64,000 bases of DNA from Methanobacteriota archaeon. GTDB lineage: Archaea > Thermoplasmatota > Poseidoniia > Poseidoniales > Poseidoniaceae. Positions within the stretch are counted from its first letter, which is position 1. Every line of letters starts with the position of its first letter. The notes under the pieces were generated by a model. That model was not told the DNA's origin and searched no databases. It worked only from the letters and a program-made list of their open reading frames with translations. The position numbers and the translations under genes were made by a program. Below are positions 1 through 64,000 of the stretch, piece after piece. The stretch lies in contig PSPT01000001.1 in assembly GCA_004195635.1 (NCBI GenBank), forward strand, positions 1-64,000. The letters are read 5' to 3'.

Positions 1-90
1 GCAGGGGTAATCATAGATGTTCTTGAAGAAGGATACATGTATAACGGGCGTTTAATTAGAGCGGCAAGAGTAGTTGTAGCGGCTGAATAA
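1..90 (+). CDS. grpE: GrpE co-chaperone, C-terminal fragment (5' truncated by window)
   Basis: Frame 1 translates to AGVIIDVLEEGYMYNGRLIRAARVVVAAE*, matching the GrpE C-terminal GY-x-x-x-x-R-x-x-R-x-A-x-V-x-V pattern. Not in ORF track because truncated. Confidence 0.75.
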   Translation, partial: AGVIIDVLEEGYMYNGRLIRAARVVVAAE

Positions 91-107
91 TATTCACGAA
101 ATTCTAA

Positions 108-662
108 TTATCCCGGTGTTTCAACATTTGGGCCTAAAAAGGCAAGTCGTCTTATTCTCTCATTATCGGCAAAAAACCAATTTATTATTTCATCCGGCAA
201 AGACTCCTGCAAGACATTCCGCAGAACATCTTCCTCCTGTATCATTGAAATCATTTTCATCGTTTGCCGTACCCGCCATCCTTGCAAGTTTTCCCGCAAG
301 GACATTGGAATTTCATGTACTTTCCATCCTGCTTGGCGATAGAGTTGAGCAGTTATTTCATCACTTGTTGCTAAGGCTCCATCGCCATGGTAATCTGTTG
401 CGTGCTTAACCCAATTAGGTGGGTCGTTGATATCTGGGATACAAACAACCTCTATCTCAATACCTTCACTATTTGCCCACGCCCTCACCATTGCAGTTCT
501 TTCTTCCCTTGACCATGGGTTATCTGGGTCCTGTTCTGCTTCAGAAGATCCGATTGCGATTGTAACTTTTCCGAGGCTTGCGGCGCTTTTGACTAGATGC
601 TCATGCCCTTTGTGAAAGGGCTGAAATCGGCCAAGAACCACTATTTTTTCCATATGCCTCAC
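108..662 (-). CDS. Nicotinamide-nucleotide adenylyltransferase (archaeal NMNAT)
   Basis: GRFQPFHKGHEHLV nucleotidyltransferase motif, WSREERTAMV, PDINDPPNWVKH. Confidence 0.88.
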   Translation of the reverse strand: MRHMEKIVVLGRFQPFHKGHEHLVKSAASLGKVTIAIGSSEAEQDPDNPWSREERTAMVRAWANSEGIEIEVVCIPDINDPPNWVKHATDYHGDGALATSDEITAQLYRQAGWKVHEIPMSLRENLQGWRVRQTMKMISMIQEEDVLRNVLQESLPDEIINWFFADNERIRRLAFLGPNVETPG

Positions 663-1876
663 TCAAAATGCGCTTCGACGTCGATGTTTTCAATTTCCAT
701 TCCAAAGTCAATAAAACATTCAATCATGCGTTTACACCCTTCAATCATTTCGGGAATTGGTGTTTCACCCATAGAGCCAACTCTAAACATCTTACCCTTC
801 ATGTGATCTTGTGCACCGATTACTTGGGTTGAATATTTCTCCATCAACGCGGCCCTCCATTGGTCGTTAATTCCTTCAGGGTATAGAATAGCCGTGACAG
901 TAGAGGATAATTGTTCTTTATCAGCAAATAATTCAAGTCCAATGCTAGAAAATAAAGAACGCACGCCAGCAGCCATTTTTTCGCATCTCTGCCAACGCCC
1001 AGCAAGTGTTTCCTCATCCAAAATTCGCAATGCAGCAACCCACCCAATGGCTAAATTAATGGCCGGTGTCCAAGGGGTTTGATCATCTCCTCCTTTCTTT
1101 AGTGCCGGTAAAATGTCAAGATAGTAAACTGGATTTGCAGTTGGTTTGCTTCTGCGCGCCTTAACTCTCTCAATGAAATCCTCTGAAACTGCTATGGCGG
1201 CAATTCCGCTTGGACCAGCCGTACACTTTTGAGCGCCAACAACCACTGCTTCAGCCTTCCATTTCTTTGGGTGAACAGGTAATCCACCTACGCTGGTAAT
1301 CCCATCGAGTATCAATGAAACGCCATGCTTTGCAGCAATTATTGAAAGTGCCTCTGCATCTTGGACAATTCCTGATGATGTTTCGTTGTGGCAAAATGCA
1401 AGTGCAGTATGCTCTCCCCTTGCAAGTATTTCATCAATTTCATCCAAGTCAAATGCTTTCCCCCATTCACCCTTGAGGTGAGTGACTTCGGCAAATACAT
1501 CTCCAAGAAGAGCAACTCTTTCTCCAAATTTACCATTGGTTGGGACAAGCACCTTCTCATCTTTTGAGAAGCGGTTAGCCATTACCATCTCCATTGCTGC
1601 AGTGCCCGAGCCCGAAACTACAATTATTTTGTATCCATCTTCACCAGTCCAAGATTCCTTTCCTCTTTGGCTTGGGCTTGGGCTCAAATTGAATGTCATT
1701 CTAAGTAAACTATTCAATTCAGCCATAACATCACGATACTCGGTTCCCCTTGCAGTCATCGTTGGGGTTGCCATTGCAGAAAGGGTTGATTGCGCAAGTC
1801 GAACGGGACCCGGGACAAGAAAACAGTCGCCTTGGTATCTTTCCATGAGTAAGGGGGGGTGAACTCGGTTCATCAA
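659..1876 (-). CDS. PLP-dependent class V aminotransferase (alanine-glyoxylate / serine-pyruvate type)
   Basis: LVPGPVRLAQSTLSAMATPTMTARGTEYRDVM, SGSGTAAMEMV, VVVGAQKCTAGPSGIA (PLP lysine); 4-nt overlap with the NMNAT gene. Confidence 0.85.
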   Translation of the reverse strand: MMNRVHPPLLMERYQGDCFLVPGPVRLAQSTLSAMATPTMTARGTEYRDVMAELNSLLRMTFNLSPSPSQRGKESWTGEDGYKIIVVSGSGTAAMEMVMANRFSKDEKVLVPTNGKFGERVALLGDVFAEVTHLKGEWGKAFDLDEIDEILARGEHTALAFCHNETSSGIVQDAEALSIIAAKHGVSLILDGITSVGGLPVHPKKWKAEAVVVGAQKCTAGPSGIAAIAVSEDFIERVKARRSKPTANPVYYLDILPALKKGGDDQTPWTPAINLAIGWVAALRILDEETLAGRWQRCEKMAAGVRSLFSSIGLELFADKEQLSSTVTAILYPEGINDQWRAALMEKYSTQVIGAQDHMKGKMFRVGSMGETPIPEMIEGCKRMIECFIDFGMEIENIDVEAHFE

Positions 1877-1940
1877 TTCCGCGCTTGGAGCAACTCCTTA
1901 ATGGGTGGTATTGATGTTCTATGCCTTCGCCGGTCTATTT

Positions 1941-3839
1941 ATGGCGATTCGGGTCGGGCTGGCAATGCTACAGGGCGCCCGACACGAACATGCTCAGGCA
2001 ATTATTGCTGCATCAAAGCAACTTGATCTAAATATTAAAGTCATTTCATTAAGGACTGCAAGTGATTTGAAAGATGGTATTGATTGCCTTATTTTACCTG
2101 GTGGTGAAACAACGGCAATGCGAATTGCTAGTAAATCTGAACGGCTCTATCCTGCACTCTTTGAGTGGATGAAAGATAATCCACATTCGCCTGTTTTGGG
2201 CACTTGTGCCGGAGCAATTCTAATGTGCCAACTTGGTGAAGAAACAGAGTGCATTGTTGATGCAGTAATAAGTAGAAACTCATATGGTCGGCAAAAGGAA
2301 TCCTTCCAAGCCGATGTTCAAATCAGTGGTTTGACATTTGAAGTGGAAAAAGAATTGTCAAACGAGATGACGCTACCTATTACGCCATTGGATAATTCAT
2401 TCCAGAATATTATTGGTGAGACCTCTCTCAATCATCGTCCATTAATTGTATCCAGCAGTTTGATTGAATCACATGATGAACATATTTTCCCGGCAATATT
2501 TATTCGTGCACCGCGCTTTGGTCAAATAGGTGAAAATGTTAGCGTAATTGCTACAAATGGCGACGAAGTAGTCGGAGTATTAGAGGGGAATAAAATGGCT
2601 CTTACATTTCATCCCGAATTGACTTCAGATTACCGTTTTCATCGCTGGCTCCTGCAAAAAAGCAATGACGGGGATGCCCCCACCCACCGATTGAGCAAGA
2701 TGGACCAAGTACTGCCGATGGCGTCAAGTGTATTCCCCCCAGAAAGAGGCGAAGCCGAGGGTTGTGTTCAGTGTCAAAAGGGTAGCAAGTTAGTACTTTT
2801 TGTGACGGGTGAGTGCCATTGGAAGTGTGATTACTGCCCGCTTTCAGAGAACCGTCGCGAAATTGATATCATGTATGCAAATGAGCGCCCCTGCACTCAA
2901 ATGAGCGAGGTTGTTGAAGAAGCAAGAGCAATGCGGGCAACCGGTACTGGAATCACTGGAGGAGACCCGATGATGGCTCTCGAAAGGACACTTGATGCTT
3001 GCCGCATTTTGAAGTCAGAATTTGGCCCTGACCATCACATCCACATGTATACAAGTTTACCCTTTGATCCACGCCATGCCTCAAGATTAGCGGAGGCTGG
3101 TTTAGATGAAATTCGTTTTCACTTGCTTGATCTAAAGATGGAAAAATATATTGGAACAATGCAAGCATGCACAGAAGCCGGACTTTTCGTTGGAGTGGAA
3201 ATACCTGCAGAGCCGGACAAAGAGGTTGAATTATTTGCTCTTATTGAGGAATTACGCAGCGCCCCAATTCAATTTCTAAATCTCAATGAACTTGAAATCA
3301 CTACTGGTAATCAGGAAAATATGGAAATTAGAGGGTACAATCTGTCCATGGAGATTACTGCAGGTGCTGCGGGAAGTGCGGAACTTGCCATCGCCCTAAA
3401 AAAGCGAGTAAATAATGCCTTGCGGGGCTTGCCAGATAACATAGATAATGCAATCCATTTACCCTTTGGTTTTCATTTAAAGTTCTGCACAGCCAAATTC
3501 AAGGATGCAGGTCAGTTAAGGTCACGCTTTCGCCGGCGGGCAGAAATGTCTATGCGGCCATATGAAGTTCTAACCGAGGATGATACTTTGTGGTTTGGAG
3601 CATTATACTGTCCTCCTGAACATGCACAGGATGATATTGCAGAAATAGCAGAATATTACGAGATTGACAAATCTTGGTTGCATTGGGATGCGAAGAATTT
3701 ACGAATTGAATTGCCTTTATTTTTGGCCGAGGAAATAGCAGAAACTGTTTCAGTGGCAATTGCTGCGGTTGAAGTTCATCCCACGCACGAGCGTTTGGAG
3801 GTTGGATTAACTTGGCTCAATACCCATCGGCCCAAATGA
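1941..3839 (+). CDS. Fusion protein: PdxT-like glutamine amidotransferase + COG2108-like radical SAM domain
   Basis: N-terminus MAIRVGLAMLQGARHEHAQ...LPGGETTAMR...LGTCAGAILM...FHPEL (PdxT Cys and His/Glu). C-terminal half KGSKLVLFVTGECHWKCDYCPLSENR with CX3CX2C and GTGITGGDP. Single uninterrupted ORF; ORF track start 1905, start 1941 preferred from PdxT N-terminus. Confidence 0.85.
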   Translation: MAIRVGLAMLQGARHEHAQAIIAASKQLDLNIKVISLRTASDLKDGIDCLILPGGETTAMRIASKSERLYPALFEWMKDNPHSPVLGTCAGAILMCQLGEETECIVDAVISRNSYGRQKESFQADVQISGLTFEVEKELSNEMTLPITPLDNSFQNIIGETSLNHRPLIVSSSLIESHDEHIFPAIFIRAPRFGQIGENVSVIATNGDEVVGVLEGNKMALTFHPELTSDYRFHRWLLQKSNDGDAPTHRLSKMDQVLPMASSVFPPERGEAEGCVQCQKGSKLVLFVTGECHWKCDYCPLSENRREIDIMYANERPCTQMSEVVEEARAMRATGTGITGGDPMMALERTLDACRILKSEFGPDHHIHMYTSLPFDPRHASRLAEAGLDEIRFHLLDLKMEKYIGTMQACTEAGLFVGVEIPAEPDKEVELFALIEELRSAPIQFLNLNELEITTGNQENMEIRGYNLSMEITAGAAGSAELAIALKKRVNNALRGLPDNIDNAIHLPFGFHLKFCTAKFKDAGQLRSRFRRRAEMSMRPYEVLTEDDTLWFGALYCPPEHAQDDIAEIAEYYEIDKSWLHWDAKNLRIELPLFLAEEIAETVSVAIAAVEVHPTHERLEVGLTWLNTHRPK

Positions 3840-3843
3840 TATT

Positions 3844-6800
3844 CTATTGCTGCCAAACTTGCCACTTTTCATCTCCGGAACGGAAATAATTTTTTCCAGA
3901 ATTTTCTGGCCATTGCACCCATTCATAACCGGAGTCATCTTTGGTGCCTCGTAATTCGTAGGGAGGGCTTTGGTCTATTTCATTGTCCATGGAATTTGAA
4001 TCACTGTTTATCTTTTCGCTCTGATTAGAAGCATCAATGATACCTTCTTCCTTTGCAGGCTCCCCATCTTTTTGTTCAGTAGTTTGTGAAGTTGGTGGTA
4101 CTGAAGGCGGAGTTGAGGGGGGTAGGGCCGATGGAGAGTCACCACCGAAATCGGATTCCGGTGGTTTTTTCCGTTCAAATTCGCTCTGGGCAAACTGCTC
4201 TTCATCCTGCCAATCAATATCCTTCTCTTGCCGTTGCATTTGCAAAACTACAATTGAAATCAATATGACAATAAATATTCCTGCTCCCATCAATACCCAA
4301 TCCATTTCCCCTCCGCCTTCGATTTGTTCATCCAATTTTGCAGTTGAGTTGTCAGGGCTGGTTTGATTGACAGTTGTATTAGTAATATTTTGGTTCAATA
4401 CGGAGGTATTGAGATTTGTTGTGTTGAGGAAATCGTTATCAATAAAGGTTTGATTCTCCCATGACTCATTAAGGAAACTATTATTGGTGTAAGATTGGTT
4501 ATTGAATTGGTCGGTATTATTGACAAAGGTATTGTTTACCCATGTGGTGTTATTATGATAGTGATTTTCGTTAACTACGGTTGTTGAATTTCCCGAATCC
4601 CCACCAACTGAGCCAACGGTTTGGATATCTCCCTCAGCGCACCCTGTTTCATCAACAACAGAGTTCGAAGGGGTTATTTGACAGAGGTCAATTAAGTCAT
4701 TTACTCCGTCACCATCATCGTCCCAATCCTCATTGAAGTCATGACAACCATCCTCGTCAAAGTCAACGCTTGGGTTTGTCCTCCATCCGAGTGGACTCCT
4801 TGGACAATTATCATTTACATCTAATACTCCATCGTTATCATCGTCCAAGTCTTCATCAATATCTCTACAACCGTCTCCATCATAGTCGGTAACTGCACCT
4901 GAGGGCCAACGAATTACTCCGCTAGCACAATAATCATCTTGGTCCAAGAAATCATCATCATCATCATTATCGTCTTCGCTAATGTCCTGACATCCATCTC
5001 CATCGTTATCACTTGCACTTCCGGATGTCCAATTTAGCACGCCAGCGGCACAAGCATCATCAACATCAAGGATAGAATCTCCATCGTCATCATTGTCTTC
5101 TCCGGAGTCACGACAGCCATCTCCATCTCTATCTGTTGCGGCTGAACTTTGCCATCCAATTTCGCCGAGAGGACACATGTCAAGTGAATCAAGGACTGAA
5201 TCCGCATCGTCGTCAAGGTCTTCACCCGAATCCTGACAACCATCAGCGTCGTGATCAGTTGAGGCTGAACTTATCCAGCCAGTTGAGCCAATTGGGCATT
5301 GATCGTTACTGTCTTCCAACCCATCATTGTCATCATCAGTATCCTCGCTACTATCTTGGCATCCATCACTATCGTGGTCGGTCAGTGCTCCACTTTGCCA
5401 TCCAATTTCGCCATAAGGGCAAGAATCATTGGAATCCAATATTAAGTCTCCATCATCATCTGGATCACATAAATCTCCTGTGCCGTCCGTATCAAGGTCT
5501 GCTTGATTGTTATTGTATATGCTCGGACAATTATCCAAATTATCTGTGATTTCATCACCATCTTGGTCTGCACTCATTTTTGCAATAAAAATATCGACTC
5601 CACGGGATGTTGTTAGCGTACTTAATCCGGCAGATGTAGTTTCACTAATTTCTCCAGCCACAACAAGAGTTCCATTTGCAGCAGATGCAATTGCACGGGC
5701 ATATGAATAACCTGGATTTTGTCCAACATTGTGTAAATGTGAGGCCCAAGCCCACCCTCCGGCTGATGTTGCAACAGCAACGAAAGCACGGCCATTTGAT
5801 GCCAAGGTGTTCAACCCGACACTTATCGTTCCAGTCTTCATCCCGCTAACTCCAATCGTATTATTTGCCAACAAGGCAATATCGATTATTTCATCTTCGC
5901 TATTTCCTCCAAGTGATATTGCCCATTTCCAAGAACCTGTTGAATTAGCCTTGGCTAAAAAGCCATCTTGGTATCCACCACTTTGGATGCCAATATTTGA
6001 GTTAAAAGTGACTCCTTGAGTGAAATAGCCACCTACATATACATCACCTTGATTACTAATTGCAATAGATTTGGGGTTGAAATATTGATAACCGCTGCTA
6101 TCAATTGGCCATGTGTTGACATATGTTCCATTATCCAATACTTGAATTAATCCTCCATAGCTAAATACGGAAGACGAAGATGACGTGCCGTAAAAACTAC
6201 ATCCACTCTTTCCTCCAAAAATAGCACCATAATTAGGATGTGCTTCCAACGCCAATATTTGACAATTTGAATTTCCGCTTTTATGCACCCAATCCCATCC
6301 GCTTGTGCTTCGCTTAGCAATACATGAACGCACCCCATAACCGGTATTTAAAGCCCCAAATGTGCCATAGGAATAGCAAGAACCTGTGACAAAAACGCTA
6401 CCGTTTGAATCTACTGCTATTTGCGGTTTAGAGTCGTATTGAAGAGGGAGATTTTCAGCATGAGTCCATCCAATTAGTGGATCCCAAATTGCCAAAAAAG
6501 TTTGATATGTATATGTCTCGGTAAGTTTAGTTGAGCCAAACTGAATCCATTGGTCGTATATTCCAACCATATATACAGTGCCATTTGGCGCCACATCCAG
6601 ATCTCCCTGATACCAATCAACATTATTTGAATTAGTCCATTTTTTTGCAAATGGCGCAGTTCCTCCACTAAGCCAATTACCATTAGAATCAGTCCTCGAA
6701 ATAAAATAAGCACCTCCTTCTCCTTCTGGATTATCGCCACCATGTAATATGTGGTTTCCCATTCTTAATGAATGGCTTTGCATCATTCCTCCTACAGTCG

Positions 6801-8412
6801 TTACGCCAGATGTTGCGGAAACATCAAGTCCAAAAACCACATCTTTTCCGGCACCTCCAATACTAGTTTGCCACTGTTGATTATATCCATTGCTGGATGA
6901 ATTTACTATCATTACCGCTGGTGAGTCGGTAATAAGGTCCGCATATGCATTTGTGGATGAAGATTTACCATGACGGTCAAGGATAGTAATCATTTTGCTG
7001 GACTGTTGTTGGTATACTGCCCCTCTGACAGATGTATCATATGCCGTAAAACAATCATTATAATTTGCCGTACTAGCGGAAAGTCTGAGAATTGTTGTAC
7101 TCATGTAATTGTAGTTTGAATTTCCACAACTGCTCCAATAATTAGAACCGTATGACCTAATAGAGTATGTGTTTTCACTCCCGACTAATAGAGTAGAGCC
7201 GGACAAATTTAGGCTTGTTAATTCAGCATGATAGTTAGAATTTCCATTATTGTATGTTGTGCAGTAATATTGCGCCCAGCCAACAGTTCCAGCCGTTGAA
7301 ATTTTTGTTACATAAAAACCGAATGAACCTCCATAGCATCCAGCGGTAACTGCCCCCCATGTCATTGAATTGCCAGTAGTGTATTTCCCGCCAACAAAAG
7401 TATTTCCAATGCTGTCAATAGTGATGTGAGTTGCCTTGTCCTCTTTAGTGTAAATTGGCTTTCTCACCCATTCTACTGCCTGATCTGTAGAGCGTAATAC
7501 TATGCTATCCTTACCAGTACCTCCTCCATGAGATACTGTAGATGAATTAAATTGAAGTGAAGCACTATCAAATTCTCCAACAGCAACAAATTTATTATTT
7601 GGGCCCCATACAATATCGTTTGCTCTTTCATCGCCACTATTGCCATAATGAGTAGACCATGACCAAACTCCGCTATTTGAAATGCCGGCAAAGAACATAT
7701 CTTCACCGCCGTTTGAAGTAAAGTTTTGTAATCCAACTTGGGCAAAGGAGCCATCAAACCAACCTGATAATACTAATCCTCCCGATGAATTCACATCAAC
7801 TCCAGTGACGTTTTCATTTCCATCTCCGGTAACAGTTACAAGAGATTGCCAGCCCCCACTTGAGTTTTGATAATTTGCAATAAAACCATCAAAGCCGCCG
7901 GTATTTGCAATTGTTGTGCTTCCCGCTGAAACTGAGGTGGAATTTGTTGAGCCAACAAGGGTAATCACATTATTTGAATCAAGTACCATGTCCTCAATGA
8001 AGTCATCACCAGTTCCGCCAAAACTGATGCCCCATTTCCAGTTCCCTAAATAATCCAGTTCACCAAAATAAATATCATATCCTCCTTGATTATACAACAT
8101 GGTATTGCCAAGAGTTAAACTACCTCCTGAAAAGATTCCTGCAACAAAACTATTGCCTGCCGCATCAACTGATAGAGCCCTTGAATAGGCAAATCCTGCA
8201 TTTTGATCTTTAGTCGCCCATTCCCAACCGAGTTGGTTTATTGAGCGCGCACCGACATCTTGTTGCTTGACAACAGGCCTTTCAGTTTCAGTTAGGATAT
8301 TTTCTTCATTTTCAACATATGGTGCTTCACCAACTTGTCCGGCGAAAGAAGAAAACACCATTAATGAGAGGATTGCTAGGGTCAATACGGGTTTCAATTG
8401 AGGATACATCAT
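3844..8412 (-). CDS. Giant secreted/membrane-anchored surface protein: SBBP-like beta-propeller repeats, thrombospondin type-3 (Ca-binding) repeats, sequon-rich stalk, C-terminal TM and Trp-rich tail
   Basis: N-terminal signal-like LKPVLTLAILSLMVFSSFAGQ; repeated W.W..S.GG.gdD....i.....i...G; repeated DxDxDGxxD; TM WVLMGAGIFIVILISIVVL near the C-terminus. Confidence 0.8.
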   Translation of the reverse strand: MMYPQLKPVLTLAILSLMVFSSFAGQVGEAPYVENEENILTETERPVVKQQDVGARSINQLGWEWATKDQNAGFAYSRALSVDAAGNSFVAGIFSGGSLTLGNTMLYNQGGYDIYFGELDYLGNWKWGISFGGTGDDFIEDMVLDSNNVITLVGSTNSTSVSAGSTTIANTGGFDGFIANYQNSSGGWQSLVTVTGDGNENVTGVDVNSSGGLVLSGWFDGSFAQVGLQNFTSNGGEDMFFAGISNSGVWSWSTHYGNSGDERANDIVWGPNNKFVAVGEFDSASLQFNSSTVSHGGGTGKDSIVLRSTDQAVEWVRKPIYTKEDKATHITIDSIGNTFVGGKYTTGNSMTWGAVTAGCYGGSFGFYVTKISTAGTVGWAQYYCTTYNNGNSNYHAELTSLNLSGSTLLVGSENTYSIRSYGSNYWSSCGNSNYNYMSTTILRLSASTANYNDCFTAYDTSVRGAVYQQQSSKMITILDRHGKSSSTNAYADLITDSPAVMIVNSSSNGYNQQWQTSIGGAGKDVVFGLDVSATSGVTTVGGMMQSHSLRMGNHILHGGDNPEGEGGAYFISRTDSNGNWLSGGTAPFAKKWTNSNNVDWYQGDLDVAPNGTVYMVGIYDQWIQFGSTKLTETYTYQTFLAIWDPLIGWTHAENLPLQYDSKPQIAVDSNGSVFVTGSCYSYGTFGALNTGYGVRSCIAKRSTSGWDWVHKSGNSNCQILALEAHPNYGAIFGGKSGCSFYGTSSSSSVFSYGGLIQVLDNGTYVNTWPIDSSGYQYFNPKSIAISNQGDVYVGGYFTQGVTFNSNIGIQSGGYQDGFLAKANSTGSWKWAISLGGNSEDEIIDIALLANNTIGVSGMKTGTISVGLNTLASNGRAFVAVATSAGGWAWASHLHNVGQNPGYSYARAIASAANGTLVVAGEISETTSAGLSTLTTSRGVDIFIAKMSADQDGDEITDNLDNCPSIYNNNQADLDTDGTGDLCDPDDDGDLILDSNDSCPYGEIGWQSGALTDHDSDGCQDSSEDTDDDNDGLEDSNDQCPIGSTGWISSASTDHDADGCQDSGEDLDDDADSVLDSLDMCPLGEIGWQSSAATDRDGDGCRDSGEDNDDDGDSILDVDDACAAGVLNWTSGSASDNDGDGCQDISEDDNDDDDDFLDQDDYCASGVIRWPSGAVTDYDGDGCRDIDEDLDDDNDGVLDVNDNCPRSPLGWRTNPSVDFDEDGCHDFNEDWDDDGDGVNDLIDLCQITPSNSVVDETGCAEGDIQTVGSVGGDSGNSTTVVNENHYHNNTTWVNNTFVNNTDQFNNQSYTNNSFLNESWENQTFIDNDFLNTTNLNTSVLNQNITNTTVNQTSPDNSTAKLDEQIEGGGEMDWVLMGAGIFIVILISIVVLQMQRQEKDIDWQDEEQFAQSEFERKKPPESDFGGDSPSALPPSTPPSVPPTSQTTEQKDGEPAKEEGIIDASNQSEKINSDSNSMDNEIDQSPPYELRGTKDDSGYEWVQWPENSGKNYFRSGDEKWQVWQQ

Positions 8413-8495
8413 TTGCGGAAAGCGCCTTGATACTTTACTTTATTGGCCCCTACTAATTGAAGGGCTTGGGCAAGTTTGAGTGAGATTCAATACCT

Positions 8496-9971
8496 TTGCC
8501 CTCTCCGCCAAGGATGGTTGACATGTCATTTGGGCAAAGATTCGGCATGGATTTCACAATTTTCAAGGAAAAACAAACTTGGAAGGCTTTCGCTATTTCA
8601 GTCGTGCTATTCAGTATTATTGCCTATTCTGCATTAGGCGTAACGAATCTTTCATCATCCTTCCAAACATCAGATGATATCAAACCAGTTGCTGATTTTG
8701 AATTACAAACAGTTAATCGAACTGGGATTGAGGATAATGTTACTAATGAAACCGGATGGTTTAGATTATCTGAACATCGCGGCAAAGTAATTGTTCTTGA
8801 TTTCATGGCGCATGATTGTAGTGCCTGTCATGTTGCCCAAGAGCATCTTGAGGCAAACATGGACGAATGGCAATCCCGAGATTCAGAACATGAATTGTTG
8901 ATTATTGGAGTTGGCTCATGGTATCGAGGTGATGCTGCTGAAACTCTAGGATATCTTAATACCAGTGATAATGAATATCATGTACCTCACTATCCAACGG
9001 GATTAGCAAGTACTGAAGCGGTTATTGTCAATGCTACAAGTGATGAAAGGGCGGATATGAGAGAGAGATACGGAATTATTGCAATCCCTGTATTAATGGT
9101 CATTGATGACGAAGGTTATGCCTTGAATATCAAATTGGGTGGTGTGGGTGATTGGGGAGATTTTGATTCTGCTATTACTACTGCGATGGACGGAAAGGGT
9201 GAGGACATTCGCATAGGGGTAAAAGCTACTGAAAATAACATGACAGGGGTGCTATTTTTCGGCCTCATGTTGTCAATATTAGTTTATTTTTCACCTTGTG
9301 CATTTCCAGTTCTCCCCGGTTTCATTTCATATTATATTTCTCTCGGGGCACGCGAGGATGAGTTGTTAGAATCCGGGAAAATAAAAAAGCCTATGCCTAA
9401 TTCCGTCACTATAGGCTTGATGTCTGGGTTAGGAATGTGGACTTTTTTCCTGTTCATAGGAATTATTGCATTGATAATGGGTGATGCATTTGCCAGGTCT
9501 GGCTTGATACATTATTTGGCTTTAGGGATCGCTATATTATTACTAGTCCTCGGTTTTTTCATGCTGACTGGAGGAACTGCTCATTTCATGGGTTGGGTGC
9601 AAAAAATTGTTGATAAATACTCTACAACTGAAACAGATGAGGTATTTACTCCACGAAGAAACATGTATCTATACGGACTTGGATACGCAGCAGCAAGTAT
9701 TGATTGCACTGCTGCAGCCGTACTTCCGTCTATTGTTTGGTGGTCAACTCTTGGTGGAAATGCAGTAATGATTGGCCTTGGTTCTCTAATGTTTGGCCTA
9801 ATGGTAATGATGGTATTAGTGACCGTTTTCGTAGGACTCGGAAGAAATATGATGGTTGATTTCTTACGCCGCTCTACAGGTACAATCAAGATGATAGGCT
9901 CATGGATGATGATGTTTGCTGGTTTTGGGCTGATACTATTCCTGACAAATCCAAAGTTGTTCAGTTTCTAA
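8496..9971 (+). CDS. Thioredoxin-like domain fused to CcdA/DsbD-type transmembrane thiol-disulfide carrier
   Basis: MAHDCSACHVAQEHL (CxxC redox motif) followed by multi-TM segment with FSPCAFPVLPGFISYY and IDCTAAAVLPS (CcdA cysteines). Confidence 0.82.
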   Translation: MPSPPRMVDMSFGQRFGMDFTIFKEKQTWKAFAISVVLFSIIAYSALGVTNLSSSFQTSDDIKPVADFELQTVNRTGIEDNVTNETGWFRLSEHRGKVIVLDFMAHDCSACHVAQEHLEANMDEWQSRDSEHELLIIGVGSWYRGDAAETLGYLNTSDNEYHVPHYPTGLASTEAVIVNATSDERADMRERYGIIAIPVLMVIDDEGYALNIKLGGVGDWGDFDSAITTAMDGKGEDIRIGVKATENNMTGVLFFGLMLSILVYFSPCAFPVLPGFISYYISLGAREDELLESGKIKKPMPNSVTIGLMSGLGMWTFFLFIGIIALIMGDAFARSGLIHYLALGIAILLLVLGFFMLTGGTAHFMGWVQKIVDKYSTTETDEVFTPRRNMYLYGLGYAAASIDCTAAAVLPSIVWWSTLGGNAVMIGLGSLMFGLMVMMVLVTVFVGLGRNMMVDFLRRSTGTIKMIGSWMMMFAGFGLILFLTNPKLFSF

Positions 9972-10021
9972 GATAATCTTTGAGAATAAACACGTTGCCG
10001 TAAATTGTTGGTGCGGAAATG

Positions 10022-10894
10022 CTAATTATCGTCCCATTTTGCAGTGTATTCACTGGCCTCAATTGTTGCGGCCCAATGCAAACTTGGCTTCAATAAATAA
10101 TTCCAAGCCAATAGGCCAACTGCTAGTCCAGTGATAAAATCAAAGATATAGTGTTGTTTGGTGAATAGAGTTGATAGAGCCAGCAACACCCACATGAATC
10201 TCAGCAAAGTTATTCTAATGAATACGGCCTTTTCACTTAATCCAGAGGGGGAGTCTTGCTGTATTGGTTCTACCTGATGCCCCCTCTGTTTCCACCAATA
10301 TTCTATTGTCAAACCTATTAGAACACTATGTATAATGTGAAGGCTTGGCCATGCATTCCATGGATAATCCACTCTGTGCAAAGAACTGCCGTATACCCAT
10401 CCCCAGACGCCCTCTCCCATCCTAATGTCAAGTGGAATTTGCTGGCGCAAAGTAATCTCGGTAGGGAATATAATGAATATCATGAAAGTAGCCCAACTCG
10501 CCAGCAGGAGACACTGGAGGAGCGCTATTACCTCCCTCCCCCCTCTGTCAGTTCTCGGTGCGAGAAAAGAGCCAGCCGGATAGAAGATATATAGGAATGA
10601 ATACGGAATAATCATCCAAGCGACAAAGGGTATTGAAGTGTCTAAAGGTGTTGTCAAGTCAAAAAAAGAGGTATCTCTCTCATTCATTAGTTGATTAATT
10701 GCCGAATAAGGAATGCCAATAAAAATACAAATTGAACTGATTATTGCAAGGGGCAAAAACCAACCGTTCCATTTTTCTCTTTTTCGCCAAATTGGTTTCC
10801 AACATGGCCAAGTGAGCAACAACTTGTGTATATTGCCCATATTTATCGGAAATGCTATTGGTTTAATACAGTTGCATATTTTTTCAATAGTCAT
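10022..10894 (-). CDS. PAP2-superfamily membrane phosphatase / phosphotransferase-like protein
   Basis: Polytopic; YPWNAWPSLHIIHSVLIGL and TKQHYIFDFITGLAVG resemble PAP2 motifs (SxxH, HxxxD). Confidence 0.7.
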   Translation of the reverse strand: MTIEKICNCIKPIAFPINMGNIHKLLLTWPCWKPIWRKREKWNGWFLPLAIISSICIFIGIPYSAINQLMNERDTSFFDLTTPLDTSIPFVAWMIIPYSFLYIFYPAGSFLAPRTDRGGREVIALLQCLLLASWATFMIFIIFPTEITLRQQIPLDIRMGEGVWGWVYGSSLHRVDYPWNAWPSLHIIHSVLIGLTIEYWWKQRGHQVEPIQQDSPSGLSEKAVFIRITLLRFMWVLLALSTLFTKQHYIFDFITGLAVGLLAWNYLLKPSLHWAATIEASEYTAKWDDN

Positions 10895-10970
10895 TGATTT
10901 GTTTAATCTTTTCTAACATCGTAACAAAAGCACTAATATGTAGTAGGGCACAGAAGGTTATGGGATAACT

Positions 10971-11501
10971 ATGATTGGACTGCCGACAGATGCTTTGCCG
11001 TATGTGCGCGGGATTCAATTAGTAATCTCTGGATATAGCGGTTATACCAAGGATAAACGACGTGAAACAGATTTGGCAGTGAGGCATGAAATTATTCGCG
11101 CTGCTGGTCGTGCACAAGTCCATTTGGAAAATGTTCATGATCAATCCTATCGCGATGGCAACTTGGATATTACGCGCTCTTGTAAGCAGGCTATGGAAGA
11201 AATTGACCAATTTCGAAATGAATTGGATAAAGCCGAAACCGGGCACGACCATCCGTTCTTTTCTACTCACAAAAGTATATCAAAATCGGATTTGAAGAAA
11301 TTAATAAAGCATGACCATGATGTGATTGAAATGGTGACAAAAAGCGTTAACATTGCAAATAGTTGTGAGCATGCCCATTCGGGTGGTTCGGATAAAGTAG
11401 ATGTAATAAAATATGCAAGGCAATGTCAGCAAATGATTACAAGTTGCAGGGGATTTTTCAATGCAAGGTCAAGTATATTGAAAGGAATGAAAAGGACGTG
11501 A
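10971..11501 (+). CDS. Conserved hypothetical protein (helical), upstream partner of SPFH-like gene
   Basis: Full ORF with 4-bp spacing to the next CDS; no family recognised. Confidence 0.6.
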   Translation: MIGLPTDALPYVRGIQLVISGYSGYTKDKRRETDLAVRHEIIRAAGRAQVHLENVHDQSYRDGNLDITRSCKQAMEEIDQFRNELDKAETGHDHPFFSTHKSISKSDLKKLIKHDHDVIEMVTKSVNIANSCEHAHSGGSDKVDVIKYARQCQQMITSCRGFFNARSSILKGMKRT

Positions 11502-11505
11502 AATC

Positions 11506-12744
11506 ATGACTCAACACAGATGGAGAGATAGCCCCGATGTAGTGGCAAGATTGATTGATAAGGACCGCATTATTTCTTGGAAAAGCAAAGATATTGTTCT
11601 AAAACCAAATGAGGCTTGTGCAATCATTCAAGATGGAAAAATTAGAGATATTATTACCGAGACAGTTATGAAAAATCAAGTTGGGGGATTTGGCAGTTGG
11701 CTGGCAAATTCAATGGGTTTAGGAAAAATCGATAATAAGTTGCTTTTTGCAATTACTGGTCCAGTTACACTTAATCTCGCAATGATTGGGCAATTAGCAA
11801 ATGGTGAAGAAGTCAAAGGAGTTGCTTCACTTCGCATCCAATTTCAACGAGACCATTTGCCCAAGTTACTCAATCTGTTTACAAATGGGCCGCGAGAGAT
11901 CACGCGTAGTTGGTTATCCTCACAATTACAGCGAGAGTTTGACACAAGAGTTGTTCATTCGCTTCTTTCAACAACCACTGATGTTAGTGCACTTCGTTCC
12001 CCTTCTTTTCAAGAGAATTTTGAAATGCGCACGGAGGTTGAAATGCGAAATGTCTGCCAATTATGGGGTGTTACATTACTGAAATCATTTTGTTCAACCG
12101 ATCCTACAGATCTTGAACGGGTTGAAAAACTTCGTGCCAAAATGGCTGCGAAAACTGAGCAGGGACAAGTCATGGCAGATGCTGAAATCGCAGCACTTGA
12201 GCGCCATGAGTTGGTTATGCTCCGGCGAATTGAAGTTGAATATTCTCAAGCACAAGCTCGTGCGCGAGGTCAAGTTGCGGTTGAAGTTGAAGCCGAATTG
12301 AAAGAATTACGTGCTGAGGAAATACGATGGGAAGCCGAGTTAAAGGTTGAACGTCAACGGCATGAGATGAATAAGGATGATCGTCAGCACAAAACAAAAC
12401 AAGCAATGGATTTGTTTGCTCAAGTTCAAGAAGCAAAGCGAGCACGGATGTCTCAGCATTCTGACTCAAACTTAAAACGTCAACAACATACAGATGAGGT
12501 TCAAACTCAAATGATGGCATTAGCCGCTGAAAAAGGCGCACTCACGCCCGAAGTAATGCAAACTTTCCTTGATAATCAAAGTACACAGAAGCAAGCCGAT
12601 CAACCTGGGCAAACTTCAGTTGCAACACCCTCTACTACAGAAACCGGCACAATAATCCCTCAGGCAACAGTGCAAATTTGTAATTGTGGGCAAGTTCTTC
12701 AAAATACTTGGTCTGCATGCCCAATGTGTGGAAAGCAATTGTAG
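11506..12744 (+). CDS. SPFH/band-7-like protein with coiled coil and C-terminal zinc ribbon
   Basis: SPFH-like N-terminal part, Glu/Arg/Ala-rich coiled coil (AALERHELVMLRRIEVEYSQAQARARGQ), terminal CNCGQ...CPMCG zinc ribbon. Confidence 0.65.
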   Translation: MTQHRWRDSPDVVARLIDKDRIISWKSKDIVLKPNEACAIIQDGKIRDIITETVMKNQVGGFGSWLANSMGLGKIDNKLLFAITGPVTLNLAMIGQLANGEEVKGVASLRIQFQRDHLPKLLNLFTNGPREITRSWLSSQLQREFDTRVVHSLLSTTTDVSALRSPSFQENFEMRTEVEMRNVCQLWGVTLLKSFCSTDPTDLERVEKLRAKMAAKTEQGQVMADAEIAALERHELVMLRRIEVEYSQAQARARGQVAVEVEAELKELRAEEIRWEAELKVERQRHEMNKDDRQHKTKQAMDLFAQVQEAKRARMSQHSDSNLKRQQHTDEVQTQMMALAAEKGALTPEVMQTFLDNQSTQKQADQPGQTSVATPSTTETGTIIPQATVQICNCGQVLQNTWSACPMCGKQL

Positions 12745-12775
12745 GCGGCCCATATCGCCAAAGTTTGCATTAATC

Positions 12776-12819
12776 CCTACCTTTTCAAAAAAAGGTTAGG
12801 CTGAAAATAGAGGTTTTTT
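12776..12819 (+). terminator. Putative terminator after SPFH-like gene
   Basis: CCTACCTTTTCAAAAAAAGGTTAGG imperfect hairpin followed by GGTTTTTTC, located between convergent genes. Confidence 0.4.
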
Positions 12820-12997
12820 CATTCAACTATAAACATAATTTGTCAAATTACCATCTGGAAAGGCAATCAATACTACAGGCAACGAAACGCATTTAGTGTT
12901 TCAACAAATCGCAATCTGATGTGTTCAATGGGTCTATCCGAATACGCATCAAATGTAATTGTTGCTTGAATGGGCTTTGCGTGGGGCTTTCTATTCC

Positions 12998-13642
12998 CTA
13001 TGATTTGCTCATTTGGACAATTCTATCCGCAAATAATTCCGCTTCTTCGAGGTCGTGAGTTACCAATATTGCAGTGATGTTCTTTATCTTTAGAAGGTCT
13101 CTAGTATCGCGGATTAATTTATTCTTAAGATCTTTATTTAGTGCACTAAAAGGTTCATCAAGCAGTATGATTTTCGGCTCGGAAAGAAGTGTTCGTGCTA
13201 ACTCAACTCGCCTCGCTTCACCTCCCGAAAGACTAGCAACATCGCGTTTCTCAAATCCCTCTAAACCAATTTCAGTTAGAATATTGCTCGCCAGTTCAAG
13301 TCTTTCATTTGCATTATTATTTTTGTTTTTACTTATGCCTAAAAGCAAATTCCCTTGAACATTTTTGTGAGGGAAAAGTGTGTTGGACTGAAAAACCATT
13401 CCAACATCTCGTGACTCAGGAGGAATATTTGCGCAGTCTTTGCCGGTCAATTTTATGTAGCCTGAATCAATTTCCTCAAAGCCACAAAGGCATCTTAGTA
13501 GAGTAGTTTTTCCACATCCCGAGGGGCCAAGGAGAGCAATTATTTCGCCTTCATTCACCTTCAAACAATAGTCATTAAGCACATTATTATCTAAATAGGA
13601 TTTTCGGATATTTTCAATTTCAAGAATTATTTTATTACTCAT
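12998..13642 (-). CDS. ABC transporter ATP-binding protein, probable thiamine transporter (ThiQ-like)
   Basis: Walker A GPSGCGKTT, signature LSGGEARRVELARTL, Walker B IILLDEPFSAL; overlaps the permease gene. Confidence 0.85.
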   Translation of the reverse strand: MSNKIILEIENIRKSYLDNNVLNDYCLKVNEGEIIALLGPSGCGKTTLLRCLCGFEEIDSGYIKLTGKDCANIPPESRDVGMVFQSNTLFPHKNVQGNLLLGISKNKNNNANERLELASNILTEIGLEGFEKRDVASLSGGEARRVELARTLLSEPKIILLDEPFSALNKDLKNKLIRDTRDLLKIKNITAILVTHDLEEAELFADRIVQMSKS

Positions 13643-15453
13643 CAGAATTCACCACCGGCCCCATCGGGGCGATATTTTTCAACCATTACATAGAGAATTA
13701 ATGTAATTGCCATTAGTACAGATGCGCCTGCCATAGCAGTAGGGGTAACCAAGGGGTCAAATCCCGGTTTGGAAAACAAGGCATCAATATGAACGGGTAA
13801 TGTAGATGAGGCACCATTTCTCAACACAACCCATGTTGCGCCAAATTCACCAAGGGATATTGCAAGTGCAAGACTTGATGCGACAACAATTGGTCCGCTG
13901 AGTAAGGGTAATGTAATTTTGAACATTCTTTCAATGGGTCCCAGCCCAAGTAGTGCTGCTGCTTTTGAATAATCAGGATTTAGGCTTCTTATTGCGGGAA
14001 GAATGGAACGAACGACAAAGGGAGTTGCAATGAGTATGTGTCCTATTGCAGGGAACCACCACTTCTGTGACAAACTCGGCCATGTGTTGAGGAGACCTAA
14101 ACTAACTCCCAGACCAATTAGCACTGCGGAAATGGCTAATGGAAACATCACTAGTAAATCGTTTCCTCTTGCCCAGTATTTCCAAAAAAACCTTTTCCCC
14201 CTCGTTCTTGCATTTGTTGCTAATTCATCGCTCAAATGAATATTGTGGGCAAAAATTATTCCCAATGGCACTGCTATTAATAGAGTTAATGCAGCATATC
14301 CGAGTGAGTTGAATAGGGCCTCAGTGATAGTTGTTTGATTCCAAGAGAGAGTGCTAAGTGAGTTCCAACCTTCAAGGGTCCATTGTTGCGTGAAGCCTAC
14401 ATCCCCTGTGCGAACTCGAATCCGAAATGATGAGCGGAATACTGCAATCAGGGGTGCCATAACAAAAATCAAGATTGAAATAAAGTAAAAGGTTTTGAGA
14501 ATGGAAGTAAAACTCATTTCTCTAAACGGTTTTTGTCTATTTTGTCCCTTTGATAAGGCAAAAGGCACTGCGGTGCTGTTTCTTTTTTGCAACCAATTTA
14601 GCAAGATCAATGAAATCATTATTGTGATTAATTGAATAGTGGCACTACCTAATACAATCTGTGCATCACCCATGCCGTAATCTGGAATCCCTGCTGCACC
14701 TCCATGCTCGGCCATTAACCGCTCTAGTGTGTAGGATGAAGGGGTTAACCATCTTACCAATGCGAAACTTGTGAAACTAAAAATAAATGTCATTACGCTT
14801 GCTGCTGCAATATTAGGCGATAATAACGGCAGCCAAAGGTTTTTCATGCGTGAAAAAATATTATTTCCTCCTGGTAATAATTTAATACTCTCCTCAATAT
14901 TCGGGTTGAGATTTGACAATGGTGGTTCTAGGAAGCGTATTGTGAGGGCGAGGTTGAACCAAATGTGCGCAGCAATTAGTGCAATGAAATGCCCAGGGTT
15001 TTCCCAACCGGTTGCATCAGAAATCTCGCCAATAATTCCGTTTTGTTGTCGCAAATCAATACCAAGAGGATACAAAGGTCCATCGGTTCCAATTAATGCT
15101 AAAAAACCAACTGCAGCAATAATTGAAGGCATTACGAAGGGCATTGTGAAGATGGCTCTAAGGTAAATGCGCCCCGGCCAATTATCTCGGGCAAGAGTCC
15201 AAGCAATCGGGATGCCCAGTAGAATTGTGATAATTGTAGAAATACTGGCTTCAATAAAAGTAAAAGCAATTGCTCCTGTACCAGATGGTCTAGAATCAAT
15301 TTGCCAAATGGCGGCGAATGGGCTCAACTCTGCAACTGTAATTAATCTCGTAAAGCCGAGATAAAGTGGGAAAAAAACTAGAACTGAAAATAGTAATGTG
15401 GGTGCCACATGGAGCAATAGGGCTCCTTTTCGCATTAATCTCACCTCTTTCAA
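13642..15453 (-). CDS. ABC transporter permease, two-domain ThiP-like
   Basis: ~600 aa with two binding-protein-dependent permease modules (e.g. SKAAALLGLGPIERMFKITLPLLSGPI); between ThiB-like and ThiQ-like genes. Confidence 0.82.
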   Translation of the reverse strand: MKEVRLMRKGALLLHVAPTLLFSVLVFFPLYLGFTRLITVAELSPFAAIWQIDSRPSGTGAIAFTFIEASISTIITILLGIPIAWTLARDNWPGRIYLRAIFTMPFVMPSIIAAVGFLALIGTDGPLYPLGIDLRQQNGIIGEISDATGWENPGHFIALIAAHIWFNLALTIRFLEPPLSNLNPNIEESIKLLPGGNNIFSRMKNLWLPLLSPNIAAASVMTFIFSFTSFALVRWLTPSSYTLERLMAEHGGAAGIPDYGMGDAQIVLGSATIQLITIMISLILLNWLQKRNSTAVPFALSKGQNRQKPFREMSFTSILKTFYFISILIFVMAPLIAVFRSSFRIRVRTGDVGFTQQWTLEGWNSLSTLSWNQTTITEALFNSLGYAALTLLIAVPLGIIFAHNIHLSDELATNARTRGKRFFWKYWARGNDLLVMFPLAISAVLIGLGVSLGLLNTWPSLSQKWWFPAIGHILIATPFVVRSILPAIRSLNPDYSKAAALLGLGPIERMFKITLPLLSGPIVVASSLALAISLGEFGATWVVLRNGASSTLPVHIDALFSKPGFDPLVTPTAMAGASVLMAITLILYVMVEKYRPDGAGGEF

Positions 15454-16559
15454 ATTGCAGCATCCCAGTTGTTAAGCCACTCATCGATATGTGATTCAAT
15501 ATCTTCCGAACTAATTTGTATATCAATAGGGCTTACAGAATGATGACGGTATCCATTTTCTTCAGGAAGAGAATACCCATCCAATACACTGTACATGAAA
15601 TTTTGAGTGGGCATTTGTGAATTTACCTCAGGGGATATCAAATATTCAATAAATGACTTTGCCTGACTAATATCTCCTGCACCATTAGGTATTGCAGCGT
15701 ATTCAATTTGTAGAAACGAAGCGCCAGATAGGTTTAATGCAGCAGATTGAGTCCAATTATCCCCATACCATGCTTCTACGCCAGGGCTATGGCAATACGA
15801 AACCACGGCCTGAGCATCACCAATATAGCCGTCCATCCATGGTCCATATCCACCCGAATAATGAGTCTCATAAGCCTCAGTCCAACCACTACTTACTATT
15901 ACGTCATTAGCAGACATTGCTGCCCACCAATCAGTATAGTCTGTACTTTCATCTGCATCTTCTGCAAAGTATTGTGTTGTTGCAATAAGGAAACTTCTGC
16001 CTGGGCTTGAAGTACGTGGATTTTGAACTGCAACCCTTCCCTCCCATTCCGATTCAGTAAAATCCCACAGACTCGTAGGAGTAGTGACATTTTCCCCATC
16101 TACAAATGAGGTGTCATAATTGATGCAAATGCTTCCCATGTCATAAGGCACAGCGTACGAACCATCATGTGAGGAAAGTGCTTTTTGCGAAATATTTTCG
16201 ACGTTTACATCATTTGCTTTAAACAAAGAAAAGGCCAAGGCATCACCTAAAAAAGAATTATCGATGCCGATAATCAAATCGTATTGGGGGTTGGCTTTGT
16301 TTAGAATAGCAGTTTCCAATACTCCACCTGCATCATTTGCTCGAATGAACTCCACAGAAATACCAGTTTGGTTTGTATAAGCACTAATCATTTCATCAGA
16401 GAGTGCCATAATGTCATATGTGAGAATTCTGAGTGTATCGCCTCCATTGTCTTTTTCAGCCCTTTGCAAATTGGAATTCCACGGTCCTTCAATACAACCT
16501 GAGAGGGGTGTTGATAGCATACACAAAATTAGAAATGCTGCAGAACAAATCTGTCTCAC
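15450..16559 (-). CDS. Thiamine ABC transporter substrate-binding lipoprotein (ThiB-like)
   Basis: Lipobox LSGC; LRILTYDIMALSDEMISAYTNQTGISVEFIRANDAGGVLETAILNKANPQYDLIIGIDN typical of ThiB/TbpA. Confidence 0.82.
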   Translation of the reverse strand: MRQICSAAFLILCMLSTPLSGCIEGPWNSNLQRAEKDNGGDTLRILTYDIMALSDEMISAYTNQTGISVEFIRANDAGGVLETAILNKANPQYDLIIGIDNSFLGDALAFSLFKANDVNVENISQKALSSHDGSYAVPYDMGSICINYDTSFVDGENVTTPTSLWDFTESEWEGRVAVQNPRTSSPGRSFLIATTQYFAEDADESTDYTDWWAAMSANDVIVSSGWTEAYETHYSGGYGPWMDGYIGDAQAVVSYCHSPGVEAWYGDNWTQSAALNLSGASFLQIEYAAIPNGAGDISQAKSFIEYLISPEVNSQMPTQNFMYSVLDGYSLPEENGYRHHSVSPIDIQISSEDIESHIDEWLNNWDAAI

Positions 16560-17428
16560 GGATCCACCGCCTTTAATGCAGAAATAAATTTATGAGTATT
16601 ATCCACTAATTCAAGAGGATTATTGGCTAAGAGGTACATTGTTGGTTCCCATCCAAATCCACCAGTATCAAGAAGCATGTCACAAAATTCGGGAGTGCCA
16701 GATATTTCACCACGCGGTGCTTCAACAAGAGTCCAGTTTAATTGAGAACAGGCACTGCGAATGGAACTAGTATCAACACCATCTCCCTTACTAGCCAGAG
16801 GGGGGCGCAAATTTAGGATTGAGCCCTTATCGCGGTCAATTTCCCTCGCACGAAGTAATACTCCTGCTAAATGATTACTAGTTCCAAAAGAAGCAGCCTC
16901 AATTGGCTTAAGTTTGCCATTGATGAAAACAAACCGGCCTGGAAACGCGCAAACATCGTTTTTCCCATCTGGGTTTTCTGTGCAAGCGGCAATATTCATC
17001 CCCACCTCTGGCAAATATGGCTGAATAGTTTCGGCCATTATTCTGCTACTCGCCCAGTCCAATCTTCTTAATAGAGCAGTTCTCATTTGCCCCTTATCAA
17101 GGTCTGTGCCAGTTAATGTTGAATCAAAGCGAATAATTTGGTTTCCACTCAGTTGAAATTCGGTGACAAACCGTTGCCTAATCACCTTAGTTTTTGGGCC
17201 CAACTGAATCAATGCTTGTGCAAGTTCATTGGCCCACCCATCAATTACCGCCTCGTCGGCACTTCCCGGAAGTGAAGGCAATTGCCTTGATACTAGACGC
17301 GAGATTGTACTTTGCGTTGTGCCCAATATTTTTGCCGTTTCAGATTGTGACCAGTCGGTTGCGAGTAATTTTTTTGCAACCAACATTTGCAATCTTGTCA
17401 TCCAGTCAGTACCGCCATCTCCTAGCAT
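16556..17428 (-). CDS. HTH-ThiN transcriptional regulator (ThiR-like thiamine regulator)
   Basis: N-terminal HTH (LVAKKLLATDWSQSETAKILGTTQSTISRLVSRQ); C-terminal ThiN-like domain (LPEVGMNIAACTENPDGKNDVCAFPGRFVFINGKLKPIEAASFGTSNHLAGVLL); first gene of thiamine transporter operon. Confidence 0.82.
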   Translation of the reverse strand: MLGDGGTDWMTRLQMLVAKKLLATDWSQSETAKILGTTQSTISRLVSRQLPSLPGSADEAVIDGWANELAQALIQLGPKTKVIRQRFVTEFQLSGNQIIRFDSTLTGTDLDKGQMRTALLRRLDWASSRIMAETIQPYLPEVGMNIAACTENPDGKNDVCAFPGRFVFINGKLKPIEAASFGTSNHLAGVLLRAREIDRDKGSILNLRPPLASKGDGVDTSSIRSACSQLNWTLVEAPRGEISGTPEFCDMLLDTGGFGWEPTMYLLANNPLELVDNTHKFISALKAVDP

Positions 17429-17596
17429 GAAAGGCCCTGTGGGTGGAAGTTATTCAACTTGCCTCTGCTTTGATGCAAGATGCATTGGTTGTAAGACACC
17501 CTCTACTATTCGGTATTTGCCGAAGTTCTTCAATTGGCCAATCAGCACGTTATTGCTGGGGAAGTTTGTTGAACCCCCTCCCTCCCCCTTGCATCT

Positions 17597-19024
17597 ATGA
17601 CTGGTGAAGACGAGGTAGAAGTTTTTCTCAATTCGGTCTTTGTCCGCGTAAAATCATGGCTCAAAGAGGCAGATGGCTCAGAGGTTCATCTTGACGAAAC
17701 GCCTTCTGACATTCGCCGTCAAGTTCGTCTAAGCCTACCTCTAGAAGGTGAAGGATTAGAGGGCGCTTTGGAAGGTATTGATGATTTTCTTCTCCATAGT
17801 GTTAGGACTCACCACTCCAATTTCATGAATCCACTTTGGGGTGGTTTTTCAGCATCAGCATTTGCGGGTGAAGTAATTTCAGCCGTGGCTCAATCGTCAA
17901 TGTATACCTTTCAACTCGCCCCTATTGCCACTTTGGTAGAGCAAGAAATAATTTCCCGAATGTCTGAAATTATTGGTTTCAGTGATGGAAATGGGGTTTT
18001 GACTACAGGAGGATCAAATGGTAATATGCTTGGGTTGCTTTGTGCTCGCCATTCGCATTATCCTATTGGAATGAAAACAGGAGTTGATGGTAGAAATTTG
18101 GTCATGTATGTTTCCGCGGAATCTCACTATTCCGCATTAATGGCTGCTAATGTGATTGGAATTGGCCATGATAATGTGGTCAAAGTATCCACCGATGAGG
18201 ATGGGCGGATGAATTGCAACCGTCTGGAGGAAGAAATTGAGATTACCTTGACCGAAGGAAAAACTCCTCTTTGCATTATTGCGACATCTGGAACAACAGT
18301 TAGGGGTGCATTTGACCCCATTGCGGAAATCGCAGAAATAGCGAATCGGAATGGAATTTGGCTTCATGTGGATGCTGCATGGGGAGGCGCCTGTCTTTTT
18401 TCAAACACTCATGCAGAATTGATGAGAGGTGTTGAATTGGCCGACTCAATATGTTGGGATGCACATAAAATGATGGGTGTGCCACTTATCTGCTCCGCAT
18501 TTATTATCAAGAACCCACGGATTCTGAGACAAACTTGTAATCATACTAGGGCTGCTCATTACCTATTTCATTCCAATACTGAGGATTTGGATCTTGGGCA
18601 CATGTCATTACAATGTGGAAGAAGAATTGATGCGCTTAAATTATGGTTGGCATGGAAGGAAAAGGGCGATGCAGGTTGGGCCAAATTAGTAGATGGCTAT
18701 GTGGAATTGGCTGAATATCTTGAGAAATTAGTAGTAGATGAGCCAAGCCTTGAATTAATGTCAACCCGCATGTGGGCAAATGTTTGCTTCCGCTACAATC
18801 CTAGTTCAAGTGAGAGGAATTCAGAGATTGATTTAAATCTCCTAAATAGTAAGTTGCGAGATGAATTGAGTGCAACAAAGCAGTTTTTAATCAGCCGCTC
18901 AAATATTGCTGAGGATGTTATACTACGCCCAGTTATTGCTAATCCCGGAGTCTCCCTTGAAGTATTAGACAAATTAGTTTCTGAAATTGTGCGAATAGGA
19001 GACGAGTTAATCGCCGCCGATTAA
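17597..19024 (+). CDS. PLP-dependent (group II) amino acid decarboxylase
   Basis: THHSNFMNPLWGG, TTGGSNGNMLGL, HVDAAWGGACLFS, ADSICWDAHKMMGVPL (PLP-lysine motif). Confidence 0.85.
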   Translation: MTGEDEVEVFLNSVFVRVKSWLKEADGSEVHLDETPSDIRRQVRLSLPLEGEGLEGALEGIDDFLLHSVRTHHSNFMNPLWGGFSASAFAGEVISAVAQSSMYTFQLAPIATLVEQEIISRMSEIIGFSDGNGVLTTGGSNGNMLGLLCARHSHYPIGMKTGVDGRNLVMYVSAESHYSALMAANVIGIGHDNVVKVSTDEDGRMNCNRLEEEIEITLTEGKTPLCIIATSGTTVRGAFDPIAEIAEIANRNGIWLHVDAAWGGACLFSNTHAELMRGVELADSICWDAHKMMGVPLICSAFIIKNPRILRQTCNHTRAAHYLFHSNTEDLDLGHMSLQCGRRIDALKLWLAWKEKGDAGWAKLVDGYVELAEYLEKLVVDEPSLELMSTRMWANVCFRYNPSSSERNSEIDLNLLNSKLRDELSATKQFLISRSNIAEDVILRPVIANPGVSLEVLDKLVSEIVRIGDELIAAD

Positions 19025-19030
19025 TATCAT

Positions 19031-19441
19031 TTGCATTACTTTCTAATCAATAATTCTCAAGAGCAGTATGCGAAAGGGATAGAAGATAGAGCCTTCGGCA
19101 AGAGGTTGAGTGAGATGAGTGGGCGAGTGAATATACTCCTGCAAAAGGACAAGGTTGACTTTGTTCTTTTTGCAACAAGCACCTGTCCCTTTTGCCACAA
19201 GGCAAAGAATTTATTGAGTCAGTCAAAACTATCTTGGAAGTCTCATGATGTTCGAAAAAATCAGAAACTCCAGATGGAGGTCATTCAAATGACAGGACAA
19301 AGAACGGTTCCAGCGGTATTTGACACAAGAGGTGAAACGCCACAATTTATTGGTGGCTTCGATGACCTTCATGAATTTCTAAGGATAGAGTTTGGCGGTG
19401 AAAAAAAGAGAGGCTTCCTTGCTCGTTTCTTCGGTTTTTGA
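19031..19441 (+). CDS. Glutaredoxin-like protein (start probably 19115)
   Basis: FATSTCPFCHKAKNLL CxxC, TVPAVFD, GGFDDLHEF. Confidence 0.8.
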   Translation: MHYFLINNSQEQYAKGIEDRAFGKRLSEMSGRVNILLQKDKVDFVLFATSTCPFCHKAKNLLSQSKLSWKSHDVRKNQKLQMEVIQMTGQRTVPAVFDTRGETPQFIGGFDDLHEFLRIEFGGEKKRGFLARFFGF

Positions 19442-19556
19442 ATTTGCTAATGTTTCATCCTAATCAGCCGTTGTGCCCATTCACATTCCCAAATCCGCAA
19501 TAATAACGTGCATTAACAGTAAAGCAGCATTCGTGATAGAAATTGGGTTTGCAATA

Positions 19557-21176
19557 TCACTCATCAGGTTGTAAGAATCCATATCTCCAATCCTGCGGTG
19601 TGTCTAAAGTTCTCTTGACTGAACGGGGTGAAATCCACCGAAGGAGGTTGAGTGGGCTACCTGCCTTGTCGTTTGTTCCAGAGGCTCTTGCTCCTCCAAA
19701 AGGCTGTTGTGCTACTACTGCACCTGTTGGTTTATCGTTAATGTAAAAATTCCCCGCAGCAAAGCGCAGTGCATCAAAGGCAGTTTGGATATTTTCCTCT
19801 GAACTTGAGAATATTGACCCGGTAAGTGCATACGGTGAAGATTCATCACACAGTTTCAATGTCGCATCAAAGTCTTCATCTTGGTATATGTAAATTGACA
19901 TTACTGGGCCAAATATTTCCTCACACATACTCTCATATTTTGCATCGGTAGTGACAATTGTCGTAGGCTCAATAAACCATCCTTTGGAACCATCATACCC
20001 CCCTCCAGTAATGATTTCACAACTCGGTGATTTATGTGCCCTGTCAATGTATCCAGTAATATTAGCAAATGATTTTTCATCAATTACTGCAGTCATGAAG
20101 TTTGTAAAGTCGCGAGGGTCGCCCATGGTTATTTTTCCTACCTCTGTCACATAGTCGTCCTTTATTGCGTTCCAAACACTTGTTGGGACATATGCTCTAC
20201 TTGCTGCACTACACTTCTGGCCCTGAAATTCAAATGCCCCTCTAAGTAATGCCACTAGTAATCCTTGGCGGTCACAATCCGAGTGGGCTACGATGAAATC
20301 TTTACCTCCAGTTTCTCCAACTATTCGCGGATATGACCTTATCTTCGGTAATGCTGCTGCAACATCAGACCAGATCCCCTGAAAAACTTTGGTGGAACCT
20401 GTGAAGTGAACTCCGGCAAAGTCTGGGTCGGCCATAACAATACTTGAGACCATAGATGCTTTACCTGGAATGAAGTTGATGACTCCAGCAGGCAGTCCGG
20501 CTTCAATTAACAATTCCATCAATTTCCAATTGGAGAAAATACTATTGCGGCTTGGTTTCCAAATAGCGGTATTGCCAAGCAACGCTGGAGCAGTTGGTAA
20601 ATTGCCTGCAATGCTGGTGAAATTGAATGGTGTGACTGCAAAAACAAATCCCTCTAATGGTCTAATTTCAGTAGAATTCTCAACGCCAGTCGGACTAACT
20701 AATGGTTGATATTCATCATGGAAGTTGCGGGAGTAATATGCATTAAAACGCCAAAAGTCAATTAACTCGCATGCCGCATCAATTTCTGCCTGATATGCGG
20801 TTTTGCTTTGGTTGAGCATCGTTGCTGCATTCAGCACTTTTCTCCATTCCCCTGCTAATAAATTGGCCGCCTTTTCAAAAATTGCTGCCCTTGCTTCCAA
20901 TCCAATGTTAATCCACTCTTCTTGCGCTGCAACAGCACTCGCACAGGCCGCTTTTACTTCGGCCTCTCCAGCTAAATGCACATTTGCTAATACATGACTA
21001 TGGTTGTGTGGCATTACTTGAATAACAGTATTTCCAGTGAATATTTTCTCCCCATTGATAATGCAAGGAATCTCAATAACTTCTGCTGATTGACGGTCTA
21101 ATTCTTCTTGAAGTTCCTTTCGTTCAATACTTCCTGGCAGAAATTCGAGGATGGGCTCATTCACAGGGTGGCTCAT
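19557..21176 (-). CDS. 1-pyrroline-5-carboxylate dehydrogenase (aldehyde dehydrogenase family)
   Basis: VTPFNFTSIAGNLPTAPALLGNTAIWKPS, GETGGKDFIVAHSD, RGAFEFQGQKCSAASRAYVP, PFGGARASGTNDKAGSP. ORF track start 21260; MSHPVNEP start at 21176 preferred. Confidence 0.88.
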   Translation of the reverse strand: MSHPVNEPILEFLPGSIERKELQEELDRQSAEVIEIPCIINGEKIFTGNTVIQVMPHNHSHVLANVHLAGEAEVKAACASAVAAQEEWINIGLEARAAIFEKAANLLAGEWRKVLNAATMLNQSKTAYQAEIDAACELIDFWRFNAYYSRNFHDEYQPLVSPTGVENSTEIRPLEGFVFAVTPFNFTSIAGNLPTAPALLGNTAIWKPSRNSIFSNWKLMELLIEAGLPAGVINFIPGKASMVSSIVMADPDFAGVHFTGSTKVFQGIWSDVAAALPKIRSYPRIVGETGGKDFIVAHSDCDRQGLLVALLRGAFEFQGQKCSAASRAYVPTSVWNAIKDDYVTEVGKITMGDPRDFTNFMTAVIDEKSFANITGYIDRAHKSPSCEIITGGGYDGSKGWFIEPTTIVTTDAKYESMCEEIFGPVMSIYIYQDEDFDATLKLCDESSPYALTGSIFSSSEENIQTAFDALRFAAGNFYINDKPTGAVVAQQPFGGARASGTNDKAGSPLNLLRWISPRSVKRTLDTPQDWRYGFLQPDE

Positions 21177-21351
21177 GGCACACGGGGGCGGTTCGGACTC
21201 CTTGATGATTACCGTTGGATAAATTTTCAATGCAATTACACATATGTTCAAATGTTGCAAAATAATTCTTCCTGCCCAGAAGTAAGATTATTTCAAGATT
21301 CTAATAAGAGGTTTGAAAGACTGAACACACACGCCAAGGACGGGTTCAAAC

Positions 21352-22560
21352 ATGAGTGGCGTGGCAGTAAGAACGGCACTTTTTGATGATCATGTCGCAC
21401 TGGGTGCAAATATCGTTGATTTCCACGGTTTTGAATTACCAATTTGGTATAGCAGTATTACTGAAGAGCACATTGCTTGCCGCACCGGTGCAGGTCTCTT
21501 TGATGTATCTCACATGGGGTTTTTCCGCTTTTCAGGAAGTGGATTATTGCCTTGGCTCGAATCTCTTGCCACACAGAAAGTCAGTGCAATTAGTAATGGG
21601 AGATGTGCATATACAAATTTCCTCGATGAAAATGGGCATATTATTGATGACATGATTTTTGCAGTAACCGATGATGCCGAAATAGAACTAACTGGGTGCA
21701 ATGAGTGGACTGTAACTTCGGAGCCAGTCATATTAGGAGTTCCAAACGCAAGCATGGTTGAGGTCATGTGGGATCATTTTCATGAATATTTGCCTTCAGA
21801 TGGTTCTGTAAAAATAGAAAATTTGTCTGCGGCAACAAGTATTCTCGCATTGCAAGGTCCAAATGCACCGGCGATTTTGGCTGATATTCTCGGTCCGGAT
21901 AATATCATTGGCCGCTTTAGGGGCCAAGCCATTCGTGAGAATGATCTTGGAATCACGGGGTGGATTCAAGGAACTGGATATACTGGTGAATCTGGTGCAG
22001 AAATATTCATTCCAAATGATCAAGCCTCTGTACTTTGGCAGGCAATTATTAACTGTGATCCATCTCATGGATTAGTTCCAGTTGGTCTTGGAGCCAGAGA
22101 TACTCTACGCTTGGAAAAGGGATATTTACTATCGGGGCAAGACTTTTTGTGGCCTAAACTCGGTTCTGCTGAAGGTGACATACCAAGTGATTTTTTAGCA
22201 AGAAATACCTGGGAAACAAATGTTCCCTTTGGACTCAACTTAGAGCATGATTTTATGGGCAAGTCTGCAGTACTCTTGAGCAAGGAAAATAATTCATCAC
22301 GATGGTGGGGGATAAAGTATATTGCAAAAGGTCCATTACCCCGCCCCGGCAAGGCAGTTGCACGATATTGCCAAGACGTTGATGCTTCAAATTGTCAAGT
22401 AATTGGCTATGTCACTTCTGGCGGCCCTTCTCCGAGTTTAGGCAGAGTTGGCATCGGCATGGCCTATCTTGAAGGCGTATCGGAAGGTGACAAAGTATTG
22501 GTTGTTGCAAGTCCGCGAAAATTAGTTGAGGCTGTTGTCATTTCGCCACCATTTGTATAA
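21352..22560 (+). CDS. gcvT: Glycine cleavage system T protein (aminomethyltransferase)
   Basis: RTALFDDHVALGANIVDFHGFELPIWY, GLFDVSHMG, GYTGESGAEIF, GARDTLRLEKGYLLSGQD. Confidence 0.92.
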   Translation: MSGVAVRTALFDDHVALGANIVDFHGFELPIWYSSITEEHIACRTGAGLFDVSHMGFFRFSGSGLLPWLESLATQKVSAISNGRCAYTNFLDENGHIIDDMIFAVTDDAEIELTGCNEWTVTSEPVILGVPNASMVEVMWDHFHEYLPSDGSVKIENLSAATSILALQGPNAPAILADILGPDNIIGRFRGQAIRENDLGITGWIQGTGYTGESGAEIFIPNDQASVLWQAIINCDPSHGLVPVGLGARDTLRLEKGYLLSGQDFLWPKLGSAEGDIPSDFLARNTWETNVPFGLNLEHDFMGKSAVLLSKENNSSRWWGIKYIAKGPLPRPGKAVARYCQDVDASNCQVIGYVTSGGPSPSLGRVGIGMAYLEGVSEGDKVLVVASPRKLVEAVVISPPFV

Positions 22561-22616
22561 TGTTGAGATTCACCCCTTAGGGGTGGATTGATGAATGAGC
22601 CCTCACACCGCAATTT

Positions 22617-25600
22617 ATGTCCGACCGCCCTAGACTGCTGGCCTTATCACTGGTTATTTTGTTCGTACTCTCGACTTCTTCAATGACGGGCTTGCAATTT
22701 GTTGATCAAAAACCCTCCATTTCGGGTGAACCGGACGCGGAAGATATTCAATACCGTAATGGGCGCTCAGACCTTATTCTCAATCCTGCTCAAGAAACAT
22801 CATTTTCTGCAACTGGGCTTGGTAGGAGTAGCATCACTGCTTGGGCTGCGTCTGGCGGTTCTGAAGGAGATGATACAATTTACGAAATGGCATTTGATAG
22901 TCAAGGGAATGTGCTAATATGTGGTTCAATATTTGTTGATTCGTTATTTGGCACAATACAAGTTTATTCCGAAGGCTTGGGTGACATATTGGTCGCAAAA
23001 ATGGATTCAAATGGCACCTGGCTTTGGGCGGCGACTGCAGGTACAGCAACTGCATGGGACGAATGCCGCGGTCTATATGTTGACAAAAATGATGATGTAT
23101 ATGCCAGCGGTTATATCCTCGGAACAGTTGCTTTTGGTCCAAATTATACTCTTGAGCCTCAGGTCTATGATGGGTATGTTGCACGTTTAAACGGTAGTAC
23201 TGGTGCTTGGGAATGGGCGATGCGTTATGGTGGATTTGATGTCGATGTAGGTTGGGATTTATTGGTTGATGATAATTTGGATATTTATGTCACTGGCTAT
23301 TTCCAAAACACTACAGAATTTGGTTCGACAGTTCTTGGAGGTGGTGTGCAGCCGAGTGAAGACCCAAGGCTTTTTGTTGCAAAATATAACACTTCTGTGA
23401 GTATGTGGGATTGGGCAAAAACTTCCACAGGGAACGGTTTAGCGTCATCATTCCAAATGGCTTTTGACCAAAATGGCGATATCTATGTGGTCGGTTACAA
23501 TACAGGGACTGAGTCATGGAATAGCAATTTTACTTCCACTGCACAAGGAACTTGGGCTGGTGTACTATTGAAATATGATACAGATGGAAATTTGATTTGG
23601 GGGAGAAGCGTGGGTTCTCCTTCATGTCCCTTTGGAATTAGTTCATGCGGGGTATATTTCAATAATATTGTTGTAGATTCACAAAACCGTGTGGTACTCG
23701 GTGGTAATTTTCTTTATCATGCAGAACTAAATGGGCAAATGTATTACGGCTCGGGCAATTGGGATATCCTAATTGTGCGATATCTTTCAGATGGTACTTT
23801 TGATTGGTCTGCACGAGCGGGTGGTGCAAATGATGACAGAATTCAAGCGCTTACTGTAAATCCAAATGATGAGGTAATCGTCGGTGGCTATTTCCTTGGT
23901 TGGATTAAATCGACGCCAAACAAGTGGAATGTAACGAGTGGTAGTGGCACTTATTACGAAGCGTTCGTCGCTAATTTAGACTCAAATGGGAATTGGGCAT
24001 GGGCAACTTCCTTTGGCGGTGGAGCAAATGATTCAACAGAGGCCCTCCTTGCTTTCTCCGATGGTAGTTTGTTGGCAGGAGGTTATTTCTCAGGTTCATA
24101 TACCTTTGGAAATCAACAACATTACGCCACAGATGAAGATGTTTTCGTTTGGCGTTTCCAATGGGATTCTGATGATGATGGAGTTCACGATTATACTGAT
24201 AATTGTGATTTCATACAAAATGCAAATCAATCTGATTTTGATAATGATACAATGGGTGATGCTTGTGAGACCGATGATGACAACGATTTACTTCACGATG
24301 TTCTAGACGATTGCCAATATGGCGATATTGGTTGGGATAGTTCCAACCTAACATTAGACCATGACGAGGATGGTTGCCGTGATGCCGGTGAAGATACAGA
24401 TGATGATAATGATGGCATCTTGGATATTGATGACCTTTGCACACCTGGTGAATTAGATTGGATTTCAAGCAATCTTACCGATCAAGATGGTGATGGTTGT
24501 CAAGATGATAGTGAAGATCTCGATGATGATGCAGATGGAATTGAGGACCTAATTGATAATTGCGCAATCATTTATAATCCCTTGCAAGAGAATTATGACT
24601 TAGATATTTTTGGTGATATTTGCGATCTTGATGATGATGATGACCAAGTTAACGATGTTGACGATAATTGCCCAATGAATGAAACTAATTGGTCAAGTAA
24701 TGGAGCAACCGATAATGATGCCGATGGTTGTCAAGATAGTGGTGAAGACTTGGATGATGATAATGACGGTATGCTAGATCTTGACGGCGATGATTGTCCA
24801 AGGGGTAATATTGGCTGGCTAGTTTCTGAAGAAACTGATTTAGATTGGGACGGATGTCAAAATAATAGTGAAGATATTGATAACGATAATGATGGCTTGA
24901 TTAATTCCGAAGACGACTGCAATATGGGCTTCACAAATTGGACCCGAGATTCAAATACAGACCAAGATGGAGATGGTTGTCATGATGATATTGAGGATTT
25001 GGATGATGATAACGATAATTTCCCCGATATTGAGGACGACTGTCCCAACGTAGCAGGAAGTTCATACCTCGGCGGAGCCAAGGGTTGTTCTGATGATGAT
25101 GAAGACGGATGGGGAGATATCTCCGACGCTTTCCCCTTTGATGGAACTCAATGGGATGATGGAGATGAAGATGGTTATGGAGACAATCCATTTGGCTCAT
25201 ATCCCGATTCATGCCCACTTGTTGGGGGAAACTCCTCCGCTGACCGCTATGGTTGCCTCGATAGTGATGGAGATAGCTACTCTGACCCGGATGATAATTG
25301 GGGGGTGACTGACGGCGCTGATGCATTACCTTTCGTTTACGACCAACAAGTTGATGGCGATGGTGATGGATTTGGAGATAAATATCTTAATAACGCAGGT
25401 AATCTAGCAGAAATGGCTGACTTTTGTGAATTTGTAACTGGGACTTCAACAATTGATCGTCAAGGTTGTTTGGATAGTGATGGAGATGGATATTCAGACC
25501 CCGATAATTTCTGGGTGTATGAAGATGGTGCAGACCATCCTTCATATGTTTTTGACCCAACGCAGTGGGCTGACACAGATGGTGATGGCTACGGAGATAA

Positions 25601-26234
25601 TTGGGCAGACCCAACTTGGAATGAAACTCGCAATGAAAGTGGAATTGGGCAATGGATAGAGGGTGCAACAAAGCCAGATTTATGTCCGACCCTTGAAAAT
25701 TCCTATGCAGATACTGCTGGTTGCCCCTTGGATAGTATTCCAGTTATTGATGATGGTTCGGATAGTGAAAATTCTTCTGTTGAAGATGAAAAGGATAGTA
25801 GCACTCCTGTATTAGTATTCGCAGCAATTGGAGGAGGCCTACTGGTCATCGGTCTTGGAGTAGTTGTGATGATGTTGCTTAAGCCAAAAGCAAAGGCCAA
25901 AGGACGTCGGTCAACAAAGTCAAATCCAGATTCAACTGATGTACCGGCAAAGGTGGCAACTGGTGGAGAAATTGGGGACAAATCCTATGAAACTTATCTC
26001 GATGAATCCTTTTCAGGAGATGCAGAAGAAATTGAAGGAACGGAGAAATTATCTGAGCAATCAGATTTGGTTGAATCAGCAATGGAACCTCAAACAGTTG
26101 ATTCATGGGAAAAGTTACCTTCGGGTGGTGAATATTTGGACCCAGATGACTCGGGCACTATTTGGTATCTTGATGCACAGGGTATGCATTGGTTCCAAAA
26201 TGCAGATGAATCTTGGACTCAATATTTCAATTAG
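22617..26234 (+). CDS. Giant secreted/membrane-anchored surface protein: SBBP-like propeller repeats, thrombospondin type-3 repeats, TM, Trp-rich C-terminal tail (paralogous in architecture to 3844..8412)
   Basis: Signal-like N-terminus LLALSLVILFVLSTSSMTG; repeats such as NVLICGSIFVDSL; many DxDxDGxxD units; TM VLVFAAIGGGLLVIGLGVVVMMLL; tail GMHWFQNADESWTQYFN. Confidence 0.8.
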   Translation: MSDRPRLLALSLVILFVLSTSSMTGLQFVDQKPSISGEPDAEDIQYRNGRSDLILNPAQETSFSATGLGRSSITAWAASGGSEGDDTIYEMAFDSQGNVLICGSIFVDSLFGTIQVYSEGLGDILVAKMDSNGTWLWAATAGTATAWDECRGLYVDKNDDVYASGYILGTVAFGPNYTLEPQVYDGYVARLNGSTGAWEWAMRYGGFDVDVGWDLLVDDNLDIYVTGYFQNTTEFGSTVLGGGVQPSEDPRLFVAKYNTSVSMWDWAKTSTGNGLASSFQMAFDQNGDIYVVGYNTGTESWNSNFTSTAQGTWAGVLLKYDTDGNLIWGRSVGSPSCPFGISSCGVYFNNIVVDSQNRVVLGGNFLYHAELNGQMYYGSGNWDILIVRYLSDGTFDWSARAGGANDDRIQALTVNPNDEVIVGGYFLGWIKSTPNKWNVTSGSGTYYEAFVANLDSNGNWAWATSFGGGANDSTEALLAFSDGSLLAGGYFSGSYTFGNQQHYATDEDVFVWRFQWDSDDDGVHDYTDNCDFIQNANQSDFDNDTMGDACETDDDNDLLHDVLDDCQYGDIGWDSSNLTLDHDEDGCRDAGEDTDDDNDGILDIDDLCTPGELDWISSNLTDQDGDGCQDDSEDLDDDADGIEDLIDNCAIIYNPLQENYDLDIFGDICDLDDDDDQVNDVDDNCPMNETNWSSNGATDNDADGCQDSGEDLDDDNDGMLDLDGDDCPRGNIGWLVSEETDLDWDGCQNNSEDIDNDNDGLINSEDDCNMGFTNWTRDSNTDQDGDGCHDDIEDLDDDNDNFPDIEDDCPNVAGSSYLGGAKGCSDDDEDGWGDISDAFPFDGTQWDDGDEDGYGDNPFGSYPDSCPLVGGNSSADRYGCLDSDGDSYSDPDDNWGVTDGADALPFVYDQQVDGDGDGFGDKYLNNAGNLAEMADFCEFVTGTSTIDRQGCLDSDGDGYSDPDNFWVYEDGADHPSYVFDPTQWADTDGDGYGDNWADPTWNETRNESGIGQWIEGATKPDLCPTLENSYADTAGCPLDSIPVIDDGSDSENSSVEDEKDSSTPVLVFAAIGGGLLVIGLGVVVMMLLKPKAKAKGRRSTKSNPDSTDVPAKVATGGEIGDKSYETYLDESFSGDAEEIEGTEKLSEQSDLVESAMEPQTVDSWEKLPSGGEYLDPDDSGTIWYLDAQGMHWFQNADESWTQYFN

Positions 26235-26314
26235 GAAAATCCGAGTTGAAGAATCACTCAGGGGCACTGCTGCCTTGGTAAGAGACCACTATTTCCGCAG
26301 AAATGTGCCGGATG

Positions 26315-27193
26315 TCAATAGGGATTGTCTACTGCATAAGCAACTGCTTCAGTTAATATTTCTTCAAGGCCTATTTGAGGACTCCATTCTAAGCGACACA
26401 TAATCTCTCGAGGATCAACAGGGCCCCATAGTTCATCAACTTCCTTAGCGAATAATTGTAAATCAGCCCCATTTTGTTGTGCAATTGACTGAGCAAGTTG
26501 GGCAATATTTGCTCCACAACCTATTCCAATTGCATGTGCTTCCCGAGTGGGTGGCGGATTTTTTGCTACTTCAATAATGACATTTATCAAATCTGAAATG
26601 TGAATTAAGTCCTTGATATCTTCGCCGCTTCCTTGTACTGCAATCCAACCAGTCATTGCTTGGCGAGCAAATTCATGCAAAAACCCTCTACCTTGCCCCC
26701 CTCCAGGAGGTGTGCCATGTAGGTTACTCACTCGAAGAACCGAGACCGGATGTGAATCCTTTGCATGTTCAAGACACCTCTCCTCAGTCCATAATTGTCC
26801 TTCAGCGGCAGCATCTCTTGGCGCAAGGGTTGAATCTCCTGTAAATGGATCAAATAAATTATCTGCATGAACTCGCAAAGAGCCTATCAATATCAAATGT
26901 AGTCCCTGGTGGCGATTCTTTGCATTTGCAATCTTCAGCGCCCGGCTTCGCATTATTGCGACAACTTCAGGGTCATTCCGGTCCATTTCGGCTTTGGGTG
27001 CATGACCATTAAGGTGAACGAGACAACTGCAACCAGCCAAGGCTGCGTCTAACATTTTTTCATTTTCAAAAATATCGTCATCAATAACTACAGCGTCATT
27101 GCCAAGAGCATCAATAAGATAGGTGCTAATGAATCCATCATCACCCGAAATGCCGACTTTCATCCCCTTCCCCATATTGGTCTGTAACTTCAA
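26315..27193 (-). CDS. NAD-dependent epimerase/dehydratase-like (SDR) protein
   Basis: Rossmann-like KVGISGDDGFISTYLIDALG; NLHGTPPGGGQGRGFLHEFARQAM; SDLINVIIEVAKN. Confidence 0.7.
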   Translation of the reverse strand: MKLQTNMGKGMKVGISGDDGFISTYLIDALGNDAVVIDDDIFENEKMLDAALAGCSCLVHLNGHAPKAEMDRNDPEVVAIMRSRALKIANAKNRHQGLHLILIGSLRVHADNLFDPFTGDSTLAPRDAAAEGQLWTEERCLEHAKDSHPVSVLRVSNLHGTPPGGGQGRGFLHEFARQAMTGWIAVQGSGEDIKDLIHISDLINVIIEVAKNPPPTREAHAIGIGCGANIAQLAQSIAQQNGADLQLFAKEVDELWGPVDPREIMCRLEWSPQIGLEEILTEAVAYAVDNPY

Positions 27194-27676
27194 CTAAATA
27201 TATTATTGGTTTAAATAAGTAGTTGTAAAAGAGTCAAAAAATTCTAAATTTGTCGAAGAATAATTCCCCTTGAGGTATCATATATTTTGTGGCTTTACCT
27301 TTGCAGTGAGTCGATTAATGACGTTATTCTTACAATCTTCATAATGCCAATAAACTGCAATTCCCGAAAAACCTTCAGTCATTAGCAAATTTTCCACCAA
27401 GCAACTAGAATTACAAATAACAGGTCCCCCACAATTTCTTCATCGGAGTCGAATTCTTCATTTCGTTCAAAAGTAATTACTTCAATATCACGGCCTTTGG
27501 GGTGCAGCACAATGGCTACCCAGCGTGCCCTCGGGCTAGGGCGAGCCGTTTGAAACCAGCATTGCCACTTCGCAATAATTGCCTGTGAGCGGATTAGTGC
27601 ACCAATCCTTTCACAAGTATTGTGCTTTTGAATAACAAATGTTCATGAGTAGTCAGCATCCGGTTGCACCTGTTCG

Positions 27677-29083
27677 GTGCGAGCACCGGGTGGTGAGGCC
27701 ATGACTGACCAATTACCAAATCTTGGTCGCGAAGCAGAAATGCTTAGCGCGATGAATCTAAATTCCATAGATGAGTTATTTGCAGATGTTCCTCTTGAGG
27801 TGCGATACAAGGGAGAATTGCCTCTACCTGAGCCACAATCAGAGGAAGAATTATTGCGCGATGCAAAGCGATTGCTCGGCGCTAATCGCCCGCTCTCAGA
27901 ATCAATTTCATTTCTTGGCGCAGGGCTTTATCGAAATTACGTTCCAGCATTAGTTGGGCAATTGATTCGAAGAGGTGAATTTCTTACTGCTTATACTCCA
28001 TACCAACCCGAAGTGTCTCAGGGAATGTTACAGGCAATGTGGGAATTTCAAACATTAACTTCTGAATTATGTGGTTTGCCAGTGGCTAATATGTCTCTGT
28101 ATGACGGTTCAACTGCTGCTGCTGAAGCCTTAACCTGTGCAGTTAGAGTGCACAATCGCAAGGCAACTCAAAAAGATGTAGTTTATGTTTCAGAATTAAT
28201 ATCTCCCGCAAAAAGAAGTGTTATTTTCAACTACACCCAAGGTGGAGGGATAGAAGTTAGAACTCTCAAACATACCAGTGATGGTTTACTTGATTTGTCC
28301 TCCTTAAGTTTGGCCAAAGGTGCTTGTGGAGTATATGTTGAACAACCTAATCCACTTGGATTATTGGATGGTGGGCTTACTCAAATCAAACAAATAATTG
28401 GCGAAAATACCGCCCTAATTGTAGGAGTTCAGCCAACCAGTTTAGGAGTCGTCGAGGCCCCAGGAAACTATGGCGCAGATATTGTAGTTGGTGAAGGGCA
28501 AGTCTTTGGAACTCCTATGACTGCTGGTGGACCGCTATATGGGATTTTCACATGTACTGAGAAGTATTTACGACAAATGCCAGGACGCATCGTTGGTCGT
28601 ACAATTGACAACAAAGGAGCCGAGGCATACTGTTTGACCCTCTCGACTCGAGAACAACATATTCGCCGTCATCGGGCGACATCCAATATTTGCACAAATG
28701 AGACTCTAATTGCCCTAATGGGTGCGATGCATATGTCACTATTGGGTCCAGATGGGCTCAATCGTTTGGCATTGAGAAACATGGCTTCTTGTCAATTAAC
28801 AAAGCAGAAAATTGCTGAGTTGACTTCTGTTGCAATTCCTCATATTCATGGTCATCATTACAATGAGTTCGTAGTCGAATTACCCGGGTCTGCTGCAGAT
28901 TGTTTGTCCTATTTAGATACGAAAGGGATAATCGGTGGTTTTGATTTATCCGGTTGGTATCCTGAGCGAAAAAATTGGTTATTAATAACAGCAACTGATC
29001 AAAATACTTCTGCCGAAGTAGAGTTATTAGTCGCTCATTTAGCTGCGTGGTCAAGTGCCAAAATACAGGGGTTGAGTGCATGA
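27677..29083 (+). CDS. gcvPA: Glycine dehydrogenase (decarboxylating) subunit 1 (start GTG 27677 or ATG 27701)
   Basis: FLGAGLYRNYVPALVGQLIRRGEFLTAYTPYQPEVSQGMLQAMWEFQT; MSLYDGSTAAAEA; HIRRHRATSNICTNETL. Confidence 0.92.
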   Translation: MRAPGGEAMTDQLPNLGREAEMLSAMNLNSIDELFADVPLEVRYKGELPLPEPQSEEELLRDAKRLLGANRPLSESISFLGAGLYRNYVPALVGQLIRRGEFLTAYTPYQPEVSQGMLQAMWEFQTLTSELCGLPVANMSLYDGSTAAAEALTCAVRVHNRKATQKDVVYVSELISPAKRSVIFNYTQGGGIEVRTLKHTSDGLLDLSSLSLAKGACGVYVEQPNPLGLLDGGLTQIKQIIGENTALIVGVQPTSLGVVEAPGNYGADIVVGEGQVFGTPMTAGGPLYGIFTCTEKYLRQMPGRIVGRTIDNKGAEAYCLTLSTREQHIRRHRATSNICTNETLIALMGAMHMSLLGPDGLNRLALRNMASCQLTKQKIAELTSVAIPHIHGHHYNEFVVELPGSAADCLSYLDTKGIIGGFDLSGWYPERKNWLLITATDQNTSAEVELLVAHLAAWSSAKIQGLSA

Positions 29084-30573
29084 GTCACTTATTTGATTCA
29101 CATGGAGCTGCTGGTTCGGGCTGGAGTCAACCGGAGCCACTTCTTCCGGAATCAAGGATATCTTTGCCAGCAAATCTCATTCGTCGCAAAATGCCACAAT
29201 GGCCTAGGATCTCAGAATCTGAAGTTGTTCGCCATTTCACTTGGCTGAGTACAAGAAATTTTGGCATAGATACTGGTTTTTATCCACTTGGGTCTTGTAC
29301 AATGAAACATAATCCAAGAGTAAATGAAACAATTGCCGACATTTCAGGAATCGCCGAAATCCACCCGATGCAACCTGAGCATCACATCCAAGGCATGATG
29401 GCTATTTTCAGTGAAATGCAGAAAATGCTTTCAATATGTGCCGGCATGGACGAAGTTACTTTGCAACCTGTTGCTGGTGCCCAAGGTGAATTTGCTGCTA
29501 TGCGTTGTATTCAAGAATACCACCGCGCAAATGGAGATGAAATGCGGGACAAAGTCATCGTCCCTGATTCTGCTCACGGCACAAATCCAGCAAGTGCCGT
29601 AATGGCTGGTTATCAAATCGTTGAAATACCAAGTGGCCCAGGTGGCTTCTTAGATTTAGAAGTGCTACGTTCAGTTGTTGGTGATGATACGGCTGCAATG
29701 ATGATAACTAATCCAAATACACTTGGAATCTTTGAACCTGAAATTACGGAGGCAGCCGAAATTGTTCATGCCGCTGGAGGGCAAATGTACTATGATGGAG
29801 CAAATTTCAATGCAATTCTTGGAAAAGCAAATCCAGGCTTGATGGGCTTTGATGCAGTTCATTACAACCTTCACAAGACCTTTGCCCAACCCCATGGAGG
29901 TGGAGGTCCGGGTTCTGGCCCAATTGGCGTCAAGTCTCATCTTGCAGAGTTCCTCCCCGGGCCGATAGTAAAGCGAAGACCTTTGGTTGAAGGTGATATT
30001 ACCGAGGCATCTGACGAATGGTGGTTCAGTTGGTATGAGCCTAAGAATAGTATCGGCAAGGTACATCAATGGCATGGAAATGCCGGTGCAGTAATTCGAT
30101 CTTGGGCTTTTTACAGGCGTTATGGACGCACCCTGAAGCAAATGAGTGAGCATGCAGTCCTCAACTCCAATTACCTACGCCACCGCATCCATCAACTTGC
30201 AAGTGAAGCGGGAATTGGTTCAATGATAGTTGATGGTTCTTCAGCAAAATTTGTGAAACATGAGTTCACCCTTTCTCTCTCCCCTCTAAAAGAGGCAACA
30301 GGCATTAGTGCATTGGATATTGCAAAGGGTTTGTTAGATCAAGGATATATGGCTCCGACAATATATTTCCCTCTAGTTGTGCCTGAATGTATGATGGTAG
30401 AACCAACCGAAACTGAATCAATAGAAACACTTGATAAATTTGCTGAAAACTTTGTGAAAGTATTGCAAGAAAGCCCAGAAGTTCTGCATGCAGCACCTGT
30501 TTCAACTCCCGTTGGGCGCGTCGATGAGGTTCATGCAGCACGAAATCTTACACTACGGCACCCAATGGAGTAA
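29080..30573 (+). CDS. gcvPB: Glycine dehydrogenase (decarboxylating) subunit 2
   Basis: FYPLGSCTMKHNPRVNE, PDSAHGTNPASAVMAGY, HYNLHKTFAQPHGGGGPGSGP (PLP lysine). ATGA overlap with gcvPA; track start 29047, start 29080 preferred. Confidence 0.93.
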   Translation: MSHLFDSHGAAGSGWSQPEPLLPESRISLPANLIRRKMPQWPRISESEVVRHFTWLSTRNFGIDTGFYPLGSCTMKHNPRVNETIADISGIAEIHPMQPEHHIQGMMAIFSEMQKMLSICAGMDEVTLQPVAGAQGEFAAMRCIQEYHRANGDEMRDKVIVPDSAHGTNPASAVMAGYQIVEIPSGPGGFLDLEVLRSVVGDDTAAMMITNPNTLGIFEPEITEAAEIVHAAGGQMYYDGANFNAILGKANPGLMGFDAVHYNLHKTFAQPHGGGGPGSGPIGVKSHLAEFLPGPIVKRRPLVEGDITEASDEWWFSWYEPKNSIGKVHQWHGNAGAVIRSWAFYRRYGRTLKQMSEHAVLNSNYLRHRIHQLASEAGIGSMIVDGSSAKFVKHEFTLSLSPLKEATGISALDIAKGLLDQGYMAPTIYFPLVVPECMMVEPTETESIETLDKFAENFVKVLQESPEVLHAAPVSTPVGRVDEVHAARNLTLRHPME

Positions 30574-30703
30574 ATTCCATTGATGCAAATAGCAGAGCCC
30601 AAATTAGTAAAGGTTGTTGTATTTTCCCTTCAAAGATTCTGTGTGTCAAGTAAAGCCATTGCCGCATTTCCTTGCAAAAAAATTGAACTTGATGTTAAGA
30701 ATC

Positions 30704-31642
30704 ATGGGTGATTATCAAGGCCTTAGTCCGCCACGGCCTGCTATGGTCGGTGGTCCTAGTGTGGGGGGTAGATCGCCCGGTCATTTTCTTAATGGCGAAG
30801 TGAAATGGTGGGTTCCACCCGCAGGAAAACCATTTTCAAAAGAGCGCAAAGAAGAAGATCCGAATGACTACCTTGGCCGCAAGAAGCGCATTTTAGATGC
30901 AATTGCCGCAAGAGAAATGGCGGTGCCAGATGGATGTCAGCATTGGAGGAGACAACGCCTTCGTCCACTAGCAATCAGCATGCTTTTACCAACTTCATAT
31001 TCACTTTTTTTCGTAGCCTTAGGTGGAATGTTGACAATATTTTCTTTTATTGGTACGACTCCTCCCCAATACGGTGTCTATTCGTGTTATTTTGCCGCAG
31101 CACTGTTATCAATTGTCTGGCTTCTTGTTCTTAACAAACGCATGGAAGGAGTTCATCCGAATGCATTTACCTTGCCATTTGCAATTTTACTCGTCGCATC
31201 AATGTGTACCTCAGTAATAATTGCCCTTGCATCTACAGAGGCAAATCTTCTTTTCATTGCTCCAACCGCATCTGCCATATTGCTTTTCACATATTATTTG
31301 CTGTTTGTTATTGTGCTTGAAGGAGGGCCGATTCAAGGCGCTCGTTGGTTATTACCCATTGAAGGTAGCAAGAATAAATTGCTTTGGAAAAATGAAGTTA
31401 TTCGTCGGACTTCATTATCAAAAGGCCCAGTCGTTACAGTAGAAGGAATGCTTTTCCACGGGCAAAAATTCATTTCACTTTCATATCAGCCAAGACCTTT
31501 TTTACCGCGTAAAGACCCGTTTTCTATTGATACTTCAGAGAATGTTAAGTCGCATATTACTGCCATAATGCACAGTTATTTACCGATTTGTTGTGAGTGG
31601 CCCAAATGGGCTGAGCCAATAATTAGTACCGAAGAAGAGTAG
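30704..31642 (+). CDS. Hypothetical polytopic membrane protein
   Basis: ORF with several hydrophobic segments (LFFVALGGMLTIFSFIG, YFAAALLSIVWLLVL, AILLVASMCTSVIIALA); track start 30614, ATG at 30704 (MGDYQGL) plausible. Confidence 0.6.
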   Translation: MGDYQGLSPPRPAMVGGPSVGGRSPGHFLNGEVKWWVPPAGKPFSKERKEEDPNDYLGRKKRILDAIAAREMAVPDGCQHWRRQRLRPLAISMLLPTSYSLFFVALGGMLTIFSFIGTTPPQYGVYSCYFAAALLSIVWLLVLNKRMEGVHPNAFTLPFAILLVASMCTSVIIALASTEANLLFIAPTASAILLFTYYLLFVIVLEGGPIQGARWLLPIEGSKNKLLWKNEVIRRTSLSKGPVVTVEGMLFHGQKFISLSYQPRPFLPRKDPFSIDTSENVKSHITAIMHSYLPICCEWPKWAEPIISTEEE

Positions 31643-31712
31643 TTGTTTACTTTCACTTTCACCTTACCCCCCATAGTAAATACTGTGGTGTCCTTAATGC
31701 CCCAAATGGGAT

Positions 31713-32348
31713 ATGCAAGTCAAGAAAATGGTTCTACCAATGAGTCTCGAAGGTCTTATCCAAAAGTGGATATTTTGTCAACAGAGGCGTTTACAAGTCG
31801 AATGGGTACCGCCATATGTAATGTCGCACAGGAAATTACGGGTTTCAGATTTGCAATCAGTCGGTTTCCATGGGCGCAAGAGAATTCATCGCCTTTTCGC
31901 TCTCGATGGCGCACCAACTGGGCCATGGATGGGGAGGGCTATTGGCGCCTGTGCGAGAATGGGGCGTATCGCTCTAGCAACATCTCTCCTTGAATGCTGG
32001 ATTGAAGCATTAGAACCGGATGCTTGGACCGCTGCAAGAGGGCGGCGTATTCTAGAGGTAGAGGTCCAACGCTGCCGCAATGTAATGCATTGGCAGCGCG
32101 AATGGCCGCGCGGAGTATTGCATTTGGAAGACCAACCTTCTTGGATGATAATTCCAATGGTTCGCTACTTTAGGAATCTTAAAGTTAGATCTGACATAGA
32201 AGTTCTTAGCGGAGGTCATCGCCTTCTTCCTGAACGAATGCAATGGTCCTTTCCCGAATCATCAATCACTCCAAAAAAGGTTAGTATTATTGATTGTTCA
32301 GGAGAGTTTGAGGCCTTTACGGATAATATAATTCTCGCGGCAGTTTGA
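31713..32348 (+). CDS. Hypothetical protein (start possibly 31740), overlapping purE
   Basis: Longest ORF in the interval, ends in overlap with purE ORF; no family recognised. Confidence 0.5.
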   Translation: MQVKKMVLPMSLEGLIQKWIFCQQRRLQVEWVPPYVMSHRKLRVSDLQSVGFHGRKRIHRLFALDGAPTGPWMGRAIGACARMGRIALATSLLECWIEALEPDAWTAARGRRILEVEVQRCRNVMHWQREWPRGVLHLEDQPSWMIIPMVRYFRNLKVRSDIEVLSGGHRLLPERMQWSFPESSITPKKVSIIDCSGEFEAFTDNIILAAV

Positions 32349-32374
32349 TGAACCTGCCTCACTGGGCATTTATC

Positions 32375-32854
32375 ATGCGAGTAACCATACTCATGGGCAG
32401 CGCGTCGGATATGCCGGTAGTAAACAAGTGTACTGCCATTCTAAAAAAATTCAATATTGACTTTCAAGCCCGAGTTGCAAGTGCTCACCGCTCACCTGTT
32501 TTTGTTGAAGAGATTGTTAGGCAGGCCGAGGCCGATGGGTGTCAAGTATTCATCGCTTTTGCAGGTCTTGCCGCTGCACTTCCTGGTGCGGTTGCGGCAT
32601 TGACTACAAAGCCTGTCATTGGAGTTCCAGTTGGAGGCAGAGTCCCTTTCGATAGTTTGCTTTCAATCGCTCAACTCCCTCCGGGCGTCCCTGCAGCAAC
32701 AGTAGGTGTTGACCGCGGCGATAATGGAGGTCAATTGGCGGCTCAAATTCTTGCCCTAAAAGATCCAATTCTCGCTCAAGCATTACTAGATGATAAAATA
32801 GCACAGGTTGAACGCGTAAAGAAGCAAGATGCCGATATTCAGGTGGATCTCTGA
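32375..32854 (+). CDS. purE: 5-(carboxyamino)imidazole ribonucleotide mutase (PurE)
   Basis: ILMGSASDMPVVNKC, RVASAHRSP, FIAFAGLAAALPGAVAALTTKPVIGVPVG. Track start 32345. Confidence 0.92.
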   Translation: MRVTILMGSASDMPVVNKCTAILKKFNIDFQARVASAHRSPVFVEEIVRQAEADGCQVFIAFAGLAAALPGAVAALTTKPVIGVPVGGRVPFDSLLSIAQLPPGVPAATVGVDRGDNGGQLAAQILALKDPILAQALLDDKIAQVERVKKQDADIQVDL

Positions 32855-33801
32855 TGTTCGATGTAAAGCAATTTGTGGATGATGCAGTTGAATCTTTGCG
32901 AGCCACAGTAGACCAAACTGCAATCATCGCTTGCAGCGGAGGTGTTGATAGCACAGTTGCTGCGGCAATCGCAAATATCGCCGTTGGTGACAAACTTCAC
33001 TGTGTATATGTTGACACAGGTCTAATGCGCAAAAATGAAACCGCAGAAATTGAAGCCATGCTAAAGGAAATAGGCGTAAACCTCACGACTGTTTATGCTG
33101 CCGAGAGATTCTTCAAGGCTCTTGCCGGAGCCACTGAGCCCGAAAGAAAGCGTAAAATCATTGGCGAGATGTTTATCCGTGTTTTTGAGGAAGAGCAGGA
33201 AAAAGTTGATGCGAAATATTTGCTACAAGGCACAATCGCCCCCGATTGGATTGAATCCGGAGGCGGTGTCCGCGACACAATAAAATCTCATCATAATGTA
33301 GGTGGCCTGCCAGATGACATGACTCTTGAAATCATTGAGCCACTCCGCGATTTATACAAAGATGAAGTTCGTCAAGTCGGTGCTTATCTAAAAATAGAAT
33401 CTTCTTCACGCCAGCCATTCCCCGGTCCTGGCCTTGCAGTAAGGTGCCTTGGAGATTTAACTCCTGAACGCGTTGAAATTGTCCGTGAAGCATGTCATAT
33501 CGTTGAGGAAGAATTAGAGGCCGCTGCTGCCGAAGGGAAAATGGAATTGCCATGGCAATATTTCGCAGCCCTCCTCCCTGTTCGTTCAGTTGGAGTTCAT
33601 GGTGATGTGAGAGCATATGGCGAGACAATCGTTGTACGAGCAGTTGCAAGCCTTGATGGAATGAGTGCAAGGTATTCCACAATTCCTCATGAGGTGTTAC
33701 AGAAAATCAGTAATCGTATCACTAATAAGGTCAAAGGGGCAGTAAACCGAGTTGTTTATGATATTACTCATAAACCACCAGGTACCATTGAATGGGAATA
33801 A
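32854..33801 (+). CDS. guaAB: GMP synthase ATP-pyrophosphatase subunit
   Basis: IIACSGGVDSTVAAAIA PP-loop; KSHHNVGGLPDDM; RQPFPGPGLAVRCLG; GTIEWE terminus. No amidotransferase domain (archaeal split form). Confidence 0.9.
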   Translation: MFDVKQFVDDAVESLRATVDQTAIIACSGGVDSTVAAAIANIAVGDKLHCVYVDTGLMRKNETAEIEAMLKEIGVNLTTVYAAERFFKALAGATEPERKRKIIGEMFIRVFEEEQEKVDAKYLLQGTIAPDWIESGGGVRDTIKSHHNVGGLPDDMTLEIIEPLRDLYKDEVRQVGAYLKIESSSRQPFPGPGLAVRCLGDLTPERVEIVREACHIVEEELEAAAAEGKMELPWQYFAALLPVRSVGVHGDVRAYGETIVVRAVASLDGMSARYSTIPHEVLQKISNRITNKVKGAVNRVVYDITHKPPGTIEWE

Positions 33802-34016
33802 TTACAAGCAACTTCTAATTGCACTGATGGCTACATTGCAGTAATATTGTAATGCATTGATGTGTGATTGAAATAATCATTGTCAATATATTCAATTCCG
33901 AGGTGCATCCAAGCAATTTCACTCAATTTTCCGCTCTGAAAACCAAGATGCTCGCGAGGGCGCATTCGCACGCGAGAGGGGCAGAATTGAAAGAGGACCG
34001 CCTAGAGGTCAATTCA

Positions 34017-36791
34017 ATGCGGAAGGTGCTATTTGCGGTTTTTCTCGTTGCCACCTTGCTGGCTATGAGCGCCAGTGCGCCTTTGGCAAGCCAAAACTTG
34101 GATGCTAATTCACCCCAAACTCCTTTTGCTGATGAAGCCACACCGGCAAAGGCTACTCTCGCAACTCATTCAGATCCAATTGACCAAGCGCTTAAACATA
34201 TTTTGCAGCAATCTTCACCTGAAACTTCGTTACAAGTAATGATTCAATTTACAACTGGAGCTACTGAAGAAAAGTGGGATTTTCTGCGTATTCGGGGGAT
34301 TACTCCACTCCATAATACACGGGTCGTGCCTTCGGTTTTTGCGGTTGGACCTGCACGGGCGATAGAGGAATTAGCAACTTCCTCCGAAGTTCTTTGGGTT
34401 GAATGGAATTCTCCAATTGAGCAATATATGAATCAAACCGTTGATACTATTCTCGCCCGAAATGTGTGGAATCGCGAGGTACTTTCCAAATCGGGAACAA
34501 CTACTGCTGAAAGCACAAATTTACGCGGTGATGGTGTCACAGTGGTAGTTTTGGATAGTGGTATTGATGCAACCCATCCCGATTTAGATTACAATCCTCA
34601 GAGCCCTGCATCCCCCGATGTTCCTGATGCTTCTGACAAGGTTATTTACAATGCTAAATTGGACCAGGGAAGCGGTTCATCTACTCCAAACTTTGTGTGG
34701 TTGCCATTGCAGAACACCGATACAACGAGTGGCCACGGCACTCATGTTGCCGGGACTGTTGCGGGGAATGGTGATGCAAGTGCAGATGACAAATTAGGTG
34801 TGGCACCTAATGCCTGGCTAATTGGATTATCAATGGGCGAAGCCGTTTTCACTATTGATGAATATTCAGGATTAGAATATGTCTATGATTTATCAGAACC
34901 TGGGTCTGCTACTCAAGATGCTTGGAATATTCGCGTAGTTAGCAACTCATGGGGTCCAGGTTTTCCTTTTGATTCAGCAGATAGCAACGATTTAACTGTG
35001 AAAATTATTGATAGGTTATCATGGGAAAATAATGTTGCAGTAATTTTTGCTAATGGGAATGATGGCGGTGATGGTTCAGAAGACAAATCAAATATTTTCG
35101 CTAAAGTTCCAAGTGCAATTGGAATTGCTGCAGCAAATAGAAATGGCGTAGGTATGTCAGATTTCAGTAGCAGAGGTATTGATTCTGATATTACGACTTG
35201 GCCGGATATTGCAGCACCAGGTGTGGATATTTGGAGTGCCGCAGCCCGCGTAACAATGATCGGTGGAGCAATAGGTGCAGGTGATACCGCATCAGGGGAT
35301 TTAGATTACTACTATCTCGCAATATCAGGTACAAGTATGGCGACTCCACACGTTGCCGGTTTGGTTGCAATCATGTTCCAAGCCGCACCGAGTTTGCATA
35401 TGAGTCAAGTCGACGAGGATCTTTCAGAAGATGGAGATCCAGCACTATACGATCCGACTGGTACTGCACCTCCAGCTACCGCTTCGCGACAAATACATGA
35501 AGCGGAATTAATTCTCAAATTAACCGCAGACCGAATAGTCAGTGGAGAAAATTTGGCCGCATTTAATGAAACGGGAATAATGGGGCTGCCATTTGACTAT
35601 GCTCAAGGGTACGGGATGATAAATGCAGACAAAGCAGTTGCAACTGCCCTTGCTCTTCAGCAATTAAGAGACCCTAATGGTGATGGTGAGATTGACTACC
35701 CCGACCTAACTGTTTGGGATGCGATTAACCGTACAGCGCATATGTTGCTTGAGGAGGAAATTGTTCGCAACGGAGATATGCTTGAGAGTGAATGGGATGG
35801 GGAGTTTGCAGTATTCAGTACTGGTGCTGACTTCCCCCCTGCGAGTGCCCATCGAAAAGAGATTTGGATTCCGGCTGGAACAACTAGAGTACGTGCTGAT
35901 ATGGATTATTCACCTCTTCCGACAAGCATTTTGTGCCCAACGAGTGCAAATTTACGGCTCGCCCTCGATAAGGATGGAGATGGGAATTACGAGGAAAACG
36001 ATATTGCTGGTGTTGAACTTACCTTTACAGGCGGAACTGAAGAAGGCGCATGGTGGGGTTTTGATGTTCAAGGAAATGCTGCTGGAACTTGCTTGACACC
36101 TAATCCAAGCACAAGCGGCCCTCGTTCACCATATGCAATTGATGTAATTGCCTGGCTGAAGCCAGGTGAGTATTCTTTGAATTTGAATCAATCAGAAGAT
36201 TGGATTGTGTCGGGCATAGAAGGCCCATCAGTTCATCTTGACCGACTTTGGTACAAACATGTAAATGATGATGTGGTAGCAAATGAAGAAGAAGGCAGTG
36301 GTTTTGCAGGCATGTTCAAGTGGATGCAAAAGAATTGGTGGGTGCCGACAATAATCGCCTTGATTTTTGCAATGATGATAATTGTACTTAATGAGAACTC
36401 CCGAGAGATGATAAATAACTGGCGCACAAAGGACGACTACGATGAAGATGAGTACAGCGGGGATGTCTTGGACGGAGAGGTTTTGGAAGCAGAGGTCTTG
36501 AACGAAATGCCTAAGTTGCCATCTTTTCCAGTTTCCACTCAAAATGTTGCACCGGTGGTTCAACCATTATTGGATTTAGGAGAAGAAGTTGTTGAGACAG
36601 AAGTCGTTGAGGCAGAAGTCGTTGAGGCAGAAGTTGTTGAGACAGAAGTCGTTGAGGCAGAAGTCGTTGAGGCAGAAGTCGTTGAGGCAGAAGTCGTTAT
36701 TGATCCGCTAGAAGTGGAATTTGTTGAGGCAGAAGTCGTTGAGGCAGAAGTTGAAGATGATGAATTGGATGCCTTTTTGGATGATTTTTAG
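34017..36791 (+). CDS. Membrane-anchored subtilisin-like (S8) serine protease with acidic tandem-repeat cytoplasmic tail
   Basis: VVVLDSGIDATHPDL, GHGTHVAGTVAGNG, SGTSMATPHVAGLVA; signal-like MRKVLFAVFLVATLLAMSAS; TM WWVPTIIALIFAMMIIVL; (EVVEA)n tail. Track start 33864. Confidence 0.88.
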   Translation: MRKVLFAVFLVATLLAMSASAPLASQNLDANSPQTPFADEATPAKATLATHSDPIDQALKHILQQSSPETSLQVMIQFTTGATEEKWDFLRIRGITPLHNTRVVPSVFAVGPARAIEELATSSEVLWVEWNSPIEQYMNQTVDTILARNVWNREVLSKSGTTTAESTNLRGDGVTVVVLDSGIDATHPDLDYNPQSPASPDVPDASDKVIYNAKLDQGSGSSTPNFVWLPLQNTDTTSGHGTHVAGTVAGNGDASADDKLGVAPNAWLIGLSMGEAVFTIDEYSGLEYVYDLSEPGSATQDAWNIRVVSNSWGPGFPFDSADSNDLTVKIIDRLSWENNVAVIFANGNDGGDGSEDKSNIFAKVPSAIGIAAANRNGVGMSDFSSRGIDSDITTWPDIAAPGVDIWSAAARVTMIGGAIGAGDTASGDLDYYYLAISGTSMATPHVAGLVAIMFQAAPSLHMSQVDEDLSEDGDPALYDPTGTAPPATASRQIHEAELILKLTADRIVSGENLAAFNETGIMGLPFDYAQGYGMINADKAVATALALQQLRDPNGDGEIDYPDLTVWDAINRTAHMLLEEEIVRNGDMLESEWDGEFAVFSTGADFPPASAHRKEIWIPAGTTRVRADMDYSPLPTSILCPTSANLRLALDKDGDGNYEENDIAGVELTFTGGTEEGAWWGFDVQGNAAGTCLTPNPSTSGPRSPYAIDVIAWLKPGEYSLNLNQSEDWIVSGIEGPSVHLDRLWYKHVNDDVVANEEEGSGFAGMFKWMQKNWWVPTIIALIFAMMIIVLNENSREMINNWRTKDDYDEDEYSGDVLDGEVLEAEVLNEMPKLPSFPVSTQNVAPVVQPLLDLGEEVVETEVVEAEVVEAEVVETEVVEAEVVEAEVVEAEVVIDPLEVEFVEAEVVEAEVEDDELDAFLDDF
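36585..36750 (+). repeat. 15-bp coding tandem repeat (consensus gaagtcgttgaggca, peptide EVVEA), interrupted near 36700-36720
   Basis: Direct reading: repeated (gaagtcgttgag[gc/ac]a) units in the 3' end of the subtilisin ORF. Confidence 0.9.
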
Positions 36792-36827
36792 TGGATTTGA
36801 AAACGCTTTGGAAGCATATGATTTGAG

Positions 36828-36900
36828 CGCCGCTTGCCGGGTTCGAACCGGCGACCTTGGGATTAACAGTCCCACGCTCCACCATCTAAGCTAAAGCGGC
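36828..36900 (-). tRNA. tRNA-Asn (anticodon GTT)
   Basis: Reverse complement GCCGCTTTAGCTTAGATGGTGGAGCGTGGGACTGTTAATCCCAAGGTCGCCGGTTCGAACCCGGCAAGCGGC folds as cloverleaf; acceptor GCCGCTT/AAGCGGC; CCA not encoded. Confidence 0.93.
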
Positions 36901-37057
36901 AACAAGCCGCCGAAATGACCCACCCTTATCACCTCATCGCCCAAAATGTGAGAACACCAAAAAGCATTTTTTGCAAGAATAAACACAAAAAGAGGTAAGA
37001 GTAGAAAAAATGATTTAGCCGTTTTACTATTATCCTTCCCAAAGAATTGTGAGTGCA

Positions 37058-38374
37058 TTAGCCAATAGTATCTATGAGGCGTTCCAATTTCATTACCTTT
37101 TCACTGCTCAATGAAATGGAATTATCAAGAAGCCTAGAATCCTCCATGCTAAGATTTCCATTGTGATAAACACTAACCCAGGCCTGCCCGGGATGAAGTT
37201 CCATACCAATTTCACAATGAAGGGCCAAGCCAACGCCGGCGTCAATATCATCTGATATCATAAAGCGGCCAGCACCCAAACGGCGAGTAATTTCAGCCAT
37301 ATTCAAGGCATTTAAATCAGCAACCCATCCTCCAGTATTGGTAGTGAGTGTGGTAACTTGACTAGCCAGCGGAAGAACCTCACTTGGTCTTTCACACAAT
37401 TTTCTCGCCACCACCTCATTAACCCCTTGGGCCACACACATTTGACGAAACTTATTCAACGCAGCGCCGCTTTTTAGCGCATTTCTTATCATTGCTTCAC
37501 CTTCTGAATCATTTATTGATACTCCGGCCATTTTCAAAAGGCTACCACCCTGTAAGGCAATAATATCTTCCGAATCAAGAGGTCCTTTTCCCTGCATTAA
37601 TTCTACACTTTCAATAATCTCGAGGCTATTTCCAATCATTCTGCCGATTGGGTGATCCATTCTAGTCAATTGGGCCTTCGTACTTATTCCAAGCCCCTTT
37701 GCAGTGTTGACCATTGCTTCTGCTAATAGTCGCGCATCCTCTTCGGTTTTCATGAATGCGGCACGTCCGCATTTGACATCAAGGACTAGTGATTTCGGGT
37801 TTTCTGCTGCTTTTTTTGATATGATTGAAGCGCAGATTAAGGGTATGCTATCTACAGTGTCAGTAACATCTCGAATTGCATATAGGATTCCGTCAGCAGG
37901 TGCGATAGCAGCATTTTGTGCAGCGATACAACAGCCAATATTTGCTATTATTTTTTGCATATTTTTTGGACTTTGTGAAGTATTGAATCCCGGAATTGCC
38001 TCCAGTTTATCAACAGTGCCTCCGGTATGGCCGAGACCTCTCCCAGAAAGCATTGGCACTTTCAAGCCACAGGCAGCAAGAGCAGGCGCAAGGGGAATTG
38101 ACATTTTGTCGCCGACTCCACCAGTACTATGCTTGTCAACGATAAGTGGATGTGAATTGCCCCATTCAAAAACAATCCCAGATCTCATCATTGCACTGGT
38201 TAAGGTTGTGGTTTCATCAATGTTTATTCCATATTCGTGTACTGCCTTCAACCAAGCCTCAATCTGAGTTTGGTCTATCTTGTGTTTCGCAACTAAATCA
38301 ATGAATTCCTCAATGTCCTTTGCTGACATTGGATTATTATCTTTGATTTGCTCAACCAATTTTGAGATGTCCAT
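37058..38374 (-). CDS. Thymidine / pyrimidine-nucleoside phosphorylase
   Basis: VDKHSTGGVGDKMSIPLAPALAACGLKVPMLSGRGLGHTGGTVDKLEAIPGF; SIISKKAAENPKSLVLDVKCGRAAFMKT. Confidence 0.9.
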   Translation of the reverse strand: MDISKLVEQIKDNNPMSAKDIEEFIDLVAKHKIDQTQIEAWLKAVHEYGINIDETTTLTSAMMRSGIVFEWGNSHPLIVDKHSTGGVGDKMSIPLAPALAACGLKVPMLSGRGLGHTGGTVDKLEAIPGFNTSQSPKNMQKIIANIGCCIAAQNAAIAPADGILYAIRDVTDTVDSIPLICASIISKKAAENPKSLVLDVKCGRAAFMKTEEDARLLAEAMVNTAKGLGISTKAQLTRMDHPIGRMIGNSLEIIESVELMQGKGPLDSEDIIALQGGSLLKMAGVSINDSEGEAMIRNALKSGAALNKFRQMCVAQGVNEVVARKLCERPSEVLPLASQVTTLTTNTGGWVADLNALNMAEITRRLGAGRFMISDDIDAGVGLALHCEIGMELHPGQAWVSVYHNGNLSMEDSRLLDNSISLSSEKVMKLERLIDTIG

Positions 38375-38439
38375 AATATCACACTCGTCAGCAATAATTT
38401 TTCATCAGCCGAAAGTGGAAAGACGGAATAATTGCACCA

Positions 38440-39213
38440 TCATCTTCTTCCTGACAATTTTATCAAAAGGCGTAGAATTTCTATGTATAGCCAAATTAAG
38501 GTAACAAGTAATCCAAATGCACCCCACCATTCCATTTTCTTTGGTGATCCATTTCTAATTCCCTCCTCAATGAAATTGAAATCAATAATGAAACTCAATG
38601 AGGCGATTACAATGACGACTAGTGAGAAACCAATTCCAATGAGTCCTGAACTATGGATAAAAGGTATTTGAGGTAATCCGGGTATTAGGTATAGGATAAA
38701 CGAAAACATGTAGATGAGGACAATTGCTCCAGTTGCCGCAGCAATTCCCATGTGCAAGCCTTTTGAGTAAGGAATAATTTCCTTTTTGTAAAGGAATAGC
38801 ATCATCCCAAAGATCCCTATTGTAAGGCCCATTGCTTGAATTGCCGCACCTGGGACAAACATCTCTGCCATTGCAGAAAAAGTTCCAACTACAAGTCCTT
38901 CAAAACCGGCATAAATGAACATCAGAGTTTTTGGATTTTCAGGGCGTGTGAACCAAAGGATCATTGCACTGACTAAGCCGCCAAATATTCCTACAAGCAT
39001 TAGAATAATAGTCATGCCTCCCGCACTACCGCCGGCCTGCATTGCCTCGATTTCATTCCATGAAACTATCCACGAAAGGCCAGCAAAGAAAATAACAACG
39101 GTAAGTAGCATTGCTGTGTTGTTGATAACTCCCCCCATGCTCATACGTTCTTCCTGGAAGCCGTGTGAACCAAATTGTGAGTCCTTCAAAAACGGATTAC
39201 TTGAGCGAAACAT
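38440..39213 (-). CDS. Bax inhibitor-1 / YccA-like membrane protein
   Basis: SSNPFLKDSQFG N-terminus, MSMGGVINNTAMLLTVVIFFAGLSW, ~7 hydrophobic segments, SLSFIIDFNFIEEGIRNGSPKKMEW. Confidence 0.8.
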   Translation of the reverse strand: MFRSSNPFLKDSQFGSHGFQEERMSMGGVINNTAMLLTVVIFFAGLSWIVSWNEIEAMQAGGSAGGMTIILMLVGIFGGLVSAMILWFTRPENPKTLMFIYAGFEGLVVGTFSAMAEMFVPGAAIQAMGLTIGIFGMMLFLYKKEIIPYSKGLHMGIAAATGAIVLIYMFSFILYLIPGLPQIPFIHSSGLIGIGFSLVVIVIASLSFIIDFNFIEEGIRNGSPKKMEWWGAFGLLVTLIWLYIEILRLLIKLSGRR

Positions 39214-39260
39214 ACCTATCCCTAATGAAGCCGAGCGTGTGGGTCATTCTTCAACCTTGC

Positions 39261-42200
39261 TCAACTATTATTGTCGTACCATTCCTTCAATTGAGAAACA
39301 GTCCATCCTTGGTCCAAGTATGCTTGAACAACATCTTCTGTCCACCCAGAGAATAATGTCATGTCCATTTGGTCTTGCTCAGGCAAGACTAAATTTTGTG
39401 TTTGAGCCCCCAAATCAACAGTTGCTATTTGAGCCGCTTCAACAAATGGTACTTCTTTGGAGCCATCAAGAATAGGCCCTGTTGAAGCGTCGAGAGTTGG
39501 TATTGACCAAACATCATCGCCCTCTCCAGCAAGTTCCTGCCCGCTATCGACCATTCCACCAATGTCGTCCATTGCATCAAGTGAATTCTTTTTATTCATG
39601 AACATGCCTCCAAGTGCACCAATTAATAGTAATGCTGCCAAAGCAATAATGATGAGTAATGGAGTTGAAAGGCTTTCTTCAGATTCTGCATTTGTTTCAT
39701 CCTCTGCCTTCTGCCTCAGTTGTTCATCCGAACATCCCCTTACGGTAACAGATGTGTCAAGTGGAGTTTGTGGGCAGTCATCATTCTCATCAGGAACATT
39801 ATCGCGGTCAGAGTCAAGAGGGCCGGTCTGTACACAACCAAAATCATCTACTACTACACCCGTGCCAGTGCCTGGGCATTGGTCATCAACGTCTGCAACT
39901 CCATCATCATCCGCATCAGGAGGTATGAATACTACTTCCTCGTCAAAGTCTGAACCACATTGGTATTGCGTTCCATCATTAACTCCATCTTCGTCGGCAT
40001 CAACACTCCTCATCGCCTTTCGCGCAAACTGTATTTTTACTTCTTCACTTACACCAGTTAGGCTTGTTGCCCAACTTAATTCAAGGTCATCTGAAATACA
40101 GTCTCCGTCTGTGTCATTTGTAAATGGGTTGCCATCATAAATGAATTCTTGAGAGTTAATTAATCCATCACCATCTGTGTCAAATCCTTCCTCGCCAATT
40201 GTGCTATCAAGTATTAGGGCATTGGTTCTGTTTAGTCCAACTGAGACTTCCCACCAGTCAGGCAATCCATCACCATCAGTATCGGTTCCCTCTGGCCAAA
40301 TTAGATTGTTATCTTCATCTCTCGCTTGATTTTCAATATCAGTTCGGTCCCAATCTTCCAACCAACTTTGGCGGTAAACATCTGCAACCGCAGGGCTATC
40401 TATCATCAATCCCATTTCACGATTTCGCATGATTGAGTTCGCACCCCAATTTATTGAAGAGATTAATACAGATTGCCCATCAATAATCATTCCTTTGTTG
40501 TGCAATTTGGTAATGTTATCGCCTGATGACATTATGATTGCTGCGGTATCCCAACCGTTGGTATGATTCCACTGATGGTTGAAAATGTCAACTGCTTCAC
40601 GTATTTCATCATCATAATAGTAACCATTGATAATCATTCTAATACTGACTCCGCGGGAAGCCGCATCTTCAAGAGCACCAATTATTGGACTTTCACCCCA
40701 ACCCCAATACCAATCCATGTCAAGGTACTGAAGTGACAGAAGTATCTCGGAATTTGCACCTTCAATTGACTCTTTCAAACCCTCTACACAATCTTCTGGA
40801 CATGTGAGTATTTTGCCGCTAAATGAACCGCTTATTGCCGTACCTTCTACTGCTTGTGCAGTGCCATCCGGCGCAGGTGTAAACCAGCCACCGGGGGTGT
40901 CTAATGAGGGGTTGAAATGACGAATGTGTAACCGTTCTGGATCTTCATCCCATGCTAAACGATCAAGGAACATCTGAGCAAGGCTTGAACTATCTACTAT
41001 GACTCCCCAATCGCGATTTCCAATATATCCATCAAGAGGTAAAGAAGAATGTTTCCAGTTTCCAGAACCAATCCAAACACTCGAATCATCCTTTACTGCA
41101 ACTTTAGTATGAATATATTCGTAGGGGCTATCGGGTGCACTACTATCAAGTGATTCTCCAAGAATTAATACATTTATACCCGCTGCTGCAAGGTCGCTTG
41201 CGTGACCCATATTTTGTGTGCGATCATCACTACCCCACCATCCCTCTGCTTCATTCAATACAAGGGTAATGTTAACGCCTCTCCCTGCTGCCTGTCGAAG
41301 TGCAAATGCTAGCTCATTACTATGCAAATGATACATGTGAACATGAATACTGGTCGTTGCTGAGTCAATCCATGCCAACAAGTCACCAAGTCCAACATCT
41401 GGACCAATTAGTGGTGTAACCGAACCAGTAGTAGAGAAAGAAGAAACAAGACAAAGGTGACTACCACCCAACCTGCTCCACTTTTGCTCCCAATCAGCCG
41501 ATGTATTCGTGTCTGGAGCATTACCACAACCATCTCCACGAAGATGAATTAAACCCTCCTCTGAAGCATTTGGCTGGCTCATTGAAGGACCATTCCACCC
41601 ATCTATAGGCAATAATGCACCACCCCATGCAACTGCATCAATCACAGTCCCATCCGGTGAAACAAGTTGTAATGTCCCCCCCGCATCGGGTAGGTATACT
41701 GCTGAGGTCATTACATCAATTGCATTGACAGCATTAAAACCGCCATCACTTGAGAGGTGCTCTGCGTCAGGTGTGAGTGCAATCGCCCCACCTGCTGGAA
41801 TAACCATATTGGTGAATTCAGAATCATATGCAGTTCCGGTTGAAGAAGTCTTAGTTATCTTCCAACCATTTAGGTTGGCTGCTGCGTCGCCGAAATTAGT
41901 CAACTCAAAGAATTCATTATTGCGTTCACTGAAATCGGTTTGGAAGGGCATTAGGCGGCTAAACAATACCTCAGTATCAAAATTATAATCATCAGGATTT
42001 GGGTTCTCCTCTCCTGGTGTAGGCCAAAGAGTTGGTTCCCAGTCACCTCCCTCGGCAGTGGGGCCAAGTGTTCTACAATCAGTAGTTACTGTCCACTCAA
42101 TAGTTTGTATGAGGTTTCCGTAGCCATGCACATCGGGGTCCCGCATTTCAATTGTATCCCCATATCCCTTGGCGAACCAATTTGGTGCTTGGACTACTAA

Positions 42201-44354
42201 ATATTCGCTTGGGGCAATTTCGGTAACATTTGCCGCAGCTGATGAGCGATTCCAGATGGAATCGTGACGTACCACCATAGTTTCTCCATCAGAAGATGTG
42301 AAAGTCCAACGCGACATATTTATGATTCCTGTGCCATTATTGTATATTTCAATCCAATCATGATCGGGCGTAACCGAGCCATCATAACAATGAGGCAAAA
42401 TTTCAGTCATGTCAATAGTTGTACCTCCGGTATATGGACCAAATACTGGATTTGCTGCCCCAGGTGTAGGCCAAAGTGCTTGTAACCAATTTCCATTAGT
42501 GGATTGAGGAGGAGGTGCATACAAACTTTCGCCTTCAGTAGGTTGTATTGTCCAAACAATTGAGTGTACGATTTCGCCCAATTCATTTCGCAAACTTAGG
42601 CTATCACCATTGGAATTACGGATGTAAAAACTACTACTTCCATTCATCGCAATCAATGCAAAAGCACCTGATTCAAGGCTCAAATTGTCCATGTTTACAA
42701 GACGATCTACATTTAATTCAAACACCTTATTTCCACCAGCGACTAATGCCCAATTGGTCAAGTCAACAGTTTCATTTCCGGAATTAATTAATTCTACCCA
42801 TTCTCCATTAGGCCAAATTGAAACGTCTGCACCTAGGGGGTCGGACATTACTTCATTGATGAATACACTTGTGTTCTCAGCAACGGTAGTACCTGGAGTT
42901 GGTAGTCCGGGTGTAGGATAGGGAGTTGGAGTCCAAGGCTGGGAAAGGTCGGAAGTATTTGTTAAAGAGATATTTTCACCGTAGTCGTTTATCCAATGAA
43001 TCGCATCAACAATTTCCCCCATTTGATTAATTAAACAGAGACTATTATAATCATCCCAAAGTCGTGTTTCAGAAGTTAACTGAAGTAAGCGCATACCGCC
43101 TGCATCAATCAGAGTTCCTGCCTGAGTTGAATTAACAACCATACTTGAAGAGTCCAAATAAGTAATGTTGCCAATACTATCAATTATTTTCCAACCCACT
43201 AAGTCTAATGGGTTAATGTCAATATTCATTATTTCAATCCATTCTCCATCGGGGAATGCAGAGCCATCAGTACTGCTGTTAGGCATTACCTCCGTAAATC
43301 TAATCATATCGGTGCCATTAATTGTTGCAGGGATGAAAGGCACATTAGTTTCACCTGGTGAAGGGAATATTGAATACGACCAAACACCATTTGGATTTGC
43401 TGAAATCGAGACTCCCGGCTGGGTATTTGACCATTGTACCGTTTGGGCTTTGCTGCCATTTGGCCATATCAAATCAAGACTTTCTTGACCATTATTTAGA
43501 ACTCCATAATTTGCCGTAGCATTTATTGCAATTACTGCACTTTCACCTGGACTAAGTATCCATGAAGCATTATTCGCAGCATCAAATCCAACTAGGTGAG
43601 TTTCATTAAATTCTATTTCATTTCCGACAGCATCCTTTGCCATCCACCCAGTTAGGTCGAAGTTCGTAGAACCATTATTCATCACTTCAAACCATTCGCC
43701 ACCTGGCCAAATGGCGTTGTCAGATGAAGGCCAAGGGTTGGCCATTACTTCAGAAATCACGAGATCAGAAGGATAAATTATTGGAGGAGTTGCTCCCGAA
43801 TTGGATGAACCGGGAGTAGGGCCATTTGAGGTAATCCAATCAGCAGCAGGATTAGCAGTGTTTTCCACATATGATGCACCGGAAACAGCATTGGTCCAAC
43901 TGGCTTGGTCAACTGCAACTCCAGATGCATCTATGAGAGTGAGATCTTCTTGACTATTAGTGAGCCAAAAAGTTGTTGAGGCATTTCTTGCAAGCACCAT
44001 CCAATCTCCTGGTTGAATTGTCCATGTGCTACTATTGCCTGCTTCATATCCAACAATACTTGAACTATCAAAGTTCAATATTTTCCCCACTCTATTTTCC
44101 AATGTCCAACTTGAAACATCAACGGGCGAAGAACCTGTGTTGATTATTTCTGCCCATTCTCCGCCTGGCCACGCTGCATCATCCGGGGTAGAACTTGGGT
44201 TCGGCATCGCCTCATTTAGGCAAATAGTGCCAGTACAAGCATAGGAGCGTGCTCCGGTGGCTGATGCTTCTTGCATACTTGCTAAGGGGGTAAAGGACAT
44301 CCCTACCATTAACAAAATTAGTGTTGCTGTGCGTATTATTGTGTTATTATTCAT
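39261..44354 (-). CDS. Giant surface protein: six lamin-tail-like domains, two phospholipase-D (HKD) domains, thrombospondin type-3 repeats, C-terminal TM and helical tail
   Basis: Repeated [IV]x[IL][NST]E[VAI]M..P......WP.GEW.E..N.G....DL..W; HTKVAVKDDSSVWIGSGNW and HNKGMIIDGQSVLISSINW; DADDDGVADVDDQCPGTG; TM PLLIIIALAALLLIGALGGMFM. Track start 44402; signal-bearing start MNNNTIIRTATLILLMVGMSF at 44354. Confidence 0.85.
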   Translation of the reverse strand: MNNNTIIRTATLILLMVGMSFTPLASMQEASATGARSYACTGTICLNEAMPNPSSTPDDAAWPGGEWAEIINTGSSPVDVSSWTLENRVGKILNFDSSSIVGYEAGNSSTWTIQPGDWMVLARNASTTFWLTNSQEDLTLIDASGVAVDQASWTNAVSGASYVENTANPAADWITSNGPTPGSSNSGATPPIIYPSDLVISEVMANPWPSSDNAIWPGGEWFEVMNNGSTNFDLTGWMAKDAVGNEIEFNETHLVGFDAANNASWILSPGESAVIAINATANYGVLNNGQESLDLIWPNGSKAQTVQWSNTQPGVSISANPNGVWSYSIFPSPGETNVPFIPATINGTDMIRFTEVMPNSSTDGSAFPDGEWIEIMNIDINPLDLVGWKIIDSIGNITYLDSSSMVVNSTQAGTLIDAGGMRLLQLTSETRLWDDYNSLCLINQMGEIVDAIHWINDYGENISLTNTSDLSQPWTPTPYPTPGLPTPGTTVAENTSVFINEVMSDPLGADVSIWPNGEWVELINSGNETVDLTNWALVAGGNKVFELNVDRLVNMDNLSLESGAFALIAMNGSSSFYIRNSNGDSLSLRNELGEIVHSIVWTIQPTEGESLYAPPPQSTNGNWLQALWPTPGAANPVFGPYTGGTTIDMTEILPHCYDGSVTPDHDWIEIYNNGTGIINMSRWTFTSSDGETMVVRHDSIWNRSSAAANVTEIAPSEYLVVQAPNWFAKGYGDTIEMRDPDVHGYGNLIQTIEWTVTTDCRTLGPTAEGGDWEPTLWPTPGEENPNPDDYNFDTEVLFSRLMPFQTDFSERNNEFFELTNFGDAAANLNGWKITKTSSTGTAYDSEFTNMVIPAGGAIALTPDAEHLSSDGGFNAVNAIDVMTSAVYLPDAGGTLQLVSPDGTVIDAVAWGGALLPIDGWNGPSMSQPNASEEGLIHLRGDGCGNAPDTNTSADWEQKWSRLGGSHLCLVSSFSTTGSVTPLIGPDVGLGDLLAWIDSATTSIHVHMYHLHSNELAFALRQAAGRGVNITLVLNEAEGWWGSDDRTQNMGHASDLAAAGINVLILGESLDSSAPDSPYEYIHTKVAVKDDSSVWIGSGNWKHSSLPLDGYIGNRDWGVIVDSSSLAQMFLDRLAWDEDPERLHIRHFNPSLDTPGGWFTPAPDGTAQAVEGTAISGSFSGKILTCPEDCVEGLKESIEGANSEILLSLQYLDMDWYWGWGESPIIGALEDAASRGVSIRMIINGYYYDDEIREAVDIFNHQWNHTNGWDTAAIIMSSGDNITKLHNKGMIIDGQSVLISSINWGANSIMRNREMGLMIDSPAVADVYRQSWLEDWDRTDIENQARDEDNNLIWPEGTDTDGDGLPDWWEVSVGLNRTNALILDSTIGEEGFDTDGDGLINSQEFIYDGNPFTNDTDGDCISDDLELSWATSLTGVSEEVKIQFARKAMRSVDADEDGVNDGTQYQCGSDFDEEVVFIPPDADDDGVADVDDQCPGTGTGVVVDDFGCVQTGPLDSDRDNVPDENDDCPQTPLDTSVTVRGCSDEQLRQKAEDETNAESEESLSTPLLIIIALAALLLIGALGGMFMNKKNSLDAMDDIGGMVDSGQELAGEGDDVWSIPTLDASTGPILDGSKEVPFVEAAQIATVDLGAQTQNLVLPEQDQMDMTLFSGWTEDVVQAYLDQGWTVSQLKEWYDNNS

Positions 44355-44367
44355 TTTTTTCACATCC

Positions 44368-45888
44368 TCATAGGAAGCCAAAGGCGTCGAGTTTTTGTGC
44401 AAAGGTATACATCATAATAGGAACAAGTATTATCCCCATTCCATGTGACCTTCTAATGCCAATTCTTGGAGGCATCAACCCCATTACAGTTCCAACAATT
44501 AGTACTCCCATGCCAACCCACCCGGTTGATAGGTAAACAAGAATCGTAATGAAAATAATCACTGAAAAAACCATCATTTGTAGCGGAATTATCTCATGTA
44601 ATTTGAGGACACCCTTGCCGACGATAACCATCATTGGTACTGCGATTAATCCAGCGGCAATTGTAACTGCAATAAGGCGAATAAAATCTGAAGTTGGTGA
44701 AATGCCCGACCATGTGTCAATAGGATACATCATTTTTAGAGCAAGGGTTGCTCCACTTCTACTTCTGCCAACGATGTATAAGAAACCAAGAACCATTACT
44801 GTAACTGCAGTGTTTACTGCGGACAAGATTGCAATAATTTCCAAATCTTGTTCGGAGTGAGGGTCATCAATGATTTCTCCTGCTGCCTCCCTACGTGCGC
44901 GCTCAAGAATCTCTTCGTGGGAGATTATCGGTAGCATTTTGTTGTCAAAATCCATGTCCCAACCTTCCTCTCCTCTAACTTTAGCGACCACGTTTCTTCC
45001 TCCCATTACCAGCACAGTTGCTTGCGCAGCGGTCATTCCAGGTAAAATCGCCATCCATGCACCGGCGACTGAGGATAAGAAACAAGGTATCATCAGAGGC
45101 CTTGCCTCAGGCAAATCCCATTCTTGTTTTTGAGGCGGTAATTCACTTGTTGTCATGTAAATATCAATCAAGTTGGCTATGCCGAACAAGCCAGCAAGGC
45201 TCGGTAGGAGTAAACTCGCATTTGGCATTCCAACAGGTGAACGGGCAGGTAGGCTAAAAACCGCCCAGCCATAAAATCCAGCGAGTAAGAAAAAGGCCGT
45301 TGCAGCAATCATTCCAGCAACACGGGAATCTCCTCCAAGCCTCCCTCCGGAAAGCAATTGAAGCCACTTGGGCCATTCGAGTTTTGTAGTCTCAGTAACG
45401 AGCAATAGTGCGGAAATGCTGAGGAGAATCCATGGAAGTTGCCCTCTCATTTCTTCATAGAAACCAAGTTCAGGGCCGAAAAGAATTCGAGCACAGAAAA
45501 TTAGTGGTAAAGAAAGAAGCAACCCTAGTTGTGAACCTCGAGCAGAATAGCCAACACCCTTTGGTGCATTTCCGGCCAAGAGCATTCGGTGGCCGGGTAA
45601 TAAGGAGAGCGCAGTATCTCCGTCAGGTGCGCCAATTAGAGCAGAGGGAATATAATTTAGGAATGTGTGAACTACGCCACAAGATACAATGATAGCAGCA
45701 ACTGAAGAAAGAGGGATTCCTATTGCAAGCATTGCAGGCGATAGAGATAGTAATATTAATGCAACATTATTGACGTGGAAACCGGGAATTAATCCCGTCA
45801 GGCTACCAAGTAAAATACCGCCAAATAAGGCTCCGTAGAGCCACATAAGGTCAACTACCCACATTTCCATGACTTCACCTCCAATCAT
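44368..45888 (-). CDS. TctA-like / DUF112-type polytopic membrane transporter
   Basis: ALFGGILLGSLTGLIPGFHVNNVALILL, SALIGAPDGDTALSLLPGHRML, LPGMTAAQATVLVMGG. Start could be 45870 (MEMWVVDL). Confidence 0.72.
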   Translation of the reverse strand: MIGGEVMEMWVVDLMWLYGALFGGILLGSLTGLIPGFHVNNVALILLSLSPAMLAIGIPLSSVAAIIVSCGVVHTFLNYIPSALIGAPDGDTALSLLPGHRMLLAGNAPKGVGYSARGSQLGLLLSLPLIFCARILFGPELGFYEEMRGQLPWILLSISALLLVTETTKLEWPKWLQLLSGGRLGGDSRVAGMIAATAFFLLAGFYGWAVFSLPARSPVGMPNASLLLPSLAGLFGIANLIDIYMTTSELPPQKQEWDLPEARPLMIPCFLSSVAGAWMAILPGMTAAQATVLVMGGRNVVAKVRGEEGWDMDFDNKMLPIISHEEILERARREAAGEIIDDPHSEQDLEIIAILSAVNTAVTVMVLGFLYIVGRSRSGATLALKMMYPIDTWSGISPTSDFIRLIAVTIAAGLIAVPMMVIVGKGVLKLHEIIPLQMMVFSVIIFITILVYLSTGWVGMGVLIVGTVMGLMPPRIGIRRSHGMGIILVPIMMYTFAQKLDAFGFL

Positions 45889-47648
45889 TCCGGTACACTA
45901 TTTTCATCAAGCGGGTCTGATTCCGCCAAATATTCTTCCGCATCGGAATGTCCATCTCCATCTGAATCAGATTCATTAATATCAGTTCCTAGGGCAATTT
46001 CCTTTGAATCAGATAATCCATCTTCATCAGCATCATCAACGACTCCTGCGGAAAGACATAGTTGCATTGAACGCGAATCCCTATCCTCAATCTCAATTAA
46101 CCTTCCAGTCCAAATTTCACTACTATCGTGTAATGCGACAATTACATTTATGTCAGCAGGGTTAATGCAAAGTTTTTCATTTGTTCCCGGCCTTTCCAAC
46201 CACCAAGAAGTTGTTTCTATTCCAGTGTCGGAAGTTTCAGTTGTAGAGTTGAGAATCCCGTCAATTGTAATCATAGTATTGGCCGAATAGCCCCATATTA
46301 GAGGTCCATTATTCCATGAAAGGCTTGAGGGTGAAGGAATTGGCCCAGCCTCATCCCAGTAATTTGCGGTAAGCACAATTTTCCCATCACTTTCACTCCA
46401 CCCAACACTAACATTGACAACCAATTCTTGCCCTGCTTCTAACCATGCATCACGGGCACTTTGAAATTCTGTTTTTATCGCAACATTTCTGCTCTGGTAA
46501 TTAGGACCATCTCCTAAATATCCGGTTGCTTCTGCTGACCCTGGCTCAAGGCTATAAACCATGTAAGCAGAAATTGTGTACATTTGTTCTGGATTTTCAA
46601 GATAATATACTGGCCTAGCTGCTATGTCGCCAAGTAAATCCTGAATATCATCTGGGTTTATTGTCACCTCATCTCCCCCGTCGTCAATACACCACATATG
46701 GCGTAATCCGGACCAGACATAGCGTCCCGACCAAGTACTTTGGTGAGACATATTTGCATTTTGAATGAATATGTCCAAATCATCTTCTGCAGGTACAATA
46801 CATGCGATCTGACCTTCAGTCGGCCCTTCTAACCACCAAAGTCCATCGTCATCAATCATTGGTACCCCTTCAATAACTACCAATTTGTTATCGTTATAAG
46901 ACCATTTTGAAATATCATCCCAGTTTAAATCAACTAGAATTGGCAATACAGTGTAATCAACTAGAATTTCAGGCCCCTGTGCATACATTACATAGCGCAT
47001 ATCTCTTTCATCATAATGGATTTCACCTACAACTGTGATTTTTGAACCTGCTTCAATCCAAGTTCCGGTTGCACTGCTTACATAGAGTTTCAATTGATGC
47101 TTGGTATTGGCGTAATTTGGATGGTCTGCAATGTAAATACTAGACCAAGTTGAATCGGGAAGAATTGTCTTTGTAAGGTAGCCTTCAATACGAACCGTTT
47201 TACCATCAAAAGCCGCAGGGTCGATGCTTATTTCAGTCAATGACTGGTCCTTGGGCTCTGCAACATCATCTTCGGACCATTGAATTGATCCACTTCCAGT
47301 TGCTTGAATCCAAAATCTTCCATTCCATTCAATTACGTCTCCAGATGCTTGGATTGTTGAACCAATTGTTGGCAACTTGCCAAATTTATACCAGCGGATT
47401 TCCATTACCCCAGAATCATCTTCAAGGATAATATCCAATCTCTGCTCGCCTTGACCATAGGGGTCCTCGACCCATGATATTATCCGCCCCTCTATTTTTA
47501 CAACTTCGTTTACATGTTCGTGCACATCGCCAATCTCTATTACATCTGGTTCTCGCTCAATGGCATACCAGTTAAGTGCGGCGACTAACAAAACGGAGAG
47601 GAAAAACATAGACCATATTTTGCCCATACCCAGCCGAGGTGTAATCAA
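45885..47648 (-). CDS. Membrane-anchored extracytoplasmic protein with several OB-fold-like repeats and C-terminal Ca-binding-like repeat
   Basis: N-terminal signal anchor IWSMFFLSVLLVAALNWYAI; repeats such as VNEVVKIEGRIISWVEDPYGQGEQRLDIILEDDSGVMEIRWY and FDGKTVRIEGYLTKTILPDSTWSSIYIAD; terminal DADEDGLSDSKEIALGTDINESDSDGDGHSDAEEYL. Confidence 0.65.
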   Translation of the reverse strand: MITPRLGMGKIWSMFFLSVLLVAALNWYAIEREPDVIEIGDVHEHVNEVVKIEGRIISWVEDPYGQGEQRLDIILEDDSGVMEIRWYKFGKLPTIGSTIQASGDVIEWNGRFWIQATGSGSIQWSEDDVAEPKDQSLTEISIDPAAFDGKTVRIEGYLTKTILPDSTWSSIYIADHPNYANTKHQLKLYVSSATGTWIEAGSKITVVGEIHYDERDMRYVMYAQGPEILVDYTVLPILVDLNWDDISKWSYNDNKLVVIEGVPMIDDDGLWWLEGPTEGQIACIVPAEDDLDIFIQNANMSHQSTWSGRYVWSGLRHMWCIDDGGDEVTINPDDIQDLLGDIAARPVYYLENPEQMYTISAYMVYSLEPGSAEATGYLGDGPNYQSRNVAIKTEFQSARDAWLEAGQELVVNVSVGWSESDGKIVLTANYWDEAGPIPSPSSLSWNNGPLIWGYSANTMITIDGILNSTTETSDTGIETTSWWLERPGTNEKLCINPADINVIVALHDSSEIWTGRLIEIEDRDSRSMQLCLSAGVVDDADEDGLSDSKEIALGTDINESDSDGDGHSDAEEYLAESDPLDENSVPE

Positions 47649-47769
47649 GGGATATGTCTTACCCTCTGTTTGGCTGGTGAATAGATTGCCTTTTCAGCAA
47701 TAAACTTGAAAAAATAAGGGTTTGATTGAAGGCACATGAGCAACCGCCAATAATAAATGGGGTTGTCAA

Positions 47770-49062
47770 ATGCGCGAGCGAGTAATTCGTGATGAAGTCC
47801 ATAAGGATATTCTAATTACGGCCAACATTGGCAAGTTAATTGACACAAGGGAATTCCAACGTCTTCGCTGGGTAAAGCAACTTTCTACCTGTTACTATGT
47901 CTTTCCAAGTGCAAATCATAATCGCTTCGTACATAGTTTGGGGGCGTATCATTTGGCCTGTGTGCTTACAGATCAGTTAATGGCAAATCATTCTAATAAA
48001 TTAAACGAAGAAGATAGTGAACTGGTGAGAATTGCCGCGCTTCTTCATGACATTGGCCACCCTCCCTTTTCTCACCTTCTTGAAACTCCTGAGGTATTTG
48101 CGACATATCATTCTCATGAGCATTGGGGGGCGTTATTATTGAGTAGCAAGGATACCGAAATTGGTGCGGCCCTTCATGAAATTCTCGGTGAAGAGAGGCT
48201 GGGCCGGCTATTTGCAATTATGAATGGTGACTTTGAATATGCAGGGAAGGCAATAGCGCCATTTTTGAAAGAAATAGTTTCCAGCCAGTTAGATGTTGAC
48301 CGAATGGATTACTTGATGCGAGATGAAGCCAATACTGGCGCTCAAATTGGCGGTTTTGATGTTGAACGAGTTTTCCGGGCTCTTCGTTTAAATGACGAGG
48401 GAAAATTTTTCGTAATGAATTGGGGGCTGCCGGCAATTGAGGCATATTTAGTCACTCGATTCCACATGTATTCTCAAGTTTATTTTCACAAAGTTAATTT
48501 GCTTACTCAAGCATATTTAGTTCGTATGTTGAATCGTGCACGAATTTTACATATGGATGGTAAACTAGAGTTGTCGAGGCCGTTGAAGAATATGCTATGT
48601 AATGATAAGTTAACGGTAAAAGATTACGTTGAACTATGCGATTCACACATCATCGTCGCCCTACCTGAATGGGCAGAACATGAAGATGTAATTTTATCTA
48701 GCAATGCAAACCGCTTAATCTCGAGGCGAGATTTCCATAAGTCCCTTAGGATTTCCAATTTAACTTTAGAAATGGTGGATGTATTTAGAGAGCAAATTGA
48801 AAAAGTTGTTGCTGAAAATGGATTTGATCCCAAGGTTGATGTGATTGTGGCGCGGATAGCCAAAACCGGTTATATGCCCTACGAAGAGGGGATTTATTTA
48901 CAGGAGGGGAAGGATGTTTCCGAAGTTTCTGATTTGATTCGTTCACTAACTATTCCTACTGAACTCGTGATGGTTTTTGTACCCGAGTCTGTCCGTGATG
49001 AATGTGATGTATTGGCTAGGTCTATCATTAAACCTAAACAAGCGAGTTTAGGAGAGTTTTGA
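47770..49062 (+). CDS. HD-superfamily phosphohydrolase (dGTPase/SAMHD1-like family)
   Basis: REFQRLRWVKQLSTCYYVFPSANHNRFVHSLGAYHLA; AALLHDIGHPPFSHLLE; SSQLDVDRMDYLMRDEANTGAQIG. Confidence 0.87.
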   Translation: MRERVIRDEVHKDILITANIGKLIDTREFQRLRWVKQLSTCYYVFPSANHNRFVHSLGAYHLACVLTDQLMANHSNKLNEEDSELVRIAALLHDIGHPPFSHLLETPEVFATYHSHEHWGALLLSSKDTEIGAALHEILGEERLGRLFAIMNGDFEYAGKAIAPFLKEIVSSQLDVDRMDYLMRDEANTGAQIGGFDVERVFRALRLNDEGKFFVMNWGLPAIEAYLVTRFHMYSQVYFHKVNLLTQAYLVRMLNRARILHMDGKLELSRPLKNMLCNDKLTVKDYVELCDSHIIVALPEWAEHEDVILSSNANRLISRRDFHKSLRISNLTLEMVDVFREQIEKVVAENGFDPKVDVIVARIAKTGYMPYEEGIYLQEGKDVSEVSDLIRSLTIPTELVMVFVPESVRDECDVLARSIIKPKQASLGEF

Positions 49063-49136
49063 AAAAAATCTTCCATGCGTGTCTTACTTTTTGATTCAAG
49101 GACTCCATGGGCGAGCCATGCTGTTAATTGTTTTAG

Positions 49137-49210
49137 TGGGCCTGGCCGGATTTGAACCGACGACCACCCGGTTATGAGCCGGGGACTCTAACCAACTAAG
49201 CTACAGGCCC
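49137..49210 (-). tRNA. tRNA-Met (anticodon CAT, elongator-like; tRNA-Ile2 not excluded)
   Basis: Reverse complement GGGCCTGTAGCTTAGTTGGTTAGAGTCCCCGGCTCATAACCGGGTGGTCGTCGGTTCAAATCCGGCCAGGCCCA folds as cloverleaf; acceptor GGGCCTG/CAGGCCC. Confidence 0.92.
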
Positions 49211-49509
49211 TACAAGGTGGGCGAGAGCATCAATGAAATGAATGATTCGCTTCAAGGGATATGAAAATAGGACATTATTTTGGGTGATAGTAGGTAGTGG
49301 GCCTATCATAGTCACACATTATTGGTAGATTTTGCCCGTTTCGGCGTGGGAAAAAAGCAAATGGGCAAAATGAGCGCATGGGCATCAAAAATAGGGCCTA
49401 CTTCGTAGCAGTTGGGCGATTAGAATGCATGTGATTAATGGCTTATGTCAATACTATGACCCATAAGGGTTATACCATTAGGACTATCCCATTTTACTTA
49501 GGTGATAGC

Positions 49510-50451
49510 ATGAAGGCAGCCAGAACTAGTATATTCCTTTTGACCATATACGTTGTAAGCATGTTAGCAGCCGCTGCTCCTGCAGTTGCTCAAGGCTCGC
49601 CAACTCCAAACATTGATATTCAATGCTCCCCCTCAAATATTGAAATAGATGTTTATCCAGGTTCATCTCGTTTAGGCTCTACCACTTGTACTGCTACAAA
49701 CCCTACAAACTATGCTGAAGATGTCCAAATCACCGTTCAATCAGATGGTCTTGGATATGCTGCCCCCGGTTCATTAACAGTTCCTCCTTTGGGTCAAATT
49801 GATTTCGATATCACGGTCCGTGGAGAACTTCGAGCACCTGAAGGAACTCGCAACCTACAAGTTACCGCAGTTGTCACCAACGCAAATGGTGTGGCAAACC
49901 CGACTCCAGTACCAAAGACTGTAGCAATCATGGTCGTATTGGTTCAATTCTCCCGCCTCCAAGTAGAAGCAGAGGAACCTTTCACTCAACTCCGCCCCTA
50001 TGTTGATTACACCTTCGTATTCAATGTTCACAACCAAGGAAATGCCATGGACAAGTTCAAGGTAGAAGTAACTGAAAACTCCATGGTTCGTCTTGAGGAT
50101 GCAGGCTTCCAAGTGCAACTTCCATTAGTTTCTACTGAAATCGAATCTCAATCTCCACCACAGAAGATCCGCGTTCTCGTTCGTACACCAAAGAATCAGG
50201 GATGGACAGACCAATACTACCAACTTGAATTCCAAGCAACAAGTGATTTCAGTTGCCGAACCGAAAATGCATGTAACTCCGAGTCACAACAAATCACGAT
50301 TTATGTCCGTGGTATTTACCTGCCTGGCTTTGAAATTATCCCAACTCTCTCAATGCTTGCTTTCGCAGCAGCAGTTGGCTTTAGACGCATCAATGATGAA
50401 GATGATGATGAAGAGAGTGCTAAAAGGAAAAAGCAGTTAAGTGCTGAATAA
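49510..50451 (+). CDS. Secreted protein with CARDB/NEW3-like beta domains and PGF-CTERM-like C-terminal segment
   Basis: Signal-like MKAARTSIFLLTIYVVSMLAAAAPAVAQ; DYTFVFNVHNQGNAMDKFKVEVTE; C-terminus LPGFEIIPTLSMLAFAAAVGFRRINDEDDDEESAKRKKQ. Track start 49438. Confidence 0.7.
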   Translation: MKAARTSIFLLTIYVVSMLAAAAPAVAQGSPTPNIDIQCSPSNIEIDVYPGSSRLGSTTCTATNPTNYAEDVQITVQSDGLGYAAPGSLTVPPLGQIDFDITVRGELRAPEGTRNLQVTAVVTNANGVANPTPVPKTVAIMVVLVQFSRLQVEAEEPFTQLRPYVDYTFVFNVHNQGNAMDKFKVEVTENSMVRLEDAGFQVQLPLVSTEIESQSPPQKIRVLVRTPKNQGWTDQYYQLEFQATSDFSCRTENACNSESQQITIYVRGIYLPGFEIIPTLSMLAFAAAVGFRRINDEDDDEESAKRKKQLSAE

Positions 50452-50578
50452 TTAGTATTATTGAGCGCCTTGGCGCTGATGCAACTACTTAGCCATCCAC
50501 TGTTTGTTGATACCAAATAGGGGAGAGGTTGATAACTGAGCACATTAACCGTTAGATGAATTACTCGGATGTGAAGCA

Positions 50579-51724
50579 ATGGGTGGACTACTAGATAAGG
50601 CTAATCTTGCCGATAATGATGATGACGAACAGGCTACAGATGCTGAAGGTGAGGCAAAAGTAGAACCGGAAGCAACTGGTGGCCTTCTTGCAAAAAGTGG
50701 TACTGAAATAAGCAATGATCCTTCCTCCGGAGTAAGTATTCGTGTTGATGATGACGACGATACTCCTGCTTGGCTAAAATATGGTTCAGTAGTAGGCGTA
50801 TTTCTGCTCATTGGCTTCATCGCTTATCAATTGATGTTAGGATTCAACATGGGTGGTTATTCAATTACTCTAACTGAAATTGAGATTGATGAAAATGACA
50901 ATGCTCTTCGCTTTCAGATTGCTGTCGGCACTCCAATGTTTGGAAGTGTGGCTGGAACCGATGTAAATCTCTCAATATCTTACGGAGAAGATGAAGTATG
51001 GTCTGGAGTAACTACTATTGACCGCAGCCTCAATTGGATAGAAGTTCCATTCGCAGATTTTTACCAAGGCAATTCTAGAGACTCGACTGGTTTCAACGAT
51101 CACACTTATTACACAATAACGGCAACCCAAGGTTCTTCTTCTGATGAATTAAGAATTACTCCACCTCAACAAATGGACCGTACTTTATCCGCAGCAGATA
51201 GCGAGTATATTGAGATGAAGGAAAATGGAGAATGTGACGGAGATACAGATACTACTATGGATCTTTGCCATATAGGGCTTTGGTTCCGCGTCGGAGTTGG
51301 TATTGATGACCCAATTAATGATGGGCTACTTTGGCACATTGATAGCGACTATACAATTGACGCAGTAGTAAAATATAACGGTAATCCTGTACTTACTTTC
51401 CCCCCAATAACCGTTGATGGTGCTAAGTCCTCATGGTCAAGTAGTGCTGAGGTAAATGAAGGTGGGACAATGGTAGAGAATGCATGGATGGGGATGGGTG
51501 GTACAAAATCAGTCCCAGATGTGGCTGAAGGTACATATGTTGAAAGAGACAACTTCTTTGATGATGATGGATGTTATTCTATGACAGTTACTGTCACACA
51601 CAATTCTATCTTTGGCGGTTCATATTCTGTTGATACCGAGGGAATTCACCTATACTGGGTTTACAATGAAAACCGAGGCGATAACGGCCCTTATGAGCCT
51701 AGTGTTGCCTGTGAAGATGTGTAA
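50579..51724 (+). CDS. Hypothetical single-pass membrane protein with acidic cytoplasmic N-terminus
   Basis: TM WLKYGSVVGVFLLIGFIAYQLML after acidic N-terminal ~60 residues; no family recognised. Confidence 0.6.
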   Translation: MGGLLDKANLADNDDDEQATDAEGEAKVEPEATGGLLAKSGTEISNDPSSGVSIRVDDDDDTPAWLKYGSVVGVFLLIGFIAYQLMLGFNMGGYSITLTEIEIDENDNALRFQIAVGTPMFGSVAGTDVNLSISYGEDEVWSGVTTIDRSLNWIEVPFADFYQGNSRDSTGFNDHTYYTITATQGSSSDELRITPPQQMDRTLSAADSEYIEMKENGECDGDTDTTMDLCHIGLWFRVGVGIDDPINDGLLWHIDSDYTIDAVVKYNGNPVLTFPPITVDGAKSSWSSSAEVNEGGTMVENAWMGMGGTKSVPDVAEGTYVERDNFFDDDGCYSMTVTVTHNSIFGGSYSVDTEGIHLYWVYNENRGDNGPYEPSVACEDV

Positions 51725-51792
51725 TAACGAAGAAATGATATTACTGCTAATTGCAGTCAATGATGTTGAGATTTGCTATTGAGGCCTCGTCT

Positions 51793-53526
51793 TCACTCAA
51801 CCTTTTCTTCCTCTTCAACATCGTCTTCAATAATGCCTTCCTCTTCTTCATCCTCAACTTCATCGAGGTATTCTTTTTGAGATTCTTCCTCTTCCTCGTC
51901 GGAAAAAGCACCCCTTTGTGCCATTACTCCAAGCAAAACTACTCCAATTACTGCTGCTGCTATTAAGGCGATGACCATTCCGTTTCCATCCTCTGCATTG
52001 ACTAATGCATACCAAGAAACAACTTCGGAATCAACACTTGGACTCATTTCACCCAGCCACTCTGATGGTTGTAGAATTGAACAAGATATACCATAATCTC
52101 CTTCCACGCTTCCTCTCCAAGTAAATTCAACCTGCGATACTTGGCCTGCGTTTACTGATACTTCAGGGTAAGCCGGAGAAATATGTGCATCATCCCCCGT
52201 TGTTCTAATGCATTCGAGAGATACTCCTTCTGCTGAGGTTATGCCGGTATTTTCAACTTCGACAGTAACAGTAACTGGTTTATTCACTGAAACACTTGTC
52301 TGATTCACACTTACAGTTTTCACCATTAGGTCAGGTAATTCCATATTTAGTTCACTATATTCTTCTGGTGTAAGTTGCACTTCAGTTGAGATGTTGCCCC
52401 AAGGGCCATTCCAAACCACTAGGACAGTTGCTGCTTCATACCATATTGTGCCGCTGCTATCTTGCAAAGAGATAATTCTTTCAGGCATGCTGATAGAAAA
52501 ATTGCCGGAATCATCGGTAGAACCTTGTTTTGTGAGGCCAAGCCACCCCAGACCGCTAACTAATACTCCCGCTGATTGGAGAGGAGTGTTGATTATTTGT
52601 TCATCAGCAACTACCACCCACTGGTCAACAAATCCACCGGTCCCGGTGCTATCTTGCCATATAATTTCACTATTCCACCCCGCAATAATATCCTCATCGT
52701 CCATACTTCCAATTACTGAACTATTTATTACCGCAATAGAGCCTGTGTCTGCTACAACTACTGGGCCACTCATGTGGATTACAGAATCATCCACAGTTGC
52801 ATTCCCAGCCACTATGATATTAGCCCCGACAATTGACCCCGAATTCATGTCAGCAAGACCTCCTTCTTGGATTTCCATTGTCCATGTTTTTGCACAACAA
52901 TAATACATTCCTTCTTGGACTAGATCTGCTGCATATGAGATATCAGTGTCATCTGCCCAATTTACTACAACGGTTGTGATAACTGGAATTGAATTAGGAT
53001 TATGTGTAAAGTCAACCCAAACATTATCCTCTCCACTTTGGGAAGAATAGTCAATAGTAATTTCACTACCACTGACTGCTTCAGGTGTCTCACCAGATAT
53101 TCCAACAAGGGGTGCGAAAGAAATTAGTTCTTCAGTAAAAGAAATAGTAATGTCAACCTCTCCTCCTTGCCCGTTAAGAGGTATTTGCATTCTTCCATCC
53201 TGAGCATAAAGTTTGAGGCTAGTTGGAGCATTTTGTGCAGTAAGATTTGAGTTAGTCATTTCCAACACACCGCCATCTTCAACCACAATTTTCGCATCAT
53301 CTGCAACATCAATATTACTTCTTATTGTCAACTTCGCTCCACTTGCGATGCTTACTTCACCATCAAAGACACCATCATCAGTCCAAATTTCGTCCGCAGT
53401 AATTGTTATTGATGAACCATCTGAAGGAGGTGTGCCGACGCTTGCATCGGCTAATACGCCCATGCTCATTGAAGAAAATGAAAGTAGTAAAAGCAAAGCG
53501 GTAACGGCAATTGAACTTCTGCGCAT
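51793..53526 (-). CDS. Secreted/membrane-anchored surface protein with CARDB-like domain, C-terminal TM and highly acidic tail
   Basis: Signal-like MRRSSIAVTALLLLLSFSSMSMGVLA; DLMVKTVSVNQTSVSVNKPVTVTVEVENTGITSAEGVSLEC; TM MVIALIAAAVIGVVLLGVMA; Asp/Glu-rich tail. Track start 53718. Confidence 0.75.
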   Translation of the reverse strand: MRRSSIAVTALLLLLSFSSMSMGVLADASVGTPPSDGSSITITADEIWTDDGVFDGEVSIASGAKLTIRSNIDVADDAKIVVEDGGVLEMTNSNLTAQNAPTSLKLYAQDGRMQIPLNGQGGEVDITISFTEELISFAPLVGISGETPEAVSGSEITIDYSSQSGEDNVWVDFTHNPNSIPVITTVVVNWADDTDISYAADLVQEGMYYCCAKTWTMEIQEGGLADMNSGSIVGANIIVAGNATVDDSVIHMSGPVVVADTGSIAVINSSVIGSMDDEDIIAGWNSEIIWQDSTGTGGFVDQWVVVADEQIINTPLQSAGVLVSGLGWLGLTKQGSTDDSGNFSISMPERIISLQDSSGTIWYEAATVLVVWNGPWGNISTEVQLTPEEYSELNMELPDLMVKTVSVNQTSVSVNKPVTVTVEVENTGITSAEGVSLECIRTTGDDAHISPAYPEVSVNAGQVSQVEFTWRGSVEGDYGISCSILQPSEWLGEMSPSVDSEVVSWYALVNAEDGNGMVIALIAAAVIGVVLLGVMAQRGAFSDEEEEESQKEYLDEVEDEEEEGIIEDDVEEEEKVE

Positions 53527-53618
53527 AATGCCTCTTAAGTAACACCTGTTTTTCAATAATCCCCAAGACTTGGCAAGAAAATAGACAATTTGGCTAATTA
53601 GCGTATTGCCACCCACTC

Positions 53619-54290
53619 TTAATACGGAACATCTTTCCAGCCGAGCTTGTATCCAAGAATATTGAAAGCCCTGTGAATAATTGGGGTGAGAATTAGAAGA
53701 CCTAACATCCCAATCCAAACTCCCTCAGCGGAATGATAGGTTGAGGGTAGGAAAATAAGGCCCCCTATGAAAGTAAAGATGGCAAAAGGTAAGGTGTCAA
53801 GTAAGGGTGCCTTACTACTAACACCCCCCTCTCTTTTTAATCCACGTCTGCGTTTCATAAATGAACCTGTACTATCGCCTACAAGGCTAAAAAAGCCGAG
53901 TAAGGTTCCTAAATAGAATGCACTTCCAATCCATCCAAGGTTAAGAAAACTGAATGTGCCAATACCGCTGCCATTAATTGAAATATCAATAAATGGAGCG
54001 TTGGTCAAATCGTTGCCACTAACTAACCAAACCATAAAAATGGCGAGCAAACCACTGGTTAATGACCCCCCTATTAGTCCATTCCAAGTTTTCCCATCAC
54101 CAAGAACACGATTTCCATCCTTGTGGGTTCTTCCGCCGTCAATAGGCCACGGACCATACCCTGTTTTAGGAAGCCATTTTCCCCACATCATTGCAAAGGT
54201 GTTGACCAAATAACCTGGTAAATAAAGCCACAGGACACAAAGAACCAATGTGAATATTCCGAGTTCTTCAAGGCTAACTAAACCCTCCAT
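53619..54290 (-). CDS. carS: CDP-archaeol synthase (CarS/DUF46 family)
   Basis: LPGYLVNTFAMMWGKWLPKTGYGPWPIDGGRTHKDGNRVLGDGKTWNGLIGG; GTLLGFFSLVGDSTGSFMKRRRGLKRE. Track start 54353. Confidence 0.87.
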   Translation of the reverse strand: MEGLVSLEELGIFTLVLCVLWLYLPGYLVNTFAMMWGKWLPKTGYGPWPIDGGRTHKDGNRVLGDGKTWNGLIGGSLTSGLLAIFMVWLVSGNDLTNAPFIDISINGSGIGTFSFLNLGWIGSAFYLGTLLGFFSLVGDSTGSFMKRRRGLKREGGVSSKAPLLDTLPFAIFTFIGGLIFLPSTYHSAEGVWIGMLGLLILTPIIHRAFNILGYKLGWKDVPY

Positions 54291-54430
54291 ATTGTGTCCT
54301 ATACTCAAGCAGCCTAAGAGGTAAACCCATTTGAATGATAGATATTGAAGCACATTCTAGATGCTTTTCGAAGCGAAATAAATGAATGATTCGCCACAAT
54401 ACTATTGAGCCATGCCTTTGAGCGCACAAC

Positions 54431-55711
54431 ATGACAGGTGACGAGGGCCGAGTAGTACTTGTTGTTGGGGGGGGTGGGCGCGAACACGCTTTGACCATGT
54501 CCTTAACTTCAAGTCAAAGCGTGTCTGCAGTTCATGTTGCACCAGGTAACGCAGGAACTGCAGCAATCGCAACTAATCATCCAATTTCAGCATCAAATAT
54601 TGATGGAATGCTGGAATTAGCATTAGAATTAGCAGTAGATTTTGTAGTTGTTGGCCCCGAAGCTCCGTTGGTTGCCGGTCTTGCCGACCGATTGCGTGAA
54701 AATGGAATTGCTTGCTTTGGCCCTGATTCAGAAAATGCAATGCTCGAAGGTAGCAAAATAGTTGCCAAACAAGCAATGGCGGATTTGGAAGTCCCTACTG
54801 CAGATTATTTTGTCTTACAAGCTGGTGAGAGTCTTGAGGAAGATATTGAGGAAGCGTTGGATGTTTTTTCTGGAGAACCATGGGTTATCAAAAGAGATGT
54901 TTTGGCTGGTGGGAAAGGAGTTGTAGTTACAGAAAACCGCAATGAAGCAACCAATTTCATCAAATCTTCAATTGAAACCGATGGTGAAGTCTTGGTTGAG
55001 GCATTTCTTGCTGGTGAAGAAGTAAGTATGCTAGTAATAATGGATGAGCATTCAGCCATTTGCCTTCCTCCAAGTCAAGATCATAAGCGAGTTGGAGATG
55101 GTGATTCAGGCCCCAACACTGGTGGAATGGGCGCTTATTGTCCTGCTCCCGTTGTAACTCCCGAAATCAATTCACGAATAATGCAACGAATTGTAATGCC
55201 TATGCATGAAGGTCTTTCTTCGCAAGAAATCCCTTATCGTGGAGTCCTATTTATTGGGCTAATGATCGATGCTGAAGGTAATCCATTTGTGGTTGAATTT
55301 AATGTTCGCTTTGGCGACCCAGAGTGTCAAGTAACTCTACCACTGATTGCTTCTGATTTTGGCGACATGTTATACTGTGCAGCAACTGGAACTTTAGTCG
55401 AACATGAGGATGAGTTTAATGACTTATGCAGCCTTACTGTTGTTTTGGCTTCAGAGGGTTACCCTTCCACGCCGATAAAAGGACGAATGATAACTGGTGA
55501 GGGGATCACATCATCTGGCAATTCGTGGATATCTCATGCAGGTACAAAATTGGTAGATGGCGAATTAATTTCAAATGGCGGGAGAGTTCTTTCATGCACT
55601 GCTATTGGTGGTTCCTTACAAGAGGCTGCCGAACGTGCATATTCCTTAATTGAATCATTAAAATTGGAAGGCTCACATTATCGAAAAGATATCGGCTATC
55701 GCGCACTTTAA
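54431..55711 (+). CDS. purD: Phosphoribosylamine-glycine ligase
   Basis: [77 protein letters not shown]. Confidence 0.94.
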
Positions 55712-55747
55712 TCGTGCGCCTACGCGAGAGGGATGAAGTTTTTTTTT
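55701..55747 (+). terminator. Putative terminator after purD
   Basis: GCGCAC-tttaatc-GTGCGC hairpin over the stop codon and a 9-T tract at 55739-55747. Confidence 0.45.
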
Positions 55748-55829
55748 CCCAATACTGCCCTTTCGTACTACTGCAATACAATTAGAGCCTTACGGGCAAT
55801 AACAACGGCTAAAAGGGGCAGTTAGTTCG

Positions 55830-55861
55830 CCAGCGTGCTCAGCCTACTGGCTGAACGCTGG
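55830..55861 (+). promoter_or_regulatory. Strong 5'-UTR hairpin upstream of aglB-like start codon
   Basis: CCAGCGT-gc-TCAGCC-TACT-GGCTGA-ACGCTGG: 13 bp with a 2-nt bulge and a tetraloop, 17 nt before ATG 55879. Confidence 0.5.
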
Positions 55862-55878
55862 ACCACGAGGGTTCTACT

Positions 55879-58800
55879 ATGGGAGAAAAAAAAATAAACA
55901 GGAATAGTCCGGCATCTTTGTTGGGGTGGCTAATAGCACCCCTAGCAATATTGCTGGCCTTTGCGACAAGCCAAATCATCGGCTTTGAATTGATGGATGA
56001 AGAAGGCACAGTGGGCTTTGGCTTGCTTGCAGTTGCTGCAATTGCAGCAACAATACCTCGCATTTTGCGTGAAAACAATATCCTCTCCCTAGGAAAGACC
56101 CGAACCTCTTTGTTGTTTTTCGCAGTATTTGTACTTGCATCTTTTGGCGTTTCGTCAATAGCTGGCCCACTCGTAGGATTGCTATTCTTTGTGCTTTCTT
56201 TTGTAGGGCACTTGTATGATAAAGGCCTTCGGCATGAAGAATACACAATCCTTACTTTTGCAGTAATTGGATTCTTCTTTGCTCTCGGAGTTGCAGGGAT
56301 GGCAGATACTTGGGCTCCAATTGACTTTGATCTAGATGGTGATGCAATGACTTATGAAAATTTCACCGATCAACATAGAGTGGTTACTGGATTCCTATTC
56401 TTTAGCACATTAATGTTGAGCATCTTAGTGGGCTCAATAATTGCAATTTTGCAACGCGGAGTTATCTTTGCTTCAGGTAGCGGCAGTTGGATGAGTTACT
56501 TGCCAAGTACCGATTCAAAGAATCCTATAAAGAGTGCTTTACCACTTTTATTGGCATTATCTGTTTGGGCTGGTGCACACATCGGCTCATTAGTACACTT
56601 CGGTATTAGCGACGAAATCGTTCGTCTTGGATTAACTGTCGAGGAAGTCTCATATGGTCACATCGGCTTCTTTTGGTCACTTTTCACGGGTATTATTGCC
56701 TGTGTTGTAGCATTATTCTATGCTGAGAGATGGTTTACCCGTGCAATGATATTGAGTTCTGTATGGATTCTTTACACTGCAGGTCTATGGCAAGAACATG
56801 GACTTTACACTGCAGATTGGTTGGAAGGAACTTGGGGTGTTGTCATGTGGGCAGCATTTACTTTCTTTGCTTTCGTAGGTGCTTTCTATCTTGCAAGCCA
56901 TGAAAAATACGGCAATTGGAATATACGTCCAAACTATGACCCAAGCCCAGCTCGCCAATGGTGGTCTGCGCATTGGGTAGGAATAATGGTCTTCTCTGCT
57001 TTCGTAGTTGCACTATGTGTGCGTATTCTATGGAATGTAATTCCAGCAATGAACGCTACTGGTACTGGCGGATGGGACCTTACTGGAGGTTCTGACCCTT
57101 GGTACATGAAGAGAGCCGTTGACTACATAATTGCAAACAATGCTCATTTCATTTTGGATGCAGACCGTGCTTACCCACTTGGGGATATCAATCCTCGTCC
57201 ACCACTATTTACCTGGTCTCTTGCACTTGGAGGGGTTCTCGTTGCTCCATTCATTGGAGAGACTCCTGAAAATGCAGTATGGTGGGGCGTTGCGGCATTA
57301 CCGGCTCTATATGGTTCTCTAACAATACTCCCTATCTTTGCAATGGCCAAAGAACACTTCGGAAAGGGTGCTGGTGTAATCGCAGCATGGTTGATTGCAT
57401 TAATGCCTGGACACGTTAGTCACAGCACTTTCGCTTTAGCAGACCACGATGCTTTCGTATTGTTATTCATGGTACTCGGTTTCCATTATTATTTGAAGGC
57501 AGTAAAGTATGGTGGATTCGCAAGACTTACGCCTGAATCTTCATTGTCTGTAAGTTATGTTAAGACTGCAATATTAGCTGTTATCGCTGAGCGTAAAGCA
57601 GCAGTAAATTATGCTATTTTGGCTGGAGTGTGTATTGGCGTAGTTGCTCTTGGATGGAAAGGTTTCGTTTATGGGCCTGGGATTCTTTTCTTAGCATTCT
57701 TTACTCAAGTTATCTTTAACCTAATTTACCGTAAAGATAGTACAATTCTTACTGTAATTACAATAATGATGTTTGCGACAACTTTTGCTTTGGTATTACC
57801 GGTTTATGCTCATTACCAATTAGGACTAATTTGGGATGCTTCTGGTATGCAGCCGCTATTCTTTATCTTTGGCTTCACACTTGCATTAGGAATAATCGCA
57901 GTTTGCTTCCGCGACAAACCATGGTTACTCGTATTTGGAACTGCTTTCTCAAGTGCAGTTGGAATTGCATTGATTCTTTGGATTCTTCAATTAGCCAATT
58001 TGTACAGTGGTTGGGATATCCTAACAACCGGTGGTTATTATTTCAGTAAGAACAAGATATTCGGAACAATTGCAGAAGCACAGGCTCCACAACGCGGAAT
58101 GCTATTCGCATCTTTCGGACCGATCGTCTTCGTATTGGCTCTTGGATCTGCAGTATTTGGATTATGGAACGGAATAAGAAATAGTAAAGGGCCGCAATTA
58201 ATTCTGGGATTGTGGCTACTTATTGCAGCATACATGGCCTGGAGTGCAGGTCGTTTCGTATTCAATGCAACACCGGCAATGGCAGTTCTTGGAGCATGGG
58301 CAATCGTAATGGTTTGGAACCTATCTGGCGTTGCAAAATTCAAAGAAACATGGAGGCGCAACGGCCTAAGAACTCCTGCAGACAGATTCAAATCTGCTCG
58401 AAAGGCTCTTTGGAAGAATCCTGCATTTGGTGCAGTATTCTTAGTTATGCTTCTACTGATGAGCCAGCACGCTACATATGGCCTTGATGCTGGTATCCCA
58501 CGTGGAGGCGAGGGGGCTGCCGAACTTGATGCTGAATTCCATAACATTGCACCTGATATTCTAAGGTATGATATTTGGGATATGTCTATTCTTGACCATG
58601 AGGATTACGATCCAGCCACAGGAAATATGTGGTATTTGGGCTCTTTTGGTCCAGGATTCAATAGTTATGGTTGGAATGTAGCATATGATTGGATGGCTAA
58701 TCAAGATACAGACCAAGCATTTGGCGAGCGCCCAGCATTCGTATCTTGGTGGGATTATGGATTCCAAGCATTGGCACAAGGACAACATCCTACCGTGTCG

Positions 58801-61800
58801 GACAATTTCCAATCTGGTATTCCCGCATCTGGTAACATGTTGTTATCAAGAAGCCAAGCAGATACAATCGCATTATTCATTTGGCAATTGTCAGATGGTG
58901 ACCAAACATACAACGACAATCGTGTTGGTGAATATGAACTCACTGAGCGCTTTGCCAATGATTTGTCGAAGTATTTAAATGCAGAGCAACTTGCCGAATT
59001 TGAAGAAATCGCAATTTCAATGGATTCTTCTATTGTAGTTGATCGTTCATTTTCAGTTGAAGTTAGCAACCAAGATGCAGTTCTTGCTAAAGGGCAGCAT
59101 CTAGTTAATGGTATACATGATGAGGATGCACCTGTTGTTTGGCAGATTTACCAAAATGAAGAACTGGTAGCATGTACTGGTGGCGATTATGATTGTGATG
59201 GCCCAGCATATGCAAATGAAGATGATGCACGTCGTATTTTTGAAAGCCCAACCTTCATCCGAACTGCTGATGAAAATGTAGTTGGCACCACTCACTATAT
59301 TATTGACGATTACTGGTATACGTCTGATATTGTTGAAGAATTTGAGAGCGTAAGCACTAATCTTCATCGCAAGAATGCTCGCCTAGCATTAACTCGTAAT
59401 TTATTGACAAGTATCCTCTCTGAACAACAATTAGTTGACTTATATGCAGATTTAATGGACAATGAAATGTACCAAGTGCAAAATAGTGAAGGCCTACCTG
59501 GAGAGATTCTAACTCGAAATCATGAAATCCGATACTTCGCAGTTGACAATCGTCTATTCCCAGTCGGTGGCCATTATACTCAAGATCGCTACTATAATTA
59601 TGGGAATCCAACTGGTATTTTCCATGCGCCAACAGGCTTGAGTGGTCAAGACCTTGACCACTTTGTTGATACTGTTTATATGACCGAAAGAGGCTCTTTC
59701 AGTGACGAAATGACTTCTAGCCAATATGATGTCGAGCAAGTATCTGACTTCATGGCTCAGCAAGCAGGGGCAGACTTCGACCCAATTCGATTAATTGATG
59801 TCCGCGTAGATCACCTATCGGCATTCTATGAAACAATGGTTGCAAGAACATACGTTGGCTATGGTGCATCAACCCTTGGTCTTGTTTCTGGTTCCAGTAA
59901 CCCCTCTCCTGCTCAGCACTTTGGACAAACCGGTACGCCTGGTTCAATTCTTTCACAAGCAGTGCCTCTGCCTGCGGCAATGATGAACCATTTTGTTATT
60001 GCAAATTGGTATGGTGCTGGAATTCCAGACGATGTTGACTTCCCAACTGAATCAGCAGATCAACGTTCGATTCAATATGCAAATACAATGGTAAAGATTC
60101 TCAAGTATTACACTGGTACAGAAGTTTGTGGCCAAGTAGAGATGAGTGACAGTGGTGAAGGAATGGATGGCACACGTGTCCTTGTTGAACGCGATGCCTT
60201 TTCTGGAGAGGATGCAGTTGATATGGATAACAATACATATTGGATTCCAATTGCTGCAGTTGATGCTGATGAAAACGGTGATTGGTGTACAACTGTTCCA
60301 GCAGGACATATTCGATTCAGCGCATATGTGGGTGATAACAATCCCGAAATGGACCGTGATGTCATCCGCACCATCGATTATGGAGGCTCATTAGGTGACT
60401 TATTGCTTGTAGATAATACTGCCCGAGAAACAAATCCATTTACTGGACTTCTTGGTGAAGTATCCAATATGACTTGGTTGACCGAATCTCACCTCAATAT
60501 TACTGGGGTTCAAGGACACTCTGGCGAAGCATACCCTACTCCGGTATCGCTTGAAGTAGAAGCATCTGGTGTTAGTGGAATTATCGCTTGGAGTGGACAT
60601 GAAGATTTCAATGGTGTTCCACTCGTAGATACAGAATTTATTCTACGTAACATTTGGAGTGAAACTGATAACCGTACTGTAATGACTACCAATGGTTCAT
60701 TCACTACCGATGAAACAAGAATTGTCCAGGGAACTGGTCAAGTAACTTTCGTTGAATCTGGTGAATTCACAAGTGACGGAATTGCAATTGCCCGAAACTT
60801 TACCGGCAATTTTACGCGTACTTTCACTGATAAGCAATCCTACACAGGTAATGGTACATGGACGGGAACCGGAACTTTAGATATGGTTTGGATAGATGCC
60901 GAAAATGTACTTGCATGTAATGGTACAGGTGAAAATCAAACAATGCCCGAGGAGGAGAGTGTTTGTTTACAAGATGATGGCGAATATTTCCTTGATGGTA
61001 CAATGACTGCTTATGGTCGTTTCACAACCAAAGGTTCAGTTTCATTCACCACACAAATGGAATCTGCAACCTTTGAAGGCAATGGAATCTATGTGGGAAC
61101 TGGAACAATTAATGGGACAGGATTATTTATTGGAATTGGAGAATTCTCTGGTGAAATGGTGGAACCGGGTTCATTCTATGTTACTGGATTAATGCCAGGG
61201 CGCTATAACATGATTGCACAATTAGCAAATGGCCGAGAAATATTGCTTCCTGACCCTGTTGATATTGGATTAGAACCAAGCTTTGACTTAGATATGTCAA
61301 TTCCGGGTTCAATATTCATGGCCGAAGAACTTCATGATATGGAAGGTGAGTTAGTAAGTAATATGACTTTTGAATTACAAGATCTCGGATTAGAAGATTC
61401 GGAAGTAGTTTACATTACTACTGATGAAAATGGTTCCTTTAGTCATGGGCCCTTGCCATCAGGTGACTATTATTATCGATTTGATATTGATTCTGATGGG
61501 TTTTATGAATTGAATAATACTTTCTACGCTATTGGTGACTCGGAGAATTTCACTATTGATTCATCAATACCGACTCATCATGATGTAACAGTTCACATTG
61601 CAAGCACTGTTTGGAATAGTTCAACTGGACAATTTGAAGTATGGGAAAATATAAACCAGACAGTTCTCTTTACTGAATCTTCTTTCCCTGATTTGACTGT
61701 TGAAGCAACATCTGACGCCAACGGAGATTTGTTGGTTGAATTGCCAATGGGCATGTGGATTGCAACCGATTTAGCTGACCCTACCTTCATCCTATATTCT

Positions 61801-64000
61801 GAATTTGAATTACTAGATGATGATTTAGATCTTGGTGAATGGAATTACACTAGAAGTGTGAATGTTACCGGACAGGTCTGGCAGCCCGAAGATTTCGCTA
61901 TAGCCGGACAAGGCATGGATATTAATTACAATTTAAAGTCTGGACTGGGTGTTGAGTTCCGTTCTGGAAACATTGTAATAACCGATGTTACCGATATGAA
62001 TGGTTCATTTGAGGTTTCATTACCCGAAGGAATGATTTTCGATGCAACTACTTTCTCCACTACTAGTTTCTCTACAGCAGGGGCACACTTTACCGTTGTC
62101 AATGAAATGGATCCACTGAATTTGACTTTGCAACTTGCAACAAATACCATTGGTTATTTGACAGTATATGATAACATGACACTTTACGAATCAAGTTTGC
62201 CAGGTTGGTCTGTAGTTGAGATAAAGGCTACAGATGCAGAAGGAATTAGTTGGTACACCGATGTTTCATCCGATGCAAGATTTGAGTTCCGCCTTCCAGA
62301 TGGGGAATATGTTCTTTCTGCCGAAGATTCAAGTTTAAATATTTCAAACCTCAATATTACAATTGATGGTGAGGGAGGAGTGGATTTGAATATGATTGCC
62401 CAGCCGGGATTAATTACTGTTTATCTCAATGTATTCCTAGATACAAATGACGACTCGGTATTTGAAAATGGAACTGCAGTCAGTATTGACCTAAAAATCA
62501 CCCCCCTACTTGCAGGACATGGCGAGCAGGTGAATCTAACTGTTTCTGATTATTCCGACATCGGTAATTTGTCAATTGACCTTGAATTGGGTCGCTATGA
62601 TGTAAGTGTCGTTGAGCAAGATGCCCGTGACGCAAATGCTACTGACCATCAAACCGCAACTGTAAATCCAATGATTGGATTAGACATTGGTCTCGACATT
62701 TCCGAAGAAGCAACACTTGTTGCACTTCAAGCATCTTGGCTTCTTGAAGCAACTATCCTAAACGCAACACTTGGGCCCATGGCGAATGCCTCAATATTCC
62801 TCCACGATGAGGATGATAGTGGTTTTGTTCTAGTAAGTTCAGATGAAAATGGAACTATTGCACAATATATTGCTCAAGGCAATTACAGTGTTGTTCTTCA
62901 GGGTGTTGATGTAAATGGCGTGCAAGAAGAATTCCGTGGATTAATTAACATCAATGAGAATTCAACTCGTCGTAATGTTTCATGGATCGCAAAGCAAAGC
63001 ACTTGGCTTGATATTCATTTGGATGAATCATCAACCGGGACAAATTTGTCAAGTTACATTATTACTGCGGTAAGCCAGGAAGGTCTAGGAAATGTAAGTC
63101 TAAGTTCAACAAATGAAACTGGTGACATGCATGTGTCCCTATTCCCTGGTGAATGGACCCTCTTCATGAATCGCACTGATTTGCAAACACGCTGGACTAT
63201 TGACGAAGGGGTATACAATCTCAATGCAAGCCAGATGCTACCAAATGAAAACATTACAATGAATGTTTCAGCACAAAGATGGGTTGAAATTGGCGGTAAA
63301 GTATTCTGGGACCTTAACGGTGATGAAGCTCCAAGTTATGGCGAGGGAATTGATGATTTCAATGTCACTCTACTAGGTAATGTGACTTCGGTAAATGCGA
63401 CTATTGCTACTGATTCAGAAGGTGTTTGGCGCCTATTTGTACCTATTGAGGACACATTCAACGTGACTGTTGAAAAAGAAGGTTTTGATACAGAATGGTA
63501 TGGCAATGAAACCATGGAAGGCTTGGTTGTTGGAGCAGATCATGTGAGCGAGGACATTATGGTTTCTGCTGGCTCAGTTAGCGCATCTGGAAACATCACT
63601 CATCTCTTTGATGATGAGGATGTCCTTAATCAGCTAGAAGTATGGTTATTCCCACAATCCGGCCAAGACCGTGATGCGATACAGATTTCTCCAGTCTTTG
63701 ACAATGGTTCTATGACTTGGTCAGCAGATGTTGAACCAGGTACTTGGATTATTTGGGCAGGCCTGCCTGAAGGCGAGCGCAATAATACTGCAGTTGATGT
63801 TGGCATTGGCTTGCTCGATGCAAGTGTTGCCACTGGAGGAGTTGTTGATATTGAAGTAAGAGATGGTGGAATTGTTAATATGGATTCCAATTGGCTTGAC
63901 TTTAACCTCGTTGAACTCAACTTTGGCGATTCAAATACTTCTGATGCCCCAATAAGTGATGCACCGGTAATTGTAAGCGTGGACCTTGGCGAAGGAATCC
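55879..64000 (+). CDS. aglB: Giant STT3/AglB-type oligosaccharyltransferase, 3' truncated by window (>2,700 codons open)
   Basis: ATG at 55879, MGEKKINRNSPASLLGWLIAPLAILLAFA...; frame stays open to window end at every line checked; GGSDPWYMKRAVDYII (DxD-like EL1 region, ~57088) and FVSWWDYGFQALAQGQHPTVSDN (WWDYG at 58747-58761). Absent from ORF track because no stop in window. Confidence 0.87.
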   Translation, partial: MGEKKINRNSPASLLGWLIAPLAILLAFATSQIIGFELMDEEGTVGFGLLAVAAIAATIPRILRENNILSLGKTRTSLLFFAVFVLASFGVSSIAGPLVGLLFFVLSFVGHLYDKGLRHEEYTILTFAVIGFFFALGVAGMADTWAPIDFDLDGDAMTYENFTDQHRVVTGFLFFSTLMLSILVGSIIAILQRGVIFASGSGSWMSYLPSTDSKNPIKSALPLLLALSVWAGAHIGSLVHFGISDEIVRLGLTVEEVSYGHIGFFWSLFTGIIACVVALFYAERWFTRAMILSSVWILYTAGLWQEHGLYTADWLEGTWGVVMWAAFTFFAFVGAFYLASHEKYGNWNIRPNYDPSPARQWWSAHWVGIMVFSAFVVALCVRILWNVIPAMNATGTGGWDLTGGSDPWYMKRAVDYIIANNAHFILDADRAYPLGDINPRPPLFTWSLALGGVLVAPFIGETPENAVWWGVAALPALYGSLTILPIFAMAKEHFGKGAGVIAAWLIALMPGHVSHSTFALADHDAFVLLFMVLGFHYYLKAVKYGGFARLTPESSLSVSYVKTAILAVIAERKAAVNYAILAGVCIGVVALGWKGFVYGPGILFLAFFTQVIFNLIYRKDSTILTVITIMMFATTFALVLPVYAHYQLGLIWDASGMQPLFFIFGFTLALGIIAVCFRDKPWLLVFGTAFSSAVGIALILWILQLANLYSGWDILTTGGYYFSKNKIFGTIAEAQAPQRGMLFASFGPIVFVLALGSAVFGLWNGIRNSKGPQLILGLWLLIAAYMAWSAGRFVFNATPAMAVLGAWAIVMVWNLSGVAKFKETWRRNGLRTPADRFKSARKALWKNPAFGAVFLVMLLLMSQHATYGLDAGIPRGGEGAAELDAEFHNIAPDILRYDIWDMSILDHEDYDPATGNMWYLGSFGPGFNSYGWNVAYDWMANQDTDQAFGERPAFVSWWDYGFQALAQGQHPTVSDNFQSGIPASGNMLLSRSQADTIALFIWQLSDGDQTYNDNRVGEYELTERFANDLSKYLNAEQLAEFEEIAISMDSSIVVDRSFSVEVSNQDAVLAKGQHLVNGIHDEDAPVVWQIYQNEELVACTGGDYDCDGPAYANEDDARRIFESPTFIRTADENVVGTTHYIIDDYWYTSDIVEEFESVSTNLHRKNARLALTRNLLTSILSEQQLVDLYADLMDNEMYQVQNSEGLPGEILTRNHEIRYFAVDNRLFPVGGHYTQDRYYNYGNPTGIFHAPTGLSGQDLDHFVDTVYMTERGSFSDEMTSSQYDVEQVSDFMAQQAGADFDPIRLIDVRVDHLSAFYETMVARTYVGYGASTLGLVSGSSNPSPAQHFGQTGTPGSILSQAVPLPAAMMNHFVIANWYGAGIPDDVDFPTESADQRSIQYANTMVKILKYYTGTEVCGQVEMSDSGEGMDGTRVLVERDAFSGEDAVDMDNNTYWIPIAAVDADENGDWCTTVPAGHIRFSAYVGDNNPEMDRDVIRTIDYGGSLGDLLLVDNTARETNPFTGLLGEVSNMTWLTESHLNITGVQGHSGEAYPTPVSLEVEASGVSGIIAWSGHEDFNGVPLVDTEFILRNIWSETDNRTVMTTNGSFTTDETRIVQGTGQVTFVESGEFTSDGIAIARNFTGNFTRTFTDKQSYTGNGTWTGTGTLDMVWIDAENVLACNGTGENQTMPEEESVCLQDDGEYFLDGTMTAYGRFTTKGSVSFTTQMESATFEGNGIYVGTGTINGTGLFIGIGEFSGEMVEPGSFYVTGLMPGRYNMIAQLANGREILLPDPVDIGLEPSFDLDMSIPGSIFMAEELHDMEGELVSNMTFELQDLGLEDSEVVYITTDENGSFSHGPLPSGDYYYRFDIDSDGFYELNNTFYAIGDSENFTIDSSIPTHHDVTVHIASTVWNSSTGQFEVWENINQTVLFTESSFPDLTVEATSDANGDLLVELPMGMWIATDLADPTFILYSEFELLDDDLDLGEWNYTRSVNVTGQVWQPEDFAIAGQGMDINYNLKSGLGVEFRSGNIVITDVTDMNGSFEVSLPEGMIFDATTFSTTSFSTAGAHFTVVNEMDPLNLTLQLATNTIGYLTVYDNMTLYESSLPGWSVVEIKATDAEGISWYTDVSSDARFEFRLPDGEYVLSAEDSSLNISNLNITIDGEGGVDLNMIAQPGLITVYLNVFLDTNDDSVFENGTAVSIDLKITPLLAGHGEQVNLTVSDYSDIGNLSIDLELGRYDVSVVEQDARDANATDHQTATVNPMIGLDIGLDISEEATLVALQASWLLEATILNATLGPMANASIFLHDEDDSGFVLVSSDENGTIAQYIAQGNYSVVLQGVDVNGVQEEFRGLININENSTRRNVSWIAKQSTWLDIHLDESSTGTNLSSYIITAVSQEGLGNVSLSSTNETGDMHVSLFPGEWTLFMNRTDLQTRWTIDEGVYNLNASQMLPNENITMNVSAQRWVEIGGKVFWDLNGDEAPSYGEGIDDFNVTLLGNVTSVNATIATDSEGVWRLFVPIEDTFNVTVEKEGFDTEWYGNETMEGLVVGADHVSEDIMVSAGSVSASGNITHLFDDEDVLNQLEVWLFPQSGQDRDAIQISPVFDNGSMTWSADVEPGTWIIWAGLPEGERNNTAVDVGIGLLDASVATGGVVDIEVRDGGIVNMDSNWLDFNLVELNFGDSNTSDAPISDAPVIVSVDLGEGI

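Follow-up and report, generated by a model that had tools for sequence, protein, structure and literature searches.

Which roles are played by the long stretches that precede and follow the STT3/AglB core of a giant oligosaccharyltransferase (OST) in Marine Group II archaea (order Poseidoniales)? This question is raised by the gene at the end of the window, that is, the whole stretch of 64,000 nucleotides of contig PSPT01000001.1 analysed here. In the surface ocean, Marine Group II is one of the commonest groups of uncultured archaea. The sole OST detected in this group is the three-part protein described below, whose own outer arm resembles an in-built substrate.

The giant OST is encoded by a single reading frame

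An ATG at position 55879 of the forward strand opens a frame that runs uninterrupted to the window edge at 64000, and is the same frame for which the original prediction had counted more than 2,700 codons. Extension along the parent contig (G000:C25) revealed the stop after 3,171 codons, at the window-equivalent position 65394, i.e. 1,394 bases (1.4 kb) beyond the edge. The last 464 residues, encoded past the edge, comprise domains resembling NEW3 and CARDB and end in a C-terminal transmembrane (TM) helix followed by a short basic tail. That the ORF track missed this gene is most likely due to the fact that lists of closed ORFs drop frames running off the window edge.

There is next to no chance that adjacent genes were merged here by an assembly or annotation error. 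The frame is broken by single frameshifts in a few assemblies (loci L101, L127, L140, L143 and, in genome G002, L184), but the recurrence of this single frame with matching neighbours in scores of independent assemblies from two families refutes this explanation. At L184, the two OST halves flanking the break (near 9862–9889) are collinear around residue 1541, and the break is therefore probably a sequencing error. The ORF of a genus-mate has the same length of 3,171 residues, the frame at L147 (AH-287-P07) is unbroken with 3,190 residues, and 63 of the 79 named loci contain both ends of the ORF, nearly all of these measuring 3,120–3,321 residues. A frameshift or an assembly join, or separate genes in sister genomes, had been named as findings that would speak against the proposed layout. 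Neither frameshift nor join was detected in the 3,171-codon frame, and the three parts form one frame in sister genomes as well, leaving the layout unrefuted.

The core carries the motifs of an AglB/STT3 enzyme

Residues ~356–874 (56944–58500, forward strand) constitute an STT3/AglB transmembrane core. PF02516 (STT3 TM domain) matches residues 405–802 (E 2.4e-15; 57.4 bits versus a cut-off of 24.5), and among solved structures, Archaeoglobus fulgidus AglB (3waj; residues 358–813, E 1.7e-11) ranks first. The best NCBIfam match, over residues 371–993, is TIGR04154 (archaeo_STT3, archaeosortase A system-associated; E 1.9e-53), yet with 182 bits versus a curated cut-off of 450 the giant OST is no member of this family. 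The first DxD motif GGSDPWY of external loop 1 (residues 403–409; 57085–57105) and the WWDYG motif (957–961; 58747–58761) are located where originally placed. They are accompanied, likewise on the forward strand, by the second DxD motif DHD of external loop 2 (522–524; 57442–57450), by TIAE as the TIXE motif in external loop 5 (730–733; 58066–58077) and by R792 (58252–58254). GGSDPWY is found in 71/71 relatives, DHD and R792 are also invariant, and among the 71 the TIXE position reads TI[AG]E 30 times and TV[AG]E 41 times. From what is established for AglB, we take R792 as the counterpart of its conserved TM arginine. All five elements are conserved order-wide and align with most other Thermoplasmatota families, and judging from these intact motifs the protein is predicted to be an active OST. 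In A. fulgidus AglB, DXD, TIXE and WWDYG represent metal-binding and sequon-reading motifs (PMC8342417).

WWDYG is followed by a conserved, sequon-depleted globular region comprising residues 1001–1500 (58879–60378, forward strand). The C-terminal domains of AglB proteins usually carry DGGK (euryarchaeal) and DK/MI motifs. When the 71 relatives were searched for these patterns, DGGK was present in none, D..K...[MI] in 8 and M..I...[IVW] in one; with neither DGGK nor a consistent DK/MI motif found in this way, the globular domain is regarded as divergent.

Distribution, origin and gene neighbourhood

Exactly one STT3 was detected in 185 of the 194 genomes of the order, which cover 21 genera, and it forms one long frame wherever the contig allows; the source genome (80% complete) has a single STT3 too. 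Homologues with 46–95% identity come from Ca. Poseidoniales, Poseidoniaceae and Thalassarchaeaceae, the giant single-frame OST is found all across the two families of the order, and the Poseidoniales cores form a single clade in the tree (support 100/100). OSTs of the sister order within the class (f3) measure 2,317–2,363 residues and possess the arm and the C-terminal helix but not the N-terminal module, while many other Thermoplasmatota families have OSTs of 2,080–2,740 residues and some of 930–1,430 residues. Profiles of the core, mid, arm and tail regions match outgroup proteins, whereas the N-terminal profile does not. From the presence of the arm across the Thermoplasmatota and of the module in Poseidoniales only, it follows that the arm and C-terminal helix are old in the phylum and that the order gained the module on its stem. 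The three-part layout has thus proved to be real and order-wide, but it is not a one-off, and only its N-terminal part is specific to Poseidoniales.

The gene order purD, OST, 403-aa subtilase and ~1,430-aa secreted protein is conserved in both families and was undetected outside the order. In the window, the purD-like upstream neighbour, which is part of this order-wide synteny, occupies 54431–55711 (forward strand). It is adjoined by a gene for a small membrane protein of 244 aa (53619–54353, reverse strand), which is kept near the locus in an orientation that differs between the two families. The subtilase-like protein, directly downstream of the OST order-wide and equipped with one N-terminal TM helix, is encoded past the window (L002:10595–11806) and may be a processing protease of the arm or of other surface proteins. 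Elsewhere in the window, at 33864–36791, lies an S8 protease-like ORF, whose C-terminal tail past the TM helix consists of a EVVEAEVVEAEVVETEVV-type repeat. A contig labelled 'Deltaproteobacteria bacterium AH-558-G13' (L104, JAOMAZ010000025.1) bears a Poseidoniales giant OST together with the purD neighbour; this genome is probably mislabelled or contaminated. In the coastal Marine Group II genus O1, an 'oligosaccharyltransferase' gene has been reported among the transcripts raised when the genus was active (PMC9723583), and since there is one STT3 per genome, this is probably the giant OST gene.

The N-terminal module and its relation to lipid-linked glycan

Extra polytopic sequence ahead of the STT3 core had been predicted, and indeed residues 1–355 (55879–56943, forward strand) form a module of ~10 TM helices that precedes STT3 TM1 and occurs in Poseidoniales only. 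An AlphaFold (AF2) model obtained with 68 relatives is confident and nearly all-helical (pLDDT 85.4, pTM 0.85). The loops carry 12 K+R inside versus 1 outside, so that the positive-inside rule fits 10 TM helices with the N-terminus inside, a topology that places STT3 loop 1 outside, as required. In a survey of 245 genomes of the phylum, the module was present in 82/83 members of the order and joined to the OST unless the contig ends; elsewhere in the phylum, the only separate copies to come up were marginal fragments, two in number, with E values of 0.003 and 0.009.

No Pfam family was matched by any consistent number of the 68 module sequences, a sequence search of the PDB yielded no convincing relative, and a PDB fold search with the module model returned none (best E 0.46, TM-score <0.3). 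Several candidate identities were discarded. A MOP flippase (Wzx/AglR-type) was rejected, as no MOP Pfam match was obtained among the 68 members and no PDB fold at E <0.4. Profile–profile comparisons were negative both for a duplicated STT3 piece or internal repeat and for kinship with the N-terminal extensions of the f11 and f16 OSTs. These latter proteins (L087 of f11 and L086 of f16) have a different extension of ~250 residues and contain about 100 sequons, which corresponds to 3.5–4.1-fold enrichment.

Most plausibly, the module is an accessory membrane domain that receives or flips the lipid-linked glycan. The support for this hypothesis of lipid-linked oligosaccharide (LLO) handling is correlative and comes from the distribution of MOP flippases. 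PF01943 was detected in 86/92 other Thermoplasmatota genomes and in 17/21 Poseidoniaceae, versus 2/15 Thalassarchaeaceae (families inferred). A profile built from the order's own MOP proteins detected them in 36/41 Poseidoniaceae and 7/38 Thalassarchaeaceae, leaving 31/38 genomes of a family that retains the OST throughout with a MOP-type flippase undetected; searches with PF13440 and PF14667 gave no sign of a hidden MOP copy. Eight Thalassarchaeaceae genera without MOP flippase have kept the N-terminal module. The link between MOP absence and the module is correlative: flipping in these genera may rely on an ABC or unknown flippase, and MOP proteins found elsewhere may have other polymers as their substrates. 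As a marker of the donor pathway, AglH-type PF00953 was uninformative, being found in 0/45 genomes of the order and equally negative in the Haloferax control. That the module represents a new LLO flippase or intake device fused to the OST, enabling one polypeptide to flip the glycan, transfer it and display it on its own arm, strikes us as quite improbable. If true, the module could take the place of the MOP flippase apparently missing from most Thalassarchaeaceae genera.

The arm is rich in sequons and predicted to be anchored at both ends

Beyond the globular region, residues 1501–3130 (60379 to the window edge at 64000, which corresponds to residue 2707; forward strand) build an arm of ~1,630 residues consisting of CnaB/CarboxypepD_reg/transthyretin-like β-sandwiches. 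This is in agreement with the anticipated sequon-rich β-repeat region of more than 1,000 residues, and the repeat GKVFWDLNGDEAPSYGEG quoted for it is indeed located in the arm. The predicted model of residues 1001–2190 (pLDDT 82) is almost all β past ~1530, its pTM of 0.56 leaving the domain arrangement uncertain. In a Foldseek search, the arm model matched CnaB-type pilins, Cna B-repeats, a TIE protein and NOMO of the BOS complex. Among Pfam models, PF13620 (CarboxypepD_reg) exceeded its cut-off for the whole protein in two stretches (45.3 bits versus 32.3), SpaA, NEW3 and CARDB scored just under theirs, and the NOMO models reached 17.2 and 13.5 bits versus 27; in arms of other families, SdrD_B and NOMO domains are also above cut-off. 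A Gly-x-Gly long-strand insert with the invariant residues C1680 and C1696 (residues ~1590–1765; 60646–61173, forward strand) is unmatched in outgroup arms. The C-terminal TM helix (~3141–3159), which is followed by the basic tail, is present at the end of 70/71 relatives. As this helix re-enters the membrane, the arm would form an extracellular loop tethered at its two ends, and the original notion of an 'envelope-spanning' arm gives way to one that returns to the same membrane.

Sequons were counted as N-x-S/T with P excluded at +1 and +3. The arm contains 55 of them versus 17.7 expected from shuffles (3.1-fold, z 9.8), and in the arms of 63 relatives the ratio has a mean of 2.6-fold and a minimum of 1.96-fold. 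The pooled arms hold 2976 forward sequons as compared to 1236 reversed ones, 819 adjacent N-S/T and 876 N-x-x-S/T, and the sign is reversed in the 500 residues after WWDYG (99 forward versus 287 reversed), which means that sequons are favoured in the arm and avoided in the catalytic domain. Pooled Asn retention amounts to 0.46 in arm sequons versus 0.29 for other arm Asn; for the arm of this protein p is 7e-4, such p-values ignoring shared ancestry and serving as a guide only. N1540 belongs to a sequon in 69/71 sequences, and N1745, N2197, N2253 and N2846 mark further conserved sequons. Sequon density reaches 3.4 per 100 residues in the arm versus 2.1 at most in large surface proteins encoded elsewhere in the window. 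The predicted richness in sequons is strengthened by these data, the enrichment being significant, conserved and arm-specific. Enrichment is just 1.1–1.4-fold in the outgroup arms L082, L083, L093 and L095, and since several outgroup arms are without strong enrichment, arm glycosylation would not be universal in the wider group.

We read the sequon statistics as a sign of selection for glycosylation of the arm. Self-glycosylation is probable because the sequons are enriched, conserved and asymmetric versus their reversed counterparts, and because the catalytic globular domain is depleted of them; the giant OST is moreover the only STT3 found.

A model for the giant OST and its alternatives

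We lean, slightly beyond an even chance, towards the reading that the protein is Marine Group II's single AglB-type OST, endowed with a self-glycosylated, double-anchored arm as scaffold and with a glycan-receiving or -flipping module. Accordingly worded as a model, a plasma-membrane OST with its active site outside would transfer lipid-linked glycan, received or flipped by the N-terminal module, to the Asn of N-x-S/T. Its C-terminal globular domain would run into the CnaB/transthyretin-like chain, which would return to the membrane via the C-terminal helix and would most likely be N-glycosylated at dozens of sites by the same enzyme. Probably, the arm would then act as a glycan-coated scaffold that holds the enzyme in the surface layer, near emerging acceptor proteins. 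This scaffold role is a hypothesis, and β-sandwich arms can be purely structural.

A first alternative is a plain surface-architecture fusion, which we consider doubtful. Here, a structural, adhesive or protective arm would have no part in catalysis and its sequons would just provide a glycan coat against proteases or viruses. CnaB/CarboxypepD_reg chains are indeed typical of pilin and adhesin stalks, sequence divergence is quicker in the arm (pairwise identity about 0.30) than in the core (0.55), and the length of the arm varies among the families of the phylum. However, an incidental fusion should sometimes split, whereas the fusion is retained in the genera of the order wherever the contigs permit, at a length kept within 3,120–3,320 aa, and the two- to four-fold sequon enrichment is above that of other surface proteins of the window. 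Alternatively, the arm might be equivalent to an accessory subunit, replacing ribophorin I, OST48 or NOMO and retaining nascent chains where they leave SecY for co-translational glycosylation. We judge this unlikely, even though the fold search with the arm model picked up NOMO of the human BOS complex (E 3.9e-6) and outgroup arms surpass the cut-off of 27 bits for the fifth NOMO domain in Pfam (L094, 49.7; L087, 37.4; L091, 33.5 bits). The NOMO matches of the window protein itself remain below this cut-off, and CarboxypepD_reg-like domains match many unrelated proteins, which argues for a resemblance at the level of the fold.

Comparison with known systems

A search of open-access literature turned up no description of a giant AglB or of a Marine Group II OST. 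The protein belongs to the STT3/AglB family; what is new is its architecture, not the kind of enzyme. Concrete targets are offered by the membrane module with its orphan fold, by the flippase that may be missing and by the sequon-coated arm, which lends itself to metaproteomics. With archaeal AglB/STT3 (A. fulgidus AglB, PDB 3WAJ/5GMY/7E9S) the protein has in common the STT3 TM core, both DxD motifs, TIXE, WWDYG and an outside C-terminal globular domain. The solved AglB (3waj chain, 875 aa) matches only residues ~358–813 and the WWDYG region; the giant OST, in which DGGK was not found, adds ~355 aa before and ~1,630 aa plus the C-terminal TM helix after. In other Thermoplasmatota families, the large STT3 proteins share the core, the CarboxypepD_reg arm and mostly the NEW3/CARDB tail with C-terminal TM helix. 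In contrast, they are without the Poseidoniales-type module and detectable Gly-x-Gly insert, and extend about 1,500–1,900 aa past WWDYG as compared to ~2,200 in Poseidoniales.

The idea of a flippase module ahead of a catalytic module is reminiscent of MprF, in which a flippase domain is fused to a synthase (PMC5898192); this is an analogy only, with no sequence or fold match to the module found. Gram-positive CnaB pilins and adhesins as well as TIE proteins have tandem CnaB/prealbumin-like domains similar to the arm, but are not membrane enzymes. NOMO of the BOS complex at the ER translocon is likewise composed of a transthyretin-like β-sandwich chain followed by a C-terminal TM helix, and resembles the arm at the superfamily level only. 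Eukaryotic NOMO is a separate protein unfused to STT3, whereas the arm is fused to the giant OST, which thus presents a prokaryotic case of an OST covalently joined to a NOMO- or pilin-like scaffold.
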